From: Myxococcales bacterium
GTDB taxonomy: Bacteria; Myxococcota_A; UBA9160; UBA4427
DNA: 64,000 nucleotides
Assembly (NCBI GenBank): GCA_012960035.1
Contig: DUBZ01000061.1
Coordinates: 62,001 to 126,000, forward strand
Direction of reading: 5' to 3'
Below are positions 1 to 64,000 of this stretch, in pieces; position 1 is the first letter of the stretch, and each line of letters opens with the position of its first letter. The notes below the pieces were generated by a model that saw only the letters and a program-made list of their open reading frames with translations, ran no database searches and was not told the origin of the DNA. Both the position numbers and the translations under genes were made by a program.

Positions 1-259
1 CGAGATCCGCTTCATCCCGCGTCTCGCGAGAATCGAAATCGGGCGAGCTTTCGTCGATCAACTTGATTCAAGGAATGGAAATGTCATTCGATTCGGACAC
101 GGAAGTCATCCAGTCCGAGGCTGGGAACTACGATTGCCACTTGCGTGAAGCACAGTGGGTCGTGGCTGGACCTGTATCCCGTCAGAGCAGAATTCGAAAT
201 TCAGAGATCCTAAGCGTAGAGACATTTGACGGGGACCGGAGGACCCCGAGGAGTGTCTC

Positions 260-517
260 ATGACCAAGCAAAACAAGCAGTCCACCGATGCAGCTGTGCG
301 CGACATCCGTTGCCGAACCCGAAGGAAGTTCTCTCCCGGAGAGAAGATCCAGATCGTGCTCGAGGGCCTAAGGGGCGAGCAGAGCGTCTCGAATCTGTGT
401 CGGCGAGGAGGACGTTTCGTGAGACGCACGACCTTCGAGAAAATGGAGATCATCCGCCTGGTCGAGGGGGCGGACAAGCCGCCGCCGCATTGCTGCTTGC
501 AGGCGAAGCTTTTTTGA
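260..517 (+). mobile_element. IS3-family transposase remnant (orfA head fused to orfB piece)
   Basis: The frame starts like an IS3-family OrfA: the run RRKFSPGEKIQIVLEGLRG at about residues 21-39, followed by LCRR, is the usual helix-turn-helix beginning. Directly after this it jumps to FEKMEIIRLVEGADKP, which resembles the start of the OrfB integrase part, and then ends in unrelated residues. The rest of OrfA and the whole DDE catalytic domain are gone. An intact element of this kind spans about 1.2 kb. No terminal inverted repeats were found with confidence. It is a deletion scar and cannot encode an active transposase. A short open tail at 519-632 follows and is not recognisable. Confidence 0.65.
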
Positions 518-654
518 CCCTGAAGCATTCGGCCTCGTGGTCGCGTACGTGAGCTCCGCTGATGACCCCATTTGGAGTCTCAATGCGGAGATGACCGCGA
601 ATACGGGCAGCGTCCTTCGTACGGCCGCTTGACACTCTGCTCGGCACTAGCCTT

Positions 655-1092
655 CTAAGGAAGCGAAGACGTCGGTTTCGAGACGGGCCCCAGCGAAAAA
701 ACGAAATTCGTCACATGCCAGATCTGGTTGATGGAGAGTGTCTTGACGAAAACTGGCATCTCCGGATTTCCCGTTTTGCCATAGGCCACCTGAGAGGCAA
801 AGTAGCCTTCTGCGCGCTCGGCAATGAACGCGCGAAGGTTCGTCGGCGGGATCGTGAGCTTCTTCCCAGCGAGGCCATCGCCGAAGCCCCCTGCGCCGTG
901 GCACGATGCGCATTCCCTTGCGTAGATCGTCGCTCCCTCGGATACGGATTCGGCGCTCTCCGCATGCGGATTCATGGCGGACCGCAAGCTCATCTTCTTC
1001 ATCGCCACACATCCAAGGCCAGCGGTTGCGACTAACGCAACCAGAATCAAGAAGCATGCTGTTTGTGACAGGTTTCGAGTTCGCGTCATCAT
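655..1092 (-). CDS. c-type cytochrome, probable lipoprotein
   Basis: This 145-residue protein begins with a hydrophobic signal segment ending in LGC (Cys28), so it is probably a lipoprotein. A single class I heme-binding motif CASCH lies at residues 61-65, followed by GAGGFGDG. The likely distal methionine ligand is Met112 in GNPEMPVF. The size fits a mono-heme electron carrier facing the periplasm. The redox partner is unknown. Just upstream on the same strand (1096-1335) is an open frame that resembles a decayed heme protein, so the cytochrome may be the survivor of a small electron-transfer operon. Confidence 0.85.
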   Translation of the reverse strand: MMTRTRNLSQTACFLILVALVATAGLGCVAMKKMSLRSAMNPHAESAESVSEGATIYARECASCHGAGGFGDGLAGKKLTIPPTNLRAFIAERAEGYFASQVAYGKTGNPEMPVFVKTLSINQIWHVTNFVFSLGPVSKPTSSLP

Positions 1093-1095
1093 TTA

Positions 1096-1335
1096 TCATT
1101 TCCTCCGGGCGCTGTGAGATGGACGCTTGTCCGCGGCGCTTCGATCCTGCTCCACCTGCCACGAACGGGAATGCCCGTTCCCAATCGATCCGAAGAGTAT
1201 GCGGCGGTGGTACTGAAAACGCAGCTGATCCTCCGTATCCGTGTCTCCAGAGTTGAAGCGCGCCCACCCGCAGCCGTTAACCCAATTATCGTTTTCCTTG
1301 CAGCGCCCCACGGCATCCTTGACCCATACGACCAA
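1096..1335 (-). pseudogene. possible decayed cytochrome P460-like fragment
   Basis: This open frame contains VKDAVGRCKENDNWVNGCGW followed by ARF. That resembles the VKD...GGWGF-RF region near the C-terminus of cytochrome P460-family proteins. Further on, RFQYH stands where a CxxCH heme motif would be expected; each cysteine could have been lost by one base change. No signal peptide or N-terminal domain is present. It lies directly upstream of the cytochrome c gene. This is a weak assignment from remembered family patterns. If it is wrong, the stretch 1093-1427 holds no recognisable gene. Confidence 0.25.
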
Positions 1336-1427
1336 AGAATTTCATTCCCTGCCCACGGTACGTGTCCTGTTGGCGTGATCTGGAATCTTACAATTTGCAT
1401 GGCCGGTGTGGGACCAAGGATTCGTTG

Positions 1428-3623
1428 TCAAATGGACGTGCTGGCGTGATGCCGCTGTCTCGCGACCTGAAGCTTCTCATAGCTCTCTACTAGCCTTAAG
1501 TGCTTATCGATTCCATCGAGATTCACATTTGTCGGTGTTAGTCCAAAGAATCGAATCTCTCCTGACACACTCGAGGTTGCATTGCCGAGGATCTCCTCGC
1601 CGTACATTCGAGTGAGGTTGGGGATGTAGTTTTGAAGCTCCAGGTCTTCTCGGAGCGTGATGTCGAGCACGATATCCAAGACTTGGTAAAACCTTCTGCG
1701 CGCGGGCACGTTGTCGTTGTATTGCAAGAACAAGCCCACGCATTCCTTCGCTTCTTCATGCTTGCCGAGAGCCAGGCAAATGAGCCCTTTGAGTTCGCTA
1801 ATCGTGCACTTCCCCCAAGGAGAATTTTCGTCAAATGCAACGCCAATTAGATCTGGGATCGGTGTGTATTCATCAAGTTCACTGTCTTCGAGCTTTTCAA
1901 GCAGGCGCAATAGAGCTTGGTCACCCAGCGAGTGTATGTCGAGTATGTCTCGCCTGAAGACGAGCGCTTTGTTGGTGTTGTCCCAAACAAGGTCCTCCGC
2001 CGGATAGATTTCTGAATAGCCGGGAACCAAAATTCTACAGGCATTCACCCCGAGTTCTTCGTAGTCCGCGATGTAGACTTCTTTGTTCAGGTCTCTCAGG
2101 ATACCCATGAGGTACTGGTATTCTTGCTCCGTCGAACCGGCGAAATTCCAATCGGAGAATTCATAGTCGGTGGCTTGGCCAAAGAACTTCCAGGAAACCA
2201 CTCCACTCGAGTCAATGAAGTGCTCAACCATGTTGTCCGGCTCGCGGATGGCGAACTCGTTGAAGGTAGGTGGCGGAAGATCGTTCAAGCCCTCGAAGCT
2301 TCTGCCTTGCATCAATTCGGTCAGGCTCCTTTCAAGAGCCACCTCGAGCTTGGGATGCCCCCCAAATGAAGCAAAAGCACCACCCGTTCTGGGGTTCATG
2401 ATAGCGACACACATCACAGGGAATTTCCCTCCCAGCGAAGCGTCTTTCACGAAAACGGGGAAACCCTGTGCTTCTAGCTTTGCGATGCCGGCCGCGATTG
2501 TTGGGAATCGTTCGATCACAGCCTTGGGTACATCGGGGAGCGTGAGTTCCTCGAGAATGATCTGCTTTTTTACGGCGCGTTCGAAAATCTCAGACAGACA
2601 TTGAACGCGTGCTTCGTAGCGGGTGTTCCCCGCGCTCATGCCGTTGCTGACGAAAATATTCCCAATGAGATTGGCAGGAATATGGACCGTCTCCTGGTCG
2701 GATTGTCGCATGAACGGCAGAGCGCAAATTCCGCGTTCGATCGCTCCAGAATTTGTATCCACAAGATGTGAAGCTTTGAGTTCATGGTCGCAATCAAAAA
2801 TCTCCATGAACCGTTCGTCCATCAAGCCTTCGGGAATTGAATCATTGGGCCCGGGTTTGAACCACTTCTCGTTGGCGTAATGAACAAATTCGGCCTTTGC
2901 TCTTTCTTCACCGAGGTAGTAGTCGTTGTAAAAGTAGTTATTGCTCATTCGCTCGAGGTATTCCCCGAGCGCCGAGCACAGGGCTGCGTCTTTGGTCGCG
3001 CCTTTTCCGTTCGTGTAACACATGGGTGACTCGGCATCGCGGATATGGACGGACCACACGTGGGGAACGATGTTTCTCCATGCCGCGATTTCAATCTTGA
3101 TCCCAAGTGACTCGATGAGGCCGCTCATGTTGGTGATCGTTTCTTCGAGCGAGCAGTCTTTGCCCGGGATCATGGTTTTGGCACCGTCTTTAGAGTCACT
3201 CTCATAAAGAAGGCCAGAGTCTTTTGCCAAAACACTGACGGAATCGACTTCGAAACCCAGATCGTTTTGAATCACTCGTTTTACAGTGCAGCGGTCCATC
3301 GCACTGATGATTCCATTCCGATCCTTCTCGGATATCCCTTCAGGCAGTTCAGCACGAATTTTGAACGTCTGCTGATACCTGTTTTCAGGGTCAACGATGT
3401 TGTCCTGAACGATGCTGATGTCTTCGGTGGGAATGTCTCTGGCGTTGCAGTAAGCCTTGGTAAAATAGGCAGCGCAGAGCGCTGACGAGGCCAAGAAATA
3501 GTCAAAGGGGCCTGGAGCTGTTCCGTCCCCCCTATATCGAATGGGTTGATCGCTGATGACTGTGAAATCATCAAAGCTGGCCTCCAGCCTAAGATTGTCC
3601 AGAAATCTGACTTTTACCTGCAT
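1428..3623 (-). CDS. OsmC domain/YcaO domain fusion protein
   Basis: The 731-residue protein joins two families. Residues 1 to about 145 are OsmC-like (APGPFDYFLASSALCAAYF with a central cysteine, then DRCTVKRVI carrying a second cysteine), the thiol peroxidase/hydroperoxide fold. Residues about 170-560 are a YcaO domain (GKGATKDAALCSALGEYLER and later ARVQCLSEIFERAVKK), the ATP-dependent cyclodehydratase fold. The last 170 residues look helical and TPR-like, as in E. coli YcaO, which is linked to methylthiolation of ribosomal protein S12. The same fusion is known in other proteobacteria. No RiPP precursor gene or dehydrogenase is adjacent, so a housekeeping role is more likely than peptide natural-product synthesis. 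The start ATG is at 3623. Confidence 0.88.
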   Translation of the reverse strand: MQVKVRFLDNLRLEASFDDFTVISDQPIRYRGDGTAPGPFDYFLASSALCAAYFTKAYCNARDIPTEDISIVQDNIVDPENRYQQTFKIRAELPEGISEKDRNGIISAMDRCTVKRVIQNDLGFEVDSVSVLAKDSGLLYESDSKDGAKTMIPGKDCSLEETITNMSGLIESLGIKIEIAAWRNIVPHVWSVHIRDAESPMCYTNGKGATKDAALCSALGEYLERMSNNYFYNDYYLGEERAKAEFVHYANEKWFKPGPNDSIPEGLMDERFMEIFDCDHELKASHLVDTNSGAIERGICALPFMRQSDQETVHIPANLIGNIFVSNGMSAGNTRYEARVQCLSEIFERAVKKQIILEELTLPDVPKAVIERFPTIAAGIAKLEAQGFPVFVKDASLGGKFPVMCVAIMNPRTGGAFASFGGHPKLEVALERSLTELMQGRSFEGLNDLPPPTFNEFAIREPDNMVEHFIDSSGVVSWKFFGQATDYEFSDWNFAGSTEQEYQYLMGILRDLNKEVYIADYEELGVNACRILVPGYSEIYPAEDLVWDNTNKALVFRRDILDIHSLGDQALLRLLEKLEDSELDEYTPIPDLIGVAFDENSPWGKCTISELKGLICLALGKHEEAKECVGLFLQYNDNVPARRRFYQVLDIVLDITLREDLELQNYIPNLTRMYGEEILGNATSSVSGEIRFFGLTPTNVNLDGIDKHLRLVESYEKLQVARQRHHASTSI

Positions 3624-4097
3624 GTTGTTTCCCGGGGTTGGCTCATCGATTGATCAGCTGTTCGCTCGAGCGTGAAGGCCAACGTCGAACGTTGGATTCC
3701 GCGGCTGATGGAGAGTAAGACGTTTAAGCTCGATTTTTCGGCAAGGTACAAGGTATCGGTGCCACAAAGAACCCGTATCGTCGAAATGGGGATTCTGGTC
3801 GCGTGGCGCGGGGGCAGTCAACTCGAGGCCGTCCATTAGCCCCTCGTCAACCGCCCTCGGTGCGAGGATAGGAAACAGAAGGCCTCCCTTTCGGTACCGC
3901 CGGTGCGTAGACTTCTGGCCAGTAGCCGTCAGCTCGTGATGGTCTCAAGACTCGCGATTCGTGCACCACAGCCGCCTTCATCCGCCGCTTCGCCACAGCC
4001 TGCGCCACGAAGTCGATGACCACATTTTCGTAGAACCCTCGCCAGGCATCGAGATTCGTCATCAAATCCGAATGCCGATAGAGCCCCTGACACACAC
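3624..4097. other. stretch without an identified gene
   Basis: No gene is identified upstream of the OsmC-YcaO gene. On the minus strand an open frame (3847-4116) reads LMTNLDAWRGFYENVVIDF and continues AQAVAKRRMKAAVV. It looks protein-like but I cannot assign it. It may be another truncated gene, since it abuts the desaturase remnant at about 4100. Confidence 0.3.
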
Positions 4098-4296
4098 GAC
4101 GATGGTCCGTTTCCACCCACTGGAGCTTTTCCTCAACCCCTTCATCGGCGTTCCGATCGTTCTACTCTTTGGCCTGCCGGCTTGGGTCCTCGCCTTCTAC
4201 GAATTACTCGATGTCGCCGTCACGTTCTTTACGCATTCGAATATCCGCATTCCTCGACAGCTGAACCGCTTGCTTCGATACGTCATCAACGACTGA
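4098..4296 (+). pseudogene. fatty acid hydroxylase/sterol desaturase fragment
   Basis: The frame reads TTMVRFHPLELFLNP, a hydrophobic stretch, then FFTHSNIRIPRQLNRLLRYV. This is the interior of the membrane-bound di-iron sterol desaturase/fatty acid hydroxylase superfamily, where R-x-HP-x-E and the H-x-N-x-R/xP motifs carry iron ligands. The N-terminal histidine box and the later HxxHH box are missing, and the frame stops at 4296. Both ends are therefore truncated and the product cannot bind the di-iron centre. No functional copy is present in the window. Confidence 0.6.
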
Positions 4297-4536
4297 ATTC
4301 GAATCAGCGACCCCGCAAAACAGGCTGCTGCCATTCATCACCGCCGATCTCGAGAAAGAGCCAATCAGTCGCCGATTGGCTCTGTCCGCGACACCGATGA
4401 CTCGAGAAAGACCGAACCGCGGCGATCGATCGTGTCGGCCGTGTCTTGCCGAGCTCGTGGTCCGGGGGAGGGTGGAATGTCTCGCAGCGATCTATTGTCT
4501 TCTAGGCGCTCATCCAACGTCTAATCGAGAGGTATC

Positions 4537-5157
4537 ATGATCAAACTGTACGGACTTCTAATGAGTAACTACTACAGCCTGACCAAGGCCTTGCTGTTTG
4601 AGAAGGGGCTCGAGTTCGAGGAGGTCAAGGCACCGCCTTCCCAAAAAGATGACTACCTGCGGCGTTCGCCAATGGGAAAGATGCCTTCGATCGAAGTCGA
4701 TGGTCAGTTCATGTCCGAGTCACTTGCAATATTTACCTACCTCGAACGGCGATGCCCGGAGCCGGCGATGCTTCCCAGTGATCCGTTTGCGGCGGGCAAA
4801 GTCATGGAGTTGGTCAACCACGTCAAGTTGGACATCGAACTCGTCGCCCGTCGTTGCCTCCCCGAACTATTATTTGGCAAGCCGGTGAGCGATGAAACAA
4901 AGGAGCAGGTCAAAGCCGATCTGGCGAAGGGGATGAAGGCGGTGAGCCGCCTGTACGTCTGTGATCCCTACGCTGCGGGCACAGAGTTCGGCCTAGCCGA
5001 TCTCTACACCTTCTATAGCTTCGGCCTTGCCGGCATGCTGGCGAAGCAGGTGGTGGGAGTCGACCTGTTGGCCGACCAGCCCCAGATCGGCGGGCTAATG
5101 GAGCTTCTGGCAAAGCGCCCAAGTATCGCTCGGGTGACTGCAGAGTCGGCCGGCTAA
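4537..5157 (+). CDS. glutathione S-transferase family protein
   Basis: This 206-residue protein has the GST layout. A thioredoxin-fold N-terminal domain carries SNYYSLTKALLFEKGLEFEE near the start, the conserved cis-proline turn in KMPSIEVDG, and the glutathione-binding ESLAIFTYLE. A helical C-terminal domain with GLADLYTFYSFGLAG follows. The active-site residue is probably the Ser or Tyr in SNYYS. GSTs conjugate or reduce electrophiles with glutathione in the cytoplasm; the substrate cannot be read from sequence. GAGAGG precedes the ATG at 4537. It stands alone between a pseudogene and a convergent amidohydrolase. Confidence 0.88.
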   Translation: MIKLYGLLMSNYYSLTKALLFEKGLEFEEVKAPPSQKDDYLRRSPMGKMPSIEVDGQFMSESLAIFTYLERRCPEPAMLPSDPFAAGKVMELVNHVKLDIELVARRCLPELLFGKPVSDETKEQVKADLAKGMKAVSRLYVCDPYAAGTEFGLADLYTFYSFGLAGMLAKQVVGVDLLADQPQIGGLMELLAKRPSIARVTAESAG

Positions 5158-5302
5158 TACAAACTTGAAGAAGCCAGAGACGAAGGGATAACCGGGCTGT
5201 TGCGGTCTCGCCGCCGAGGTCGTGCAGTTCGATCGTCTCGAGCGATTGATTGAATCGGGCGGGGAGATCTCCAGGTGGAGCGCTACACGCTTTTCGGTTC
5301 GC

Positions 5303-6466
5303 TCAGTCCGCAAGCCCCATCCACGAAGCCATGTTCCCGTAGTAGAAGGCATGCATCGTCGCCTCATCGCATTCAGTCATCTCGGCCTCGAATTTGCGAA
5401 TCGGATCCCGCGTTCCTTCGGGATGCGGATAGTCGGATGCGTAGACCAACATCTCGGGACCCAGCTGATCGATGATCCAGCCGACGGGCTCTCCAGCGAA
5501 GGGTGAGAACTTGACGCGCTCGCGAATGACGTCCGATGGTTTCGTTCCAGCGGCTCCCGAATGCTTGAGCGCTCGGGCGGCGAAGTCGAGGGTCTGCAGC
5601 CAGGATGGGACCCATGTTGCGCCGTGCTCCATCGAGATGGCCTTGAGTCCGGGATGTCGATCGAAGACGCCGTCGATCAGCATTGCGGACAAGAAGAGTT
5701 CGGCGCTGTTATTCATGCCGACAATGCCGATCGCGCCCTCGGGAATGTCTCCCACGTGAGGTGTCGTCCCTCGTCCGTTGTTGCGGAAGCTCGGCGAGAT
5801 GGGTTCGTAGTGACCGTTGACTGCGACATGGACGACGATCGGAACGTTGGCCGCGTCAAAGCGAGCCCATACCGCGTCGAAATCCGGGTGCGTGAAGGAC
5901 CTGGCGTTGGGGTCCGGCTCGTTGGTGTCGATCATGAACGTATGAACACCGGCGGCGAAGCCCTCGTCGATGATCGCGCTCGCTTCTTCCGGCCCCACGC
6001 TGAGAGGCGCGTACCCGATGCCAAACAGACGCTCATCGTGGGCGCAGAAGTTCCCCATCGCCCGGTTGAGAACCCGCGCACCATTGGCAACAACTTTGGG
6101 ATCTTTCTCGTGTGCGATTTGGTGAAATGAAAATGTCGGCAGGATCCACTGCAGCTCGTAGCCAAAGACATCGAGGGTGTGTGAGCGCTCGGCGGGATCG
6201 AATGCGCCCAGACGGCTCCACCCGCTCTTCGAGACGTCCTGAACGCCAGCCTCGAACTTCGCCATGGTCTCGGGGTCGCTTTGCCGACGTTCGAAGTGCT
6301 CGCGGGCCCGGGTCATTGCGGACTCGGATACCAGTAATTCATTCTGCGCATCCATCCGCGGCAAGAGCGCTCGCTCTTGCGGATTCGCGGCGCTCGAAAG
6401 GAAATCATCGAGTTCGATCACATGGCTGTCCACATCGATGATGCGTCGGTTTTCGGCGTAGCTCAT
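5303..6466 (-). CDS. amidohydrolase family (Amidohydro_2) metal-dependent hydrolase
   Basis: This 387-residue TIM-barrel protein starts IIDVDSHVIE, the D-x-H metal motif of the ACMSD-like amidohydrolase 2 family. Further metal-site candidates are HVAVNGHYEP, SMEHGATWVP and the aspartate in YASDYPHPEGT. Family members hydrolyse or decarboxylate ring-cleavage products and related carboxylates. The substrate is unknown. It is divergent from the TetR gene at 6557, with only 90 bases between them, so it is probably that regulator's target. A similar paralogue lies at 31650-32774. Confidence 0.85.
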   Translation of the reverse strand: MSYAENRRIIDVDSHVIELDDFLSSAANPQERALLPRMDAQNELLVSESAMTRAREHFERRQSDPETMAKFEAGVQDVSKSGWSRLGAFDPAERSHTLDVFGYELQWILPTFSFHQIAHEKDPKVVANGARVLNRAMGNFCAHDERLFGIGYAPLSVGPEEASAIIDEGFAAGVHTFMIDTNEPDPNARSFTHPDFDAVWARFDAANVPIVVHVAVNGHYEPISPSFRNNGRGTTPHVGDIPEGAIGIVGMNNSAELFLSAMLIDGVFDRHPGLKAISMEHGATWVPSWLQTLDFAARALKHSGAAGTKPSDVIRERVKFSPFAGEPVGWIIDQLGPEMLVYASDYPHPEGTRDPIRKFEAEMTECDEATMHAFYYGNMASWMGLAD

Positions 6467-6556
6467 GGGAGAGATCCTTTTATTGATGGAGACTCAGCGA
6501 TTCAATGGTTTGATGAGGCTAGTGCCGCTATTATAGGTTGTCAATAATAAGGATCG
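6467..6556. promoter_or_regulatory. divergent control region with mirrored leader repeats
   Basis: The 90-base space between the amidohydrolase and the TetR gene has TTATTGA at 6480-6486 and its exact reverse complement TCAATAA at 6541-6547. Read outward on each strand, both leaders therefore show TCAATAA followed within a few bases by AAGGATC and the start codon. The pair overlaps both ribosome-binding regions and could be a paired operator. An AT-rich TATTATAGG at about 6529 could be a -10 element. This is inferred from symmetry only. Confidence 0.35.
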
Positions 6557-7168
6557 ATGCCCGGGGTGCCTACCCAAACCAAACCGACCCGTACCCGGCT
6601 GCCCCCCGAAGCGCGTCGCAGCCAATTGCTTGACGCGGCGCGCACGCTCATTGTCGAAAGGGGGATGCAGGCCTTTACGATGGAAGCTCTCGCCCGGGCG
6701 GCCGAAGTCTCGAATCCGCTGGTCTACAAGTACTTTGCGAGCCGTGCCGATCTACTCGGCGAACTTGTCGATCGGGAATACCGGCGTTACCGCGATCAGA
6801 TGCGAGTCGACCTCGAACGCGCCGACAACTTCGAAGACATCGTGCGGGTCTTCGTCGCAGCCAACTTCGATCACCACGCCCGCGGCAACATCCTGCCGGT
6901 GCTCCTGAGCCAGCCCGAACTTGCCGCCACAATCCACGAGCAAGAGAAACGCGGGAACCGTCAGGTGGCGAAATTCCTTGTGGGCGGCATGGCGGACACC
7001 TATCGCCTCACGCGTTCCGAGGCGGAGTATCTCGTCAGTGTTGCTTCGGGTACTTCCATCGGCGCGGCCAATTTCGGCAGAGGCGTGGCAAGCCGTCGGG
7101 CCGAGACCATCGAATCGACGCTGCGCTTCATTTTTGCAGGCATCAAGAACTACGTCGACTCCGACTGA
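6557..7168 (+). CDS. TetR/AcrR family transcriptional regulator
   Basis: The 203-residue protein has the standard N-terminal helix-turn-helix: LLDAARTLIVERGMQAFTME then ALARAAEVSNPLVYKYF at about residues 25-60. A helical ligand-binding domain follows. Family members act as dimeric repressors released by small hydrophobic ligands. Being divergent from the amidohydrolase at 5303-6466 suggests control of that gene and of itself. AAGGA precedes the ATG at 6557. The ligand is unknown. Confidence 0.9.
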   Translation: MPGVPTQTKPTRTRLPPEARRSQLLDAARTLIVERGMQAFTMEALARAAEVSNPLVYKYFASRADLLGELVDREYRRYRDQMRVDLERADNFEDIVRVFVAANFDHHARGNILPVLLSQPELAATIHEQEKRGNRQVAKFLVGGMADTYRLTRSEAEYLVSVASGTSIGAANFGRGVASRRAETIESTLRFIFAGIKNYVDSD

Positions 7169-7357
7169 CGTGGTCGAGGTGAAGGCTTCGCCGATACGGA
7201 TGCCCATGCAACGATCAGTTGGTCAGTTCAGCAATTGACGCGAAGGAATGCCGTTGCGTCGTTTCGAGCGCCGCCAAGACCATGGCAAACATGCTGCCGA
7301 TGATCTCGACATCACTCCGCCTCTCTCAGGGGATGTCTTCGCGCGAGCGATGAGAGT

Positions 7358-8152
7358 CTAATGACTCGCGGCTTCTTTGGCGGCGCGCATGAAGTCTTCG
7401 ACTCGGGGAAGGCGGCGAAGAGACGTGCCTCCATCGACCAGGATGTTCTGACCAGTGATGTACGCTGCCTGATCACTCGATATCCAGGCAACCGTGTCGA
7501 CGATGTCGTCGATCGTGCCAAATCGTTTTAGCGGGGTCTCTGCCGTGAAGGCATCGCGGACTCCCGGCGCGTTGACGATTTGTTTGGTCATCGGCGTTTC
7601 GACGAGACTGGCGGACACGACATTGAGCCGGACGTCCTGGGCTCCGTACTCGGAGGCCGCAATCCGTGATACGTGATTAATTCCCGCTTTCGCCCCTGCA
7701 TAAGGTGCGTACCTGTCGGCCGTGAGCGTCGCGATCGAGGAGCCGATCGTCGTGATCGAACCGCCTCCGCTCATCGCATTCGCCATGTGTTGGATACAGT
7801 AGAGGGCACTCGTGAACTGTACCGCGACCATTCGCTCGACCCGCTCTGGCTCGAGCTGCGCGATCGGACAATAATCCTCGTAGCCCGAAGCGTTGATACC
7901 AACGTCGAGCCGGCCCCATCGGGAGACCGTCTGTTCCACCAAGCTCTTGACTTGCTCACTACTCGTCACGTCGCAGGCGATTGCGGCGGCACCGATCGAC
8001 TTGGCCGTAGCCTTGAGGTTCTCCAGATTGCGTGCGGCAATCGCGACCTTGGCGCCGTCGGCAACTAGGCGGCGCGCAATCGCTTCACCAAAGCCCCCCG
8101 AACCTCCGACGACGATCGCCACCCGGTTCTTCATCGATTGAGAATCGCTCAT
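7358..8152 (-). CDS. short-chain dehydrogenase/reductase (SDR)
   Basis: This 264-residue classical SDR has the cofactor loop VVGGSGGFGEAIARRL near the N-terminus, the DVT acidic site, a serine in TTIGSSIATL and the catalytic YAGAK (Tyr-x3-Lys). The C-terminal ISSDQAAYITGQNILVDGGT is the usual SDR ending. It oxidises or reduces a hydroxyl/keto group using NAD(P). The substrate is unknown. It is followed on the minus strand by a convergent TetR region and preceded by the broken SDR at 8188-8795, so the two SDRs were probably once co-transcribed. Confidence 0.88.
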   Translation of the reverse strand: MSDSQSMKNRVAIVVGGSGGFGEAIARRLVADGAKVAIAARNLENLKATAKSIGAAAIACDVTSSEQVKSLVEQTVSRWGRLDVGINASGYEDYCPIAQLEPERVERMVAVQFTSALYCIQHMANAMSGGGSITTIGSSIATLTADRYAPYAGAKAGINHVSRIAASEYGAQDVRLNVVSASLVETPMTKQIVNAPGVRDAFTAETPLKRFGTIDDIVDTVAWISSDQAAYITGQNILVDGGTSLRRLPRVEDFMRAAKEAASH

Positions 8153-8187
8153 TCAATTACCCTCTGATCTAGTTTGCGGAGCCACTG

Positions 8188-8795
8188 CTACATACCGCCG
8201 CTGACGCTCAGAATCTCGCCCGTAATCCAAGAGGACGCACGCGAACAAAGGAACAGGGCCGCAGCGCCCAGGTCTTCGGGCGTGCCGAGGCGGCCTGCAG
8301 CGAGCTTCAGCTTCTTTTCGAGCCTGGGAAGGTCGTCCTCACCGAGTCGCAGCGCCTTCATCATGATCTCTGTTGGTACTGCGCCCGGCATGATTCCGTT
8401 CACCCGAATCCTGGGGCCGAGCTCCACAGCAAGCGTGGCCGTGAGAGAGTTGACGCCGGCTTTGGCCGCGGCGTAATGTCCGCTTCCGGAGATCGGGGCA
8501 ACCGCATCTTTCGACGAGATGTTAAGGATCCGTCCACCATCTCCCAGGTTCCGCGCTGCAATGACGCTGCATTCCCAGACCGCCGTTAGATTCAATCGCC
8601 GCGGTCGCATCCCACTCTTCTCGCGGCAATTCGATGAGCGGTCGAGAAATCGGCGAGCCACCCGCGTTGTTGACCCAGATGTCGAGCCGGCCGTATTCGT
8701 CGCACGCGGCCTGGGCGAGGGCTTCGACCGCGGCGGCGTCGGTGACGTCGGTCGTGACAGCGATGGCGCGGCCCCCTTCCTTACGGGGGAGGGCG
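8188..8795 (-). pseudogene. SDR pseudogene (frameshift, N-terminus lost)
   Basis: Two frames together cover most of an SDR. The first, from about 8790 down to 8610, reads AIAVTTDVTDAAAVEALAQA then EYGRLDIWVNNAGG. A different frame continues from NLTAVWECSVIAARNLGDGG through ISSKDAVAPISGSGHYAAAK and ends ITGEILSVSGGM at 8188. The switch lies near 8600-8612. The glycine-rich cofactor loop upstream is missing. The catalytic YAAAK is retained, but no single protein can be made. The 450-base C-terminal half remains open, suggesting recent decay. Confidence 0.7.
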
Positions 8796-9205
8796 GCCTC
8801 CGTTACTTCTGGGATATGGCTCGGTCGAGACGGAAGACCGACTGGCGCACTCGGTTGATCGACCAGTCGATGATCGGGGAATCATGCGTCCGATCCACGT
8901 GATTGAGTGTGGATCACGATCGGTAGCCGGCCTCTCCGAGATCGAAGCCGTTCAACCATTGCGCAAGAATGATGCCGTGAGCGAGCGAACATCCGAGTGA
9001 CGAAGCGATTGGTGCATGCCCGTTGGCACGCGGTTCTTCCGACCATGCGCAGTTCGCAGGAGATCCCGAGACAATCATTCTCTCAAACTCTATGTCTACA
9101 TCTCCGAAAGAGGCAACGTAGAACGACTTGAACGTGTTAAAATTCGAAGAGCGCTGAGACGCGAGGCCGCGCGAGGCTGACTTTCGATACGCAGGAGAGA
9201 ATCCA
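8796..9205. other. stretch without an identified gene
   Basis: No gene is assigned between the SDR pseudogene and the carotenoid oxygenase. On the minus strand an open frame ending at 8914 reads FYVASFGDVDIEFERMIV, then WSEEPRANGHAPIA and HGIILAQWLNGFDLGEAGYR. It looks protein-like but belongs to no family I recognise and has no convincing start. CAGGAGAG at about 9191 is the ribosome-binding site of the next gene. Confidence 0.3.
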
Positions 9206-10558
9206 ATGAACGACGAAACACCCTTTCATCTCAAGGGCAACTTTGCTCCAGTGAAGGACGAGATCACGGCGACTGATCTTGAAGTGATCGGCTCGATCCC
9301 TCCCGAGCTCACGGGCGTCTACGCACGGAATAGCGCCAATCCCGTCACCGGCGAATCAGAGCATTGGTTCCTGGGAAACGGAATGCTCCATGGTGTCCGT
9401 CTCGATGGTGGACAAGCCAAGTGGTATCGCAATCGCTACGTCGACACGCCCTTCTATCGGGATCCGACGATCCAACGCATCTCGAATACCGGACAGGTTG
9501 ACTACACCGTTGCCGCGGCGAATACCCACGTGATCCAGCACGGTCGCAAGATCCTGGCACTCGAAGAAGGCGCCTTTCCCTACATACTCGACGGTGAGCT
9601 CAATACGGTCGGGCATCACGACTTCGATGGACAGCTAAAAGGGCCGATGACAGCGCATCCCAAGATCTGCCCGAAAACGGGTGAAATGCTGATGTTCAGC
9701 TACGGCCAGCTTCCACCCTACTTCGTCGTTCATCGCGTGAGCCCAGACGGAAAGCTCGTGCAGAGCGAAGAGATCACAGTCAACGGACCCACCATGCATC
9801 ACGACTTCGCCATGACAGAGAACTACACGATCGTGATGGATCTGCCGGTGATCTTCGATCTTCAGCTCGCGATTCAGGGAACGATGCCCTTCCGCTGGAG
9901 CGACGAATACCCGGCACGAATGGGTCTGATCCCGCGAACCGGGGGCAACGATCAGGTCAAGTGGTTCGACGTTGATCCCTGCTTTGTCTTTCACGGGCTG
10001 AACGCCTACGAAGACGGCGACGACGTCGTGTTCGATGTCTGCCGCATCAGCGAGATCTGGCGCGAGGGCAGCGATCTGAGTTCAGGCCAAGGCGAGCAGA
10101 CGCTGCATCGATTCACATTCAACACCAAGGCGGGTACGACGAGCGAACAGACCCTCGACGATCGGAGTATGGACTTTCCGCGCGTCCCGGATGCGAGCGT
10201 CGGCCAGAAGCATCGCTTCGGATACACGGTCGCGTTGGGAGATGTCGACGGGGGGGACGGTCTGCCGGGATTCTCTGGCGTGCTGAAGACGAATTTCCAG
10301 GACGGAACTTCCGAACTGGCGAACTTCGGGCCAGGCCGAAACCCGAGCGAAGTGGTCTTTGTTCCCGCGAAGGGATCCGAACCGACCAGTGATGAAGGCT
10401 ACGTGATGGGTTATGTCCACGATGAGGGCGCAATAAAGACGGAGCTCGTAATCCTCGATGCGACCAACTTCGAGGGCGAGCCGGTCGCTCGGATCAAACT
10501 TCCGCAGCGCGTGCCCTACGGCTTCCACGGCAGTTGGATGCCGGATCTTGGGGTGTAA
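9206..10558 (+). CDS. carotenoid oxygenase (RPE65/lignostilbene dioxygenase family)
   Basis: The 450-residue protein matches the retinal pigment epithelial membrane protein/carotenoid cleavage dioxygenase family. Four histidines expected to hold the non-heme iron are visible: His151 (TAHPKICP), His199 (MHHDFAMTE), His263 (FVFHGLNAYE) and His441 (YGFHGSWMP). The N-terminal GVYARNSANPV motif is also typical. Members cleave carotenoid or stilbene double bonds with O2. There are no carotenoid synthesis genes nearby, so a stilbene, lignin-derived or other apolar substrate is equally possible. The ATG at 9206 follows CAGGAGAG. It appears monocistronic. Confidence 0.92.
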   Translation: MNDETPFHLKGNFAPVKDEITATDLEVIGSIPPELTGVYARNSANPVTGESEHWFLGNGMLHGVRLDGGQAKWYRNRYVDTPFYRDPTIQRISNTGQVDYTVAAANTHVIQHGRKILALEEGAFPYILDGELNTVGHHDFDGQLKGPMTAHPKICPKTGEMLMFSYGQLPPYFVVHRVSPDGKLVQSEEITVNGPTMHHDFAMTENYTIVMDLPVIFDLQLAIQGTMPFRWSDEYPARMGLIPRTGGNDQVKWFDVDPCFVFHGLNAYEDGDDVVFDVCRISEIWREGSDLSSGQGEQTLHRFTFNTKAGTTSEQTLDDRSMDFPRVPDASVGQKHRFGYTVALGDVDGGDGLPGFSGVLKTNFQDGTSELANFGPGRNPSEVVFVPAKGSEPTSDEGYVMGYVHDEGAIKTELVILDATNFEGEPVARIKLPQRVPYGFHGSWMPDLGV

Positions 10559-10771
10559 CCGCAGCCGCCATGCGCTCGCGGCCGCTGTAGCCACAATGCT
10601 CTTGGATTGACCTCCGCGACCCATCCGCGAGACTGAGTTGCGCGAGTTGCCTTCACTCACTTCCGGCGAGCTTTAGGCGTACCCATTTTACGATCAAGCT
10701 GGAGGCGGTCGTATGCGTAAGCCGGGCGGGTCGCCCTCAATACTCACAACCGTTGAATCTGAGTCGTGTCG
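10559..10771. other. spacer between convergent genes
   Basis: This spacer lies between the carotenoid oxygenase and the beta-lactamase relic. I see no gene, no convincing stem-loop with a T run and no repeat in it. Confidence 0.4.
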
Positions 10772-11289
10772 CTATGTAGCGGATTTGTCGAGGAGTCGTC
10801 GCGCGCAGGCTTCAGCCGCGCGGCCTAATGCAATTGCGCGCGGATCCCCAGCGAGATAGTAGTCGAGGCGGTTCACTACATAGCCAAATCCAAGTCTCAA
10901 ATCGGGATCGGCATAAGACGTAGTGCACACAGCCCGGCACGATGCGACATCAGCTCGCCGACCTCGATGTCCTGTTTTCCGCCCGCGGCAAACTCGGGCC
11001 AATATTTGGCAACCGGCTCGCGATAGTCGACTAGCCCTAGCGAGTGAGCCAGCGCCAGGCAAAAGGATGCCATGCCCGTCGTGCTGGAAAAGACCGGCAC
11101 GAGTGTGTTTTCGAGCCAGGGCGCCTCTCCACTGGGATCACGCGATCCGCCCCAAAGATTGACGACGCACCTTCCGTTGAAGAACACGGAGCAGGCAGCG
11201 CCGACTTCACGACGCGTTTTAAAGTTCTCATTGAAAGCAGTGCGCACGGCTTCGAATCCCGGCGCTACGTTCCCCTCGATGTCCTGCAA
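10772..11289 (-). pseudogene. serine beta-lactamase/esterase family pseudogene (internal deletion)
   Basis: The N-terminal part (11289 down to about 10925) reads GNVAPGFEAVRTAFNENF, NLWGGSRD, then SSTTGM, YWPEFAAGGKQ and LMSHRAGL, a class C beta-lactamase/EstB-like start. In another frame the last 50 residues of the same family follow at once: ADPDLRLGFGYVVNRL and DPRAIALGRAAEACAR, ending at 10772. About 200 residues between them, including the catalytic Tyr motif, are missing. The nucleophile motif SxxK also reads S-S-T-T, so the catalytic lysine is gone. This is a dead gene with two independent lesions. Confidence 0.72.
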
Positions 11290-11433
11290 AGCGTCACCTC
11301 GCGTCCCAGCCTACGGCAGTTTGGATGGAGGCCGCAGCACGTCGCAACCAAAGACTGCGCGCCTCTGCCGGTGAGTGGGGTGCAGGAGAGTTAACAGCAG
11401 GGACTTTGAAGCCCGATCGCAGTCCGGGCTCTT

Positions 11434-12693
11434 TTATGCTGCTCGAAGCTCCAATCGCTTGAGGCCCCGAATGACAAAGGAGTCCACGAATTCTCGCTCC
11501 TGCACAACGCGTTCGATGCCTCGGAGCTCGGGCACGAGGGCTTCGAGGGCGGCCTTTGCTTCCAGCCGGGCCAGCGAAGACCCGAGGCAGAAATGGGCTC
11601 CGAGACCAAAAGACAAATGCGACTTCGCATCGCGATTCACGTCGAAGCGATCGGGGTTCTCGAACCGGCGCTCATCGCGATTCGCCGCGCCTAGCATCGC
11701 CGCGACTTGTGCGCGCTTTGGGATTCGGACCCCATGCCATTCGACTTCTTCCGTCGTCGTGCGTTGAAGCATCTGGACTGGCGAATCCCATCGCAGGACT
11801 TCTTCAACCAGCGCTGGCACCAGACTCAGATCGCTTTGGACTCTTGCGAGTTCTTCGGGATGTCCGAGCAATGCGTCGACGGTGTTGCCGAGAAGATTGG
11901 TGGTGGTCTCGTTCCCCGCTAGCAGCAGAAGGAATATGAAGAGAAAGATCTCGAAGTCGTTGAGGTCGGCCTCGCCGTCAGAAGCCACCAACGCGCTGAT
12001 TAGATCGTCGGCGGGATTTTTCCGGCGCGCCTTCACGATCGGCCGCAAGTAGGTTCGCAGCTCGGTCATCGCTCGAAACAGCAAGCGATCGCCTTCTTTG
12101 CCTCGAGTGGAACCCGTTCCCCCAGTGATGAACGCGTCACTCCAGCGTTTGAAATCGTGCATGCGTTCGCTTTCGACTCCGAGCATCTCCGCGATCATTG
12201 TCACGGGCAAGGGGACGGCCAAGTCGCGAACAAGGTCGAATGGATCTCCCGACCGAAGTCGTGCGACGCCCTCGGCGGCGAGTTCGTGTGCCCGGTCCCC
12301 CCATGCCGCGATTCGGCGCGGAGTGAAGCCTCGGTTCACGACGCCCCGCATCGCAGAGTGGCTCTCTCCGCTCTCCGCGATCAGGAAGCGCGCATCGGCC
12401 GCGGTCGACGGCAACACTCGCATTTGGACCATTGATGTCAGAGCCCGTCGAAGTTGAGCGAATCGGCTCTGGCTACCTCCGGGCATCTGGCGAGGGTTGA
12501 TGGCGGAGGAGAAGACGTCGGGCGACTTGAGAACGCGCTCGACGTCTTCGTAGCGAGTCACGACGTAGTGGTCTGACTCAGGCGCGTAGTGGACGGGCGC
12601 TTCGTCTCGGAGTTGGCGATAAGTCGGATAGGGATCTTGCTTCCAACGGTTCGATAGTGGTTCGAATTCGATTCCCATGACCGTCAACTCCAT
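11434..12693 (-). CDS. cytochrome P450
   Basis: The 419-residue soluble P450 shows the I-helix oxygen-activation motif LLAGNETTTNLLGN, the K-helix ExxR in EEVLRWDSPVQ, and the heme loop FGLGAHFCLGSSLARLE with Cys369 as the axial ligand. The length fits bacterial class I enzymes that take electrons from ferredoxin and a reductase. No ferredoxin or reductase gene is adjacent. Likely substrates are hydrophobic (terpenoid, steroid or fatty acid), but the sequence does not decide. The ATG at 12693 is the longest start; MGIEFEPL, six residues in, is an alternative. Confidence 0.93.
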   Translation of the reverse strand: MELTVMGIEFEPLSNRWKQDPYPTYRQLRDEAPVHYAPESDHYVVTRYEDVERVLKSPDVFSSAINPRQMPGGSQSRFAQLRRALTSMVQMRVLPSTAADARFLIAESGESHSAMRGVVNRGFTPRRIAAWGDRAHELAAEGVARLRSGDPFDLVRDLAVPLPVTMIAEMLGVESERMHDFKRWSDAFITGGTGSTRGKEGDRLLFRAMTELRTYLRPIVKARRKNPADDLISALVASDGEADLNDFEIFLFIFLLLLAGNETTTNLLGNTVDALLGHPEELARVQSDLSLVPALVEEVLRWDSPVQMLQRTTTEEVEWHGVRIPKRAQVAAMLGAANRDERRFENPDRFDVNRDAKSHLSFGLGAHFCLGSSLARLEAKAALEALVPELRGIERVVQEREFVDSFVIRGLKRLELRAA

Positions 12694-13299
12694 CTCTACA
12701 AGTTCGATGTTCGCCGAAACGAAGCCAATCCCAAATTTTGAAGTCGCATGCGATCAGAGATCTGGTGCGACGATGGTTTTGTCCGGAGACTCGGCCGCGG
12801 TTACATCAACATTGGGGTTTCTTGGTCAGATGTCAAGCAATTCATCTCGCGGGTCGGCGTTTTCTTGTCACAAAATGACATATTGGCGGTGCGGAAAGAG
12901 CCGCTTGGCATTCGTATACCGACCCGCGCATCGTGCGCGGTCGCACACCTTCATCATCGAAGATCACTCGCGGTCGCATCTTCGAATTGACCTAGACTCG
13001 ACCTGGAGTTCGTCGCGCACCTCTATGCACAGTCCCTATCATCCTCCTGAAATCGCGAATGAGCAGATGCCTCGCGTAGCGCTGCGTGTAACCATCGCTG
13101 GGCGGGGTCGGCTTTGAACGTTAGGCTTGGGGACGCCAGTCGTGTCGAAGGGAATGGGAGTGGACTCCCGAAGCGTCTCTTGCGAGGGAATCTGCCTGCT
13201 AGTCCACTGATTTTGATACATTCTTTTCGATAAGGGCATGGCCGTTCTGTGATCCAATGCGAGTTCGAGTCGATCACACACAAATACGAAGGAGGGAAC
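12694..13299. other. intergenic stretch without an identified gene
   Basis: About 600 bases separate the divergent P450 and NAD(P)-binding protein genes. No frame looks like a known protein. A short inverted repeat TGTCA-N5-TGACA (12866-12880), about 175 bases upstream of the P450 start, could be an operator. AAGGAGGG just before 13300 is the ribosome-binding site of the next gene. Confidence 0.35.
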
Positions 13300-13938
13300 A
13301 TGTCGAAGGTACTCACGATTGGCGCCAACGGACAGATCGGTCGCCTCTTCTGCCTGAAGGCGAAGGACGCCGGGCTCTCGATTCGCGCGCTGGTGCGAAA
13401 CGATGAGCAGCGAGCGCGCATCGAGTCTCAAGGGCTCGAATCCGTCGTCGGGGATCTGGAGGGCGACTTCTTTCACGCTTTCGACGGCTGCGACCGAGTC
13501 GTCTTCACGGCCGGCTCGGGCGGTTCGACGGGGGGTGACAAGACGCTCCTCGTCGATCTCTACGGCGCGATCCGCGCGATCGCCGAGAGCGAAGCGCGGG
13601 GTGTGGAGCATTTCGTGATGGTAAGCGCGTTACGCGCCGAGCGGCCACTGGATGCGCCGCCTGCGATGCGTCACTACATGGTCGCCAAGCTGCTCGCGGA
13701 TCAGCGTCTCATCGAGAGCAGCGTGCCCGCGACTGTTTTACGGCCCGGTCGACTGACGGATGAAGTGGGCAGCGGTCGAGTTCGCACGAGTGTCGCCGCC
13801 GGCGAGGGCTTCGGCATCAGCCGAGAGAACGTTGCGGGCTGCATACTCGAGGCGCTGCGCCGGCCCCCGACAGAAAATCGTGTAGTCGATCTGCTCGATG
13901 GCGATACACCGATCGCAGACGTCTTCGCTGCGGGCTGA
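13300..13938 (+). CDS. NAD(P)H-binding (atypical SDR, NmrA/YwnB-like) protein
   Basis: The 212-residue protein starts MSKVLTIGANGQIGRLFCLK, where GANGQIG is the dinucleotide loop of atypical SDRs. It lacks a classical YxxxK in the usual place; YMVAKLLADQRL may serve instead. Homologues are flavin reductase/NAD(P)-epimerase-like proteins of 205-220 residues. A longer frame runs back to 13249, but AAGGAGGGAAC directly before 13300 decides the start. The reaction is unknown. It stands alone. Confidence 0.82.
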   Translation: MSKVLTIGANGQIGRLFCLKAKDAGLSIRALVRNDEQRARIESQGLESVVGDLEGDFFHAFDGCDRVVFTAGSGGSTGGDKTLLVDLYGAIRAIAESEARGVEHFVMVSALRAERPLDAPPAMRHYMVAKLLADQRLIESSVPATVLRPGRLTDEVGSGRVRTSVAAGEGFGISRENVAGCILEALRRPPTENRVVDLLDGDTPIADVFAAG

Positions 13939-14181
13939 TGCGAGCTCGATACGGGTCTGGTGTGCCTCATGCGAGGGCTACTTGTCAGATGACTACTGAC
14001 CGACGGTGCGGAAAGGGGGCCTTCTTTTTCGTACTCCCGGAGGTGGGCAGGACATGGAGCTGATGTTTTCTCAATTTCCGGAAGCCTAGGTATCGTGGCC
14101 CGAGTGTTCACGGACATGATTGTTGGATTCGAAACGATCCCACGACTTAACATTTAGAAACAGTCGGACGCTGATTCGATT

Positions 14182-14457
14182 TTGGACCTATTTGATTCAC
14201 TAAGCACACTTGCTGAATATTTGATTGGCCTCGCCGGATTCACTGGAATTATTGCCGCCATCGCGAATTTTGGTGAAGAACAAGTTGAGCTAGAGCAGTT
14301 CCGTTTGACCAACTTGCTGTTCACTGCCCTTGCGCCAGGGTTTTTCTCGCTGATTACGATCTGTCTCCTGTATTTCGAGTACTCAGACGAATTGGCGATA
14401 CGGATCTCGAGTGAAATGCGCATTATCTATCTGATCGTGGATACTGACAGTCGCTAA
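14182..14457 (+). CDS. small hypothetical membrane protein, possibly truncated
   Basis: The 91-residue frame opens with TTG and encodes at least two membrane segments (LIGLAGFTGIIAAIANFG and LFTALAPGFFSLITICLLYF). The N-terminal pattern resembles a widespread uncharacterised family of about 200-residue inner-membrane proteins with an AGFAGVVAAL-like start. The rest of such a protein is absent, so this may be an N-terminal fragment. The local base composition is more AT-rich than that of the neighbours. No ribosome-binding site is obvious. Function unknown. Confidence 0.4.
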   Translation: MDLFDSLSTLAEYLIGLAGFTGIIAAIANFGEEQVELEQFRLTNLLFTALAPGFFSLITICLLYFEYSDELAIRISSEMRIIYLIVDTDSR

Positions 14458-14523
14458 TATTTCCATCCATGTTCGACACACTTACCGCGAGTTCGAAGGC
14501 GAACCTTGAGGCGCGAGCCATGC

Positions 14524-15306
14524 CTATTTTTGCACCTTCTTGAATTTGAGTGTCCAGCGGTCCGTGTTTCCTGTGACTGTCTTGCGACCGACTTCGTATC
14601 GGAGTTCATCATCGGCTCGGGAATGCAAGGTCGAGAAATCCAACAATTCGAATCCCGACGACTGAATTTCCGAGACGGCCTTCACCGGATCGAACCGACG
14701 TCTGTTCTCCGATGAATCGTCTTCCATGTGTCGGCGTGTGTGGTCGACGACCCCGTAGATCCCGCCCTTCTTGAGCGCCGTGAATGCAGCGTCGTTCATC
14801 GCCTTTCGACCGGCTGCGTCAAAATTGTGGTAGTTGCGAAAGGTCAAGACCATGTCGACTTTGCGCAGGCCGAGGACGCCGTCTTCTATGACATAGAGCC
14901 GGGCGTCCGTGGGACGGTAGATCTTGGCGTCTTGCGCAGTGACCTTGACCTGGTCGAAGCCGTCTGTGGTGAGCAACTTCTCCTCGACTGTTCCGGTGCC
15001 GTAGGCGATCGAGAGTTCACCATTCTCGCGCAACACGGGCGCGAGCACGCGCGTGTACCATCCGCCACCCGGGAGTAGTTCGACGACCTTCATGTCGTCG
15101 CGAAGACCGAAGAAATCGAGGGTCTCGAGGGGCTTTCGATTCTTATCGCGAAGGGCGTCTTTCTCTGGCCGATCGTCGGCGGAAAGCGCGGCTTCTATCT
15201 TCTCTTTAGTGTCTTCGAAATCTCCGGCGTTCGCGACGCGACCGAGGCCAACGAAGCCGATCGAAAGAAGGGCGAGGATGAGGATTCGAGTGATCGGATG
15301 GGTCAT
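14524..15306 (-). CDS. exported predicted SAM-dependent methyltransferase (COG4798-like)
   Basis: The protein of about 260 residues starts at MTHPITRILILALLSIGFVG, a signal peptide ending near VANA. A class I methyltransferase core follows: ETLDFFGLRDDMKVVELLPG, GGWYTRVLAPVL (SAM loop), and DMVLTFRNYHNF. Secreted methyltransferase-like proteins of this group are common in proteobacteria; their substrate is unknown. A longer frame goes up to 15378, but AAAGGAG lies just before the ATG at 15306. It is monocistronic and divergent from the MDR gene at 15591. Confidence 0.82.
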   Translation of the reverse strand: MTHPITRILILALLSIGFVGLGRVANAGDFEDTKEKIEAALSADDRPEKDALRDKNRKPLETLDFFGLRDDMKVVELLPGGGWYTRVLAPVLRENGELSIAYGTGTVEEKLLTTDGFDQVKVTAQDAKIYRPTDARLYVIEDGVLGLRKVDMVLTFRNYHNFDAAGRKAMNDAAFTALKKGGIYGVVDHTRRHMEDDSSENRRRFDPVKAVSEIQSSGFELLDFSTLHSRADDELRYEVGRKTVTGNTDRWTLKFKKVQK

Positions 15307-15590
15307 GGAGACTCCTTTTGAGTTTCGGCAGCGAAATCGATTGAAGATGGATTCACTATCGAGGCTCGTCGTGGCCACGAAAGCGCAACACCGTTGATGC
15401 GGAACAGCGTAGCAAGCACGCTTCGGGGATTCGCGCAGTGTCCGATCGGGGTCATCGGCTCTGCGACGCTAAAGCGCGCGTCGAGATGACGAGTCAGAAG
15501 AAGCGAACGAGCAAAGCGTCTTCGACCTGCGCCATACTCGGGTCCCATCACAGATGCCAAAGCAGAAAAGTCAAAGCATAGGAGCCCCCC

Positions 15591-16598
15591 ATGACCTCCA
15601 ATACCCAAATCCTGCTCGCTGAAACCCCGCGCGGCAAACTCGAGACAGCACACTTCCAGGTCCAGAAGGGGGAAGTGCCCGCACTCGACGACGGACAAGT
15701 GCTCGTTCGTAGTGTGCTCCTTTCGCTCGACGCGGCGAACCGTGCATGGATGCAGGGTGCGACGTACAAGTCGGCGGTCGAAGCGGGTCAAGTCATGCAC
15801 GGCTACGCGATTGGTGAAGTCGTTGAATCGCGCAGCTCAAAGTTTTCGAGCGGAGACGTTGTGGTCGGCGAACTCGGCTGGCAGGAATATGCTGCCATGA
15901 ATGCCAAGGTCCTTCGTCCGGTGGGCGATCATCGGCCACTGACCCACCACCATTCGGTCCTGGGGATCGCCGGCTTGACCGCACATCACGGACTTCTCGC
16001 CGTCGTCGGGGTGAATGAAGGCGAGACGCTGCTTGTTTCCGCGGCCGGCGGTTCAGTCGGTTCGTTGGTCGGCCAGATCGGCAAGATAAAGGGCGCTCGC
16101 GTCATTGGTGTGGCGGGCGGCCCTGAGAAGTGTCGTTGGGTGGAAGAAAAACTCGGCTTCGACGCCTGCATCGACTACAAGAACGGATCACTTTCGAAAG
16201 CGCTTCGCCAACACTGCCCCGATGGCGTGGATGTCTACTTCGACAATGTTGGTGGTGACATTCTTCAGGCGGCGCTGTTCGCGATGAACTTGAATGGTCG
16301 CATATCGTGCTGTGGCGCGGTCTCGCAGTACGATTCGGCAACGCCCAAAGGACCGCTCGGTGTTCCGGGCTTGCTCGTCACGAAACGCCTAACGATGCGC
16401 GGATTCATCGCCGGGGACTTTCCCGATCGTGACGCCGATGCCCTACGAGATCTCGACGAGTGGGCTTCTTCCGGCAAGCTCAAAGTCGTTGAAGATGTTC
16501 TCGACGGTCTAGAGAGTGCCCCCCAAGGTTTGATCGGATTGCTCGCCGGAGAAAACCGCGGCAAGCGAATGGTGCGTGTGGGGGCAGACCCCGCGTAG
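15591..16598 (+). CDS. NADP-dependent MDR oxidoreductase (leukotriene B4 dehydrogenase/CurA-like)
   Basis: The 335-residue medium-chain reductase lacks zinc-binding cysteines. The cofactor loop VSAAGGSVGSLVGQIGKIKG is at about residues 150-169, and FDNVGGDILQAAL with NGRISCCGAVSQYD is typical of the prostaglandin reductase/CurA group. These enzymes reduce the double bond of alpha,beta-unsaturated ketones with NADPH. AGGAGCCCCCC precedes the ATG. It converges with the hypothetical gene at 16629 with a 30-base gap. Confidence 0.9.
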   Translation: MTSNTQILLAETPRGKLETAHFQVQKGEVPALDDGQVLVRSVLLSLDAANRAWMQGATYKSAVEAGQVMHGYAIGEVVESRSSKFSSGDVVVGELGWQEYAAMNAKVLRPVGDHRPLTHHHSVLGIAGLTAHHGLLAVVGVNEGETLLVSAAGGSVGSLVGQIGKIKGARVIGVAGGPEKCRWVEEKLGFDACIDYKNGSLSKALRQHCPDGVDVYFDNVGGDILQAALFAMNLNGRISCCGAVSQYDSATPKGPLGVPGLLVTKRLTMRGFIAGDFPDRDADALRDLDEWASSGKLKVVEDVLDGLESAPQGLIGLLAGENRGKRMVRVGADPA

Positions 16599-16628
16599 CA
16601 GTACGCTTCATTCCGCGCGCTGTCGAAC

Positions 16629-17216
16629 CTATCTAGGTTCCAATGCAAAGAACCATGTGTCTCCGGTCTCTGCCATTTCGGCGTTCAATCCTGCGCCGTA
16701 CTTACGGTTGATCTCAGACGCGATGCCGCCGAGGGCGGGGTGACCGGCGCGGATGCGTACCAGTTTTCGCTCGTAGCGCTTGCCTTCGATTCGGATGATT
16801 GCGCGAGGATCCTTCTCGGCTTGCATCGGCCACTGCTTCCACAGTTTGCCGACCGCCGAGTTCATGTAACCGCTGACGACGTAGAGCTTGCGGTCGACGA
16901 CTTGCAGCCAAATGGTTCGCGACACCGGCGGCTCGATGAGTTGAAATTCCATTTCGGCGAGGTCCCGCGCGAACGTCCAGTCGGGTTCGGGTCCCATGTG
17001 CATGTCACCGGATTCGAGCGGCCCACCTGGGATGATGACGGTTGGTCCGTCGCCAAACCGCGCGGCGAAGACCAGGACAACCAAAGAGAGCATGAGTACG
17101 ACGACGATGCTGCCGAGCCATTTCAAGATTTGCAACGGATCTCCAGTTCTGGATTTGAATTGAGCCGTAGAAACTAGGGGTTCTCCACCATGAGAATCCA
17201 GTGCCCCGGCGATCAT
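16629..17216 (-). CDS. membrane-anchored hypothetical protein, possible DUF2255-like split barrel
   Basis: This 195-residue protein has one transmembrane segment near the N-terminus (LGSIVVVLMLSLVVLVFAAR). A soluble domain follows with TIWLQVVDRKLYVVSGYMNS, LWKQWP and IRIEGKRYERKLVRI, resembling the flavin-binding split-barrel fold of small deazaflavin/DUF2255 proteins. The start at 17216 is chosen because a longer frame would run deep into the nitroreductase gene. It is probably co-transcribed with the nitroreductase 38 bases upstream. Function unknown. Confidence 0.6.
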   Translation of the reverse strand: MIAGALDSHGGEPLVSTAQFKSRTGDPLQILKWLGSIVVVLMLSLVVLVFAARFGDGPTVIIPGGPLESGDMHMGPEPDWTFARDLAEMEFQLIEPPVSRTIWLQVVDRKLYVVSGYMNSAVGKLWKQWPMQAEKDPRAIIRIEGKRYERKLVRIRAGHPALGGIASEINRKYGAGLNAEMAETGDTWFFALEPR

Positions 17217-17254
17217 TGAAGCCGTATTTCTCTCAGAGTTGCCAAGCGACCAAG

Positions 17255-17914
17255 CTAGTCGCGCACGGCGCCCCAGTGATCCCAATACGTGACATCGCGC
17301 GCCGGTTTGCGGATTGCCGGCTTGAGCACTGCGCCGCTCATGTATCCCACAGGTAGCATGACGGTTTGTGTCACTTCGTCTGGAATGCCCAGAATTCGCG
17401 CAACTTCCTCCTCGTGGAATCCGAGCAGTGATGTCCAGGTCGAACCCAATCCGCGAGCACGCAAAGCGAGCATCAGCGACCAGGCCGCTGGCAGAATCGA
17501 ACCGTAGAAACCAACTTGCATTGGCAGTGAGCCGTTGGCGATCCGGCCGATTGCACACACCAGAATCAACGCCGGAATTTCGTGAAGACGATCGGCGAGT
17601 GCGTGCTGCGTCGGCTTGAGTGGGACGCCTCGGGCCTCGCTGAGTGTGGCGAGCGCGCGCCTGTATAGATCCGCCAGCTTCAACTTCTTCTCCGCCGACG
17701 TCACGACGAGAAATCGCCAGTTTTCAGCGTTGATTCCCGTCGGTGCCTGGGTGGCGATGTTGATGCAGCGCTCGATCACTTCAGGCTCGATCGGTCGATC
17801 GAAATCAAGGCGGCGCCGTACGGAGCGCGTCGTCTCGAGGACTCGATCGAAGGATTCGAGATCGATTTCATCGATGTCAGTCGGGCCTGTCGGTTGAGTC
17901 AAGGCAAGCTCCAT
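17255..17914 (-). CDS. nitroreductase family protein
   Basis: The protein of about 219 residues has the FMN-dependent nitroreductase pattern. TTRSVRRRLDFDRPIEPEVI near the N-terminus includes the phosphate-binding arginines, then ATQAPTGINAENWRFLVV follows, and a C-terminal RARGLGSTWTSLLGF precedes LPVGYMSG. Members reduce nitroaromatics, quinones or enones with NAD(P)H as dimers. The ATG at 17914 (MELALTQP) gives the usual length; an in-frame ATG at 17983 adds 23 residues. The downstream membrane protein may be functionally linked. Confidence 0.85.
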   Translation of the reverse strand: MELALTQPTGPTDIDEIDLESFDRVLETTRSVRRRLDFDRPIEPEVIERCINIATQAPTGINAENWRFLVVTSAEKKLKLADLYRRALATLSEARGVPLKPTQHALADRLHEIPALILVCAIGRIANGSLPMQVGFYGSILPAAWSLMLALRARGLGSTWTSLLGFHEEEVARILGIPDEVTQTVMLPVGYMSGAVLKPAIRKPARDVTYWDHWGAVRD

Positions 17915-18096
17915 GTGGAAGTTTATTGAACCAGGCGAACTCAAAATATAGGACTGTGCGAACGGGTTATCACCAGGACTCACGACCGGAATCTCGCACG
18001 AGGCGGTTCCATGCGCGATGGCTTCGAGTTCGCGCGGTGTGCTTACCGCGGGTGCGTGGATGTTTACACGATTCCGGGATGAATTTGCCGACGTGA

Positions 18097-18716
18097 CTAG
18101 GTCTTCGAGTCTACGCGCCGCGCGTAGCGCTCGGTTGGCCGTTTTCCGGATTCGTCCAGAACGTCAAATTCTTCGACGAGATCCTCGACCCATGGAATCG
18201 TGCCGGTACGCGCCATCAACTCGTTGCAGGTAAGCAATGCAACGGCTGCTCGGCCGACCAGGAGGGGCGTCTGTGATTGAGAGAGGTCCATCTCGCGGTT
18301 CTTGGCCGCGTCGAGGATGAACTCGGTTGCGACGACTCCGGGGTAGAGCACGATTGCCGGAATTCCCTTTGGCTCAAGCTCGAGCGCCATGTCGGCGGTC
18401 ATGCGATCTAGGCCCGCTTTTCCTGCTCCGTAAGACGAGCTGAAGTGATAGGTCTGTCCGCCAGGCGAAGACGGATGCGTTCGAAGAGCGTCACGATCTG
18501 CTCGTCGTCTCCGTGGTCGCATTGGATCGCGCGTCCTTCACCGCCCAACTCTGTCACTTCGCGCGCGGTCGTGTCGATTGTGCGTTCGCCCGCGCCAGTG
18601 GTTCTGCCGGTCACATAGACGATGCAGCCGCGCTCGCCGAGCGCAAGCGCGATGCCCTTGCCAATTCCGCGGCTCGCGCCGGTCACGACCGCGATCCTTC
18701 CCTTCAAGTCCGTCAT
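18097..18716 (-). pseudogene. SDR pseudogene (internal deletion and frameshift)
   Basis: The start MTDLKGRIAVVTGASRGIGK at 18716 is an intact SDR cofactor loop and continues to QCDHGDDEQIVTLFERIR. Near 18475 the homologous frame switches to GGQTYHFSSSYGAGKAGLDR (catalytic serine and YGAGK) and runs to 18097. The part in between, about 80 residues including the NNAG motif, is missing. The product cannot be made as one chain. It is the second SDR in the window broken this way. The thiolase gene at 18925 is divergent from it. Confidence 0.7.
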
Positions 18717-18924
18717 TTCGATACCCATTCCCATCTTCGAGCGCCGATGCTCGGGCGCCAGCCGTTCGGATCCGCATCTGACAATACAGGATCGTGAGGG
18801 CGATCGGTCCCGAAGCGGTTGCGCCGCTGACCCGGTCGCGTGGTCGGTGTCCGATCTTGTCTCGGGCCTGACTTTCGGTGGGTGCAATGGCAATTGCTCG
18901 ATAGCTCCGGCAGACTTGGCCGCC

Positions 18925-20463
18925 ATGACGATATCCCTTCGGACTCCCGTTCTTGTTGGCTGCGCGCAACTCACTCGGCCATCAATGGATGCTTCAGGCC
19001 TGATTGATGCCGCCGCAATCGAACCCCTCCGCATGATGGAGAGCGCGGCTCATGTCGCCGCCGAGGATGCGGGGGCACTGGGGCTGCTCGAAAAGATCGA
19101 CTCCATTCGGATTCCTCAAGGCGTTTGGCGTTATTCGAATCCCGCCTATCAGTTGGGTAAACGACTTGGTTGCAGGGGCTTCGAAACAGGGCTCGCCCCG
19201 ATCAGTGGTTCGTCCGTCCAGATCATGTTGAGTCGGGCGGCGGAGGAGATCCAGCAAGGGTTGCGCGACGTGGTGCTGCTGGCTTCGTCCGAATGTGGAC
19301 ATTGGACACGCCGCCAGAAGAAGGAGGGAGGCGCAATTCCGGAATGGGCACATTTTGGTGGCTTCGATCCGCAAGAGGGGAGCGGTGATGTTCCGGCGCC
19401 GGACCAACGTTTTGGTGGCGAGGAAATGCAAGTCGGTTGGTGGGAGCGCAAGTATCACGTGCAAGCGATTCAGGGCTTTGCGCTCTATGAGAATGCTATG
19501 CGCTACCAGAAGAGTGAGGGCCTGGATGAGCATCGCAAACGAATTACCTCGCTCTGGGCTCGCTTTGCGGAGGTCGCTCGAGACAATCCGAGTGCATGGA
19601 TCCGCAGCGCTCCGTCTGCCGAAGTGATCGGCGCCGCGGCCGGTGATAACCGGATGGTTTCGTATCCCTATACGAAGCTGATGGTGGCCAATATCTCGGT
19701 CAACCAATCGGCCGCGCTCTTGCTCTGCTCGTACGAAATGGCGATGCAGCTCGGCGTGAGCGAAGACCGGATGATTTTTCCACATGCCAGTGCGGAAACG
19801 ACGCGCACTCATGAAATCTCTCACCGCCCCGACTTCTATAGCCAACCGGCGATCGGCTTGGTGGGAAAGAAAGTGTCCGAACTTGCGGGGTGTCGCTGTG
19901 ACGAGATCGAGCATGTCGATCTCTACTCGTGCTTTCCGGCTGCCGTACAGATGGCCGCCGCGGAACTCGGCTTGTCCCTTGATCGAGAGCTTACGGTGAC
20001 GGGAGGGTTGACGTTTTCAGGCGGCCCACTCAACAGTTATGTGATGCATTCGATTGCCGGAATGATGCAACGCCTGCGGGCACGTCGGGAAGCCGGGCAT
20101 ATTGAGCGAGGCCTCGTCTCCTCGATCGGCGGTTTCATTGCGAAGCACGCGCTCTCTATTTATGGAGCCGGGCCACCTGGTCCTCGAGGGTTTCAACATG
20201 CCTGCGTCGATGATGCGTCGATGGCGCTTCCTAAGCGTGAACTTGCTCGTGATTGCGAGGGCCCCGCTGTTGTGGAAACCTTCGCCGTGATGGGGGCAGC
20301 CGGTGCTGGACCGCATCATCTATTGCTCAGTTGCGGCATTGCCACGGGTGCGCGCGTCTGGGCGGAGTGTCACGATCCCGATATCGTCACTTCGGTTGAG
20401 CGCGAAGAACTCTGTGGTCGCCGGGTCGACGTGAGCGCCGATGGCGTGGCGACTTTTCAATAG
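18925..20463 (+). CDS. thiolase-like acetyl-CoA acetyltransferase family protein
   Basis: The 512-residue protein belongs to the thiolase superfamily branch annotated as acetyl-CoA acetyltransferase/SCP-x thiolase. It begins MTISLRTPVLVGCAQLTRPS; the nucleophile region reads APISGSSVQIMLSRAAEEI, with serine where classical thiolases have cysteine, as in many members of this branch. HVDLYSCFPAAVQMAA, VTGGLTFSGGPLNSY and the C-terminal domain are preserved. It may act on branched or steroid side-chain acyl-CoA, or be non-catalytic. The frame is open back to 18622, but that part overlaps the SDR relic; the ATG at 18925 matches family length. Confidence 0.8.
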   Translation: MTISLRTPVLVGCAQLTRPSMDASGLIDAAAIEPLRMMESAAHVAAEDAGALGLLEKIDSIRIPQGVWRYSNPAYQLGKRLGCRGFETGLAPISGSSVQIMLSRAAEEIQQGLRDVVLLASSECGHWTRRQKKEGGAIPEWAHFGGFDPQEGSGDVPAPDQRFGGEEMQVGWWERKYHVQAIQGFALYENAMRYQKSEGLDEHRKRITSLWARFAEVARDNPSAWIRSAPSAEVIGAAAGDNRMVSYPYTKLMVANISVNQSAALLLCSYEMAMQLGVSEDRMIFPHASAETTRTHEISHRPDFYSQPAIGLVGKKVSELAGCRCDEIEHVDLYSCFPAAVQMAAAELGLSLDRELTVTGGLTFSGGPLNSYVMHSIAGMMQRLRARREAGHIERGLVSSIGGFIAKHALSIYGAGPPGPRGFQHACVDDASMALPKRELARDCEGPAVVETFAVMGAAGAGPHHLLLSCGIATGARVWAECHDPDIVTSVEREELCGRRVDVSADGVATFQ

Positions 20464-20783
20464 CCACATAGGGCAGGGCGGGCCGTTTCGAATTGCCACT
20501 AGCCCGGAACGGTGCTGGAGCGCCTGCATCGGCATCGACCGAACAGCCTGTCTTGTGTAGACGCCGCGAACTCCTCATAGTCCATCCGTGACGAAGTTCG
20601 ACGACATGGAACGGCTGCTCTTCTTGGCCTTCATCTTGATGTTCGCGTCTCAAGGACTCTTCCTTGTGCAGGCCCTTGATCTCGGCCTCCACATTGTTGC
20701 CGGTGGCTTTACATTGTTTCTTCCGTGATCATTCAACCCGCCGGGGCCACAGAAGTTTCGCATCACAGCAGTAACGAGTTGAA
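20464..20783. other. stretch without a firm gene
   Basis: This is the region between the thiolase and the sortase. The plus strand holds a 40-residue hydrophobic frame (20606-20728) starting MERLLFLAFILMFASQG. The opposite strand across the same bases reads EIKGLHKEESLRREHQDEGQ. One of them may be a short gene or relic; the sequence does not decide. No terminator was recognised. Confidence 0.25.
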
Positions 20784-21356
20784 TTACGTACGGCCTGCGG
20801 AGATGACATAGCGAAGCGGGCCACCGGGTAGAATCCGACCAAAGGGAAAGCAGGTGATGAGCGTCAATTCAGCGCGGCCCGTTGGCAAGAGCAATTCGGT
20901 TCGCGATTCGTGTACGACCTGCCTTCCATCCACGCGGTACCGATCAACACCGTTCTCAGTCTCGATGACCAACTCATCGCCCTCCACCAGATCTTGAAGG
21001 AAAGCGAAGTGGGTATCGCGGTGTCCGGCCAGGACGATATTGTCAGGTCCCCCGGGCGGGCTACTCGAGCTGACGTGGGCGGGCCCGAAGGCCATTGATT
21101 GCCCGGTCGCCCCCGCCAACACGTAGAGATCCTTGTCCAGGCGTGGAGCCACGAGGCGAGCAACGGGCCAGGTATCGGCCCATGGCCAGGGCCTCGACCG
21201 ATCCTCCCCTTGTTGAACGCGCTGCCACGAGGCTTTGATCAGGAGCTGGGCAAGTTCCGCTTTGACGGGAATCCACAGCCCGTTTGCGACGAGAGCAAGA
21301 CCCAGTAGACCTAACAACGTCCCTGCGATCACCGCCGTTAGACGAGAGCCGGTCAC
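20784..21356 (-). CDS. class GN sortase (marine proteobacterial type)
   Basis: The 190-residue enzyme has an N-terminal membrane anchor (TAVIAGTLLGLLGLALVANG) and a sortase domain. The catalytic residues are visible: His112 in LAGHRDTHFAFL, Cys169 in LTLITCFPFG and Arg182 in LRYVIS. It should cleave a C-terminal sorting motif in its partner and transfer the protein to an acceptor at the cell envelope. The start is the GTG at 21356, whose last bases overlap the TGA of the upstream target gene (GTGA), showing translational coupling. A longer frame extending to 22007 lies inside the target gene and is not used. Confidence 0.9.
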   Translation of the reverse strand: MTGSRLTAVIAGTLLGLLGLALVANGLWIPVKAELAQLLIKASWQRVQQGEDRSRPWPWADTWPVARLVAPRLDKDLYVLAGATGQSMAFGPAHVSSSSPPGGPDNIVLAGHRDTHFAFLQDLVEGDELVIETENGVDRYRVDGRQVVHESRTELLLPTGRAELTLITCFPFGRILPGGPLRYVISAGRT

Positions 21357-23548
21357 GCGCCACGTCCAGATCTCCACAGCAATGACGAAATCCCGAGCAG
21401 CATCGAACCGATGCCGAGGAGCAGAGCAGCCGGCGTAGACCCCATAGGCAATAGCCCTAGTGGCCGGGAGGCCAATGCCTGGGTGCTTATCACGGACGCG
21501 CTCGCCTGTTTGAGATGGAGGTCTCCCGGGCCTGTTCCAGGCGCGGGCTGTGAAGGCTGGGTGTTGGCGGGGGCATCCTTTCCTCCAAATAGTGTTCGCC
21601 AACTCCAACCGCGTGGAAGCAAGGAGGGCACGGCATGTTTTTCGGGAACCACATCGACGGGCGCCGTCGGCGTGACGTCGACCGCGACCAGACTGGTCCA
21701 GCGCGTGACGATGTGATGCAGAATTCCAAGCTCTGCAACGTCGGCTGAAACGCGGTCGACCGGAGCACCTTCGTGCAGCGAGTTCATCAACGACGCGACC
21801 TTTCGCCGGGCCCAGACGCGTGCGACGCCTGCGTGCTTTGATCCTCCGCTTACATCGAGTTCGATTCGCAGGTCTTCGCGCCCACGCTGTCCAGTCAAGA
21901 CGACTTGGCCCACACCCGCCGGGAGACGAGCCGCAATGACGACGGGTTCTCCGGAATAGACGTCCGGAATACGGCGGGGCCAGGCTTCGACTCCGGTCGC
22001 GTCCCATTCCACGATGAGGTCATGTAGGACTGGGCTGTCGAGCTTCGAGAAGAGCTCGCCCATCCGCGCCTCGACCTCTTCCGGGCTGGCGATGTAGGTA
22101 AACGTCCCGCGGCCGAATTCGGCCGCCTTCGTCATGAAATGTGAATTCGGAGCAGAGCCAATGCCCACCGTATAGAGACGGCTGCGATCGAGATCCCGAC
22201 GGATGACCCGCAACAGATCAGACTCGTTGCCAACCGCTCCGTCGGTGATGAAGATGATCTGCCGAACGGCGCGCCGCTCGGTCCCGCGTATCAGGGCGGC
22301 CGTCAACGCGGGCAACATCTCCGTCCCGCCGCGGGCGTCGAGTTGGCTGACCCAGACAACGGCCTCCCGAATCGACGCCTGATTCACAGGACGTGCTTGC
22401 GAGTAGAGCTTCTCGACGGTTGAGTCGAACCGGATGACGTTGAAGGCATCTTCCGGATGCAATTGTCCCAAGGTATGGATGAGAGCTTTTTGAGCCTGGC
22501 GAATCGAGTCGCCGCCCATCGACCCCGATGTATCGATCACGAAGATCGTTTCCTTCGAGAGTCGGATCTCGCTCGCGCCCGCATCGGGATCAGGATCCGG
22601 ACTCGGGGGCAGCACCATGAGGAGTGCATAGTGCTCGCCCTGCCACTGCTCATGAAAGAGCGCGGCCCCCGGCACCTTGCCGACCACCGGCCGCCAACTC
22701 AAGACAAAATCTGACTCGGCCTGCACCAGTCCGTCCGACAGTTCAACTTCATAGACGTGATCCGGCTCTGCCCGCACACGAACCGGGTGCGTCGGACTCT
22801 CGACCTCGACGAGGCGAAAGCCTGCATCGATGCGAACACGAATCGAAACCGGCTGGGTACGGCCCGATGCCGGATTCGATAGCGGTGGTGTAATCCGGTC
22901 GGCGTCGGGAACAGGAGCCCGCTGCACGGTGTCTTCCCAGCCCGATTCCGAGAAACCTGAAATGCTCGAAGTCGTCGGGATATAGCGAGGCGCTACGACC
23001 ATCGGGAAGCGAATCGAGAAGCGCGCGCGATCGTAACGAAGGACTTCCTGATAGCTCAGAACGATCTCGACGTTCTCGCCCGGACCGATATTCGCCACCG
23101 TGGTCGTAAAGATGTTTGGACGCTCTTGCTCGACGAGAGAAGCCTTTCGTCCCTCGGATCTGGCCTTCTCGAAGGTCGCACGCGCCTTCGCGCATTCCTG
23201 GACCCGTCCTTCGAGGACGCGGTCGCCGATCGTCATCTTCAGCGAATCCACTGCTGCCTTCTCAGGCAGTGGGAAGACATAGACGGCTTCGACCCAATCT
23301 CGCGTCGGGTTGTAGAAGCGCTGTGTGACCCGAGTTCGACCAACCAGACCCGTGACCTTGATCTCGACGTCGGTTGCCAACGTCGGCGCGGCACGAAGCC
23401 CGTCGGCGCGGCGCAGTAGAAGCCCACCCGATTGCAATTCGCTCGGGCGCGTCTGGGTGCCGAGCGCGGTGGTGGGTGAAGCATTCGCAACACCAAGTGT
23501 CATGCATGGAATCAGCAGGAGTAGGTAAATTGACTGTGACGGATTCAT
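21353..23548 (-). CDS. VIT/VWA-domain sortase target protein
   Basis: The 731-residue exported protein has a signal peptide (residues 1-23), a VIT domain at about 58-190 (VTGLVGRTRVTQRFYNP, VFPLPEKAAVDS) and a von Willebrand A domain from about 335 with the metal-ion site DTSGSMGGDS (339-348). The C-terminal sorting signal is LPMGS (700-704), a hydrophobic stretch, and a basic tail ending WRSGRG. This matches the marine sortase target family, often the only sortase substrate in its genome. It overlaps the sortase gene by four bases. It probably becomes an envelope-anchored adhesion or matrix-binding protein. The motif differs from the common LPxTG. Confidence 0.9.
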   Translation of the reverse strand: MNPSQSIYLLLLIPCMTLGVANASPTTALGTQTRPSELQSGGLLLRRADGLRAAPTLATDVEIKVTGLVGRTRVTQRFYNPTRDWVEAVYVFPLPEKAAVDSLKMTIGDRVLEGRVQECAKARATFEKARSEGRKASLVEQERPNIFTTTVANIGPGENVEIVLSYQEVLRYDRARFSIRFPMVVAPRYIPTTSSISGFSESGWEDTVQRAPVPDADRITPPLSNPASGRTQPVSIRVRIDAGFRLVEVESPTHPVRVRAEPDHVYEVELSDGLVQAESDFVLSWRPVVGKVPGAALFHEQWQGEHYALLMVLPPSPDPDPDAGASEIRLSKETIFVIDTSGSMGGDSIRQAQKALIHTLGQLHPEDAFNVIRFDSTVEKLYSQARPVNQASIREAVVWVSQLDARGGTEMLPALTAALIRGTERRAVRQIIFITDGAVGNESDLLRVIRRDLDRSRLYTVGIGSAPNSHFMTKAAEFGRGTFTYIASPEEVEARMGELFSKLDSPVLHDLIVEWDATGVEAWPRRIPDVYSGEPVVIAARLPAGVGQVVLTGQRGREDLRIELDVSGGSKHAGVARVWARRKVASLMNSLHEGAPVDRVSADVAELGILHHIVTRWTSLVAVDVTPTAPVDVVPEKHAVPSLLPRGWSWRTLFGGKDAPANTQPSQPAPGTGPGDLHLKQASASVISTQALASRPLGLLPMGSTPAALLLGIGSMLLGISSLLWRSGRGA

Positions 23549-23941
23549 CTCGCTCTCCGGCGTGGCTGTGCATCAGCCGGCCGTCACCTCGGAACACGTC
23601 ATGTGTTCAGGTGGTTTCGAGTCGGTTTCCACAGCGTTAAGGCTTTCAAATGACGTAGTGCGGCGGTGGTCTAGTGAACTCTGCATCCACTGACCCCGTG
23701 ACTTACGCGCCGGTTCTCTGTGCGAGATCAAAAATGGATCGACGCTCGGCAATGGCGTTCGATCCCCTCATGTCAGAATCTCATTTATGTTAGTTCTATT
23801 GCCAGGTAGGGACTCGCGATTTTCTTATGTCGATGTCGAGGGATGATCGGCCGCGTTCTGTCCAAGCAAATGCGATTTCGCGCCTCTCGCTCTATAGGGA
23901 ATCCTGGAACTCCGTAAATCCAAAATGCATGTCTGCTCCGA
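23549..23941. other. intergenic stretch without an identified gene
   Basis: About 390 bases lie between the sortase-target promoter side and the end of the carboxymuconolactone decarboxylase gene. No frame resembles a known protein, and no clear terminator or repeat is seen. The promoter for the target/sortase operon should lie here. Confidence 0.35.
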
Positions 23942-24505
23942 TCACGGGTTTATACCGTCCGGCGGCCAGGATTCGATGCCCTCTTCGAGAGGAATCGCGA
24001 GGGACCTCGCCAGTTTCGAAACGAGCTGCCAGCAGCCAACCGCTGTGACGAGTTCAATCGTCGCGTTCTGTCCAAAGAGCGAAGTACATTGCTTCATCTG
24101 CTCTGCGGAAAGCGCACCTTCATCGAGCAGCGTGTCGACGGCGGTGAGCAGCAGCTTGGCGTCGTCGTCGAAATGACTGCTCTTCTGCCAGTCCCCACGC
24201 AACTCAAGCAGGTCCTGGTCGCTACACCCGAACTGTTCGCGCGCGATCTTCCAATGTTGTGTCCACTCGTAGTCGGCCCCCGTCGACCATCCGATTCGCA
24301 TGATCAGCAGCTCTCGCAACCGATCGTCGAGTTCGCCACCAAAGAGGAGCGAGACGAGTAGATCCGAGAGCGCCTTCGCGGTCCGCGGTCGCTGGAGCAT
24401 GACGCGGAAGATGTTCAACTCCGCGAAGGCCGGAATCATTTCGATCTTGGCTGCGGCTTCCTTTGCTTCATTGAGGGGCAGTATGTCGACTCGACAATCG
24501 GTCAT
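23942..24505 (-). CDS. carboxymuconolactone decarboxylase/AhpD-like family protein
   Basis: The 187-residue helical protein has the core LDDRLRELLIMRIGWSTGAD then YEWTQHWKIA, the CMD/AhpD pattern. The two cysteines of the peroxidase CxxC motif are absent here (ADYEWTQH), so a thiol-peroxidase role is unlikely. Family members without these cysteines act as decarboxylases or are uncharacterised. AGGAG precedes the ATG at 24505; an upstream frame to 24625 is less likely. It lies downstream of a TetR gene on the same strand. Confidence 0.8.
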   Translation of the reverse strand: MTDCRVDILPLNEAKEAAAKIEMIPAFAELNIFRVMLQRPRTAKALSDLLVSLLFGGELDDRLRELLIMRIGWSTGADYEWTQHWKIAREQFGCSDQDLLELRGDWQKSSHFDDDAKLLLTAVDTLLDEGALSAEQMKQCTSLFGQNATIELVTAVGCWQLVSKLARSLAIPLEEGIESWPPDGINP

Positions 24506-24643
24506 GGCTTCTGGTCTCCTGGTTTGGGAGTTGGATGAAAAACTAGAGCGCGAATTTATGGAGCCATTGGTCGAGTGCAGCAGCGACAGCCTCGACTCGG
24601 AACCGATGCCCCTTGTCGGACACACGCGACAGCGCGGCTCGAG

Positions 24644-25360
24644 TCATTCGTCACTCCCCCGCGATTTTCGCTTCGGAGTGCGCTTGCTCTGACCGCCAGT
24701 TTTTGGGGCATCGGGTTTGCGTGTCCCTGCAAGGAACAAGCGTTTCAGCTCGCCAGCGAAGCGGTTCGTCTCTTCGGCCGAAGATTTTTTGCTTCCTGTG
24801 CGTTGGCTCGCCATGACACTCCAGACGAGGGACGAGGTCAGACTGATCACACCTAACATTTCGGCGTCGATACCCGGCAGACTGTTGGGGCTCTTGGTGA
24901 TCTGTTCCAGGGAGTCGAGGTAGCTTCCCCAGCCGCGTCGAGATTGACTCTCGTTCGCTAGGAGGTGGAACATCCAGAGTCGCGCAATATTGGGATGTTC
25001 CTCGAAATAGTGAACGAAGAAATCGATTTGCTCGGCGAGTCCGCGCGGCTGCTTCATCAACTCGCCGAGTTCGGTCGCGATGTCTTCGGCGACGGCCTGG
25101 CTGAGTTCCTCGCGGTTGCGAAAATGTTGGTAGGCGGTGCTGCGATTCAGCCCGGCGCGCTTCGCGACCTCGACGATGGTCAGTCCGTCGGATCCCCGCT
25201 CCGCGAAGAGGTCACGTGCGGCGGAGACCAGTGCCTTGTGGGAGGCCTTGGCGTCGCTGCGGAGCGCTCGTTGGCGGGTGTTCGCGAGCAGATCCCGCTT
25301 CGTCTGGTGCCCCAGGCCTTGCTTGATGGTCTTCGGGTTCGATCCAACTCGTGCGCTCAT
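24644..25360 (-). CDS. TetR/AcrR family transcriptional regulator
   Basis: The protein of about 238 residues has a helix-turn-helix in ALVSAARDLFAERGSDGLTI and EVAKRAGLNRSTAYQHF, then a helical domain and a basic C-terminal tail (SKRTPKRKSRG). Start codons at 25360 (MSARVGSN) and 25423 are both possible. It is divergent from the catabolic operon starting with the enoyl-CoA hydratase at 25562, which it may repress. The space between contains an AT-rich run (about 25400-25435) suited to a promoter/operator. The effector is unknown; an acyl-CoA is a fair guess from context. Confidence 0.85.
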   Translation of the reverse strand: MSARVGSNPKTIKQGLGHQTKRDLLANTRQRALRSDAKASHKALVSAARDLFAERGSDGLTIVEVAKRAGLNRSTAYQHFRNREELSQAVAEDIATELGELMKQPRGLAEQIDFFVHYFEEHPNIARLWMFHLLANESQSRRGWGSYLDSLEQITKSPNSLPGIDAEMLGVISLTSSLVWSVMASQRTGSKKSSAEETNRFAGELKRLFLAGTRKPDAPKTGGQSKRTPKRKSRGSDE

Positions 25361-25561
25361 TGAGGAGGTCTTTCTCGGTGGTCTTGTTTCCAACGCAACT
25401 GTTGCATGTACTAAAACCATCATATATGTTGGATTTACGCTAGCGCGTCAAGCCGCGACCGCCATCGGGCTACACCGAGTACGGAGAATGAAAGTAATGT
25501 CAGAGCCAAACGGGCATGATTCAGACTGACCAATGCAAGAGCCCTTCGAGGAACGACTTCT

Positions 25562-26368
25562 ATGAGCAACGATGAACCGAATGCGATTGTGCTGACGCGC
25601 GAAGAGGGTGTTGCGACGATCACGCTCAATCGTCCAAAGGTCATGAACGCACTCACGCCCGAACTCTTTAGCGAGTTGGGGGAGCGTTTCGACGAAGTTG
25701 CGGCGAACCCAGAGGATCGCGTGCTCGTGTTGACGGGAAGTGGCAATGCTTTCTGCGGAGGAGCGGATCTCAGCGGTGGTGGTGACCAGGCGATGCGGAT
25801 TGGCAAGGGTCCGATCGCGCGCCAGCAATTCACACGCGAGACACTTCTGCCTGCCCTCAAACTTCATCGCCTCCCCAAGCCGACCATTGCTGCCGTCAAT
25901 GGCGTGGCTGCCGGCGGTGGCTGCAATCTTGCGTTGGGATGTGACGTCGTGTTTGCCGGTCAGTCCGCGCGCTTCGCACAGGTCTTCGTCAATCGTGGAC
26001 TCGCCGTTGATTACGGTGGGACGTGGTTGCTTCCCAGATTGATCGGTCTGCAGAAGGCCAAGGACCTCGCATTTCGTGGCGATGTCATCGGTAGTCAAGA
26101 AGCATTGAGTCTTGGCCTGGCCTTGGAGGTCGTTGCAGACGACGAGCTGATAAAACGCGTGGGCGAATACGCGCGCGTGCTTGCATCTAAGCCTCCGATC
26201 GCTCTCTCCATGATCAAGACGGGCATGAATCGATTGATGAACGCCGGATTCGAGGAGGGGCTCGAGTTCGAGGCGGATGCACAAGCCCGTTGTCTCGGTT
26301 CCGAAGACTTTCGGACGGCGATGATCGCCTGGTTGAAGAAGACCGAAGGACAATACGTTGGCGAATAG
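25562..26368 (+). CDS. enoyl-CoA hydratase/isomerase family protein
   Basis: This 268-residue crotonase has the N-terminal ITLNRPKVMNALTPEL, the first oxyanion-hole motif AFCGGADLSG, and the second AAVNGVAAGGGCNLALGCD. RGLAVDYGGTWLLPRLIG occupies the catalytic region; one of the two classical glutamates is replaced (Asp in VDYGG), as in many isomerase-like members. It hydrates or isomerises enoyl-CoA in beta-oxidation-type pathways. It is the first gene of an operon with the alcohol dehydrogenase (31 bases downstream) and the thioesterase. Confidence 0.9.
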   Translation: MSNDEPNAIVLTREEGVATITLNRPKVMNALTPELFSELGERFDEVAANPEDRVLVLTGSGNAFCGGADLSGGGDQAMRIGKGPIARQQFTRETLLPALKLHRLPKPTIAAVNGVAAGGGCNLALGCDVVFAGQSARFAQVFVNRGLAVDYGGTWLLPRLIGLQKAKDLAFRGDVIGSQEALSLGLALEVVADDELIKRVGEYARVLASKPPIALSMIKTGMNRLMNAGFEEGLEFEADAQARCLGSEDFRTAMIAWLKKTEGQYVGE

Positions 26369-26398
26369 ACGGATTATTTGGATGAAGGAGAAATAGCC

Positions 26399-27496
26399 AT
26401 GACCCTTCCGAAGACCAGTTTTGCGATAGTCCAGACTGCGGCACGTAAGCTCGAACCGATGGACATCCCGATGCCGGAGATCTCGGACGATGCTGGACTA
26501 GTCCGGATCGATGCCTGCGGAATCTGTGGCAGTGACTACGAGCAGTACGAGGGTGTCCTGCGCACGCCGATGCCCGCTATTCCTGGGCACGAACCTCTCG
26601 GTACGGTCGCGGCGATTGGCGATGGTGCTGCGAAGCGCTGGGGCATCGATGTCGGCGATCGGATCGCTGTCGAGACGATGCTCTCGTGCCATCACTGCGG
26701 GCCCTGTCTCGGGGGCTCCTATCATCTTTGTGATACGCGCCGGATCTACTCCTACATTCCGCTTTCCGACGAGCCGGGACTCTGGGGTTCCTACGCGCAA
26801 TATATGTATCTCGATCCGAACGCCGTAGTGCACAAGGTCGACAAGACACTCGCACCGGAGATCGCGGTGATGTTCAACCCGCTCGGTGCGGGATTCCGCT
26901 GGGGTGTCGAAATTCCAAAGACCGGCCCGGGCGACACGGTCGTCATCATGGGGCCGGGACAGCGAGGTCTGGCGAGCGTCCTTGCTTGTCGAGAAGCGGG
27001 CGCCGATAAAATCATCGTCACCGGACTCGAGGTCGACGCGAAGAAGATGAAAATCGCGCGGGCCTTCGGCGCAGACGCGACGATCGACGTGCAGAACGAG
27101 AATGCCAGGCAGCGCGTGCAGGAACTGACCAATGGGCGAGGTGCTGACGTTGTTCTCGACGTGTCGAGTTATGCGACAGAACCGATCGTGCAGGCGATCG
27201 ATTTCGCCCGGATGGGTGGATGCATCGTGCTGGCCGGGGTTAAGGGATTCAAGGCGGTCCCCGACTTCATCTCGGACAAGGTCGTCATGAAGGAACTCAC
27301 GATCAAGGGTGCGATCGGCGTAACGCGAAGCGGATATGCGAGTGCGATTCGCTTGCTCGAGAAGCGCAAACACCCGGTCGAAATGATGCACACCCATGAC
27401 TTCAAACTCGAAGACGCCGAATTGGCAATCAAGACGCTCGCAAGACAGATCGAGGGCGAGGAGTCGATTCACTCCTGCCTGATTCCGGAATTCTAG
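26399..27496 (+). CDS. zinc-dependent alcohol dehydrogenase (MDR family)
   Basis: The 365-residue enzyme shows the catalytic zinc motifs CGICGSDYEQYEG and GHEPLG. The structural zinc cysteines lie in CHHCGPCLGGSYHLC, and the nucleotide loop in MGPGQRGLASVLACREAGA. It oxidises an alcohol with NAD(P). The ATG at 26399 follows GAAGGAGAAATAGCC, deciding the start over an upstream in-frame ATG at 26378. It sits between the enoyl-CoA hydratase and a thioesterase, so the substrate may be a hydroxyacyl-derived intermediate. Confidence 0.92.
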   Translation: MTLPKTSFAIVQTAARKLEPMDIPMPEISDDAGLVRIDACGICGSDYEQYEGVLRTPMPAIPGHEPLGTVAAIGDGAAKRWGIDVGDRIAVETMLSCHHCGPCLGGSYHLCDTRRIYSYIPLSDEPGLWGSYAQYMYLDPNAVVHKVDKTLAPEIAVMFNPLGAGFRWGVEIPKTGPGDTVVIMGPGQRGLASVLACREAGADKIIVTGLEVDAKKMKIARAFGADATIDVQNENARQRVQELTNGRGADVVLDVSSYATEPIVQAIDFARMGGCIVLAGVKGFKAVPDFISDKVVMKELTIKGAIGVTRSGYASAIRLLEKRKHPVEMMHTHDFKLEDAELAIKTLARQIEGEESIHSCLIPEF

Positions 27497-27533
27497 AACC
27501 GAAAAACCGGCAGCCAAACCTTGGAGAATAGAA

Positions 27534-28379
27534 ATGGACAAGATCAAGACCTGGGTCGAAGAGTCGCCCTACAGCAAGTATCTGGGCATTGCGCTCGATG
27601 AGATCGATGATTCCAGCGCGCGACTGAGGCTTCCTTATCAGGATGCCAACTCGAACCCCGGGAAGGCGCTTCATGGCGGATGCGCTGCGTCCCTCGGTGC
27701 AATCGCCGGGCAGGCGATTGCACGCGCCGCACTGGGCGAGGAAGCGGGTCCCTTTCATACCGCACAGATGCAGGTGAGTTATCTGGCCGCTGCGATCGGT
27801 GATGACGTGATGGCCGAGGCCAAACTGCTTCGACGCGGTCGCGAACTCTGTTTTGTCGGTACTGATGTCAAGACGACAGAGGGAAAACCCATCGCCCGGG
27901 TGATGACCACCATTCGCGGTCGGTTTGCCCGCGAAGAGGCTCGCTCCTACGTGTCTCAGGGCGATCACGGCGAGTCCGACCCCGGTGTCATGGGACCGCA
28001 TATTGGGAAGGTCCCCTTCATTGGCAATCGCGGCATAACAGTAGAACACATGACCGGCGGCACCTCGAGACTTGCCATGCCCCAGCTCAACGACAACGGA
28101 GATGCCTCGGGTGGAGTTCACGAGGGTGCGGTGTTGGCCTTGCTGGATACGACGGGCGCGATGGCCTCTTGGGCCGAATCGGGTCCGGGAAACTTCAAGG
28201 CTTCGACGGCGTCGATGCAGATTCAGATCCTCGGGCCTGCACCCAAGGGCGATCTGGTCGCCTACGGACGCTGCATCCAGAACGACAACGAGATCTACTG
28301 GTCCGATGTCGAGGTCGCAAGTGCCGCCGACGGCCAAGTGAATGCGCGCGGTACGGTCCTCTACCGAATAGTAAAGTAG
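27534..28379 (+). CDS. double-hotdog PaaI-type thioesterase
   Basis: The 281-residue protein consists of two hotdog domains. The first (residues about 1-140) contains DANSNPGKALHGGCAASLGA, the PaaI/YbgC signature HGG; the second (about 150-281) contains DNGDASGGVHEGAVLALLD with a matching histidine. This tandem arrangement forms an intramolecular dimer. It should hydrolyse acyl-CoA thioesters. It lies 37 bases after the alcohol dehydrogenase in the same operon and is followed by a MaoC-family relic, also a hotdog protein. Confidence 0.85.
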   Translation: MDKIKTWVEESPYSKYLGIALDEIDDSSARLRLPYQDANSNPGKALHGGCAASLGAIAGQAIARAALGEEAGPFHTAQMQVSYLAAAIGDDVMAEAKLLRRGRELCFVGTDVKTTEGKPIARVMTTIRGRFAREEARSYVSQGDHGESDPGVMGPHIGKVPFIGNRGITVEHMTGGTSRLAMPQLNDNGDASGGVHEGAVLALLDTTGAMASWAESGPGNFKASTASMQIQILGPAPKGDLVAYGRCIQNDNEIYWSDVEVASAADGQVNARGTVLYRIVK

Positions 28380-28452
28380 ATCAAAAACGACTACACCGTC
28401 TCTCTGGCGTTAGGCCATGAGAATCGGAAACCCCGATCAAGGAAATCATTCA

Positions 28453-28730
28453 ATGCCTGTCAATCCCGATGCAGTCGGGGAAGGGGAACATCCGTCAAGC
28501 GTTCCTGAAAATCGAAGGATGCCTTGCTCTATGCGCCCGGCGTAGACGAGTTGGTATTCACGACCGAGAACACGAAGGGCACTCCGCAGAGGGTTCTGCC
28601 CACAATGGCGGTCGTGATCGGTATGGGCGGTGTTCCCTTCGACAAGATTGGAACCTTCAATTGTGATTCGATCGACCTGGCGACGGGCAAGCCACGCATG
28701 AAGGTGACGATGACGGCCTATGCTGATTGA
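28453..28730 (+). pseudogene. MaoC-family enoyl-CoA hydratase remnant
   Basis: The start MPVNPDAVGEGEHPSS at 28453 resembles the N-terminus of MaoC-like (17-beta-HSD4 type) enoyl-CoA hydratases. After a short loss and frame change, the homologous sequence resumes as SKDALLYAPGVDELVFTTEN and RVLPTMAVVIGMGG (about 28512-28640). It then passes straight to DLATGKPRMKVTMTAYAD and a stop at 28730. The catalytic hotdog half is missing, so no hydratase could be made. The surviving 3' frame of about 70 codons could still be translated from a TTG. It lies between intact genes of the same operon. Confidence 0.6.
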
Positions 28731-28742
28731 GGGGGAAACGGC

Positions 28743-29990
28743 TTGACGACGAACTTACATTTACTTCCGCTTCCCGTGAGGTTGATGAACCTGGCGGGCA
28801 GGGGCATCCAACGGATCGGCGTGCAACCGATCAAGCTGAATGTCGAAGGCCTGCTCGTGAAGGCGGCGACGAATACCGGGCTCTCCGATTTTGGTGGAGA
28901 TGAATTTCGCAAGCCCCTGGCGCTGCTGATCGAGGGTCTCGAGAACGAAGCGAACCTGTCCACCATGGGTCGGCTGGTCGCGCGAAGTGATTTGGTTAGG
29001 ACGTTGGAAAATCGGTTGCGCATGGTCGACCTATTTCATCAGCATCCCGAGATCCTTGAACAACCGATCGCGCCCCCGATCTTCGTGATTGGCGCGCCGC
29101 GCACCGGCACCACGATCTTTCACGACCTGCTTGCGATGGATCCGGGCATTCGCGTGCCGCTCAGTTGGGAGACCAGCTATCCACTGCCTCCGCCGGAGAC
29201 CGCCACGTTCCGCACGGACCCGCGCATCGCCCAGGTTCAGGCCGATCTCGACCGACTCGATCAGCTGCTTCCGGAGTTCAAGAAGATGCACCCGATGGGC
29301 GCCGAACGCGCACAGGAATGTGTCGCGATTACGTCCCACGACTTCGCGAGCATGATCTACCAGACCCAATTCGAAGTCTCGACCTACGATCGTTGGGTCC
29401 TGGCTCACGACATGCGTTCGGCTCTTCGCTGGCACCGACGCTTCTTGCAGGTGCTGCAGTGGAAGGCGCCAAGGGAACGCTGGGCGCTGAAGTCGCCTCA
29501 GCACCTCTGGCATATCGAGCATATCCACCGCGAATATCCGGATGCGCTCTTCGTGCAGACTCATCGTGATCCGGTGCGAGTGGTCGTTTCGATCAGCAGC
29601 CTGGTTGCTGCCTTGCGCAGTCTATCGAGCGACCGGGTGTCTCTACCCGAGATCGCGGAGTACTACGCGACGGCGTTGGTCCAGGCCTTTGACAACACCA
29701 TGGCCTATCGACGTGCCGGCAGGCTGCCGGCGAACCAGGTTGTGGATCTCTACTTCCAGGACTTCATCAAGGACCCGGTGGGCACCGTTCGTCGGGCTTA
29801 CGAACACTTAGGCCTCGACCTGTCGGACCAGGCCGCAAGCGCCATGCAAGCGTTTATCGACGACAATCCCGCTGACAAGCATGGTCAGCATTTCTACAGC
29901 TTCGCGGATACGGAAATGGACGAACAGGAAATCCGTGATCGGTTTCGCGACTACCAGACCTACTTCAATGTTGACGAGGAGGCAGTATGA
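28743..29990 (+). CDS. sulfotransferase family protein
   Basis: The protein of about 415 residues contains the PAPS 5'-phosphosulfate loop GAPRTGTTIFHDLLAMDPG near residue 118, preceded by PIAPPIFVI. The later HRDPVRVVVSISSL is the 3'-phosphate-binding region. This matches the Sulfotransfer_3 family. It transfers sulfate from PAPS to a hydroxyl or amine of a lipid, steroid or carbohydrate. The frame opens with TTG at 28743 after GAGGGGGAA; the in-frame ATG at 28785 is an alternative. Its stop overlaps the next gene's ATG (ATGA). Sulfation within a CoA-catabolic operon is unusual. Confidence 0.87.
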   Translation: MTTNLHLLPLPVRLMNLAGRGIQRIGVQPIKLNVEGLLVKAATNTGLSDFGGDEFRKPLALLIEGLENEANLSTMGRLVARSDLVRTLENRLRMVDLFHQHPEILEQPIAPPIFVIGAPRTGTTIFHDLLAMDPGIRVPLSWETSYPLPPPETATFRTDPRIAQVQADLDRLDQLLPEFKKMHPMGAERAQECVAITSHDFASMIYQTQFEVSTYDRWVLAHDMRSALRWHRRFLQVLQWKAPRERWALKSPQHLWHIEHIHREYPDALFVQTHRDPVRVVVSISSLVAALRSLSSDRVSLPEIAEYYATALVQAFDNTMAYRRAGRLPANQVVDLYFQDFIKDPVGTVRRAYEHLGLDLSDQAASAMQAFIDDNPADKHGQHFYSFADTEMDEQEIRDRFRDYQTYFNVDEEAV

Positions 29991-31117
29991 GCGAGCGATC
30001 GCTCTCGGATCCAGATGCGATTCCGGCGGCCGCCGACCCGACTGACGCAGCCACGCGAGCACTGCCCGAATTCATGCAGGCCTGGCGCGTGCACGCGTGG
30101 GGCCCCGATCCGAACGAAGCTATGGCCCTCGACACGATTGCGGTCCCGACACCGGCGGCCGGCGAACTGCTCGTTCGCGCGCAGGCGATCCCACTGAATC
30201 TGAATGACATGGAACGGATCAACGGCGAAAATATGATGGTTCGGCCGGAGCTGCCCGTGACGCCGGGCATGGAGGTGATGGGCGTTGTCGTCGCATGCGG
30301 CGATGGCGTGGAGGAATGGCTAGGGCGGCGTGTCGTTGCGATGCCGAAACTAGCGACCGGCGGCTTCGCCGAGTATTCGATCTGTCCCGTCGTTTCCAGC
30401 TTCGAGATGCCTGAGGATATTCCGCTTCCGGCGGCAGCGGCGCTCTATTTCCCATACCACTTGGCTTGGCTGGGGCTTGTCGATCGGGCCGCGCTCGAGG
30501 CAGGCGAGAGTGTCCTGATCCATGCGGCTGCCGGAGGTTCTGGTTCGGCAGCGATTCAACTGGCTAAACACATCGGTGCGACCGTTTACGCCACCGCTGG
30601 AAGCGATGAGAAGGTCGAATTATGTCGGGAACTCGGCGCAGACGTTGCGATCAATTACAGCCGTGAAGACTTCCAGTCGGTTGTTCTCGAGGCGACGCAT
30701 AACAAGGGCGTTGATGTGGTCTTTGACAATGTCGGCGAGGCTGTCATGGAAAAATCCATGAACTGCGTCGCGTACAACGGTCGATATCTCATGATGGGCT
30801 TCGCGTCGGACAAACGTTTCGCCGACGAAAAGCTGATCGTGCCGCGGCGCGTCCTGATGGGAAACATGAAGCTATCCGGCGTGCTCATGGCGTACGCCAA
30901 CGATGTCGTGGCTCCGATGATGAAGAAGGCGATGGGCTGGAATTTCTGCCCTGATTCGCTGGGCCAAGAGATCATGGCTCGAATCGTCGAACTGGTACGG
31001 GCGAAGAAGCTGAAGCCCGTGATCGGCGAAACAACCACGTTCGACGCGATCCCCGCCGCTATGGCACGCATGCGAGACCGAAAGACGACCGGCCGCGTCG
31101 TTGTTCTCGTCGACTGA
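29987..31117 (+). CDS. zinc-independent MDR oxidoreductase (quinone reductase-like)
   Basis: The 376-residue medium-chain reductase has an N-terminal GroES-like domain (IPLNLNDMERINGEN, VTPGMEVMGVV) and the NADPH loop HAAAGGSGSAAIQLAKHIGA. VVFDNVGEAVMEKSMN is the typical quinone/enoyl reductase segment. There are no zinc cysteines. About 30 extra residues precede the usual start. It overlaps the sulfotransferase gene by four bases, so it is translationally coupled and ends the operon. A likely role is NADPH-dependent reduction of an enone in the same pathway. Confidence 0.88.
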   Translation: MSERSLSDPDAIPAAADPTDAATRALPEFMQAWRVHAWGPDPNEAMALDTIAVPTPAAGELLVRAQAIPLNLNDMERINGENMMVRPELPVTPGMEVMGVVVACGDGVEEWLGRRVVAMPKLATGGFAEYSICPVVSSFEMPEDIPLPAAAALYFPYHLAWLGLVDRAALEAGESVLIHAAAGGSGSAAIQLAKHIGATVYATAGSDEKVELCRELGADVAINYSREDFQSVVLEATHNKGVDVVFDNVGEAVMEKSMNCVAYNGRYLMMGFASDKRFADEKLIVPRRVLMGNMKLSGVLMAYANDVVAPMMKKAMGWNFCPDSLGQEIMARIVELVRAKKLKPVIGETTTFDAIPAAMARMRDRKTTGRVVVLVD

Positions 31118-31143
31118 AAGTCAAATCATGCGAAGCGGAGCTT

Positions 31144-31653
31144 CTAGTCGGATATCTCCGCCCGCTCTCGCGAGTAGGCCTTCCAGGTGTCACCTTCGCG
31201 GTCGGCAACGTGTTCGTCTCCGAGAGCGGCGGTGAGACAACAGAACTCGAGTTGGAGGAAGTTCGGATCGCGAAAATAGATGGATTGACACCATCCGTGG
31301 TCGACGATTCCTCGAACACTGAGCCCCTTCTCCAATAATTCGTTGCGTTTCTTTTCGAGTTCGGTTGGGTCCTCGACTTTGAACGCAAAGTGATAAACCG
31401 CCCCTCCGATTCCGAGGCCCCGATTGATTCCGGTGTCGAAGTCGGCCGAGACGCCCTGGACATCGTTGGCTTCCATGAAGGCGATGAGTTCGCCCTCACC
31501 GACATCGAAGAACGCATGACGAATGACACCTCCAGCGTCGAGCTCAATGGTTTCGCAAACGACGGCGGCGAATCCGAGAACGTTCTCGTAGAAATCGAGA
31601 GTGCTGTCCATGTCCCGGGTTGCCAGGCCGATATGATGTATTCCACGATTCAT
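31144..31653 (-). CDS. VOC family (glyoxalase/dioxygenase-fold) protein
   Basis: This 169-residue protein starts MNRGIHHIGLATRDMDSTLD with the first metal-ligand histidine. It continues YENVLGFAAV, AVYHFAFKVED (second histidine) and FRDPNFLQLEFCC (glutamate ligand), the betaalphabeta-betabetabeta pattern of VOC enzymes. The reaction could be isomerisation, ring cleavage or lyase activity. GAAAGAGGTGG precedes the ATG; longer frames exist but lack this. It overlaps the upstream amidohydrolase stop by four bases and is the last gene of the reverse operon. Confidence 0.88.
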   Translation of the reverse strand: MNRGIHHIGLATRDMDSTLDFYENVLGFAAVVCETIELDAGGVIRHAFFDVGEGELIAFMEANDVQGVSADFDTGINRGLGIGGAVYHFAFKVEDPTELEKKRNELLEKGLSVRGIVDHGWCQSIYFRDPNFLQLEFCCLTAALGDEHVADREGDTWKAYSRERAEISD

Positions 31654-32774
31654 GGTTCCACCTCTTTCGTAATGGCTTCGAGATCTAGATTGTAGAGTTC
31701 GGCCACATTCTGGCCAAGGATGTGTCGGCGCTGTTCGGCCGACAGTTCTCTTGAATGCTCCTTCAACATCTCCTGGGACCACGGCCAGGTCGAGTCGCTA
31801 TGCGGGAAATCGTTCGCCCACATCAGACGCTTCCAATTCATCATGTCGGCGACCCGGAAGGCCACCCAGTCATCCTGGAAGGTGGTGTAGATATTCTCCG
31901 AGAAGTACTCCGACGGGAGCTTTGACAACTCTTGTCCCGGCTTCAGCCAGTTGCGATGGCGCTTGAAGGCATGATCCATTCGATACATGAAGTGCGGCAC
32001 CCATCCGGCGTCAGCTTCGGCGCAGACGATCTTTAGATCGGGATGACGTTCAAAAACACCGCCCAGAACAAGCATGCCCATGATGTCTTGACAGCCGCGA
32101 ACGATCGATAGGAATCCGTTCATCTTCGGACCCCGTGTTCGCTCGGTCGGCGTTGTCAGGATATGAAAGCTCAGCGGCAGTTCGAGCTCGATGGCCGCTT
32201 CCCAGAAGCCGTCATAGACGGTCGAGTCATAGTCTTCGACGGCGGGCTGACCGGGCATCATGACGCCGCCCAGCCCCAGTGCCTTGATTGAGCGAAGATC
32301 TTCAATGCCTTCCTCCGGAGATCGCATGGCCGTCTGACCGCAACCGATCAGGCGAACCGGATCCTCGGAACAGTATTCAGCAATCCATTGATTGTATGCG
32401 TCGAAGCATGCCTTCTTGTAGTCGAAGTCTTTGTGATTGCAGAGCACCATACCCACGGTCGGGTAGATGATTTCTGCGTCGACGCCGTCGCGAATCTGGT
32501 CGGCTCGCCTCGCCTTCGGGTCCCAGCCACCTCGATGAAGATCCTTGAATCGCGAACCCATGATCGAAATCTCTTCAGGTGCTTTGCCGGCGGCCGCGAC
32601 CAGTCCCATCGGGATAGGCTTCTTCATCCCATCGATCACGAACATGTCGCCGAGATCTTCGCCTAGATCCTTCATCACCGGCGCCCGGTCCTTCCATTTC
32701 TCGGCGATGTGCGCGGTATAGGTCTCCGGCGCTTCGGTGATATGGGAATCGGCAGAAATGACTGCATCACGCAT
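31650..32774 (-). CDS. amidohydrolase family (Amidohydro_2) hydrolase or decarboxylase
   Basis: This 374-residue TIM barrel begins VISADSHITEAPETY (D-x-H metal motif). It has FHILTTPTERT, VCAEADAGWVPHFMYRMDH and ANDFPHSDSTWPWS with the catalytic aspartate, as in ACMSD-like enzymes acting on aromatic ring-cleavage or carboxylated products. It resembles the protein at 5303-6466 in architecture. Its ATG overlaps the stop of the preceding aminoacylase gene (TGATG), and its stop overlaps the VOC gene, showing tight coupling. Confidence 0.88.
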   Translation of the reverse strand: MRDAVISADSHITEAPETYTAHIAEKWKDRAPVMKDLGEDLGDMFVIDGMKKPIPMGLVAAAGKAPEEISIMGSRFKDLHRGGWDPKARRADQIRDGVDAEIIYPTVGMVLCNHKDFDYKKACFDAYNQWIAEYCSEDPVRLIGCGQTAMRSPEEGIEDLRSIKALGLGGVMMPGQPAVEDYDSTVYDGFWEAAIELELPLSFHILTTPTERTRGPKMNGFLSIVRGCQDIMGMLVLGGVFERHPDLKIVCAEADAGWVPHFMYRMDHAFKRHRNWLKPGQELSKLPSEYFSENIYTTFQDDWVAFRVADMMNWKRLMWANDFPHSDSTWPWSQEMLKEHSRELSAEQRRHILGQNVAELYNLDLEAITKEVEP

Positions 32775-34468
32775 CAGGCATGACCTCCACGAAGTACGAG
32801 TCCAGGAAGTGAATCGCTCGGGCTGAGTCGACTCTCGTTGTTTTCCCGCAGCACGACGCCATTGACGATGACCGCGCGCATTCCGAACGCGTCGGCAACG
32901 AGGCGATCAGCGCCACCGGGAAAATCATGCACGCGGCGTACTCGATCGCAGCCGACAGTCTCCGGATCGAAGATGGCTATGTCAGCCGCGAGGCCTGTTT
33001 CGAGGCGTCCGCGATCCGTGATCCCGAAAATCTCGGCTGGCTGGGCCGTCAATCGTCGCACCGCTTCTTCAAGCGTTAGCGCGCCCTTTTCGCGCACCCA
33101 ATGCCCGAGTAGATGAGTCGAAGCGCCTGCGTCGCAAAGTTGACTCGCGTGTGCCCCGGCATCGGACAAGCCCAACATCGTCGCGGGGTGATTCAGCAGC
33201 TTGCCAACCATTGCTTCGTCGGTGTTTGCGGCGGCCATTCGAAATCGCGTCTCGAGCCCGGTTTCGAGCGACAGGTCGATGGCCAATTCCATGGCCGAAA
33301 TGCCGCGCTCCTCGGCAACATCTCCGAGAGTGCGTTCGAGCAAAGACTCGTCAGCCGGATGGTGACTGATGGCCATGCCTGGAATTTTCGAACCAAAGCC
33401 AGTGGAGTGCATGAAGGCTTCGATGATGGACTTTCGAATTTCGGGATCGCGATAGCGCGCCTCGCGTTCGTCGAAAGGAGTCTTCGAAATAATTTGCATC
33501 GCCGGATGGCTCTCGAGAGGGAAGGGCGCGCGGAGGTCGAACTCGAACATCAGGGGTCGGCCGGTGACCTGCGGATAGACGGCGACGCCTTCGGATTGCA
33601 GTTCGGTCGTCGTCTTGAGGACGCCCTCGATCAGCTCGGTTGGCATCAGGTCGGTCAACAACGCCGTCCATGACACGGGCTTACCGGTCCGCCGATAGAT
33701 TTCGGCAAACTGCTTCGTGAAAAAGCCCGATCCCGCTGTGGCCTGCAATACGCCGTGAGGGGAATCTCTCAGGGCGTCAGCGATCTGATTGATTTCTTCG
33801 ACTGCGGCGACTCTGCTTGGAACGGGATTCCCGTCGTACCCGACGTGGGTCGGCGCTTTCGATGACGCGAATCCGATCGCGCCCGCCTCGAGCGCCTCGG
33901 TGACGATCGTCTTCATTTCCGCAACCTGATCCTTGGTTGCCAGGTCGGTCACGGCCTTCTCGCCCATTACGAAAGTTCGCAGCGGTGTGTGTCCGATCAA
34001 GACCGCCAGGTTGATCGCGTTGTTGCGTGATTCGACCGCATCGAGGTATTCGGGAAAGCTCTCGAAGGGCCATTCTTCTCCGAGCCCTGCCTTGAGCGCT
34101 GAAAGACTCATGCCCTCGACATTCTCGAGTGTTCGCAAGATGAGGTCGCGGTCTCGCGAACGAGTCGGTGCGACGCCGAAGCCACAATTGCCAATCACCG
34201 CGGTCGTGACGCCATGCCAGGGAGAAGGCGACAACATTGAGTCCCAGAAAAGCTGGGCGTCATAGTGGGTGTGTACATCGATGAATCCCGGCGATACGAC
34301 CGCGCCGGTTGCGTCAACGATCTCATCGGCATCGCCTCCGAGTTCATCCGGCGTGCCGATGGCGGCGATGCGGCCTTCTCGCACGCCAACTTCTCCGGCG
34401 CGACGTGTCGCACCGGAGCCGTCTACAAGCGTGCCGCCACGAATCAAGAGATCAAAGTGTTCCGCCAT
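32774..34468 (-). CDS. N-acyl-D-amino-acid deacylase-like amidohydrolase
   Basis: The 564-residue amidohydrolase has the opening LLIRGGTLVDGSGATRRAGE, the metal motif FIDVHTHYDAQLFWD, VIGNCGFGVAP, and the closing LGLSDAGAHASQLCDAGAST with the catalytic aspartate. This is the D-aminoacylase/dihydroorotase-type family widely annotated in catabolic operons. Several related proteins act on amides or cyclic substrates other than D-amino acids. It is the second gene of the reverse operon, 110 bases downstream of the acyl-CoA dehydrogenase. The substrate is unknown. Confidence 0.88.
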   Translation of the reverse strand: MAEHFDLLIRGGTLVDGSGATRRAGEVGVREGRIAAIGTPDELGGDADEIVDATGAVVSPGFIDVHTHYDAQLFWDSMLSPSPWHGVTTAVIGNCGFGVAPTRSRDRDLILRTLENVEGMSLSALKAGLGEEWPFESFPEYLDAVESRNNAINLAVLIGHTPLRTFVMGEKAVTDLATKDQVAEMKTIVTEALEAGAIGFASSKAPTHVGYDGNPVPSRVAAVEEINQIADALRDSPHGVLQATAGSGFFTKQFAEIYRRTGKPVSWTALLTDLMPTELIEGVLKTTTELQSEGVAVYPQVTGRPLMFEFDLRAPFPLESHPAMQIISKTPFDEREARYRDPEIRKSIIEAFMHSTGFGSKIPGMAISHHPADESLLERTLGDVAEERGISAMELAIDLSLETGLETRFRMAAANTDEAMVGKLLNHPATMLGLSDAGAHASQLCDAGASTHLLGHWVREKGALTLEEAVRRLTAQPAEIFGITDRGRLETGLAADIAIFDPETVGCDRVRRVHDFPGGADRLVADAFGMRAVIVNGVVLRENNESRLSPSDSLPGLVLRGGHA

Positions 34469-34578
34469 GGGTATGTGTCTCCGTACGAGGCCTTGGGTCG
34501 TGCCGAATCTCGACGCCCAGACAGTCTAGAAACTCATCTGCCCGATGGCGAGGAGAACGCATTCTGAGCGGCGACCGC

Positions 34579-35745
34579 TCAGTACGACCTCGGCAGTCCA
34601 AGAACATGCTCAGCGATGTAGTTCGTTGCCATCTCCTGGGAGATCGGTGCAAGCTTCATGAGTCTCGCCTCGCGCCAATAACGTTCGACCTGCATCTCCA
34701 CGGCATAACCCATCCCGCCGAAGGTCTGTAGGGCGCGGTCACATGCCGTAAAACAGGCTTCTGCGCTGCGTATCTTCGCGGTGTTCGCGGCCCCTCCATG
34801 GCGATCGCCGTGGTCGTAGGCCCATGCGGCGTATTTCCAAAGGAGGTCTGCGGCTTCGAGTTCGGTGTAGGAGTCTGCGAGAGGGTGGGCGATGGCCTGG
34901 TTTTGGCCGATTGGTCGGTTGAAGACTTCGCGTTCGCAGGCGTAGTGAACGGCCACTTCGATTGCTCGACGACCGAGGCCGACGGCTTCGGCCGAAATCA
35001 TGATTCTCTCGGGATTGATCCCGTCGATCAGGCATCGAAAGCCCCGACCGACTTCCCCGACGACATCGTCTTGCGAAACGGGAAGCCCCTCGATGAATAG
35101 CTCATTCGAGTTCACCGCATTGCGGCCGAGCTTGGGGATCTCACGGATCTCTACGTAGGCTTTGTCGAGATCGGCGAGGAAGAGCGTCATGCCGTCTGTC
35201 GGCTTGGCACATTCCTCGCGCGGTGTCGTGCGTGCCAACAACAACACCTTCTGTGCCTGCTGGGCTTTGGTGTTCCAGATCTTCTTCCCATTGATGATCC
35301 AGCGATCGCCATCTCGCGTCGCGGTGGTGCGGATGCGAGAGGTGTCGGTTCCCGCATCGTCTTCGGTGATGCCGAAGCTGACGTGAAGTTCGCCGGTTGC
35401 CGTTGGCGGAAGATATTGCTGCTTCATTTGCTCGGAGCCGTGATGGATCACGGGTCCCATGCCAAACATCGAGATGTGTAATGTGGACGCAGCGCTCATC
35501 GCGCCTCCACAACTCGAGACCGTATTCAAGAGCGTACCTGCTTGCAGCGTACCCAGTCCCGCGCCGCCGTATTTTTTTGGGACGATGATTCCAATCCATC
35601 CACCGGCAGCGAACGCGTTGTAGTACTCCCAGGGGAATTCGTGGGCGCGGTCTTTCTCGGACCAGTATTGGTCGTCGAACTGCTCGGCGAGCCTTCGCGC
35701 TTCACTCGTGATGCTTTCGAGCTCGGGGTCTGCTGAAAAATCCAT
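34579..35745 (-). CDS. acyl-CoA dehydrogenase
   Basis: The 388-residue flavoprotein has the N-terminal helical domain (MDFSADPELESITSEARRLA), the middle-domain motif HVSFGITEDDAGTDTSRI, and IINGKKIWNT. The C-terminal domain includes FNRPIGQNQAIAHPLADSY and ALQTFGGMGYAVEMQVERYW. It oxidises an acyl-CoA to the 2-enoyl-CoA and passes electrons to ETF. The ATG at 35745 gives family length; the frame extends further to 35994 across a separate gene relic and is not used. It heads the reverse operon. Confidence 0.93.
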   Translation of the reverse strand: MDFSADPELESITSEARRLAEQFDDQYWSEKDRAHEFPWEYYNAFAAGGWIGIIVPKKYGGAGLGTLQAGTLLNTVSSCGGAMSAASTLHISMFGMGPVIHHGSEQMKQQYLPPTATGELHVSFGITEDDAGTDTSRIRTTATRDGDRWIINGKKIWNTKAQQAQKVLLLARTTPREECAKPTDGMTLFLADLDKAYVEIREIPKLGRNAVNSNELFIEGLPVSQDDVVGEVGRGFRCLIDGINPERIMISAEAVGLGRRAIEVAVHYACEREVFNRPIGQNQAIAHPLADSYTELEAADLLWKYAAWAYDHGDRHGGAANTAKIRSAEACFTACDRALQTFGGMGYAVEMQVERYWREARLMKLAPISQEMATNYIAEHVLGLPRSY

Positions 35746-35824
35746 TGCAATAGAATATCTGACCTGCTGCACGTTCGCGCGGAAGGACTTTCCCTTTGCT
35801 GCCGCACGGTGGCTAGGTCTGATT

Positions 35825-35963
35825 GCCCCGCGTCCATGCAGGCCTACGCCTGCTCCACGATCTCGTCCTCGGAGATCGGAACATTCGGGTTTGCAGCCTT
35901 GGGCGTCTGCCCGTTCAATGCGGCTTCGATCATTAGAGGTGCTTGCTGAATAGACGACAGCAT
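35825..35963 (-). pseudogene. BKACE (DUF849, beta-keto acid cleavage enzyme) N-terminal relic
   Basis: From the ATG at 35963 the frame reads MLSSIQQAPLMIEAALNGQT, then PKAANPNVPISEDEIVEQA and a TAG stop (35844-35846), followed by ACMDAG in frame. The pattern MIEAALNG-TP-NP-VP-DEIVEQAL-C-DAGA is the start of the 3-keto-5-aminohexanoate cleavage enzyme/BKACE family. A nonsense codon replaces the expected leucine, and everything after the DAG motif is gone. An intact enzyme has about 280-310 residues. It lies just upstream of the acyl-CoA dehydrogenase and was perhaps once its operon partner. Confidence 0.6.
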
Positions 35964-36149
35964 AGCGGTGTCCGCTCGTCGGCTCCGATCTCAATCGACA
36001 CGGTGAACGACGCGAAACGGGGTCGCGCTATCCCGATCGAGGCTTGATTGACATATCCGTAGGTAGGTGTCGGACGCACCGGAAGGGCGGCCTGAACTTG
36101 CTATTTGCCGACCATCCAGGACCGTTCAACGACCGGCTGAGCCATCGAA

Positions 36150-36575
36150 TCAGCCAGTTCCCTGCAGGGCCGTGATGCCGAAATAAATCAGCGCGAGTCC
36201 GATTCCAATGCCGAAGGCCCCGAGCAGGCGCCAGCCCGGCAAAGGTCCCTGCGGCTGGTTCGGCACCAAGGCGACAAAAATTTCGCGGTAGAGATTTGGA
36301 AAGACGATCAATATGAGCGATGCGATTGCGACGATCCACAAACCGCACCAAAAAAGACCGCCGGCGAGAATGCTGCTCTCGGATCCGCCGACCTGGATCA
36401 TAATGCCACCGAGCAGAGCCAAAGCGACGCCGATCGTTCGGAGGACAATATTGGTCTCAGCCATTCGTCGAACGAGTAGCAGGTACGGCCCTGGCGCAAT
36501 CAAGAGCGGACCTCGCGAACAGATGATGAATAGCCCCAACGCGATCGTGATCACTTCGACTGCGTTCATACTCAC
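36150..36575 (-). CDS. small hypothetical inner-membrane protein
   Basis: This 141-residue protein has about four hydrophobic segments: VITIALGLFIICSRGPLLI, IVLRTIGVALALLGGIMI, LFWCGLWIVAIASLILIVF and LGAFGIGIGLALIYFGITAL. I do not recognise a family. It may start at Met1 (36575) or Met3 (36569). Upstream on the same strand is a tandem repeat of TACCAAAAAT (about 36604-36627) that could be regulatory. Nothing in the neighbourhood indicates a role. Confidence 0.65.
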   Translation of the reverse strand: MSMNAVEVITIALGLFIICSRGPLLIAPGPYLLLVRRMAETNIVLRTIGVALALLGGIMIQVGGSESSILAGGLFWCGLWIVAIASLILIVFPNLYREIFVALVPNQPQGPLPGWRLLGAFGIGIGLALIYFGITALQGTG

Positions 36576-36603
36576 CTCGATTCGAAAAAGCCCTGTGAGG
36601 CTT

Positions 36604-36627
36604 GTACCAAAAATGGTACCAAAAATC
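36604..36627. repeat. short tandem direct repeat upstream of a membrane-protein gene
   Basis: GTACCAAAAAT occurs twice in a row with a 12-base period, about 30-50 bases before the start of the small membrane-protein gene on the minus strand. Two face-adjacent copies on one helical side could be an operator. It may equally be chance. Confidence 0.3.
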
Positions 36628-36711
36628 TATCCGATGGTCTCTGATCTCATGTCACAACCCGTACCAGCGACCAACGCGGGTTACGACTAACGCCACGCAT
36701 TCACTCTGTGC

Positions 36712-37061
36712 TTCGAGGGCCGCAGACTATTCGATCCGTTCTTTACGACGATGAACCAAGTAGTGGGAACAGGGCAATGGCATTCGGTGTCACTCGACAC
36801 TCCGCGCGGGCCATTCCTGCTCGACCTGCTCGAATGGCAGGAGTCCCGCGACGGCGCGGTTCCCTACCCGCACCTCTATCACCTGGGAATCGCGCGAATT
36901 GCCCTGGCGACGGATGATCTAGGCGGCGACATGGGCGCCTGAAGTGCGAGGGTGTGGAGTTTATTTCCGAGCCAGCCACGGTGGGAATCGATGGGCAGTC
37001 TTCGACGCGGTTCGTCTGCTTCAAGCATCCCGACGGAACGATCCTCCAGCTGGTGCAATGA
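36712..37061 (+). pseudogene. VOC-family relic with frameshift, preceded by a histidine-kinase-like scrap
   Basis: One frame first reads GRRLFDPFFTTMNQVVGTG (from 36712), close to the ATP-binding F-box/G2 region of histidine kinases. It passes directly into QWHSVSLDTPRGPFLLDLLE and HLGIARIALATDDLGGDMGA and stops near 36942. In the +1 frame the same VOC domain continues GVEFISEPATVGIDG then RFVCFKHPDGTILQLVQ to the stop at 37061. The second half of a VOC protein is thus present but frameshifted at about 36938. Its first half is lost or replaced. The kinase resemblance is only 19 residues and may be chance. Confidence 0.6.
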
Positions 37062-37110
37062 GACAAACGGAAACCGCTCGGGAGAGCGGGCTCGAACCCT
37101 CGGTCGAAGA

Positions 37111-37338
37111 TCAGCCCTTCTGACTGTCAGAGAGAGGCTTGCCGAGGGCGAGACTCCAGCGCTCCGCCATCCTCTCCGGATCGTCGGCCTGGATCTCGAC
37201 GGCAACCAGATCGTTGACCACATCTTCGCGTCGGTGGTATTGCCAATCGTGTCCGGCCCATCCCCATGATTCGGCGGGACTGGCCCGATCGATCGAGACG
37301 ATCGCGCCGCCGACGTCTTTGGGATCCAGGGTCTCACA
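37111..37338 (-). pseudogene. second VOC-like fragment
   Basis: The minus-strand frame reads DPKDVGGAIVSIDRASPAES then WGWAGHDWQYHRREDVVND and LVAVEIQADDPERMAERW, ending SDSQKG at 37111. This pattern (GGAL-S-D-P, W-WAG--W, V--IEIQADDP--LA-RW) resembles the mid-part of two-domain VOC proteins. There is no start or N-terminal half; upstream it runs straight into the methyltransferase fragment on the other strand near 37340. It is not a functional gene. Confidence 0.5.
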
Positions 37339-37339
37339 C

Positions 37340-37657
37340 AAGATCGACCTTCGAATCGCCCCCGCGTTCGAGACACTTCGGGCTCTGTCCAAGGAGCGCA
37401 ACCTCGATCTGTCGTTCATCGACGCGGATAAGACGAACTACGCTCGATACTACGAAGAACTCCTGACGCGGACGCGGTCGGGTGGCGTGATTCTGGTCGA
37501 CAATGTGCTCTGGTCCGGATCGGTGATCGATCCGGAGAACCAGCACGAACAAACCCGGGCGATTCGCGCCTTCAACGATCACGTGGCCGGAGACGATCGG
37601 GTAGAGGGTGTGATGCTTGCCATCTCCGATGGATTGACTCTGCTGCGGGTTAAGTAG
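37340..37657 (+). pseudogene. O-methyltransferase C-terminal fragment
   Basis: From 37340 the frame reads KIDLRIAPAFETLRALSKER, NLDLSFIDADKTNYARYYEE and GGVILVDNVLWSGSVIDP, ending ISDGLTLLRVK at 37657. This is the last 105 residues of a class I SAM O-methyltransferase (catechol/caffeoyl-CoA type). FIDADK supplies the divalent metal and DNVLW the partner motif. The SAM-binding N-terminal half and start codon are absent; a fragment of an unrelated gene on the opposite strand abuts it. The C-terminal half is undamaged, indicating recent truncation. Confidence 0.65.
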
Positions 37658-37850
37658 TCGTTGCTAGACACCCAGAGGTCCGCGTCGACTAGGTCGTTCT
37701 TGTGGAGCTGGTACAGCTCTTCATACGTGCGAAAGAGCGCCATGAGAAAGAGTTTAAATCGGTACCGCGCAAGCTCCGAAAAAGAAGACGGGCCCGATAG
37801 CCCGCGCATGAGCACGTCGGAAACCTCGGCGCCCTGCAGCGCCGCGATGA
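37640..37850 (-). pseudogene. fragment of an uncharacterised conserved protein
   Basis: The minus-strand frame reads IAALQGAEVSDVLMRGLSG, RYRFKLFLMALFRTYEELYQ and LHKNDLVDADLWVSSNDY. This resembles small uncharacterised proteins with a rf---l-a-fr-yE--y--h--g--d---W pattern, sometimes membrane-anchored. There is no start, and the frame ends within the antisense of the O-methyltransferase fragment. I cannot name the family firmly. It is probably another relic. Confidence 0.4.
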
Positions 37851-37882
37851 CTTGGCTTCATTGGAAGGCGCGGTGACTGTGC

Positions 37883-37911
37883 GGATAGGCGGCAGTTCCC
37901 GCCGCCTATCC
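37883..37911. repeat. perfect 11-bp inverted repeat (hairpin)
   Basis: GGATAGGCGGC at 37883-37893, a seven-base loop (AGTTCCC) and GCCGCCTATCC at 37901-37911 form a perfect GC-rich stem. No T run follows on either strand, so it is not a textbook intrinsic terminator. It marks the right end of the gene-fragment cluster and could be a terminator, a relic end of a mobile element, or a structured element. Confidence 0.6.
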
Positions 37912-38164
37912 AGCAACGCTGGTGTCAGCGATTAGATCACTCACGCAAAGGTCGTGTTCGGATATGAGGATCTCGTCCGTGTGGTACCAGTCCTTGCACA
38001 TCAGTCATTCGGCATACGACGCGGGTACCGCTCAATACTCCAGGCAACCGTCCGGTCGGCAGCTCACCCGGACCATGGTGAATCCGCAGATAATCGTCAA
38101 AATACACTCAAGGTTTGGGGAACTTTTGAGGCTATCGTTGCCTTGAACAAAGTCGGAGACGGTT

Positions 38165-39379
38165 TTGGATTTATTCGCGATTGCTTGGCGAAACGTATTT
38201 CGCAACACGCGTCGGAGTTTCGTGACGGTGGCGGCCATGGGCCTTGCCCTGCTTGTGATGATTCTCTACTCGGGATTGATCGAGGGTTACCTCGAAGGGA
38301 TGGAGCGCAATGTGCTCGATCTCGAGGTGGGCGATCTCCAGATCTTTGCGCAGGAGTATCGGGTCGATCCGTCTATCTATACGAAGATCGACGATCCGCA
38401 GACTCTGCTCGACCGGCTCGACGAGGCGGGGTTCGATGCCGCTTCGCGTCTATTGACCTTCGGGTTGGTCGCCGCCGACGAAGCATCGTCCGGCGCTTCC
38501 TTTCGAGGGGTCAACGTGGCGCGGGATGCGCTCGTGAGCGACATCTCGAATCAGCTGGACCGCGGCCATTGGCTGGATCCGGGCGAACCCAAGGGTGTGG
38601 TCATCGGTCGGCGACTAGCGAGAACCCTCGATGTCGACATCGGCGGCGAGTTGCTCGCGCTGACCCAGGACTCGGACGGGAGTATGGCCTACGAGCTCTT
38701 CGAGGTTCGCGGCGTGTTGTTGGGAATCAGCGATTCGATCGACCGTTCGGGCATTTTCATGGTCCAGGAGAGCTTTCGTGAGTTGATCACGATGCCAGAG
38801 GGCGCGCATCAGATCATCGTTCGCCGTCCCGGGGATCTCGATTTGCCAAGCCTGTTGCAAAAGGTCGAAGGCCTGGCATTCGGGCTCGACGTGAAGACCT
38901 GGCGTCAGCTCATGCCGACGATCGCGTCGATGTTGGATGCAGGTCGCGGCGCGATGGTGATGATGGGGATCATCATCTACATGGCGGTTGCGATCTTGAT
39001 CCTGAATGCGATGTTGATGGCGGTGTTTGAACGGATTCAGGAACTCGGTGTTCTCAAGGCCATTGGCTTCGGGCCACTCTCGCTTTTCGGCTTGATTCTG
39101 ATTGAAAGTGGGGTCCAGACTTTCTTCGCCATTATTATTGGACTCGCTTTCGGCATTCCCGGGATCCTCTATCTGGCCTCGGCCGGAATAGACATGGGGA
39201 TGTTGGCGGGAACTTCGATTATGGGAGTCGCTATGGATCCGATCTGGCGCGCCGCCGTCCATACGCGGGTCTTCACGACGCCGATCATCATGTTGGTCAC
39301 GATCGTCTTTCTCGCCATCCTCTATCCGGCGGGAAAAGCAGCGCTCATTCGACCCTCTGAAGCGATGCGCCATAGCTAG
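38165..39379 (+). CDS. FtsX-like ABC transporter permease
   Basis: The 404-residue protein has an N-terminal membrane segment (VTVAAMGLALLVMILYSGLI) after WRNVFRNTRRS, a periplasmic MacB-PCD-like domain of about 220 residues, and three C-terminal segments (MGIIIYMAVAILILNAML; LFGLILIESGVQTFFAIII; IMLVTIVFLAILYPAGKAAL). RIQELGVLKAIGF is the typical cytoplasmic coupling motif. This is the LolC/E-MacB class, which handles lipoproteins or envelope substrates by mechanotransmission. The start is TTG at 38165 after GGAGA. It forms an operon with a second permease and an ATPase. Confidence 0.88.
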   Translation: MDLFAIAWRNVFRNTRRSFVTVAAMGLALLVMILYSGLIEGYLEGMERNVLDLEVGDLQIFAQEYRVDPSIYTKIDDPQTLLDRLDEAGFDAASRLLTFGLVAADEASSGASFRGVNVARDALVSDISNQLDRGHWLDPGEPKGVVIGRRLARTLDVDIGGELLALTQDSDGSMAYELFEVRGVLLGISDSIDRSGIFMVQESFRELITMPEGAHQIIVRRPGDLDLPSLLQKVEGLAFGLDVKTWRQLMPTIASMLDAGRGAMVMMGIIIYMAVAILILNAMLMAVFERIQELGVLKAIGFGPLSLFGLILIESGVQTFFAIIIGLAFGIPGILYLASAGIDMGMLAGTSIMGVAMDPIWRAAVHTRVFTTPIIMLVTIVFLAILYPAGKAALIRPSEAMRHS

Positions 39380-39465
39380 ATGGTTTCGAACGTGGAAAGT
39401 GGCAACCTAAGGATCGGCGGAAGCGATGAGCAGGGAAGGGCGCAAAGGCGTGAGGGTCTTCGAGC

Positions 39466-40713
39466 ATGAGTAGGGCGAATCTCGCTTCCATGGCCTGGCT
39501 CAATCTCTGGCGGAATCGTCGGCGGACGCTGCTCACGCTCTCCTCGATTTCTTTCGGTGTGATGCTGGCCATTCTCTTTACGGGCCTCGGTGATCAGAAC
39601 TGGCGCGAGATGATCGACCTTGCGGCGCGCCTAGGTGGCGGGCACGTGAGCATCCAGAACGCCGAGTACCTTGATACGCCTTTGCTTCGTCACTCCGTGC
39701 GTGAGAGCACCGAGTTGCGCGAGATGGCAGTCGAGGATGAAGAGGTGTTGCGCGCGGTCACGCGGATCAGCGGCCAGATCATGCTGAGCACGGCGGGTAA
39801 GAGTTATGGTGCCGGCTTCATCGGAATCGATCCCCTTGAGGAGGACGTCGAGACGCTATCGCTGATCGAGGCAATCGACGAAGGCGAGATGCTCCAATCG
39901 AGTCGAGGCAATCAGATCATTCTCGGACGTCGCCTCGCCGAGAACCTGGGCGTTCGTCTGAAGAGCAAGGTCATCTACACGCTGACGGATCCCAAGGGCG
40001 AGATCATTTACGGCGTGGCGCGGGTGTCTGGCATCCTGACGACGGGCGCTCCGACCGTCGATTCAGGCCTTTCGATTCTTCCAATCGACACGCTTCGCGA
40101 GAGTCTTGGAATGTCCGAAGGCGAGGGAACGCAGATCGCACTCTTCTTGGACGACCATCGAGAGGCCGATCGTGTCGCGGAACGCCTCTCCGCTGGGTTG
40201 CCTGAGGATCTGGCCGTCCTGCCCTGGCATCGCACTCAACCTGAACTGGCCGGGTTCATCGCCATGAAGGTTGCGGGTGCCCAGTTGATGGAGTTTGTGA
40301 TCATGGTGCTGATCGCGGCCGGGATCTTCAACACGCTCTTCGTGAGCGTGATGGAAAGGCTCCGCGAGTTCGGCGTCATGGTGGCCATCGGGTTTTCGCC
40401 TGGCGCTCTTTTCGCACTCGTGATGCTTGAGAGTCTTTGGCTCGGATTGTTAGGCCTGATCGGAGCGGCTGTCGTCACGGCCGCGCCCTATCATTTCCTC
40501 TCGACCACCGGAATTGATATCAGCGAACAACTTGGCTTGACCGGGACGGAGGTTGCAGGCGTCGCTCTGACATCCGTTATGCGGGTGGGCATCTATCCGG
40601 AGAACGCATTGATCATTGGCCTCGCAGCTTTGGCGGGCACGCTCCTGTCGGCTATCTATCCGGCGTGGCGGGCGGGTCGTGTTGCCCCGGCAGAAACGGT
40701 TCGTCTGGTATGA
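39466..40713 (+). CDS. FtsX-like ABC transporter permease (second subunit)
   Basis: The 415-residue protein has the same plan as the preceding permease: NLWRNRRRTLLTLSSISFGV then MLAILFTGLG, a large periplasmic domain, and three C-terminal membrane helices with the coupling motif ERLREFGVMVAIGF. The two permeases could form a LolCE-like heterodimer. Its stop overlaps the ATG of the ATPase gene (ATGA). The 86-base gap from the first permease gene suggests one transcript. Confidence 0.88.
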   Translation: MSRANLASMAWLNLWRNRRRTLLTLSSISFGVMLAILFTGLGDQNWREMIDLAARLGGGHVSIQNAEYLDTPLLRHSVRESTELREMAVEDEEVLRAVTRISGQIMLSTAGKSYGAGFIGIDPLEEDVETLSLIEAIDEGEMLQSSRGNQIILGRRLAENLGVRLKSKVIYTLTDPKGEIIYGVARVSGILTTGAPTVDSGLSILPIDTLRESLGMSEGEGTQIALFLDDHREADRVAERLSAGLPEDLAVLPWHRTQPELAGFIAMKVAGAQLMEFVIMVLIAAGIFNTLFVSVMERLREFGVMVAIGFSPGALFALVMLESLWLGLLGLIGAAVVTAAPYHFLSTTGIDISEQLGLTGTEVAGVALTSVMRVGIYPENALIIGLAALAGTLLSAIYPAWRAGRVAPAETVRLV

Positions 40714-41438
40714 CCAACGCCATCAAAGTCGGAAGGGAAGCGGAGGGGAACGTGGAAGAAGGCGAGACGATCGTCGAACTCGATCATGTCACGAAGGTCT
40801 ACCGACAGGGCACCGTCGATGTATTTGCGCTGCGCGGTCTGTCTCTTCGCATCGCGAAAGGCGAGTTCAGCGCATTGTCTGGTCCGTCGGGCTCCGGAAA
40901 GACCACCGCCCTGAACCTCATCGGGGCTCTGGATACGCCGAGCGAAGGGAGGGTCCTCCTTGAGGGCAAGGACCTGTCAACGCTTGGGCGACGCGAGCTC
41001 AGCCGGATTCGTCGCGACCGAATCGGTTTCGTCTTCCAGGCGTATAATCTCATGCCGGTTCTGACGGCCTTCGAAAACGCCGAGATGGTTCCGAGGCTTC
41101 AAGGCGTCGACTCCAAGGAGCGGCGAGATCGCGTCATGGCTTTGTTGGCTGACGTCGGTCTCGAAGGCATGGAGGATCGTCTTCCGAGTGCGCTATCCGG
41201 AGGGCAGCAACAGCGCGTCGCGATCGCGCGGGCGATTGCTTCGAATCCCGCGATCGTGCTGGCCGACGAGCCGACGGCCAACGTGGATTCCGAAACCGCG
41301 GAGCATCTGCTCGATATCATGCAAAGGCTGAATCGTGAAAGGGGTGTGACTTTCCTCTTCTCGACCCATGATCCCCGGGTCATGAATCGCGCGAGCCGTA
41401 TCATCCGGATCGTCGATGGCCGCGTCGAAGTCGATTGA
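40710..41438 (+). CDS. ABC transporter ATP-binding protein (LolD/MacB type)
   Basis: The 242-residue ATPase shows Walker A GPSGSGKTTA, Q-loop FVFQAYNLMPVLTAFENAEM, signature LSGGQQQRVAIARAI, Walker B AIVLADEPT and the switch STHDPRV. The order and spacing match the MacB/LolD subfamily that pairs with FtsX-like permeases. The ATG at 40710 overlaps the permease stop by four bases. No periplasmic chaperone, adaptor or LolA/LolB gene is adjacent, so the transported substrate stays open. Confidence 0.92.
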   Translation: MTNAIKVGREAEGNVEEGETIVELDHVTKVYRQGTVDVFALRGLSLRIAKGEFSALSGPSGSGKTTALNLIGALDTPSEGRVLLEGKDLSTLGRRELSRIRRDRIGFVFQAYNLMPVLTAFENAEMVPRLQGVDSKERRDRVMALLADVGLEGMEDRLPSALSGGQQQRVAIARAIASNPAIVLADEPTANVDSETAEHLLDIMQRLNRERGVTFLFSTHDPRVMNRASRIIRIVDGRVEVD

Positions 41439-41476
41439 TTGAGGTCGAAAACGACCGATGAATTGGGGCTCCTAGA

Positions 41477-42196
41477 ATGACCGACCCGAACGATTCGGCA
41501 CAACGCGTTTGTCTCATTACCGGAGTTGGCCCTGGTACGGGCTCGGCTCTCGTCCGCCGATTCATCGAAGGCGGATATCGCGTCGCCATGCTGGCGCGAA
41601 ACGAAGAACGCTTGAAGGCGCTGGCGAACGAACTCGGCGACGCACGGGCCTATGTTTGCGATGTTACGGATTCGGATGCGCTGGGCGCGACAATCGAGTC
41701 CGTCAAGGAAGAGTTGGGCGTTCCAACGATCGTCATTCACAACGCTGTCGGCGGCGCTTTTGGGAGTTTTCAGGAGATCGATCCCGAGATTCTTCGTCAG
41801 AACTTTGAAGTCAATACGATGGCCTTGCTTCATCTCGCGCGCTTCGTCGTCGACGATATGATTCAAGCGGGAGGGGGTGCGATCATTGCGACGGGAAACA
41901 CGTCGGCCTATCGGGGCAAGGCCGCCTTCGCGGGCTTCGCGCCCAGCAAGGCGGCTCAGCGAATCCTGATCGAGAGTATCGCTCGAAGCGCGGGTCCGCA
42001 GGGCGTTCACGCCGCGTACCTGGCCATCGATGCCGTCATCGATCTCGAATGGACGCGCAAGCGCATGCCGGATGCCCCCGACGACTTCTTCTGCAAGCCC
42101 GCGGATATAGCTGAAGCCGCCTACCAGTTGGTCCTTCAACCGAAGTCGGCCTGGGCATCGGAAATGGTGATCCGGCCCTTTGGCGAGAACTGGTAG
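41477..42196 (+). CDS. SDR family protein lacking the catalytic tyrosine
   Basis: This 239-residue SDR has the cofactor loop ITGVGPGTGSALVRRF (TGxGPGTG), AYVCDVTDSDALGATI and IVIHNAVGGAFG in place of NNAG. At the active site, SAYRGKAAFAGFAPSKAAQR has phenylalanine where classical SDRs have tyrosine (F-A-P-S-K). Variants with F-x3-K are known in this branch; their activity is unclear, although a nearby tyrosine (SAYRG) could substitute. It follows the ABC operon by 38 bases on the same strand and may be co-transcribed. Confidence 0.82.
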   Translation: MTDPNDSAQRVCLITGVGPGTGSALVRRFIEGGYRVAMLARNEERLKALANELGDARAYVCDVTDSDALGATIESVKEELGVPTIVIHNAVGGAFGSFQEIDPEILRQNFEVNTMALLHLARFVVDDMIQAGGGAIIATGNTSAYRGKAAFAGFAPSKAAQRILIESIARSAGPQGVHAAYLAIDAVIDLEWTRKRMPDAPDDFFCKPADIAEAAYQLVLQPKSAWASEMVIRPFGENW

Positions 42197-42300
42197 GGTG
42201 GAAGGGACTCGGGCGCTGCCGCCGATCCCGAGCATGCGCGCAAGCGTGGTCGGGGTGTAAACTCTCCTTGTCTTAATTTCTTACCCACTAGGAGTCGTAA

Positions 42301-44115
42301 ATGGACGCCAGGACTTTTGGACGAGATATCGCTCATATCAATCTCGGTGACGGCACGGTTGAAATGAGACCGGCACCCGAACAATGGGTGAGGAAATATA
42401 TCGGCGGTCGTGGGCTCGGCGTTCGCTATGTGCTGGAGAACGGTGTCGATGTTGACGCGCTCTCCGCCGACAACATTTTGTGTTTCATGAACGGGCCACT
42501 CAGCGGCAGCGAGATGAGCATGAGTGGTCGCTGGGCGGCCGTCACGAAGTCGCCGCTCACGGGGACCGTGACGGACAGCCATCAGGGTGGTTGGTCGGGT
42601 GCGCGTGTCCGCTGGGCCGGCTTCGATGGGCTGATCTTCGAGGGTCGAGCCGAGCATCCGGTCTACGCGTTCATCGAAGACGGGCGGATCGAGATTCGCG
42701 ACGCCCGGGATAGCTGGGGACTCGGAATTCACGACACGGTGGCCTTCTACCGGGAGCGCTACGGAAAAAAGAACCTGTCCGTGAATGCAATCGGACAGGC
42801 GGGGGAGCGGCTTTCTCGCTTCGCCGTATGGGTCAACGAAGACGACCGCGCCTTCGGTCGCGGCGGAATCGGAGCGGTTGGTGGGAGCAAGAACCTGAAG
42901 GCGATCGTGGTTCGCGCAGGTACGAAGAAGAGTGATGTCGCAGACATCGAAGCCTGGCGCAGGGCACGGAAGGTCGCCCTCGACACGATTCGCGATGAGA
43001 AGAACATCACGAGTCCGAAGAAGGGCGGGCTTTCGGTCTACGGAACGAACGTCCTGATGAATGCGACCAACAGCATCGGCGCGCTCGGTGTCCGCAATAG
43101 CCAGCTCACATCCTTCGGCGAACGGGCCGAGTCGCTTTCGGGAGAATATGTCGAGCAGAATATCCTCAGTGGAAATCCCACCTGCCACGCCTGTCCCGTC
43201 GCCTGTAAAAAAGAAGTCGAGATCAAGGATGGGCCGTGGAAGGGGCTCAAGATGGAAAGTGTCGAATACGAGCCAGCGTGGGCATTAGGCGCGAATTGTG
43301 ATGTGGACGATATCCGTTCCGTCGCCAAGCTGATCGACCAGTGTAATGACTACGGCCTCGATCCAATCGAACTCGGCAATGTGTATTCGGTCTTCATGGA
43401 ATGTAGTGATCTCGGTGCGACCCAAGGCGAGTCTCTTGATTGGGGAGACGACGTCGCTATGGTGGCGCTCACCGAGAAGCTTGCGATGCGCGAAGGGGTG
43501 GGCGATTCGCTGGCGGATGGATCGGTTGCCGCGGCCACACATTTTGGCCATCCGGAACTCGCGATGGCCGTCAAGGGCCAGGCGGTTCCCGCCTACGATC
43601 CGCGCGGGCTGAAGGGGATGGGCCTTGGGTACGCGACGAGCAACCGCGGGGCCTGTCATCTGCGAGCGTATGTGGCTGCCGCGGAACTCGGCGTGATCGG
43701 CATCGAAGCTGACCCTCTCGAATGGAAGGGGAAGGGTGAGTTGGTGATGGTGTTTCAGGATCTGGCCGCCTTCTCGGACAGCCTGGACTTGTGCAAGTTC
43801 AGCGCATTCGCGCAGGGTGCGGACGAATACGCATTGCAGTGGGCGAGTGCGACGGGGGAGCCGTTCTCAGCGGACGATGTCATGAAGGCAGGCGAGCGCA
43901 TCTACAATCTAGAGCGCCACTACAACAACCTCGCCGGTTTCCGCGAGGGCAGCGACACACTGCCCAAGCGATTTACCGAGGAAGCATCGACGCTATCCGG
44001 ATCCAAGGGCCACGTTTCCGAACTCGCTCAAATGCTCGAAGAGTATTATGCGGTACGGGGTTGGAAGGAAGGTGTGGTGCCCGAAGATAAACTCAGGGCG
44101 CTCGAAATTCCCTAG
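42301..44115 (+). CDS. aldehyde ferredoxin oxidoreductase (tungsten pterin enzyme)
   Basis: The 604-residue protein has the AOR N-terminal domain (KYIGGRGLGVRYVLENGV, NGPLSGSEMSMSGRWAAVTK, GGWSGARVRWAGFDGLIFEG). The 4Fe-4S cluster cysteines are Cys295, Cys298 and Cys302 (CHACPVAC) plus Cys498 (DLCKF). YDPRGLKGMGLGYATSNRGA binds the tungsto-bis-pterin. It interconverts aldehydes and carboxylic acids with low-potential electrons. AGGAGTC precedes the ATG. A MoaD-like gene lies convergent just downstream, fitting pterin-cofactor supply. Its presence implies low-oxygen phases, although aerobic homologues exist. Confidence 0.92.
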   Translation: MDARTFGRDIAHINLGDGTVEMRPAPEQWVRKYIGGRGLGVRYVLENGVDVDALSADNILCFMNGPLSGSEMSMSGRWAAVTKSPLTGTVTDSHQGGWSGARVRWAGFDGLIFEGRAEHPVYAFIEDGRIEIRDARDSWGLGIHDTVAFYRERYGKKNLSVNAIGQAGERLSRFAVWVNEDDRAFGRGGIGAVGGSKNLKAIVVRAGTKKSDVADIEAWRRARKVALDTIRDEKNITSPKKGGLSVYGTNVLMNATNSIGALGVRNSQLTSFGERAESLSGEYVEQNILSGNPTCHACPVACKKEVEIKDGPWKGLKMESVEYEPAWALGANCDVDDIRSVAKLIDQCNDYGLDPIELGNVYSVFMECSDLGATQGESLDWGDDVAMVALTEKLAMREGVGDSLADGSVAAATHFGHPELAMAVKGQAVPAYDPRGLKGMGLGYATSNRGACHLRAYVAAAELGVIGIEADPLEWKGKGELVMVFQDLAAFSDSLDLCKFSAFAQGADEYALQWASATGEPFSADDVMKAGERIYNLERHYNNLAGFREGSDTLPKRFTEEASTLSGSKGHVSELAQMLEEYYAVRGWKEGVVPEDKLRALEIP

Positions 44116-44193
44116 GTCTGTTGTCGGAGGTCCGAGTCGGGTCGAGGCGACCGGAGAACCCACGCATCGCCTGCTGAAATGAGATGTGTCTGA

Positions 44194-44472
44194 TCACCCG
44201 CCCGCAACGGCTGGAAAGAACTCGATGGTCTGGTCGGTCGTGACGACGGTATCGAGGCCGCCGGGGAGCCACTTCGAACTCCGACCATCGACCATGAGAT
44301 GGATGCGGTGCGAAAACTCACCCGATTCATCGAGCAATTCGTCAGAGAGCTCCGGATAGGCCAGCAGGACCGCGTCGATCACCTGTCGGAGAGCAGGCTC
44401 TTCGGAAAACGGAAATTCGACGTATTTGGTGCCGACAATTTTGCGCAGCGTCGCGTAGAATCCAACTCGCAT
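44194..44472 (-). CDS. MoaD/ThiS-family sulfur-carrier protein
   Basis: This 92-residue protein starts MRVGFYATLRKIVGTKYVEF and ends TIEFFPAVAGG. The beta-grasp fold pattern and the C-terminal Gly-Gly, which is adenylated and thiocarboxylated, define the family. MoaD supplies sulfur to the pyranopterin dithiolene of molybdenum and tungsten enzymes. It converges on the aldehyde oxidoreductase gene with a 78-base gap, and MoaD-like genes are known neighbours of AOR genes. No MoaE or MoeB partner is in the window. Confidence 0.87.
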   Translation of the reverse strand: MRVGFYATLRKIVGTKYVEFPFSEEPALRQVIDAVLLAYPELSDELLDESGEFSHRIHLMVDGRSSKWLPGGLDTVVTTDQTIEFFPAVAGG

Positions 44473-44580
44473 ATCCTGGAGTGTAGAGCGAAGAGGGGCG
44501 GCATCAACGTTTCTTGGCTCCGATTTTCAGGGAGGCGAATTCGTTAGGCTCTCAGGCGCCGGTCAATCAAGGAGGCCAAC

Positions 44581-44970
44581 ATGGCGCAGACGAACGACCA
44601 CGAAATGGTGTCAATCTACCCGTTCAGCGACGAAGAGGTTGATCAGCTGATGGATCACTCCAATGAGTGCGTGCTCATGTGGGCTACGAGGGATGGCTGG
44701 CCGGTCGGTGTGACGCATGCCTTCGTTTGGCGCGATGGTAAGGTCTGGTTGACCTTCGGCTCTCATCGACATCGCGCTGAAGCGATTCGGCGGGACCCGA
44801 GGGTTTCCGTGGTCGTGAGCAGCGCCGGATATCCGCGTCGTTCCTCGAAGGGGATGCCCAGCGGTTCGATCACCATGAAGGGTCGAGGCGAGTTCTTCGA
44901 CGACGACCATACGAAGCACTGGTTTTATCGCGCGTCAGCCGTCAGAGATTTCCCGACAAGAGATCCTTGA
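44581..44970 (+). pseudogene. pyridoxamine 5'-phosphate oxidase-family protein, 3'-truncated
   Basis: The frame codes for a split-barrel flavin protein: MDHSNECVLMWATRDGWPVG, VWLTFGSHRHRAEAIRRDPR and SGSITMKGRGEFFDDDHTKH. The homologous part ends at FYRA near 44933, only about 120 residues in; family members continue 30-50 residues more. The remaining codons run into the 3' end of the BCCT transporter gene on the other strand (overlap 44942-44970). AAGGAGG precedes the ATG, so it may still be expressed, but it is probably a deletion product. Confidence 0.6.
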
Positions 44971-46420
44971 CCAGTCCGACGCCGATCAGAATTGTGACGA
45001 ATGCCAGGGGCAGCCCGATGATGATGGAGGCGGCTTGAAGCGCCGAAATTCCGCCGACGGCGAGAAGCGCCGCCGTAACCGCGGCGAGGATGATTCCCCA
45101 AAGTATCTGTTCGCTTCGGTCGTCCGGTCGCTCGATCAGCTGACAGATCACGAACATTGCTGAATCGAGAGAGGTGATGAGCCAGGTGAATAAAAGGAAT
45201 GCTGCGATCGCCGTCAGGCTGAGCGCAATCGCTGGGGTTGCGAGATTTTCGAGCAGGACGGCAATGCCCAGGCTGTAGTCTTGTTGGATCGCGATACTGA
45301 GTGAGCCCGGATCGGTGAGTTCCTGCTCGATGGCGGTTCCTCCAATAATCGTCATCCAAATCGCGATGACGAAAGTCGGAGCCCCCATCACCGCAAACAC
45401 GAACTCGCGAATGGTTCGACCCTTCGAAATACGGGCGATAAAAAGACTTACGAAAGGCATCCATGCGAGCCACCAGCCCCAGTAGAAGACCGTCCATGCC
45501 GACTGCCATTCTTTTTCGGGAGCGGTCGAGCCGAGCCAGAGGCCGAGCGGGATCACGTTGAGGAGGTAGTCGGCTGCCGAACGAACGAGGAGATCCAACA
45601 GGAAGACCGTTGGTCCGAGCGCGAGGATCGCGAAAAGAAATGTGCCGCTCACCCAGATGTTGAGTTCGCTCAGTCTGCGGATGCCGCGTCCTACGCCGGA
45701 AGCCGCGGAAATGATACCCAGGCCACAGACGACGAAGATGATCGCAATCTGGATTGGGATGGTGACGGGTAGGCCGACGAGCGGCGAGAGGGTTGCGTTC
45801 AGACTTGCCGCGGATAGACCGATCGATGTGGCGACCCCGAAGATGGTTCCGAGCAAGGCCAGCAAATCGACGGCTCGACCTGGCCAACGATCGATCCACG
45901 CTTCGCCCAGGATGGGGAAGAGGGCGGAGCGAATCGCAAGCGGGCGGTCGTGGCGGTAGGCGTAGACGCTGATGGCGAGTCCGCCTAATACGTATAGGCT
46001 CCAGCCATGAAAGCCCCAATGCAGGATTGTGATTCGCATGGCCGTCTGGACAGCGGCCTCGGATGCAGGTTCGATTCCGCCAGCCGCGAGAAGCGGATTG
46101 GCCTGGTGGTGGATGATGGGCTCTGCGGCCGCCCAGTAGAGCAGGCCCGAGGCGAGCCCGGCAGAGAAAAGCATCGCAAACCACGAGAAACGGCTGAACT
46201 CGGGATTCTCGTGGTCATGACTCAAGCGGATGTTGGCGCGGGGATGTAGGCCGATGAGGGTGACCAACACGAGTGCCGCGCTCGCCAAGCTGACGAAGAG
46301 CCAATCGAAGGACGAGACCACATCGTTCTTGAGACCGATCAATAGATTCTCGGCGGTGTCGAGGGAGATCACGGAGATCGACACGAGTGTGGCCAGTAGA
46401 GCAAGGGCAATCCATCTCAT
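44942..46420 (-). CDS. BCCT family (betaine/carnitine/choline) transporter
   Basis: The 492-residue protein has about 12 membrane helices. The BCCT signature is seen in FSAGLASGLLYWAAAEPIIH and in TVFYWGWWLAWMPFVSLFIA with ISKGRTIREF, where the tryptophans form the trimethylammonium-binding box. It imports quaternary ammonium compounds with Na+ or H+. It overlaps the stop of the upstream GMC oxidoreductase gene by four bases, so transport and oxidation of the same compound are likely. The C-terminal tail is short, without an obvious regulatory extension. Confidence 0.92.
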   Translation of the reverse strand: MRWIALALLATLVSISVISLDTAENLLIGLKNDVVSSFDWLFVSLASAALVLVTLIGLHPRANIRLSHDHENPEFSRFSWFAMLFSAGLASGLLYWAAAEPIIHHQANPLLAAGGIEPASEAAVQTAMRITILHWGFHGWSLYVLGGLAISVYAYRHDRPLAIRSALFPILGEAWIDRWPGRAVDLLALLGTIFGVATSIGLSAASLNATLSPLVGLPVTIPIQIAIIFVVCGLGIISAASGVGRGIRRLSELNIWVSGTFLFAILALGPTVFLLDLLVRSAADYLLNVIPLGLWLGSTAPEKEWQSAWTVFYWGWWLAWMPFVSLFIARISKGRTIREFVFAVMGAPTFVIAIWMTIIGGTAIEQELTDPGSLSIAIQQDYSLGIAVLLENLATPAIALSLTAIAAFLLFTWLITSLDSAMFVICQLIERPDDRSEQILWGIILAAVTAALLAVGGISALQAASIIIGLPLAFVTILIGVGLVKDLLSGNL

Positions 46421-48054
46421 GCGCGGATTCCGTCGATTCCCTCGGGCGCGAGCGGGTCATTTCCGAGAATGGCGTCGGCGGCCTTCTCGGCAATCATCAT
46501 GACCGGGGCGTAGATATTCGCGTTGGTGATGGTGGGCATGACCGAAGCATCGACGACGCGAAGACCATCTACACCATGTACCCGGAACGAGTCGGGATCC
46601 ACGACTGAAAGTGGATCAACGCCCATTCGACATGTACAAGACGGGTGCAAGGCCGTTTCGCCATCGCGCGCAACCCATTTCAGGATCTCATCGTTCGTCG
46701 TGACGTGCGGGCCGGGAGAGATCTCTCCTCCATCCAATTCTTGAAAGGCCGATTGGCCTAATATGTCCCGCGCACAATGGATCGTGTCGATCCATTCCCG
46801 TCGATCCTGGTCGGTCGACAGATAGTTGAAGCACAGTCGCGGTGGTACACGTGGATTCGCGGACCGGATGCGCAGACTACCTCGTGCATCGGAGAGCATC
46901 GGGCCAATGTGGAGTTGATAGCCGTGGCCGCTTGTAGCGATGGTGCCGTCGTAACGAATCGCCAGGGGTAGGAAATGGATCATCAGATCGGGATAGGCCA
47001 GCTCGTCGCGACTGCGAACGAAACCGCCTGCCTCGAAATGGTTCGTCATTCCGGGGCCTCTTCCCCAGAGCCATTGGAGCCCGATCCAAGGCCTCCACCG
47101 CCAAAGGACATTCGGTGCCATTGAAACTGGCTTGAGGCAGCGATGCTGTATATAGACCTCCAGATGATCCTGGAGGTTCTCGCCGACGCCCGGAAGGTCG
47201 TGGATGACATCCACGTCGAATTCTTCGAGCAGTCCAGCCGGGCCGAGGCCGGAGACCTGCAAGAGCTGTGCGGAGTTGATCGCGCCACCGCAGCTGATGA
47301 TTTCCTTCGCATGGACGCGCTCGGTCCCCTTGCGTGTATCGAACTCAACGCCCACGGCGCGTCGCCCTTCAAAGAGGATTCTTGTGGCGAACGCGCGAAA
47401 GCGCACCTCGAGGTTGGGGCGTCGTTTGACCGGATGATAGTAGGCGCGAGCGGCACTCCAACGCTTGCCGTTTTGGATGGTTCGATCGAAGCGTCCGAAG
47501 CCTTCCTGGGTCTCGCCGTTGACGTCTCCTGTTAGGCCATGGCCCGCCTCCTGCGCGGCTGCAAAGAAGGCTTCGAATAAGGGGCCTTCGGCAGAACCCC
47601 TCTCGATAACGAGAGGGCCTTCGTGACCGCGGAAGAGTTCATCTCCGCCCGTGGCGGATTCCATTTTCTTGAAATAGGGCAGGCAGTGGGCGTAACTCCA
47701 ATTTTCGAGCCCGGGTCGACTTGCCCAACCATCGTAGTCCGCCGCGTTGCCGCGCTGAAAGATCATTCCGTTGATACTGCTCGATCCGCCGAGGAGCTTT
47801 CCACGCGCGTGGTAGATCTCGCGATCGTCCATAAAGGGTTCCGGCTCTGAGCGATAACCCCAGTCGTAGAAGCGGTTGCCCAAGGGAAACGCAAGAGCGG
47901 CGGGCATATGAATCAAGACATCCCACCAGGCATCCGTCCGGCCGGCTTCGAGCATGAGTACGCGATGTTCTGGATTTTCGCTCAGCCGATTGGCGAGAGC
48001 GCAGCCCGCGGAGCCGCCGCCCACGATCACGAAATCGTAATTCGAGTCGTTCAA
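46417..48054 (-). CDS. GMC family oxidoreductase (choline dehydrogenase-like)
   Basis: The 545-residue flavoprotein has the FAD loop FVIVGGGSAGCALANRLSEN, GMC signature 1 ARGKLLGGSSSINGMIFQRG, and GMC signature 2 in CGGAINSAQLLQVSGLGP. The catalytic histidine lies in LHPSCTCRMG and the pairing asparagine in ITNANIYAPVMM. It oxidises an alcohol to an aldehyde; choline is the best candidate given the coupled BCCT transporter. No betaine-aldehyde dehydrogenase is adjacent. The start codon is TTG at 48054. Confidence 0.92.
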   Translation of the reverse strand: MNDSNYDFVIVGGGSAGCALANRLSENPEHRVLMLEAGRTDAWWDVLIHMPAALAFPLGNRFYDWGYRSEPEPFMDDREIYHARGKLLGGSSSINGMIFQRGNAADYDGWASRPGLENWSYAHCLPYFKKMESATGGDELFRGHEGPLVIERGSAEGPLFEAFFAAAQEAGHGLTGDVNGETQEGFGRFDRTIQNGKRWSAARAYYHPVKRRPNLEVRFRAFATRILFEGRRAVGVEFDTRKGTERVHAKEIISCGGAINSAQLLQVSGLGPAGLLEEFDVDVIHDLPGVGENLQDHLEVYIQHRCLKPVSMAPNVLWRWRPWIGLQWLWGRGPGMTNHFEAGGFVRSRDELAYPDLMIHFLPLAIRYDGTIATSGHGYQLHIGPMLSDARGSLRIRSANPRVPPRLCFNYLSTDQDRREWIDTIHCARDILGQSAFQELDGGEISPGPHVTTNDEILKWVARDGETALHPSCTCRMGVDPLSVVDPDSFRVHGVDGLRVVDASVMPTITNANIYAPVMMIAEKAADAILGNDPLAPEGIDGIRA

Positions 48055-48496
48055 TCCAGCGGCTCTTCAGGCGACGGGAATCTGACTGTACGGACACTGC
48101 TCAAGTTCATTGCCGGGACAATAGGCCGAGTCGGCGTATTGTCAGTCCCCAATTCAATCACGATCTCTGCCGAGGCTGACGAATCATCGGACACGACTCG
48201 TTCATGGCGATGATTACTGTCGTCAGGAATTCGCACGCGTTGAGTTCGGAAAATCATTGTCCAGGAGCCCTGCGAGAGACACGCTTATATCAATCCACCT
48301 GAGATCGAACAAGTCCCCGTGATCGACGCAAACGCAGTGGCCGACCCGGGCCGCCGTAGACTCGAATTTTGGCGGCCCCGAACGATCAAGTCCCCTCCGG
48401 CATCCGAGGGAAACACTGCTCACGTTATCTAACCACGTCAGATTGCCTATGCTTTCCTCCGCTCGTGTTCGTGAGAGTCTGCCGGCTAGGAGTCCG
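48055..48496. promoter_or_regulatory. divergent intergenic region
   Basis: About 440 bases lie between the GMC/BCCT operon and the metal-efflux operon and should contain both promoters. No gene is recognised. A longer frame for the TolC-like protein opens at 48443, but the start at 48497 is preferred. No clear operator repeat was found; there is no adjacent two-component or MerR/ArsR regulator gene. Confidence 0.4.
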
Positions 48497-49789
48497 ATGC
48501 TTCGATTGATGACAGCCCTGGTAGTGGTGATCCTGTTGGTGGGTGCCCAAAGCATTTTCGCGGACGGCCCGATCGAGAGCGGGATCGACGCGACGTCCAA
48601 TCGTGTTGCCGCCGCCGCCGATCACGGCCACGGCCTCCTCGAAGCTGACCCCGATTTGACCCTTCATGAGGTGATTATTCAAACCGTCGAGATCGAGGCT
48701 GGCAGGCTGGTCGTCGCCGCCCGCCGCGCGGAGGCTGACGCACTCAAGCAAAATGGTCGCAGCGTTCTCTCAGGCGCACCCACGATTTCTGCAAATCACG
48801 GGACGGATGGGTTGTGGTCCGGTGACGGGTATCAACAGTGGGAGGTCGGACTCAACTTGCCTCTCTGGTGGCCCGGCCAGCGAAGGGGCCGGCAGAAGAC
48901 CGCCCGGGCCGCCGGGGCGGCAGCGAGTCACGCACAGCGTGCACACGCCTTGGAGGTGGCGGGCTGGGTGCGACAATCCATCGCTGATCTCGCTGTCTCG
49001 CAGGTTCGCGTAGAACTGACCGAGGCGGAATGGCGTGCCGAGGTGGAACTCGCGAATCAGATCGAACGCGCGGTCGCTCTCGAAGAGCTGGCCCATCGCG
49101 AACTCCTCTTGGCACGAAGCGCGAGCCTCGACCGACGCCTCCTCTATATGGAGGCTCTCGAAGAAGCACATCATGCCGCAGGCACCTACTTCCTCTTGAC
49201 GGGTTTGAATCGGTGGCCGACGGCATGGAGCGAGATGCCCGCGGATTCTGCGGCTCTCGAGAACCACCCCCTGCTCCTGCTGGCCACCGAGGAAATCACA
49301 CGAGCAGAGGGCGAACTCGACCGAGTCTCCGCCGACCAATGGGGGCATCCCGTCCTCGCTCTCGGCACCGAACGCGAGCGTGACAACAGCGCTGCCGGTT
49401 TCGATGATCGGCTCATCGCGGGGCTGACCATCCCGCTCGGGCGCGCCCGAGATGCCCACGCCGGGGTCTCGAGCGCTCGGCGTGCGCTGGCAGAGAAGCG
49501 GCGTGATCGCCAACGACTCGAACGCAAGCTACGCGGCAACCTCATCGAAGCAGAACATCGCTTCGGACTCTCGAGGGAGCGAGTCGCGACCGCATCCGAG
49601 CAAGCCACCATGGCGGCCGAATATCTGCGGTTGACCGACTTGGGATTTGGGCTCGGTGAAACCGACCTGGGTCAACTACTTCGTGCCCGCTCGCGTGCGA
49701 CCGCCGCCGAACAAACACAACGTGAAGCGCTGATTCTTCGCCAGTCGAGTGCCGGCGAGATGAATCAGGCGCTGGGAGTCGTTCCATGA
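48497..49789 (+). CDS. TolC family outer-membrane efflux protein
   Basis: This protein of about 430 residues starts MLRLMTALVVVILLVGAQSI, a signal peptide. It has the long alpha-helical repeats of TolC-type channels (PDLTLHEVIIQTVEIEAGRL at the N-terminus; second repeat with LGQLLRARSRATAAEQTQRE), together with the internal VGLNLPLWWPGQRRGRQKTA. AGGAG stands before the ATG at 48497. It should form the outer-membrane duct of the tripartite pump. Its stop overlaps the adaptor start (ATGA). Confidence 0.85.
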   Translation: MLRLMTALVVVILLVGAQSIFADGPIESGIDATSNRVAAAADHGHGLLEADPDLTLHEVIIQTVEIEAGRLVVAARRAEADALKQNGRSVLSGAPTISANHGTDGLWSGDGYQQWEVGLNLPLWWPGQRRGRQKTARAAGAAASHAQRAHALEVAGWVRQSIADLAVSQVRVELTEAEWRAEVELANQIERAVALEELAHRELLLARSASLDRRLLYMEALEEAHHAAGTYFLLTGLNRWPTAWSEMPADSAALENHPLLLLATEEITRAEGELDRVSADQWGHPVLALGTERERDNSAAGFDDRLIAGLTIPLGRARDAHAGVSSARRALAEKRRDRQRLERKLRGNLIEAEHRFGLSRERVATASEQATMAAEYLRLTDLGFGLGETDLGQLLRARSRATAAEQTQREALILRQSSAGEMNQALGVVP

Positions 49790-50901
49790 GCCCACCGAAA
49801 GCCCTGTTATTGCTTTGCGCGTTCGCGCTGAGCCTGACAATGACGTTGGCGTCCAGCGCAATCGAGATCCTCTCGGTGACGGCGGAGCAGCGTGAAGCCC
49901 TTGGAATCGTCGTTGACAAGGCGCAGCCCAAAAATCTCGTCCCTCGTCCTCGCTTACCCGGTCGCATCACGCTCCCGAACTCGCGAGTTCGATTGGTGAC
50001 CGTGAGAGCGTCCGCGGTTCTGGTCTCGCCGCTTGTAGCGGTCGGTGATTCGGTGACGACGGGACAAGAGCTGGCGCGGCTCGAAAGCCCGGTTTTCGTC
50101 TCCTGGCAACGAGACTACATTCAAGCGCTCTCGCAGCACGACCTAGCACGTGCAACCGCTGATCGTGAACGACAACTCGCCGCGGAAGGAATCATCGCGG
50201 GACGCCGAGCGGCAGAGTCGACAGCGCTGCTACGCGACGCCAGATCCCGACTCGAGGAACAGCGCCAGGCTCTTTCGCTCTCGGGCATGACCAAGCAAGA
50301 AATCGCGCGCCTGGCCAAGACCCACCGTCTCAACCCGACCGTTGTTCTCCGGGCCGCGATCTCCGGCGTCGTCCTCGAACAATACGCGCGTGCCGGCGAA
50401 CGACTCGACGCCGGTGGTGCCCTATACCGGATCGGCGACCTTGAAGCGCTGACGGTCGAAATTCATACACCCCTCGACATCGCACATTCACTCGAGAAAG
50501 GTACGCGCTTCTCGCTTCCTCAAGAAGGCGCACTCGGCGAGGTCGTGGCTATCGGTCGCGAAATTCACTCCCTCGATCAAGGCGTTCTCGTTCGGGGTGA
50601 GATCAAGGAAGGGACGGCTCGCCTTCGGCCGGGCCAATTCGTGCGCGTGCAATTCGAGACGGCCCGGAGCGAAGGCTCCGCATTCGCCGTTCCCTCGACA
50701 GCCGTCGTTCATGCTAACGACCAGGCTTGGCTCTTCGTTCAAGTCGATGGCGGCTTCGCACCGGTCCGGGTCGAGGTCATCGGCGGTAGCGGGTCCGAGA
50801 CCGTCCTCGTTGGCTCCCTTACTGATGACACTCTTTTCGCGATTCGCGGAACCGCAGCGCTCAAGGCGCATTGGCTCGCCAATGGTGGACCTGAAGGATG
50901 A
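49786..50901 (+). CDS. RND efflux periplasmic adaptor (CusB/CzcB-like)
   Basis: The 371-residue membrane-fusion protein has a signal segment (residues 1-25). A biotinyl-lipoyl half (ASAVLVSPLVAVGDSVTTGQ ELARLESP) is split by a helical hairpin (about 105-175) and the second lipoyl half (ISGVVLEQYARAGERLDAGG). Beta-barrel and membrane-proximal domains follow. It links the RND pump to the TolC-like channel. No histidine- or methionine-rich metal-capture N-terminus is visible. It overlaps both neighbours by four bases. Confidence 0.88.
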   Translation: MSPPKALLLLCAFALSLTMTLASSAIEILSVTAEQREALGIVVDKAQPKNLVPRPRLPGRITLPNSRVRLVTVRASAVLVSPLVAVGDSVTTGQELARLESPVFVSWQRDYIQALSQHDLARATADRERQLAAEGIIAGRRAAESTALLRDARSRLEEQRQALSLSGMTKQEIARLAKTHRLNPTVVLRAAISGVVLEQYARAGERLDAGGALYRIGDLEALTVEIHTPLDIAHSLEKGTRFSLPQEGALGEVVAIGREIHSLDQGVLVRGEIKEGTARLRPGQFVRVQFETARSEGSAFAVPSTAVVHANDQAWLFVQVDGGFAPVRVEVIGGSGSETVLVGSLTDDTLFAIRGTAALKAHWLANGGPEG

Positions 50902-53900
50902 TCGCTCGGCTCATCCAGTTTGCGCTCAGTCAGCGCGTCTTTGTTGCGCTCGCAACCGCCGTGCTCGTTGGGGCAGGGTGGGTTTCCTTTCAGCGCACAC
51001 CCATCGATGCCTTCCCCGACGTGTCGACGACCCAGGTCAAGGTCATCGTGCGTGCGCCCGGCATGACACCCGAAGAAGTCGAGACGCGAATCACGGCGCC
51101 TATCGAGGTGGAGATTCTCGGCATTCCGCGACAGACGACCCTGCGGTCGGTGACCAAATATGCGCTGTGCGATATCACGGTCGACTTCGAGGATGGAACA
51201 GACATCTATTGGGCGCGCCAGCAGGTGCTCGAACGTCTTGCGGGAATCTGGGAGGATCTTCCCCCCGGCACGCGTGGCGGCGTTGCGCCAATGACCACGC
51301 CTCTCGGTGAAATGTTCATGTTCACCATCGAAGGTGGCTCGCTCGATCTTCGCGAGCGGCGGGCGCTTCTCGACTGGGTGATCCGGCCGGCCCTGCGAAC
51401 CGTCTCTGGCGTGGCCGACGTGAACGCATTAGGCGGTCACGTCGAAACCTATGAAGTCATGCCTCGTCCGCAAGCGATGCTTGCCCAGGGTATCAGTCTT
51501 CGCGAACTCCGAAACGCAGTCGCCCAGAACAACCAAAACGACGGCGCGGGTCGTCTGGTCGATGGGGAAGAGGTCCTGCTGGTACGCTCCAAAGGCAGTA
51601 TTCGCACCCTTGAGGAACTTCGCGCCGTGGTCGTTCGCAGTCATCCGATTGAGCCCGTGCGCGTCGGAGATATCGCTGAAGTTCAATTGGGTTCTCTGGC
51701 ACGCTATGGCGCGGTAACACGAGATGGTGTCGGAGAGGCAGTGCAAGGGCTCGTCCTGTCTCTGCGCGGCGCGAATGCGCAGAATGTCGTCGAGGGTGTT
51801 CGAGTCAAGCTGCTCGAACTCGAACCAGGTCTTCCCGAAGGCGTCGAAATTCGGGTCTTCTACGATCGCGGCGAGCTTATCCGCACGGCGGTGGGCGCCG
51901 TACAGTGGTCGCTTATCAGCGCCGTCGGACTCGTGATCCTCGTCTTGATCGCATTCCTTGCTGATTGGCGAGCTGCATTCACCGTCGCACTCGTGCTTCC
52001 CTTGTCCGTCCTATCGACCTTTATCTGGATGCGACAATTCGGACTCTCGGCGAATTTGATGAGCCTGGGCGGTTTGGTCATCGCGATCGGAATGCTGGTC
52101 GACTCCGCCGTGGTCGTGATCGAAAATACCGTGTCGCATCTGGCCAGTCGCGCTGGAAGCCGTTTGCCCCGACTCCATGTCATTTACCGCTCCGCCCGGG
52201 AAGTCTCTCTCCCGGTGGTCGTCGGCACGACGATTATCGTGTTGGTCTTCCTTCCCTTACTCACCCTAGAAGGACTCGAAGGAAAGCTATTCATCCCGGT
52301 TGCGCTCACGATCGTCTTTGCCCTGATCTCCGCACTCGTCGTCTCACTCACCGTTCTCCCAGTCGTCGCCTCGATCCTTGTTCGATCGGGGAGCGGCGGT
52401 AGTCCCCGTCTGATGCATTGGCTTGAGGCTCGTTATCGTGGGAGTCTCGAATGGGCGCTTGCGCACGAGCGCCAGGTCTTTGCAGGGGCGGCGATGTTAC
52501 TCGTCGTCGCGATGCTCCTTTATCCCTTTATCGGCCGAATCTTTCTTCCGACTCTGAATGAAGGGACGATGATCGTGCAACTGGAGAAGCTGCCTTCGAT
52601 CAGTCTCGAGACTTCTCTCGACCTCGACCTACGGGTCGAAAAGGCGTTGATCGATCGCGTTCCCGAAGTCCTGGGTGTCGTTGCGAGAACGGGGTCCGAC
52701 GAAATCGGACTCGACCCAATGGGCCTGAATCAGACGGATGCTTTTCTCGTCTTGCGCCCCCGCGCGGAATGGGAAGTCGATTCGGCGGACGCGCTTCTCG
52801 ATCGGATTCGCGACGTGATGAACGACTTTCCGGGCATCGCCTATGGGTTTACACAGCCGATCGAAATGCGCGTCTCTGAAATGTTGACCGGCGTGCGTGG
52901 AGATGTCGCAGTCAAGCTTTTCGGATCCGATCTCGCAGCACTCAACCAGAGCGCTGACGAGATCGCCGCGCTGCTCAAGACCCTTGATGGTGCCGAGGAT
53001 GTCTTCCGCGTACTTTCTGAAGGTGCCGAATACCTTGAGGTCGAGATTGATCCCCTCGCGGCCGGGCGCCTCGGACTTCCCGTCGAAGAACTCCAGGAAC
53101 GGCTCCGGGCACGGCTAGACGGCTTGCACGCGGGAATCGTCTATTCCGGTGTACGACGAATTCCGATCCTCTTGCGGGGCAGCCCTCTGCTTCGGGCGTC
53201 CCCCCTCGACTTCATGAATATCCAACTCCCAACGAGTCGCTCCGAGCCAATCCCACTGGCGCAGGTCGCTTCGCTTCGTCGGGTCGAAGGCCCTGTGCAG
53301 ATCAATCGCGAAGGCGCTTCGCGCCTCGTCGTGGTGACCGCGAATGTCCGAGGGCGCGACCTCGTCGGTTTTGTCGAAAATGCCAAACGGCGAGTCAATG
53401 AAGACATCAGCCTGCCCGCCGGTTCGCGTGTCGAGTGGGGCGGCCAATTTGAAAATCAACAGCGCGCGTCTGCGCGATTGGCATTGGTCGTCCCCATTTC
53501 GCTCGGTCTGATTTTCCTACTTCTCTTTTCGGCTTTCCGTTCCATGGCGCAGGCCGGGCTCGTGCTCGTGAATATCCCGCTCGCCTTGATCGGAGGAATT
53601 ATGGCGCTATGGGTTTCGGGCGAATACCTCTCGGTTCCCGCGACGATCGGGTTCATTGCGCTGTTAGGCGTCGCTGTCTTGAACGGTATTGTTCTCGTCA
53701 CGACCTTCAATCAACTTTCGGCTGAAGGCATGCCGATCGAGCAGGTCGTGCGCGAAGGGGCCGCTCGTCGCTTGCGCCCCGTGCTCATGACCGCGGCGAG
53801 CACTGCCCTCGGACTGGCGCCGCTCCTGATTGCCAGCGGCCCGGGCTCCGAGTTGCAGCGCCCCCTCGCGATCGTCGTCACAGGAGGCCTCCTGAGCGCA

Positions 53901-53978
53901 ACCGCCCTGACATTGATTCTCCTTCCCATTCTCTATCGCAGGCTCTCCCTGCGACATGAGCTCGAGGCTGCAAGATGA
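50898..53978 (+). CDS. heavy-metal efflux RND permease (CusA/CzcA family)
   Basis: The 1026-residue protein starts IQFALSQRVFVALATAVLVG and has the RND plan of two repeats, each with a periplasmic loop. Typical HME-RND motifs are FPDVSTTQVKVIV, APGMTPEEVETRITAPIE and GMLVDSAVVVIEN in TM4. The latter lacks the first aspartate of the CzcA DFG motif, reading AIG as in the monovalent Cu/Ag class. EMRVSEMLTGVRGDVAVKLF keeps the CzcA-like pattern. It exports metal cations with protons. Cu+/Ag+ is favoured from TM4, but this is not settled. Confidence 0.9.
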   Translation: MIARLIQFALSQRVFVALATAVLVGAGWVSFQRTPIDAFPDVSTTQVKVIVRAPGMTPEEVETRITAPIEVEILGIPRQTTLRSVTKYALCDITVDFEDGTDIYWARQQVLERLAGIWEDLPPGTRGGVAPMTTPLGEMFMFTIEGGSLDLRERRALLDWVIRPALRTVSGVADVNALGGHVETYEVMPRPQAMLAQGISLRELRNAVAQNNQNDGAGRLVDGEEVLLVRSKGSIRTLEELRAVVVRSHPIEPVRVGDIAEVQLGSLARYGAVTRDGVGEAVQGLVLSLRGANAQNVVEGVRVKLLELEPGLPEGVEIRVFYDRGELIRTAVGAVQWSLISAVGLVILVLIAFLADWRAAFTVALVLPLSVLSTFIWMRQFGLSANLMSLGGLVIAIGMLVDSAVVVIENTVSHLASRAGSRLPRLHVIYRSAREVSLPVVVGTTIIVLVFLPLLTLEGLEGKLFIPVALTIVFALISALVVSLTVLPVVASILVRSGSGGSPRLMHWLEARYRGSLEWALAHERQVFAGAAMLLVVAMLLYPFIGRIFLPTLNEGTMIVQLEKLPSISLETSLDLDLRVEKALIDRVPEVLGVVARTGSDEIGLDPMGLNQTDAFLVLRPRAEWEVDSADALLDRIRDVMNDFPGIAYGFTQPIEMRVSEMLTGVRGDVAVKLFGSDLAALNQSADEIAALLKTLDGAEDVFRVLSEGAEYLEVEIDPLAAGRLGLPVEELQERLRARLDGLHAGIVYSGVRRIPILLRGSPLLRASPLDFMNIQLPTSRSEPIPLAQVASLRRVEGPVQINREGASRLVVVTANVRGRDLVGFVENAKRRVNEDISLPAGSRVEWGGQFENQQRASARLALVVPISLGLIFLLLFSAFRSMAQAGLVLVNIPLALIGGIMALWVSGEYLSVPATIGFIALLGVAVLNGIVLVTTFNQLSAEGMPIEQVVREGAARRLRPVLMTAASTALGLAPLLIASGPGSELQRPLAIVVTGGLLSATALTLILLPILYRRLSLRHELEAAR

Positions 53979-54301
53979 ACGAATGCCTGCTCACATTGAT
54001 CGCGACGCCCGAGCTCGAGGAGCGGCTCGTTGATTGGCTGCTCGAGGCGAATCATGAGGGCTTCACCACCTTTCGCTGCCAAGGTCACGGCGTGCATGCT
54101 GATCGCCTATCGACCGCCGAACAGGTGGCGGGCCGCCAGCGGCAGATCGCGTTCTGGCTGCAACTTCCCGAGGGCGAAGCCGAGGTCGTGATCCGGGGTC
54201 TCTCGAATAGCTTCGGGGGCGCCGGTCTGCATTTCTGGATTACCCCCGTGCTTGCTGGCGGACCGATCGGCTCGCCGGCATCGGGCGAAACAACCGCCTG
54301 A
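53975..54301 (+). CDS. DUF3240 family protein
   Basis: This 108-residue cytoplasmic protein starts MNECLLTLIATPELEERLVD and continues WLLEANHEGFTTFRCQGHGV, with a small ferredoxin-like (PII-like) fold expected. DUF3240 genes regularly follow CusA/CzcA-type pumps. Their role is thought to be metal sensing or pump regulation but is not established. It overlaps the RND gene by four bases and ends the operon. The histidines in QGHGVHADR may bind metal. Confidence 0.82.
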   Translation: MNECLLTLIATPELEERLVDWLLEANHEGFTTFRCQGHGVHADRLSTAEQVAGRQRQIAFWLQLPEGEAEVVIRGLSNSFGGAGLHFWITPVLAGGPIGSPASGETTA

Positions 54302-54305
54302 TCCG

Positions 54306-54350
54306 ATCTTCTACGCAGGACATGGCATACAGATCGATGGCGAGAGTTAA
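54306..54350 (+). pseudogene. caspase-like (peptidase C14) scrap
   Basis: Directly after the DUF3240 stop, the plus strand reads IFYAGHGIQIDGES followed by a stop. FYAGHGIQ-(N/D)G is the highly conserved histidine motif of caspase/metacaspase p20 domains. The catalytic cysteine region and everything else are missing. At 14 residues this is at the limit of recognition. The remaining bases to 54516 hold no other recognisable gene. Confidence 0.4.
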
Positions 54351-54516
54351 GTTGTGCCCATCCATTACGATCCCGGCGCGCGCTCTTCGATGGCGCATCT
54401 GGTACCGCTGTCCGGCGCAAACTTGATGACGTTATTTCCCGATCGGTCGGCGTCACAGAAAAAGAACGCGCAGATCGGCCGTTCCAGGCGCTGGGCGATG
54501 AATTGAAAATCAGAAA

Positions 54517-55023
54517 CTAATCGAAAGGGGTGCCGTAGCCAGCGCGTTGATCGTATGTTGCGAGGGGATTGGCGGATTCGTCGCCGAAAATTGTAAGGGG
54601 CCGATCTTCCTGAGTGCATTCAGACAGCCAGCTGGCGATGCCGACGCGGGTCGACGTCGACTTCAGGTTCCAATCCGATTCGCGCACGACGACTTTCCCC
54701 GGGTTGATGCTGACGATCAGGGCGTCCATTTCCAATCGAGCGTTGTTGTCGCATCGGTCATAGATGATCCGCCCTTGTTTTGAGAGATGTCCGGGAACGT
54801 CTCCCCTCTGCGGGATCTCCGATGGCGTTCGCCCGGTCGTGCTTGTTTCGAAATCATTGCGCGTGTCTGCAGGCATTGTGGAGCCGTCTGGGGAAGCGGG
54901 CTTTGAGGCGGGGTCCGAAAGGCGCCAGGCAATTCCAATCCCGATCATGACAACCAGGCCGATGAGCAGGATCGGGTAGCGACGGGTCGAAGGTTCGCGG
55001 CGTGATGAATCCGGCTCGCTCAT
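54517..55023 (-). CDS. hypothetical single-pass membrane protein
   Basis: This 168-residue protein starts MSEPDSSRREPSTRRYPILL with one transmembrane segment (ILLIGLVVMIGIGIAWRLS), a proline/serine/threonine-rich linker and a soluble domain. The domain includes IIYDRCDNNARLEMDALIVS and WLSECTQEDRPLTIFG, where two cysteines may form a disulfide. I do not recognise the family. It starts 12 bases after the stop of the large surface protein at 55035, so the two are probably co-transcribed and functionally linked. A start at 55053 would overlap that gene. Confidence 0.65.
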   Translation of the reverse strand: MSEPDSSRREPSTRRYPILLIGLVVMIGIGIAWRLSDPASKPASPDGSTMPADTRNDFETSTTGRTPSEIPQRGDVPGHLSKQGRIIYDRCDNNARLEMDALIVSINPGKVVVRESDWNLKSTSTRVGIASWLSECTQEDRPLTIFGDESANPLATYDQRAGYGTPFD

Positions 55024-55034
55024 CGAAAGTCCGA

Positions 55035-58000
55035 TCAGCTTTCCGGCGCCCACTTCCGATGCAGCATCCGATACGAGATCGCGCAGGAGATTGAACTCAA
55101 GATGAACAAGCCCAACAGGGATGCAGCCGGAACGGCGGGAACACTGGGGAAAGAAGCGGGGTTGGTCGGATCGGTTCCCTCCAAAATCTCGAAGTCGTCG
55201 TCGAACGAATCGCCGTCTGTGTCGCTCAGAAGTGGATCCGTACCCGTATTGAAGGCCGAAACGAAGCTGCCGGTATTGGTCTCGTAGACGTCGAGCAACG
55301 TGTCATTGTCGTCGTCCTGATCGCAGGCGTCGCCGGCCGAGTCGGTATCCGTGTCGGTCTGAAGATCGTTTGGGGCATCTGGACAATTGTCGGCACCGTC
55401 AAGAAATGCATCCCGGTCTCGATTGATTCCAACCCGCGTGCCGCTTCCCGGTGGTACGCACGTATAGGTCAGAGGTCCGTCGGTTGTGGCCAAGGCGCGG
55501 AGAGCAGCATCGACGATCGTCGCTCCTGAATCGTCTTCGAAGTGAACGGGCCCAGGTCGATAGACCCAACCTCGGCGCGCAACGCCCACCGTACCGGAAA
55601 CCACCAAATCGCATTCCTTTAAACTGGATCCTATGGCGAGGGAGGCAAAGGAGGTACTGGCCGCCGAGATCATGGCGTCGATGCGCGCGCCGACGATACC
55701 CGCGTTCGTCGCGTCGAGCGTCACTTGTTGACCGACCATCGGCGCAAGGTCCGTGTTGAATGCGAAGAGGAAGTCGACGATATCGTCGACCTCGGTCGCG
55801 ATCAGCCCTGGGAACGCCGAGACAAAATTGGTCGGGTTGTCCGTCGATCCCGTGGAGAGGATGCCGAATCCACGTACCTGATCTCCGGTATGCGTCGCGG
55901 GCACGTTGGCCGCAACGTCGAGAAAGGACCCGAACATCCCGACTTTCGTATGCAAGCTGCGAAGCTGAGGCACCTTGGCGGCATTACCGGCGGAGCCGTT
56001 GGTTCCGAAGAATCCATTCGCTGGGTCCAGTATGTGGCACGTCGTACAAGTCACGGGGGCCGGGATCGGCTTGGTCGTAAAATTCGCTAGCCCATTGGCC
56101 TCCGAAGCCGTGAGCGAATTGTCGATGTTGCGAACCGAATTCGGCGGCATTGTGATCTGCAGAGCAAAATCTGTGAACTTCTGCATGTCGGCTTGACTGA
56201 GTACGCCATCTTTCCCGACGAGTCCTTCGAATGCGACTCGAAAATTCATGAACGAATGATCTTCCTGACAGGCTGCACCGGTGACCTCCACGCACAAGTC
56301 TTCGCCTTCGATTCCATGAAGTCGATCGCCTCGCCAATGCATCGCGCCATGTGTGGCGATACTGCGAAAGGTCTGAGTCGTCATCGGCCCCTTCATGGAA
56401 TGGAAAGTGGCTGCCGGGCCGGAGAAGGGGGCTGCGGGCTGATTGTTGTTGGTCACGACGCCATCGGGGTTGCCAAGATTCCAGGCCAGTGAATCAACGT
56501 CGCCGAAGATATGGCAACTCGAACATGAGGCTTCGCCGTTTCCGGAGGTCAGGAAGGCGTCGTAGAGGAAGGGGCGCCCTTCGACGACGATCGTGGGCTC
56601 TGGATTAAAAAGGGGCACGGTCTGGAATGTGGTCGCGTTGTTGAGATCGATGACGTTGATCGAATTGTCGAAACGGGTCAGCACGTAGAGGCGGTTGTGG
56701 GTTTCGTCGAGAATCAATCCGCTCGGGCCACCGCCGGTCGAGATGTAGTTTGCGCTTTCGGTTGTCGGATCAAAGACGTCGCTCTCAAGATCGTTCGCGT
56801 CGAAGACGCCGACCTTGGCCGATCCGTAGGCTGCGACGTAGAGTGTCGAACCGTCTGATGAGAAGACCATGTCCACGGGAGTTGCGAGACTATGATTCTT
56901 GGCCGTCGGGTCAACGAGGTCCGGCGTATCCGTATGGAGTTTGCTGTAGTCGATATGCTTGTTCAGATGGCGCACGTCGACGGTACCGACTCCACTCAGT
57001 ACGCTGACACGGGAAAGCGACAGCCGTCCCTGCACGGTACTGCCACCGCCACCGGGTCCCTCGAAGAGCACCTCGTTCGGAGAGTCGATGTTGCTGACGT
57101 AAATCTTTCCGTTGCCTGGCCGAACCGCCATGTTGAAGAGAATCGTTCCGACGTGGTCGAACTCCGCGACGCCGCCGGCGATCAGAGAGTCGGCTGAAAC
57201 CGCGAATACGTCGTGGTCCGGTAGATCAAACATCACGACGCTGTCCACGTTCGTGCCCGCTTGATTTTCCCAGTGGTTCGTCGAGTTGTTGTACTTGGCG
57301 ATCGACCCGGTGAAGGGCGCGACGACCGAAGGCGGCCCGACGCTTGCCCCGGGCCCATCCATTCCGGCAGGGAGTGTGAGGCCCCCATTGATGCAGCCGG
57401 TGGACGGGTTAAAGCTGTTGCAGACCGCCTGATTGCTCAACGACGTCGTCTGATTGCCGGAGTGAAATCCCGCGACGTAGACCGTCGCTTGATCATTGCT
57501 GACCGCGAGAGCACGCGGTGTGTCCGTAAAGAAGGTCATGATTTCGATAGGGTCGCCGCCGATCGCTGTTCCCGGTGCCGTCGCGTCGAAGACCCAGACA
57601 TCGGCACGGCCAATGCCTTCCGCCTTGAGTTGCGGGTCACCACCGCCGATCGCGCCTGAAATGGTCAGGCGGTGTTGACCACGATGCGCCGTGGTGATGA
57701 ACGCGCGATCCGTGGTGTCTCCGGCGAAGACGATGTCACGTGGTTCGTCGCCGACGATCAACGTCTGGACAACCGCGGGCACGGGAAGGCTGGGGTCGAC
57801 GATGCTAACGCTATCCGACAGGTGATTGACGACCCAGACGCGCCCGTCGCTCGCGACGGCGACCGCGCAGGGCTCTACGCCAACGGGGACGGAAGCCGTC
57901 TTGATCAAGCCTACTGCAGTGACATTGAAGATCTCGAGTTCGCCGTCGGGAATATTGGTCGCGTAGAGTTCGAGCCCGTTGGCGGAGACGGCGAGCGGGC

Positions 58001-58124
58001 GCACGGGGCCGGTCTCGAAGGTCACGAAGTCGGCGCGTGCGGGACCGACCGAAATGAATAGGACGGCGCCAAGGAGACAGGCAATCAGAATACGACGGAG
58101 CGATTCAGCCACTGTGATGAACAT
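55035..58124 (-). CDS. exported propeller/diheme/TSP3 protein with PEP-CTERM-like tail
   Basis: The 1029-residue protein has a signal peptide (1-31) and then YVTN-type beta-propeller repeats to about residue 510 (VEPCAVAVASDGRVWVVN, MVFSSDGSTLYVAAYGSAKV). A MauG/cytochrome c peroxidase-like diheme region carries CSSCH at 534-538 and CTTCH at 693-697. A loop domain, thrombospondin type 3 calcium repeats (about 900-985, DNCPDAPND, DACDQDDDND) and a C-terminal sorting tail (VPAVPAASLLGLFIL, helix, RMLHRK) follow. It is probably surface-exposed and redox active. The tail suggests processing by an exosortase-like enzyme, none of which lies in the window. Confidence 0.82.
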   Translation of the reverse strand: MFITVAESLRRILIACLLGAVLFISVGPARADFVTFETGPVRPLAVSANGLELYATNIPDGELEIFNVTAVGLIKTASVPVGVEPCAVAVASDGRVWVVNHLSDSVSIVDPSLPVPAVVQTLIVGDEPRDIVFAGDTTDRAFITTAHRGQHRLTISGAIGGGDPQLKAEGIGRADVWVFDATAPGTAIGGDPIEIMTFFTDTPRALAVSNDQATVYVAGFHSGNQTTSLSNQAVCNSFNPSTGCINGGLTLPAGMDGPGASVGPPSVVAPFTGSIAKYNNSTNHWENQAGTNVDSVVMFDLPDHDVFAVSADSLIAGGVAEFDHVGTILFNMAVRPGNGKIYVSNIDSPNEVLFEGPGGGGSTVQGRLSLSRVSVLSGVGTVDVRHLNKHIDYSKLHTDTPDLVDPTAKNHSLATPVDMVFSSDGSTLYVAAYGSAKVGVFDANDLESDVFDPTTESANYISTGGGPSGLILDETHNRLYVLTRFDNSINVIDLNNATTFQTVPLFNPEPTIVVEGRPFLYDAFLTSGNGEASCSSCHIFGDVDSLAWNLGNPDGVVTNNNQPAAPFSGPAATFHSMKGPMTTQTFRSIATHGAMHWRGDRLHGIEGEDLCVEVTGAACQEDHSFMNFRVAFEGLVGKDGVLSQADMQKFTDFALQITMPPNSVRNIDNSLTASEANGLANFTTKPIPAPVTCTTCHILDPANGFFGTNGSAGNAAKVPQLRSLHTKVGMFGSFLDVAANVPATHTGDQVRGFGILSTGSTDNPTNFVSAFPGLIATEVDDIVDFLFAFNTDLAPMVGQQVTLDATNAGIVGARIDAMISAASTSFASLAIGSSLKECDLVVSGTVGVARRGWVYRPGPVHFEDDSGATIVDAALRALATTDGPLTYTCVPPGSGTRVGINRDRDAFLDGADNCPDAPNDLQTDTDTDSAGDACDQDDDNDTLLDVYETNTGSFVSAFNTGTDPLLSDTDGDSFDDDFEILEGTDPTNPASFPSVPAVPAASLLGLFILSSISCAISYRMLHRKWAPES

Positions 58125-58686
58125 CCAATACTTTTCGACTTCAGCTTCGGTCTGCGCCGCTTGCCGGGTAGGCCTGGGCTGGAGACCGCTTGGTATTCTA
58201 CACCCGACGCACTTCGCCGATCAACGAAAATCTGGCTTGGTCGAGTACATCCTCCGTCGCTGCGAATTTGAGTACGCGGCGGGTCGGAAACAAGAAGAAT
58301 GAAAGACGCAATTGACGGGCAAAACCGAGCCGTCCGTTGGTCGATCGAAGCGGGCGTGAGTGAGTGCCCCGTAGCAGTCGTTTGGTGTCACGGAACGGTG
58401 TCCCGTCTGCACACAGGAGAATCAGAGGCATTGAGCCACGAAGATCCAACAGCGTGCTGGGGCGTTCGATCAGAGTTGCGTGCGGATGCAAAGCAAGTGC
58501 GTGGGCGCGCGCGCCCTGTTGGCGAATTGGTGAAAAGCGCTGTGCAAAAGAAGAGGTCGGCAGCATGCTCAAATGTCTGCGCGGCGAGCGGATCATTGGC
58601 GATCGCCGATGGTTTCATGTCGGATGCATTGACGATTCACCTGCACGGTCATCGCAAGATGTGTGCGCTTCGGCTAGTTTGAACAG
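58125..58686. other. intergenic stretch without an identified gene
   Basis: About 560 bases lie between the divergent surface-protein and sulfatase genes. Open frames exist on both strands (58198-58596 minus, 58299-58682 plus), but neither looks like a known protein or has a good ribosome-binding site. Promoters for both flanking genes should lie here. Confidence 0.35.
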
Positions 58687-60252
58687 ATGCCGAATCGACT
58701 ACTGGCCGTCTCGTTTCGGCCGCTCTCGCTTCTGATCGTGCTGGCCATCGCCGTGCTCGGCTGCTCTCCCGCAGTGGATTCGGATGCGGGCACGGATCAG
58801 ATCGGCGACTCGAATGTGCAGATCTCAGTCGAGAGAAGTCGCCAACGGGTCGAGGCTGAATCGAGTGACTCGACGACACAAACTACGCCATCGTTGATCA
58901 TCTTGATCTCGATCGACACGCTGCGGCCGGACCACCTTGGCCAGTACGGGTATCCGATCGACACGTCGCCCAATCTCGATGAATTCAGTCGCGAAGGGGT
59001 GCTTTTCGAGGATGCTAGTTCGACGGCGCCTTGGACACTTCCCTCGCACGCATCCATGTTGACGGGACTCTATCCGCTTCGACACGGCGCCGTGAGCATG
59101 GCTCGAAAGATGAGCGAGACGGTTCCTACATTGGCAACGCTGCTCGCGGAGCGCGGATTTGAAACCGCGGCGGTCGTCAATTCGACCTATCTGAAGGAGC
59201 AGGCCTGGGGCCTCGATCGCGGTTTCCAGAAGCACCGCTACGTGTTTGAGTCGCTTCGCCGATTAGGGCCTTCGACTAAGGTGACCAATCAGGCCATGCA
59301 GTGGATTAGGGGCCGAGATGACCGGCCCCTGTTCGTCTTTATGCATTACTACGATGTCCACAGTAGCTATCGCTCGCTTCCGAAGTTCGAGCGCCTCTTT
59401 GTCAAACCCTACGAAGGGAGCGCGGACGGAACGAATCTGCAGCTCTATCTGGCAGACTTGGAAGAAGAGACTTATCAGAGGTGCCGCGAAGAATTCGCCA
59501 AGAACCCATGTCTGCTTCCCAATGGGAGTGTCCTCGATCCGTCCGTAGGGAGACCGGAATTCGACGAGCGCGACATCGCGCACACCGTAGCGCTCTACGA
59601 CGCGGGGATTCGGCAGATTGACGACGAGTTGGGTCGCCTTTTCAGGTTCCTGCGCGAATGGGAGCTGACTGATGACAGCCTGGTGATGGTCACATCGGAC
59701 CACGGAGAAGAGTTCTTCGAGCACGGGAGCGTCGAACATTCGACGGCGCACTACGAAGAGACGATCCGTGTTCCGATATTGATGCGTGGCCCGGGGGTTC
59801 CGAAAGGTCAACGTATTCAGGAGCGGGTTTCTCTCGTCGACGTGACTCCGACCATACTTGCTCTCGCGGGGGCCGCAGTACCCGCCGGAATGGACGGGAT
59901 CGATCTGTCACAGATCTGGAGGGGTGATGTCGACACGAGCGTCTTCGACAATCGGGCGATTTTTTCCGAGGCCTCTGGAGTGAGGGCTGGTAAGAACTTG
60001 CGAAGATCAATTCGCAATGGGAATTACAAGCTGCATTACGAGGTCGTCGATCGAACTCATCAGCTTTTCGATCTCGCGGTTGACCCCTCGGAGAAGATCA
60101 ATATTGCCGACGATCATCCTGAGATTGCTGCAGATCTCATCGATCAACTCACGGCGCGATATCAGTCTCCCCGAGAGTTAGAAACCTCCGAGATCGAGGT
60201 AGACAAGGAATCCAGAGAGATGTTGAAAGCCCTTGGGTATCTCAATTGGTGA
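58687..60252 (+). CDS. sulfatase-fold lipoprotein with threonine active-site variant
   Basis: This 521-residue protein has a lipoprotein signal (AIAVLGC, Cys26) and an alkaline phosphatase-superfamily sulfatase domain. The metal site is in ISIDTLRPDHLGQYG (Asp77) and VTSDHGEEFFEHG. The position of the formylglycine-forming C/S-x-P-x-R motif reads APWTLPSHASMLTG, that is Thr-Leu-Pro-Ser-His. The usual formylglycine cannot be made, so it may be a phosphodiesterase, phosphoethanolamine transferase-like enzyme or a Thr-nucleophile hydrolase. It should sit in the periplasm or outer membrane. No anSME maturase gene is adjacent. Confidence 0.88.
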   Translation: MPNRLLAVSFRPLSLLIVLAIAVLGCSPAVDSDAGTDQIGDSNVQISVERSRQRVEAESSDSTTQTTPSLIILISIDTLRPDHLGQYGYPIDTSPNLDEFSREGVLFEDASSTAPWTLPSHASMLTGLYPLRHGAVSMARKMSETVPTLATLLAERGFETAAVVNSTYLKEQAWGLDRGFQKHRYVFESLRRLGPSTKVTNQAMQWIRGRDDRPLFVFMHYYDVHSSYRSLPKFERLFVKPYEGSADGTNLQLYLADLEEETYQRCREEFAKNPCLLPNGSVLDPSVGRPEFDERDIAHTVALYDAGIRQIDDELGRLFRFLREWELTDDSLVMVTSDHGEEFFEHGSVEHSTAHYEETIRVPILMRGPGVPKGQRIQERVSLVDVTPTILALAGAAVPAGMDGIDLSQIWRGDVDTSVFDNRAIFSEASGVRAGKNLRRSIRNGNYKLHYEVVDRTHQLFDLAVDPSEKINIADDHPEIAADLIDQLTARYQSPRELETSEIEVDKESREMLKALGYLNW

Positions 60253-60357
60253 CCGGGCGGGCGACCTGTCTTGATGGTCCGCTCATGAGGCCGTTGAAAT
60301 CTGCAGAGTCGGATCGGAGACTCCCTCGAGAGTTGGGAAGGCGACACGGATTAGTCC

Positions 60358-61134
60358 TCAGTAGTTACTCATCCCACCGTCCACAGTGTAAAAGGAACCC
60401 GACACGAAGCGCGCGTCCTCGCTGCAGAGGAAAGAGATGACGGCCGCGACCTCGTCTGGTGTGCCGTACCGCCCGAGCGGGATCTGCATTTCGATGCCGG
60501 CCTTCATACCGGCTTCTTCTCCCGGCGCCATCCCCGACTCCAGTGATCGCATCATCCGGGTTTCGATCGGGGCTGGTCCGACGGCATTCACGCGGATCTT
60601 TTCAGACCCGTATCCAATCGCCGCAGATTTCGTCAAACCAATGACGGCGTGCTTGCTGGCCGCATAAGGTGCGACCGTTGGCCCACCCATCACGCCCATC
60701 ACAGAGGCCAGATTCACGATCGCTCCGCCGCCGCGCTTGCGCAGTTCGGGAATGACAGCCTTCATGCCTAGAAACACGCCCTTTACATTGACGGCCATGA
60801 CTTGATCGAAGACGGCTTCGGGCGAGTCCTCGATGGCTGCGACTGCGCCTTCCGTGCCAGCATTGTTGACGAGAAAGTCCACGCCGCCGAAGCGGCGCGT
60901 GGTTTCGGCGATCACTCGCTGCCAATCGTCCCAGGAAGAAACGTCGTGCGCGGCGGTCAGCACTTCACCGCCCGATTGCTCGACTGCCGCCGCGGTTTCC
61001 TCGATCGGCGCGTCTTTTAGATCCGTCGCGACCACACGCGCCCCGTTGAGAACGAATCGTTCCACCGTGGCACGCCCGATTCCTCCGGCTGCTCCAGTGA
61101 CAATGACAACCTTGTCTTCAAAATGCTTGCTCAT
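60358..61134 (-). CDS. short-chain dehydrogenase/reductase (SDR)
   Basis: This 258-residue classical SDR has the loop VIVTGAAGGIGRATVERFVL, the NNAG motif in VDFLVNNAGTEGAVA, the catalytic serine in VNLASVMGVMGG and YAASK. It ends ARFVSGSFYTVDGGMSNY. A CAGGAG site precedes the ATG at 61134. It uses NAD(P) to oxidise or reduce a hydroxyl group; the substrate is unknown. It follows the small lipoprotein gene on the same strand after 26 bases and may be co-transcribed. Confidence 0.92.
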   Translation of the reverse strand: MSKHFEDKVVIVTGAAGGIGRATVERFVLNGARVVATDLKDAPIEETAAAVEQSGGEVLTAAHDVSSWDDWQRVIAETTRRFGGVDFLVNNAGTEGAVAAIEDSPEAVFDQVMAVNVKGVFLGMKAVIPELRKRGGGAIVNLASVMGVMGGPTVAPYAASKHAVIGLTKSAAIGYGSEKIRVNAVGPAPIETRMMRSLESGMAPGEEAGMKAGIEMQIPLGRYGTPDEVAAVISFLCSEDARFVSGSFYTVDGGMSNY

Positions 61135-61160
61135 GATTTTCTCCTGAATGTTTGGGACGC

Positions 61161-61697
61161 CTACCCACCGCGATTGTTGAGGTTGATACGCGTCAGACTT
61201 GTTTTTCGAGGGCGGAATTCGTTCCTAGATTTCGCGCCCGGGTTGGCGCCGCATGTGAGTTCTCCGCTCGAGTCGATTGATCCAAAATTCGATGAGAGCG
61301 AGGCGACCTGGTGCATCGTCGATTCGAGCTGTGGGCGCGTGAGTGTGGAGAGCGGGTGCATGAACGCAGCGCAGATAACGCCCTCATTGATCGCATAGCG
61401 CACGTCGAGGGTTGAGTGGAAGTTCGCGATCAACAGGATTTCGAGACGGGCGGCTTCGGCCGCATTCAGTCGGGCGATCGGCGCGATGAGGCACATCCGG
61501 TCATGGACCTCGTCCGAAACGCAAGCGATTGCAATCCCCTTGTATTGGATCTCCACGACATCCGTGGAGACCCTGGCGACTCCTGCGATTTTTTCGATGT
61601 GGTCGAAAATGGATTGCTGGGACATCACATCTGGCGGGCTTGTTGCGCAGCCGAAGATCATGAAGGTGACCGAAAGCATGATGGCGAAACGGTTCAT
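61161..61697 (-). CDS. small lipoprotein, possible YbjN-like domain
   Basis: This 178-residue protein starts MNRFAIMLSVTFMIFGCATS, with a lipobox ending in FGC at Cys17. The body includes VVEIQYKGIAIACVSDEV, IARLNAAEAARLEILLIANF and VICAAFMHPLSTLTRPQLES. This order resembles the YbjN/type III chaperone fold (a substrate- or regulator-binding helix-sheet module). The C-terminal 30 residues are basic and disordered. The start at 61697 is chosen for the signal peptide; a longer frame runs into the MATE gene. Function unknown. Confidence 0.6.
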   Translation of the reverse strand: MNRFAIMLSVTFMIFGCATSPPDVMSQQSIFDHIEKIAGVARVSTDVVEIQYKGIAIACVSDEVHDRMCLIAPIARLNAAEAARLEILLIANFHSTLDVRYAINEGVICAAFMHPLSTLTRPQLESTMHQVASLSSNFGSIDSSGELTCGANPGAKSRNEFRPRKTSLTRINLNNRGG

Positions 61698-61768
61698 GCC
61701 CACTATTTGTCTCCTTCTTCGACTTTTCTCGCCTTGGGTCGCGCGCAAGATAGCGTGTGAAATGACCT

Positions 61769-63124
61769 TCAACGATCCTCGATCGACCGACGCAAGCTCG
61801 GGTAGAACAGCATGAGGCTCAATGCGCGAGCGATCACGTAGGCGATGAAGGCTATCCACAGCCCTCGATACCCCTGGGCACTGGAACTCCACAGGACGAT
61901 CAAGAACACCAGCATCGACAGGGCAGCGGCGTTTCGCATGTCGCGAGTACGGGTCGCGCCAATGAAAATTCCATCGAGCTGAAAGGCTCCAAAGGAGAAT
62001 AGGATGTAGATCGCGGCATAGGGCACATGCTGTGTGGCCAGATTCCTCACAGAAGCGTGAGTCGTTAGGCCTGCAACAATCTCGTCTCCGAGGAAGTACG
62101 TGGCTAGGGCGAGGCCGAGTGCCGTGATTGCGGCGAGCTGGCTAGAGCGCGACACCGCGGCATCGAACATCATCCGTCGCCGCGCCCCGATCGCCTGTCC
62201 GATCACGGCCTCTGCGACGAATGCAAAGCCGTCTAGGAAATACGCGCTGAACCCGATCATCTGTAGAAGGATGTGATTGGCCGCCAGAACGGTATCGCCG
62301 AACTTAGCGGCCTGGTTGGTGAACAGGGCAAAGCTGGACACGAGAATCAAGGTTCGCAGTAGAATGTTGAAGTTGGCGGTCAGAGTCTTCGCCAACTTCG
62401 CAGCATTCTTGATCCGGGGCCAGGGCCAGAAACTTTCGCTGTCGCTGTGTCGCCTGCGGAGTAGCTGCCGAGCCAGGAAGAGGGCCAAGATTAGACTCGT
62501 CCACTCGGCAATTGCTGTTCCGAGTGCGATTCCCTCTGCGCCCCATCCCAATGCCCCAGCAAGCAAGAGATCCAGGACGATGTTCACACCATTGAGGAAC
62601 AACTGAACCAGGAGCAGGGTCCGGCTCTGTCCCAGACCGACGAAGCAGCCCATTAGCGCGAACATGCACAAACTGGCGGGCGCGCCCCAAATGCGGATCA
62701 GGAAATACGCCTCGGCTGTGTGTTCAACGGCCTCACTTGCTCCCAGGAGCCAGAGCGAAGCCCAGACGATTGGCCTTTGAAGCATGACGAGGCTGACACC
62801 CAGGACAATCGCCAGCACGAGAGCGCGGGCGACGGTGGCGCGCACCTCGGCTTCGTCCGCGGCGCCAGAAGCTTGGGCGACGAACCCGGTCGTTCCCATG
62901 CGAAGGAATCCAAAGCCCCAGTAGACGAAGGTGAAGATTAGGGCCCCGAGCGCAATCGCCCCAAGATCCGTCACGGTACCGGTGTGTCCGATGATGGCCG
63001 TGTCCGCCAGGCCTAGCAGCGGAACCGAAGAGTTGGCCACCACGATCGGCCAGGCCATTCGAAACAGTTCAGAGCGATTAGGTGCGAGAAACTCCGACTC
63101 GTTGTCGTTTTCTGAATCGGACAT
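61769..63124 (-). CDS. MATE family efflux transporter (DinF-like)
   Basis: The 451-residue protein has 12 predicted membrane helices in two repeats. Diagnostic motifs are FRMAWPIVVANSSVPLLGLA DTAIIGHTG near the N-terminus, GFGFLRMGTTGFVAQASGA and FLDGFAFVAEAVIGQAIGAR in the second half. The DinF branch exports cationic or organic compounds with H+ or Na+. The ATG is at 63124. It lies 72 bases downstream of the phosphotransferase gene on the same strand. Confidence 0.92.
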   Translation of the reverse strand: MSDSENDNESEFLAPNRSELFRMAWPIVVANSSVPLLGLADTAIIGHTGTVTDLGAIALGALIFTFVYWGFGFLRMGTTGFVAQASGAADEAEVRATVARALVLAIVLGVSLVMLQRPIVWASLWLLGASEAVEHTAEAYFLIRIWGAPASLCMFALMGCFVGLGQSRTLLLVQLFLNGVNIVLDLLLAGALGWGAEGIALGTAIAEWTSLILALFLARQLLRRRHSDSESFWPWPRIKNAAKLAKTLTANFNILLRTLILVSSFALFTNQAAKFGDTVLAANHILLQMIGFSAYFLDGFAFVAEAVIGQAIGARRRMMFDAAVSRSSQLAAITALGLALATYFLGDEIVAGLTTHASVRNLATQHVPYAAIYILFSFGAFQLDGIFIGATRTRDMRNAAALSMLVFLIVLWSSSAQGYRGLWIAFIAYVIARALSLMLFYPSLRRSIEDR

Positions 63125-63196
63125 CTGTGGAACTCTACACGACTGGGTTCATTGCTGAGAATTCCATGGAGCGATGATCGTCGGTTGCGCCGCGGT

Positions 63197-64000
63197 CTAT
63201 CCGTCGGAATCTCCGCCATTCGGGCTACCGAGGAGGTGTGCCGCACTCTCTGCAAGTTCTGGAATGCGTGCGCCAATGCGGGCCATTCGCTCATCCGTGC
63301 TATCGCCGACAAGCCAGCGATGATGAAGTTGTTGTAGGACGGTGGCTGTTTTCCACAGTCCAAAGGCCTCGTACCAGCCGATTTGGGAGACGTTCAGTCC
63401 GGAAGCATCGGCGTAGAGCTTTCGCACCTCGGCGCGCGTCGGTAACCCCATCGATTCCATACCTACGTGACTGCCGCGCGAATTCTTGCCGTCCGAGGGA
63501 TCGGGCCAGTAGTTGAGCAAGGTGCCGAAATCAATCAAGGGGTCACCGAGGGTAGTCATGTCCCAATCGAAGAAGGCGATCACGCGGTCGGGGTCATTCG
63601 CATCGAACATGCAGTTGTCGAGCTTCAGGTCGTTGTGAACGAGGGAGACGCGCTGGGATTCAGGCAGCGACGCGGCGAGACGTGTATGGACCGCGTTCAT
63701 CACTGCGTCGTAATCGGGGTTGGCGACCAGGTCCCAACGCTTCTTCCAACCCGAGACCTGCCGCTCGACGAAACCAACAGGACGTCCCAGATCTTCGAGA
63801 TCGCATTCTTCGGGGTCGAGCAAGTGAAACTCTGCGATTGCCTCGATGAGTGCTTTCCCGACGCGATATCCGACGTTCGGAAAACCCGCAAGGCTTCTGG
63901 GGATGACGCCGCGGATCACTTCTCCGCGACATCGCTGCATGACAAAGAAATCGGCACCGGCGATTTCAGGGTCGTCGCAGAAGAGGTAGGCACGGGGCGC
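63197..64000 (-). CDS. APH/phosphotransferase family protein (5' end beyond window)
   Basis: The visible 267 residues run from the right edge to 63197. They include the lipid-linked/acyl-CoA-associated APH motif APRAYLFCDDPEIAGADFFV, SLVHNDLKLDNCMFD (catalytic Asp in HNDLKLDN) and IAFFDWDMTTLGDPLIDFGT (DxD metal site), and the C-terminal EAFGLWKTATVLQQLHHRWL. This is the phosphotransferase family linked to acyl-CoA dehydrogenase 10/11. The first 70-80 residues, with the glycine-rich lid, lie outside the window. The substrate is unknown; a fatty hydroxyl or acyl compound is possible. Confidence 0.88.
   Translation of the reverse strand, partial: APRAYLFCDDPEIAGADFFVMQRCRGEVIRGVIPRSLAGFPNVGYRVGKALIEAIAEFHLLDPEECDLEDLGRPVGFVERQVSGWKKRWDLVANPDYDAVMNAVHTRLAASLPESQRVSLVHNDLKLDNCMFDANDPDRVIAFFDWDMTTLGDPLIDFGTLLNYWPDPSDGKNSRGSHVGMESMGLPTRAEVRKLYADASGLNVSQIGWYEAFGLWKTATVLQQLHHRWLVGDSTDERMARIGARIPELAESAAHLLGSPNGGDSDG

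Follow-up and report, generated by a model that had tools for sequence, protein, structure and literature searches.

The bacterium that carries this DNA probably displays on its surface a redox enzyme that joins a propeller to two hemes and is a distant relative of hydrazine synthase (HZS). The gene lies in a stretch of 64,000 nucleotides, here called the window, beside the gene of a small membrane protein, and Table 1 presents an overview of both. Our best guess, towards which the balance tips slightly, is that the protein is exported, stays attached to the cell surface and works as a diheme redox enzyme with peroxidase-like chemistry. A Sec signal peptide would export the core, whose single chain would combine a YVTN propeller with a diheme domain of the MauG, cytochrome c peroxidase and HZS gamma type. 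A small oxidant, most probably hydrogen peroxide, would react at heme 1 (C534xxCH538, with Trp597 and the acidic loop 620-622), with heme 2 (C693xxCH697) passing electrons along. An Asp-rich, TSP3-like and presumably calcium-binding stalk leads to a tripartite tail, which one of the cell's exosortases would recognize and process. The tail is an interchangeable anchor: relatives keep the core with other anchors or none. In the subclade of the window protein, the core gene is accompanied by one for a small, dedicated membrane protein, and the two-Cys/two-Trp domain of this partner may face the same side.

Table 1. Features of the core gene and of the adjoining partner gene, with positions in the window
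Feature	Position	Strand	Basis or remark
Core gene: propeller and diheme domain, followed by a TSP3-like segment and a CTERM-like tail	55035..58124	-	1029 aa, ATG start
Predicted Sec-type signal peptide, residues 1-31	58032..58124	-	End placed from sequence, ...GPARA|DF
YVTN-type beta-propeller, residues 33-504	56613..58028	-	Profile matches, model, fold searches
MauG/HZS-gamma-like diheme domain, residues 505-800	55725..56612	-	Profile comparisons, alignment
First CxxCH, C534-H538, then W548 and a W-D/N-LG motif common to HZS gamma	56511..56525	-	
Trp597 of HWRGDR, invariant	56334..56336	-	109/109 cores
Cys611...Cys619 loop beside acidic cluster	56268..56294	-	Cys pair only in a 26-row clade of the tree
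Second CxxCH, C693-H697	56034..56048	-	Alignments
Residues 801-900: conserved domain at the C-terminus of the core, with PPGSGxR at its end	55425..55724	-	Family alignment, model
TSP3-like Asp-rich segment, residues 901-990	55155..55424	-	Profile and sequence matches
C-terminal tail in three parts, residues 995-1029: VPAVPAASLLG, membrane segment, basic end	55038..55142	-	Sequence, model
Partner gene: membrane segment at the N-terminus, linker modeled at low confidence, 2-Cys/2-Trp domain	54517..55023	-	11 nt after core stop
Partner domain, residues 88-165; invariant C91, W118, W132, C136, Y157	54529..54762	-	Alignment, model

The original prediction had described the product of the core gene as a surface protein built of a propeller, two c-type hemes, TSP3 repeats and a CTERM-like tail. 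The propeller is borne out by matches above the cut-offs to NCBIfam beta_rpt_yvtn (36.9 bits, cut-off 27.85) and Pfam Lactonase (32.7 bits, cut-off 21.7), and an AlphaFold model of the whole core (pLDDT 83, pTM 0.86) agrees. In this model the signal region forms a helix at residues 3-22, and no lipobox was found when one was looked for in the core signal peptide. The heme region is modeled at low confidence, with many 10-residue blocks at 52-78, as expected without heme, and fold searches with the whole core model returned matches filled by propellers. The TSP3 assignment stands in part: there is a match at 5.1e-8 between residues 902-944 and cartilage oligomeric matrix protein (COMP, 3fby), whereas the segment reaches 19.1 bits against Pfam TSP_3, below its 25-bit cut-off, and it also matches the MtsC model at 3.8e-8. 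The tail has the predicted VPAVPAASLLG, a membrane helix at residues 1003-1022 and a basic end.

The propeller-diheme core of about 870 residues constitutes a conserved family, for which 267 relatives were found. Members occur in Myxococcota, Acidobacteriota, Binatota and Pseudomonadota and, according to record titles, in Myxococcus xanthus, Aquabacterium, Rhizobacter and Steroidobacter agaridevorans. The set examined here comprises the best 80 of the 267 loci plus the loci of paralogs and relatives, and the class frequencies given below are therefore not population frequencies. After five duplicate rows were dropped from 114, there remained 109 distinct cores, three of them truncated sequences. 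On the same core, the attachment may be a VPxL tail, a PEP-CTERM, a Cys-type CTERM (8 of 109 cores), a dockerin-like segment, a lipoprotein signal or none, with about a third of the distinct cores (34 of 109) having no C-terminal appendage. The attachment changes 23 times on the tree of the 109 cores, against a minimum of 6, the tail classes being semi-automatic with 30 rows assigned by hand from a reading of the tail. This constant core with a swapped attachment looks new. The earlier suggestion that four parts in one chain are unusual applies only to the combination with the window tail; the propeller-diheme core itself is widespread and represents a reported fusion type.

Turning to the diheme domain, every one of the 52 members in one alignment has both CxxCH motifs, and the second is found in 108 of the 109 distinct cores, the sole exception being a truncated sequence. 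Since they are kept across the family, the two heme motifs of the original prediction, at residues 534-538 and 693-697, are not there by chance. All 109 cores have His538, Trp548, His596, Trp597, Arg598 and Asp600, and 108 of them carry an acid in the loop that precedes F625. Trp597 is presumably the equivalent of the inter-heme Trp of MauG and CCP, judging by spacing. The pair Cys611/Cys619 is present in 26 of the 109 cores; Cys619 and the acids at 621 and 622 sit in the loop that corresponds to the Cys165/Asp168 loop of HZS gamma, and since Cys611 pairs with Cys619, a disulfide is just as probable as a third heme bond. Against Pfam CCP_MauG (PF03150, cut-off 25.6) the window protein scores 15.0 bits whole and 17.9 bits as the heme domain alone, while 29 of 30 family members match at E<=0.01; the MbnH family model matches one of 24. 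In the HMMER alignment, the family has a residue of non-ligand type opposite the peroxidase Met, a heme ligand; heme 2 may therefore not be canonical, the structural model having been made without heme. Of the proposed redox enzyme, then, the homology of the heme segment to HZS gamma, the di-heme enzyme 6e1c and di-heme peroxidases holds, and its activity and heme loading are putative.

By sequence, the nearest characterized relative of the core is the HZS beta-gamma pair. A profile of the 52 members matches the YVTN protein 1l0q (2.5e-20), HZS beta (5.7e-10), HZS gamma (1.1e-5) and 6e1c (0.009), and a profile of the heme domain matches HZS gamma (6e-8), 6e1c (4.4e-4) and cytochrome c551 peroxidase (8e-4). 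The hydrazine_BC model is found in 23 of 24 members and hydrazine_gamma in 10 of 24. Against the NCBIfam HZS models, the window core reaches 31.6 bits of 1250 for the beta-gamma fusion and 32 of 560 for beta. Because these scores are far below membership, the core is regarded as a variant of a reported type, the HZS-beta-gamma-like proteins of PMC12758564. That paper reports that homologs with beta and gamma fused are common among environmental bacteria and that clades I-III have a Trp in place of gamma His144. The literature search found no paper on the propeller-diheme family itself; PMC12758564 and PMC12607021 have a bearing on its architecture. Within the genome, which is 96.65% complete, no HZS alpha scored over the cut-off; one partial match of 20 bits of 800 lies on another contig. 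Hydrazine synthase itself was rejected on account of the sub-cut-off scores, Trp597 in place of His and the lack of an HZS alpha over the cut-off.

The small gene downstream of the core does encode, as the original prediction had it, a membrane protein with a two-cysteine domain; its membrane segment is N-terminal. The two Trp and two Cys are invariant in all eight sequences compared. Homologs lie directly downstream of the core in a paralog (C58) and in the relatives L016, L017, L117, L118 and L119. When 377 genomes of the phylum, with which 90 genomes of the class overlap, were searched with a partner profile (alignment A2, with L017 in the right frame), at least eight places in six genomes were found, each beside a core gene. 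No match away from a core was seen among the candidates scored, namely the best 10 per genome for the 377 genomes or up to 42, so that some copies may have been missed. The count is partly circular in that seven of the eight places are seeds found beside cores; the only new place (G001:C74) likewise adjoins a core. In one genome (G083) core and partner share a single open frame, in which a sorting tail stands between them, and after it comes another hydrophobic stretch bearing a site that resembles those of signal peptidase. The claim of a dedicated partner is thereby strengthened, and its role as a dedicated companion of the core looks new; co-expression and physical contact of the two proteins may be expected. 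The partner model was built from three sequences with a mean pLDDT of 67.9 (domain blocks about 80-94), and consequently its fold searches do not speak for a new fold: no Foldseek match in the PDB fell below E 0.45, a second structural comparison gave a Z of at most 3.8, and the partner profile matched no PDB sequence at E<=10.

Anchoring by an exosortase-type system had also been proposed, and the absence of exosortases and of similar tails had been named in advance as evidence against it; a search of the genome found both. There are nine matches to exosortase PF09721, five of them in long open frames with NCBIfam exosortase matches, and so the genome has at least five exosortases. Each of the four paralogs of the core in the genome finishes with a tail of the VPxxxxxG type, comparable tails are found on unrelated proteins, and the window protein has the tripartite C-terminal signal of exosortase substrates. 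The PEP-CTERM model TIGR02595 has 15 matches in the genome at E<=0.001, the window tail not being among them; the IPTL_CTERM model TIGR04174 has none there, and no control matched it either. Since at least five exosortases occur together with other proteins bearing similar tails, the surface-anchor reading stands, and the tail would be processed and the protein located at the surface.

Among other explanations for this assembly, an electron conduit across the envelope was part of the original prediction and is now very improbable. Two heme motifs in a surface-directed protein would suit such a role, but there are two hemes only, and the one other ORF of at least 100 aa with CxxCH in the window has a single motif (a 145-aa ORF 54 kb away), leaving no multiheme cytochrome there. 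Around 84 core loci no conserved operon apart from the partner and no conduit-like neighbor family were found, the neighbor clusters (judged by eye) being response regulators, short-chain dehydrogenases, MalT/LuxR-like regulators and clade-specific synteny, and a conduit also fits poorly with cores that end without an appendage. The conduit was accordingly rejected. Nitrogen-oxide chemistry as in HZS gamma, that is, reduction of NO or a related compound, is improbable to a somewhat lesser degree. Among relatives of solved structure, HZS beta and gamma rank first or share first place, two motifs are common to the core and HZS gamma, and a Cys and an acid follow Trp597 where HZS gamma has the loop with Cys165 and Asp168 (PMC12758564 and PMC12607021). 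Weighing against it are the Trp in every core opposite HZS gamma His144, the very low HZS bit score and the lack of an HZS alpha over the cut-off in the genome.

Better placed, though still unlikely, is a protein-modifying enzyme resembling MauG or MbnH, whose diheme domain would oxidize aromatic residues of the partner (Trp118, Trp132 and Tyr157, near the Cys91-Cys136 pair) to yield a modified residue or cross-link. Such a role would agree with the homology to 6e1c and CCP_MauG (and the one MbnH match), the exclusive siting of the partner beside cores in the 377 genomes, its invariant Trp and Cys, and the single frame of G083; yet invariant Trp and Cys are common as structural residues, and only 7 of the 109 distinct cores adjoin a partner. 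As most family members lack one, modification of the partner cannot be the general role. A more elaborate version is a long shot: a self-contained surface maturation pair, in which the MauG-like core would oxidize or cross-link Trp118 and Trp132 of a disulfide-bound domain, heme 1 would be bound a third time, through Cys619, in the manner of Cys165 of HZS gamma, and the G083 polyprotein, with its tail between enzyme and substrate and its signal-peptidase-like site, would be split by processing. It is likewise unlikely, to about the same degree as partner modification in general, that the window protein is a degenerate member with altered heme-2 surroundings, serving mainly as a surface scaffold or sensor. 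It is the most divergent of 24 compared members at near-invariant positions, and since three of its 11 departures (N723S, Y725H and D758T) are near heme 2, downstream of the motif, this copy could be altered or weakened; 105, 104 and 104 of the 109 cores, respectively, keep the usual residue. It also lacks the H and D of an HDG motif kept in 90 (H), 104 (D) and 108 (G) of the 109 cores. On the other hand, the copy retains both CxxCH motifs, Trp548 and Trp597, an undamaged propeller, an open frame and the partner, and in its nearest relative (L016, 68%) N723, Y725 and the HDG motif are all present. The surface-held, peroxidase-like enzyme is the reading that we prefer. If it is true, the HZS beta-gamma relatives would amount to an extensive group of exported redox enzymes spread over four phyla and including some named strains, and the chemistry of the anammox-enzyme fold would become testable in ordinary laboratory strains. 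Surface anchors could be compared along the naturally occurring series of attachments to one core, and the exclusive partner would give studies of function a tangible starting point.

Several known systems resemble parts of this protein. The archaeal S-layer YVTN propeller (1l0q) has similar repeats, with a Z of 19.1 against 19.5 for HZS beta, a tie, but carries a PKD domain beside the propeller, according to its entry title, and not a diheme domain. The di-heme peroxidases, MauG and MbnH (PF03150) share the two CxxCH motifs, the inter-heme Trp and, with most of the family, the HDG motif, whereas the core is fused to a propeller, the window copy departs at HDG and lies below the Pfam cut-off, and the position opposite the peroxidase Met ligand is not of a ligand type. 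Exosortase/PEP-CTERM systems provide a parallel for the tripartite tail, the exosortases and the similar tails on other proteins; the window tail, however, is VPxxPxxxLG and not VPEP, is without a TIGR02595 match, and its processing is putative. The Cys-containing tails of some family members resemble, by pattern and by eye, those of the Myxosortase/MYXO-CTERM system as outlined in PMC11980579, the window tail being of another type. The likeness to HZS beta-gamma (5c2v; PMC12758564) extends to the order of propeller and MauG-like diheme domain, to profile matches with both subunits, and to the W-D/N-LG motif after heme 1 and the R-N-x-D-x-SLTxAQ motif before heme 2. The differences are that the core has Trp597 where HZS gamma has His144, a correspondence based on PMC12758564, spacing and motif; that it scores far below the HZS cut-offs in a genome without an HZS alpha over the cut-off; and that the window protein adds the 801-900 domain, the TSP3-like stalk, the CTERM-like tail and a dedicated partner.

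The open reading frame at 55035-58124 on the minus strand encodes a protein of 1029 amino acids, the window's member of a propeller-diheme family referred to here as the core. As the original prediction had it, the ORF, domain matches and a structure model resolve the chain into a propeller, two CxxCH motifs, a TSP3-like segment and a CTERM-like tail. The propeller scores 36.9 bits against NCBIfam beta_rpt_yvtn (cut-off 27.85) and 32.7 bits against Pfam Lactonase (cut-off 21.7); the Pfam TSP_3 score of the Asp-rich segment is below cut-off. The whole-chain model (input of 52 sequences) has a mean pLDDT of 83 and a pTM of 0.86, with a less certain heme region where many 10-residue blocks lie at pLDDT 52-78.

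Features of the core protein (residues) and the adjacent partner gene (nucleotides)
Feature	Position	Strand	Basis or remark
Signal peptide, Sec-like, without lipobox	residues 1-31	minus	sequence, lipobox pattern check
YVTN-type propeller	residues 33-504	minus	beta_rpt_yvtn, Lactonase, structure model
Diheme domain	residues 505-800	minus	two CxxCH, at 534-538 and 693-697
Further conserved domain	residues 801-900	minus	
Asp-rich TSP3-like segment	residues 901-990	minus	COMP 3fby match, 5.1e-8
C-terminal tail	residues 995-1029	minus	VPAVPAASLLG, membrane segment, basic end
Partner gene	54517-55023	minus	start 11 nt past core stop

A scan of one genome per species (84,980 species) recovered 267 core relatives. 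Among the best 80 of these 267 loci, every core has exactly two CxxCH motifs but one, itself truncated. In the set of 109 distinct cores, obtained after 5 duplicates were dropped, His538, Trp548, His596, Trp597, Arg598 and Asp600 are invariant, and both the second CxxCH and an acidic residue within six positions before F625 occur in 108. The window's genome holds three paralogs with 55-59% identity to the window protein, and 98 of 117 related genomes give a match at E<=0.001, in many cases a weak or partial one. The window copy has 11 departures at near-invariant positions, more than any other of the 24 members compared; three of these, N723S, Y725H and D758T, lie near heme 2.

The C-terminal anchor of the core is swapped between relatives. 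With anchor classes assigned semi-automatically, the 109-core tree carries 23 changes of anchor type (minimum 6) among cores with no C-terminal appendage (34), other ends (24), a VPxL-type tail (21), dockerin-like ends (12), Cys-type CTERM (8), PEP-CTERM (7) or truncation (3). Seven of the 109 have a lipobox-like pattern near the N-terminus, and some of these seven seem to be genuine lipoproteins. The proposal of exosortase-type surface anchoring holds, as both exosortases and similar tails were found in the window's genome. PF09721 has nine matches there, five within long frames, all five of which exceed the TIGR04178 signature cut-off and one the 8TM_EpsH cut-off. At least five different exosortase-like genes are present, on contigs C92, C137, C124, C107 and C47, a set that suggests several sorting classes. 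TIGR02595 has 15 matches. A 14-tail profile recovers the window gene together with two paralogs (3.3e-16 or better) and, at 5e-6, C124; weaker matches, up to E 1, include the fourth paralog's end and unrelated proteins with VPxxxxG tails. Across the 117 related genomes, residues 888-1020 also have matches in differently sized frames, and the TSP3-plus-tail unit is therefore probably common to other proteins. The paralog at G000:C1:56330-60378 (L097 10202-13663 onward, L164 487-1611) is followed by partly masked repeats of a Cys-rich EECDDGN type and by a tail with VPVPSFSG.

The downstream two-cysteine membrane protein does look like a dedicated partner. Immediately downstream of the C58 paralog, of the cores at loci L016, L017, L118 and L119, and of the core at G001:C74, there is a partner homolog. 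Run against 90 class genomes, the partner profile locates eight places, spread over 6 genomes, and against 377 phylum genomes it locates the same eight in 6 genomes, each adjoining a core and none away from one; since seven of the eight are profile seeds, the independent evidence consists of the eighth place and the lack of hits anywhere else. Of the four cores in the window's genome, two have no partner. Six of the seven partnered cores on the tree form one clade (SH-aLRT 98), with L017 outside. Over the last 95 columns of their alignment the eight partner sequences have a mean identity of 35%, and they have C91, V113, W118, S131, W132, S134, C136, L154, Y157 and G162 in common; no Pfam or NCBIfam family exceeds cut-off, and fold and profile searches of solved structures gave no standout match. 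In related genome G083 (L117 1108-4563, G083:C9), the core, its sorting tail and the partner occupy a single open frame of 1151 amino acids, with the tail mid-frame, a second hydrophobic stretch after it and no ATG at the core-partner junction; a frameshift in the assembly is a possible source of this frame.

A heavy-metal efflux operon of RND type (CusCBA-like, by eye; 48443-54301, plus strand) converges on the partner gene. About 5 kb from the C58 paralog is a CCP_MauG-family match with two interrupting stops (L096 ~16575-17093, G000:C58:21836-22084). Tail-less core genes of Myxococcaceae, Comamonas and Rhizobacter-like bacteria (L023, L024, L041, L057, L062; the neighbour clustering puts L032, L040, L044 and L048 with these by way of opposite-frame ORFs) adjoin a regulator gene, which we take from its sequence to be a MalT/AlkS-like LuxR and which may point to an inducing compound.

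The core protein would most likely be exported and loaded with two hemes, and its tail most likely processed by an exosortase to leave the protein anchored. The chemistry proposed derives from homology: heme 1 would most likely react with a small oxidant and heme 2 pass electrons, with the propeller most likely the scaffold, as proposed for the beta subunit of hydrazine synthase (HZS). The partner is most likely a membrane-bound accessory of the core; a bolder reading would make it the substrate. A further choice concerns C611 and C619, a Cys pair in the loop before F625 that is found in all 26 members of one clade (SH-aLRT 100) and in no other core. PMC12758564 and PMC12607021 describe in HZS gamma a third heme-bound residue, Cys165, together with Asp168, and by spacing from the Trp/His144 position that loop corresponds to the C611/C619 loop. 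The pair may equally well be a plain disulfide or supply a heme-bound Cys as in HZS gamma.

Among known structures, a 52-member profile matches the archaeal S-layer YVTN protein 1l0q (2.5e-20), HZS beta (5.7e-10), HZS gamma (1.1e-5) and the di-heme enzyme 6e1c (0.009), and a heme-domain profile of 30 members matches HZS gamma (6e-8), 6e1c (4.4e-4) and cytochrome c551 peroxidase (8e-4). HZS beta is the top Foldseek match of the modelled chain (8.9e-16; second best 5.9e-12), and in VIA-align its Z of 19.5 (320 residues, rmsd 2.6) is tied with 19.1 for 1l0q (286 residues, rmsd 2.1). At E<=0.001, NCBIfam hydrazine_BC matches 23 of 24 core members and hydrazine_gamma 10. In the profile alignments HZS gamma shares with the core family CASCH...WDLG following heme 1 and, ahead of heme 2, RN-D-SLT-AQ; the peroxidases aligned there lack the WDLG stretch. 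The window protein reaches 31.6 bits against the hydrazine_BC cut-off of 1250. HZS gamma has His144 where all 109 cores have Trp597, and the best HZS alpha candidate in the window's genome scores 20 of the 800 bits required. Because of this Trp and the absence of an HZS alpha over cut-off in that genome, the core family is, on sequence grounds, built like HZS beta-gamma without being hydrazine synthase. The literature examined did not describe anchor swapping, a partner exclusive to the core or a single frame spanning the two. PMC12607021 treats HZS gamma as a homolog of MauG/bCcP, and PMC12758564 reports fused HZS beta-gamma homologs as prevalent in environmental bacteria, those of clades I-III having Trp at the His144 position, like peroxidases and MauG. 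The combination in the window is a variant of this already reported kind of fusion.
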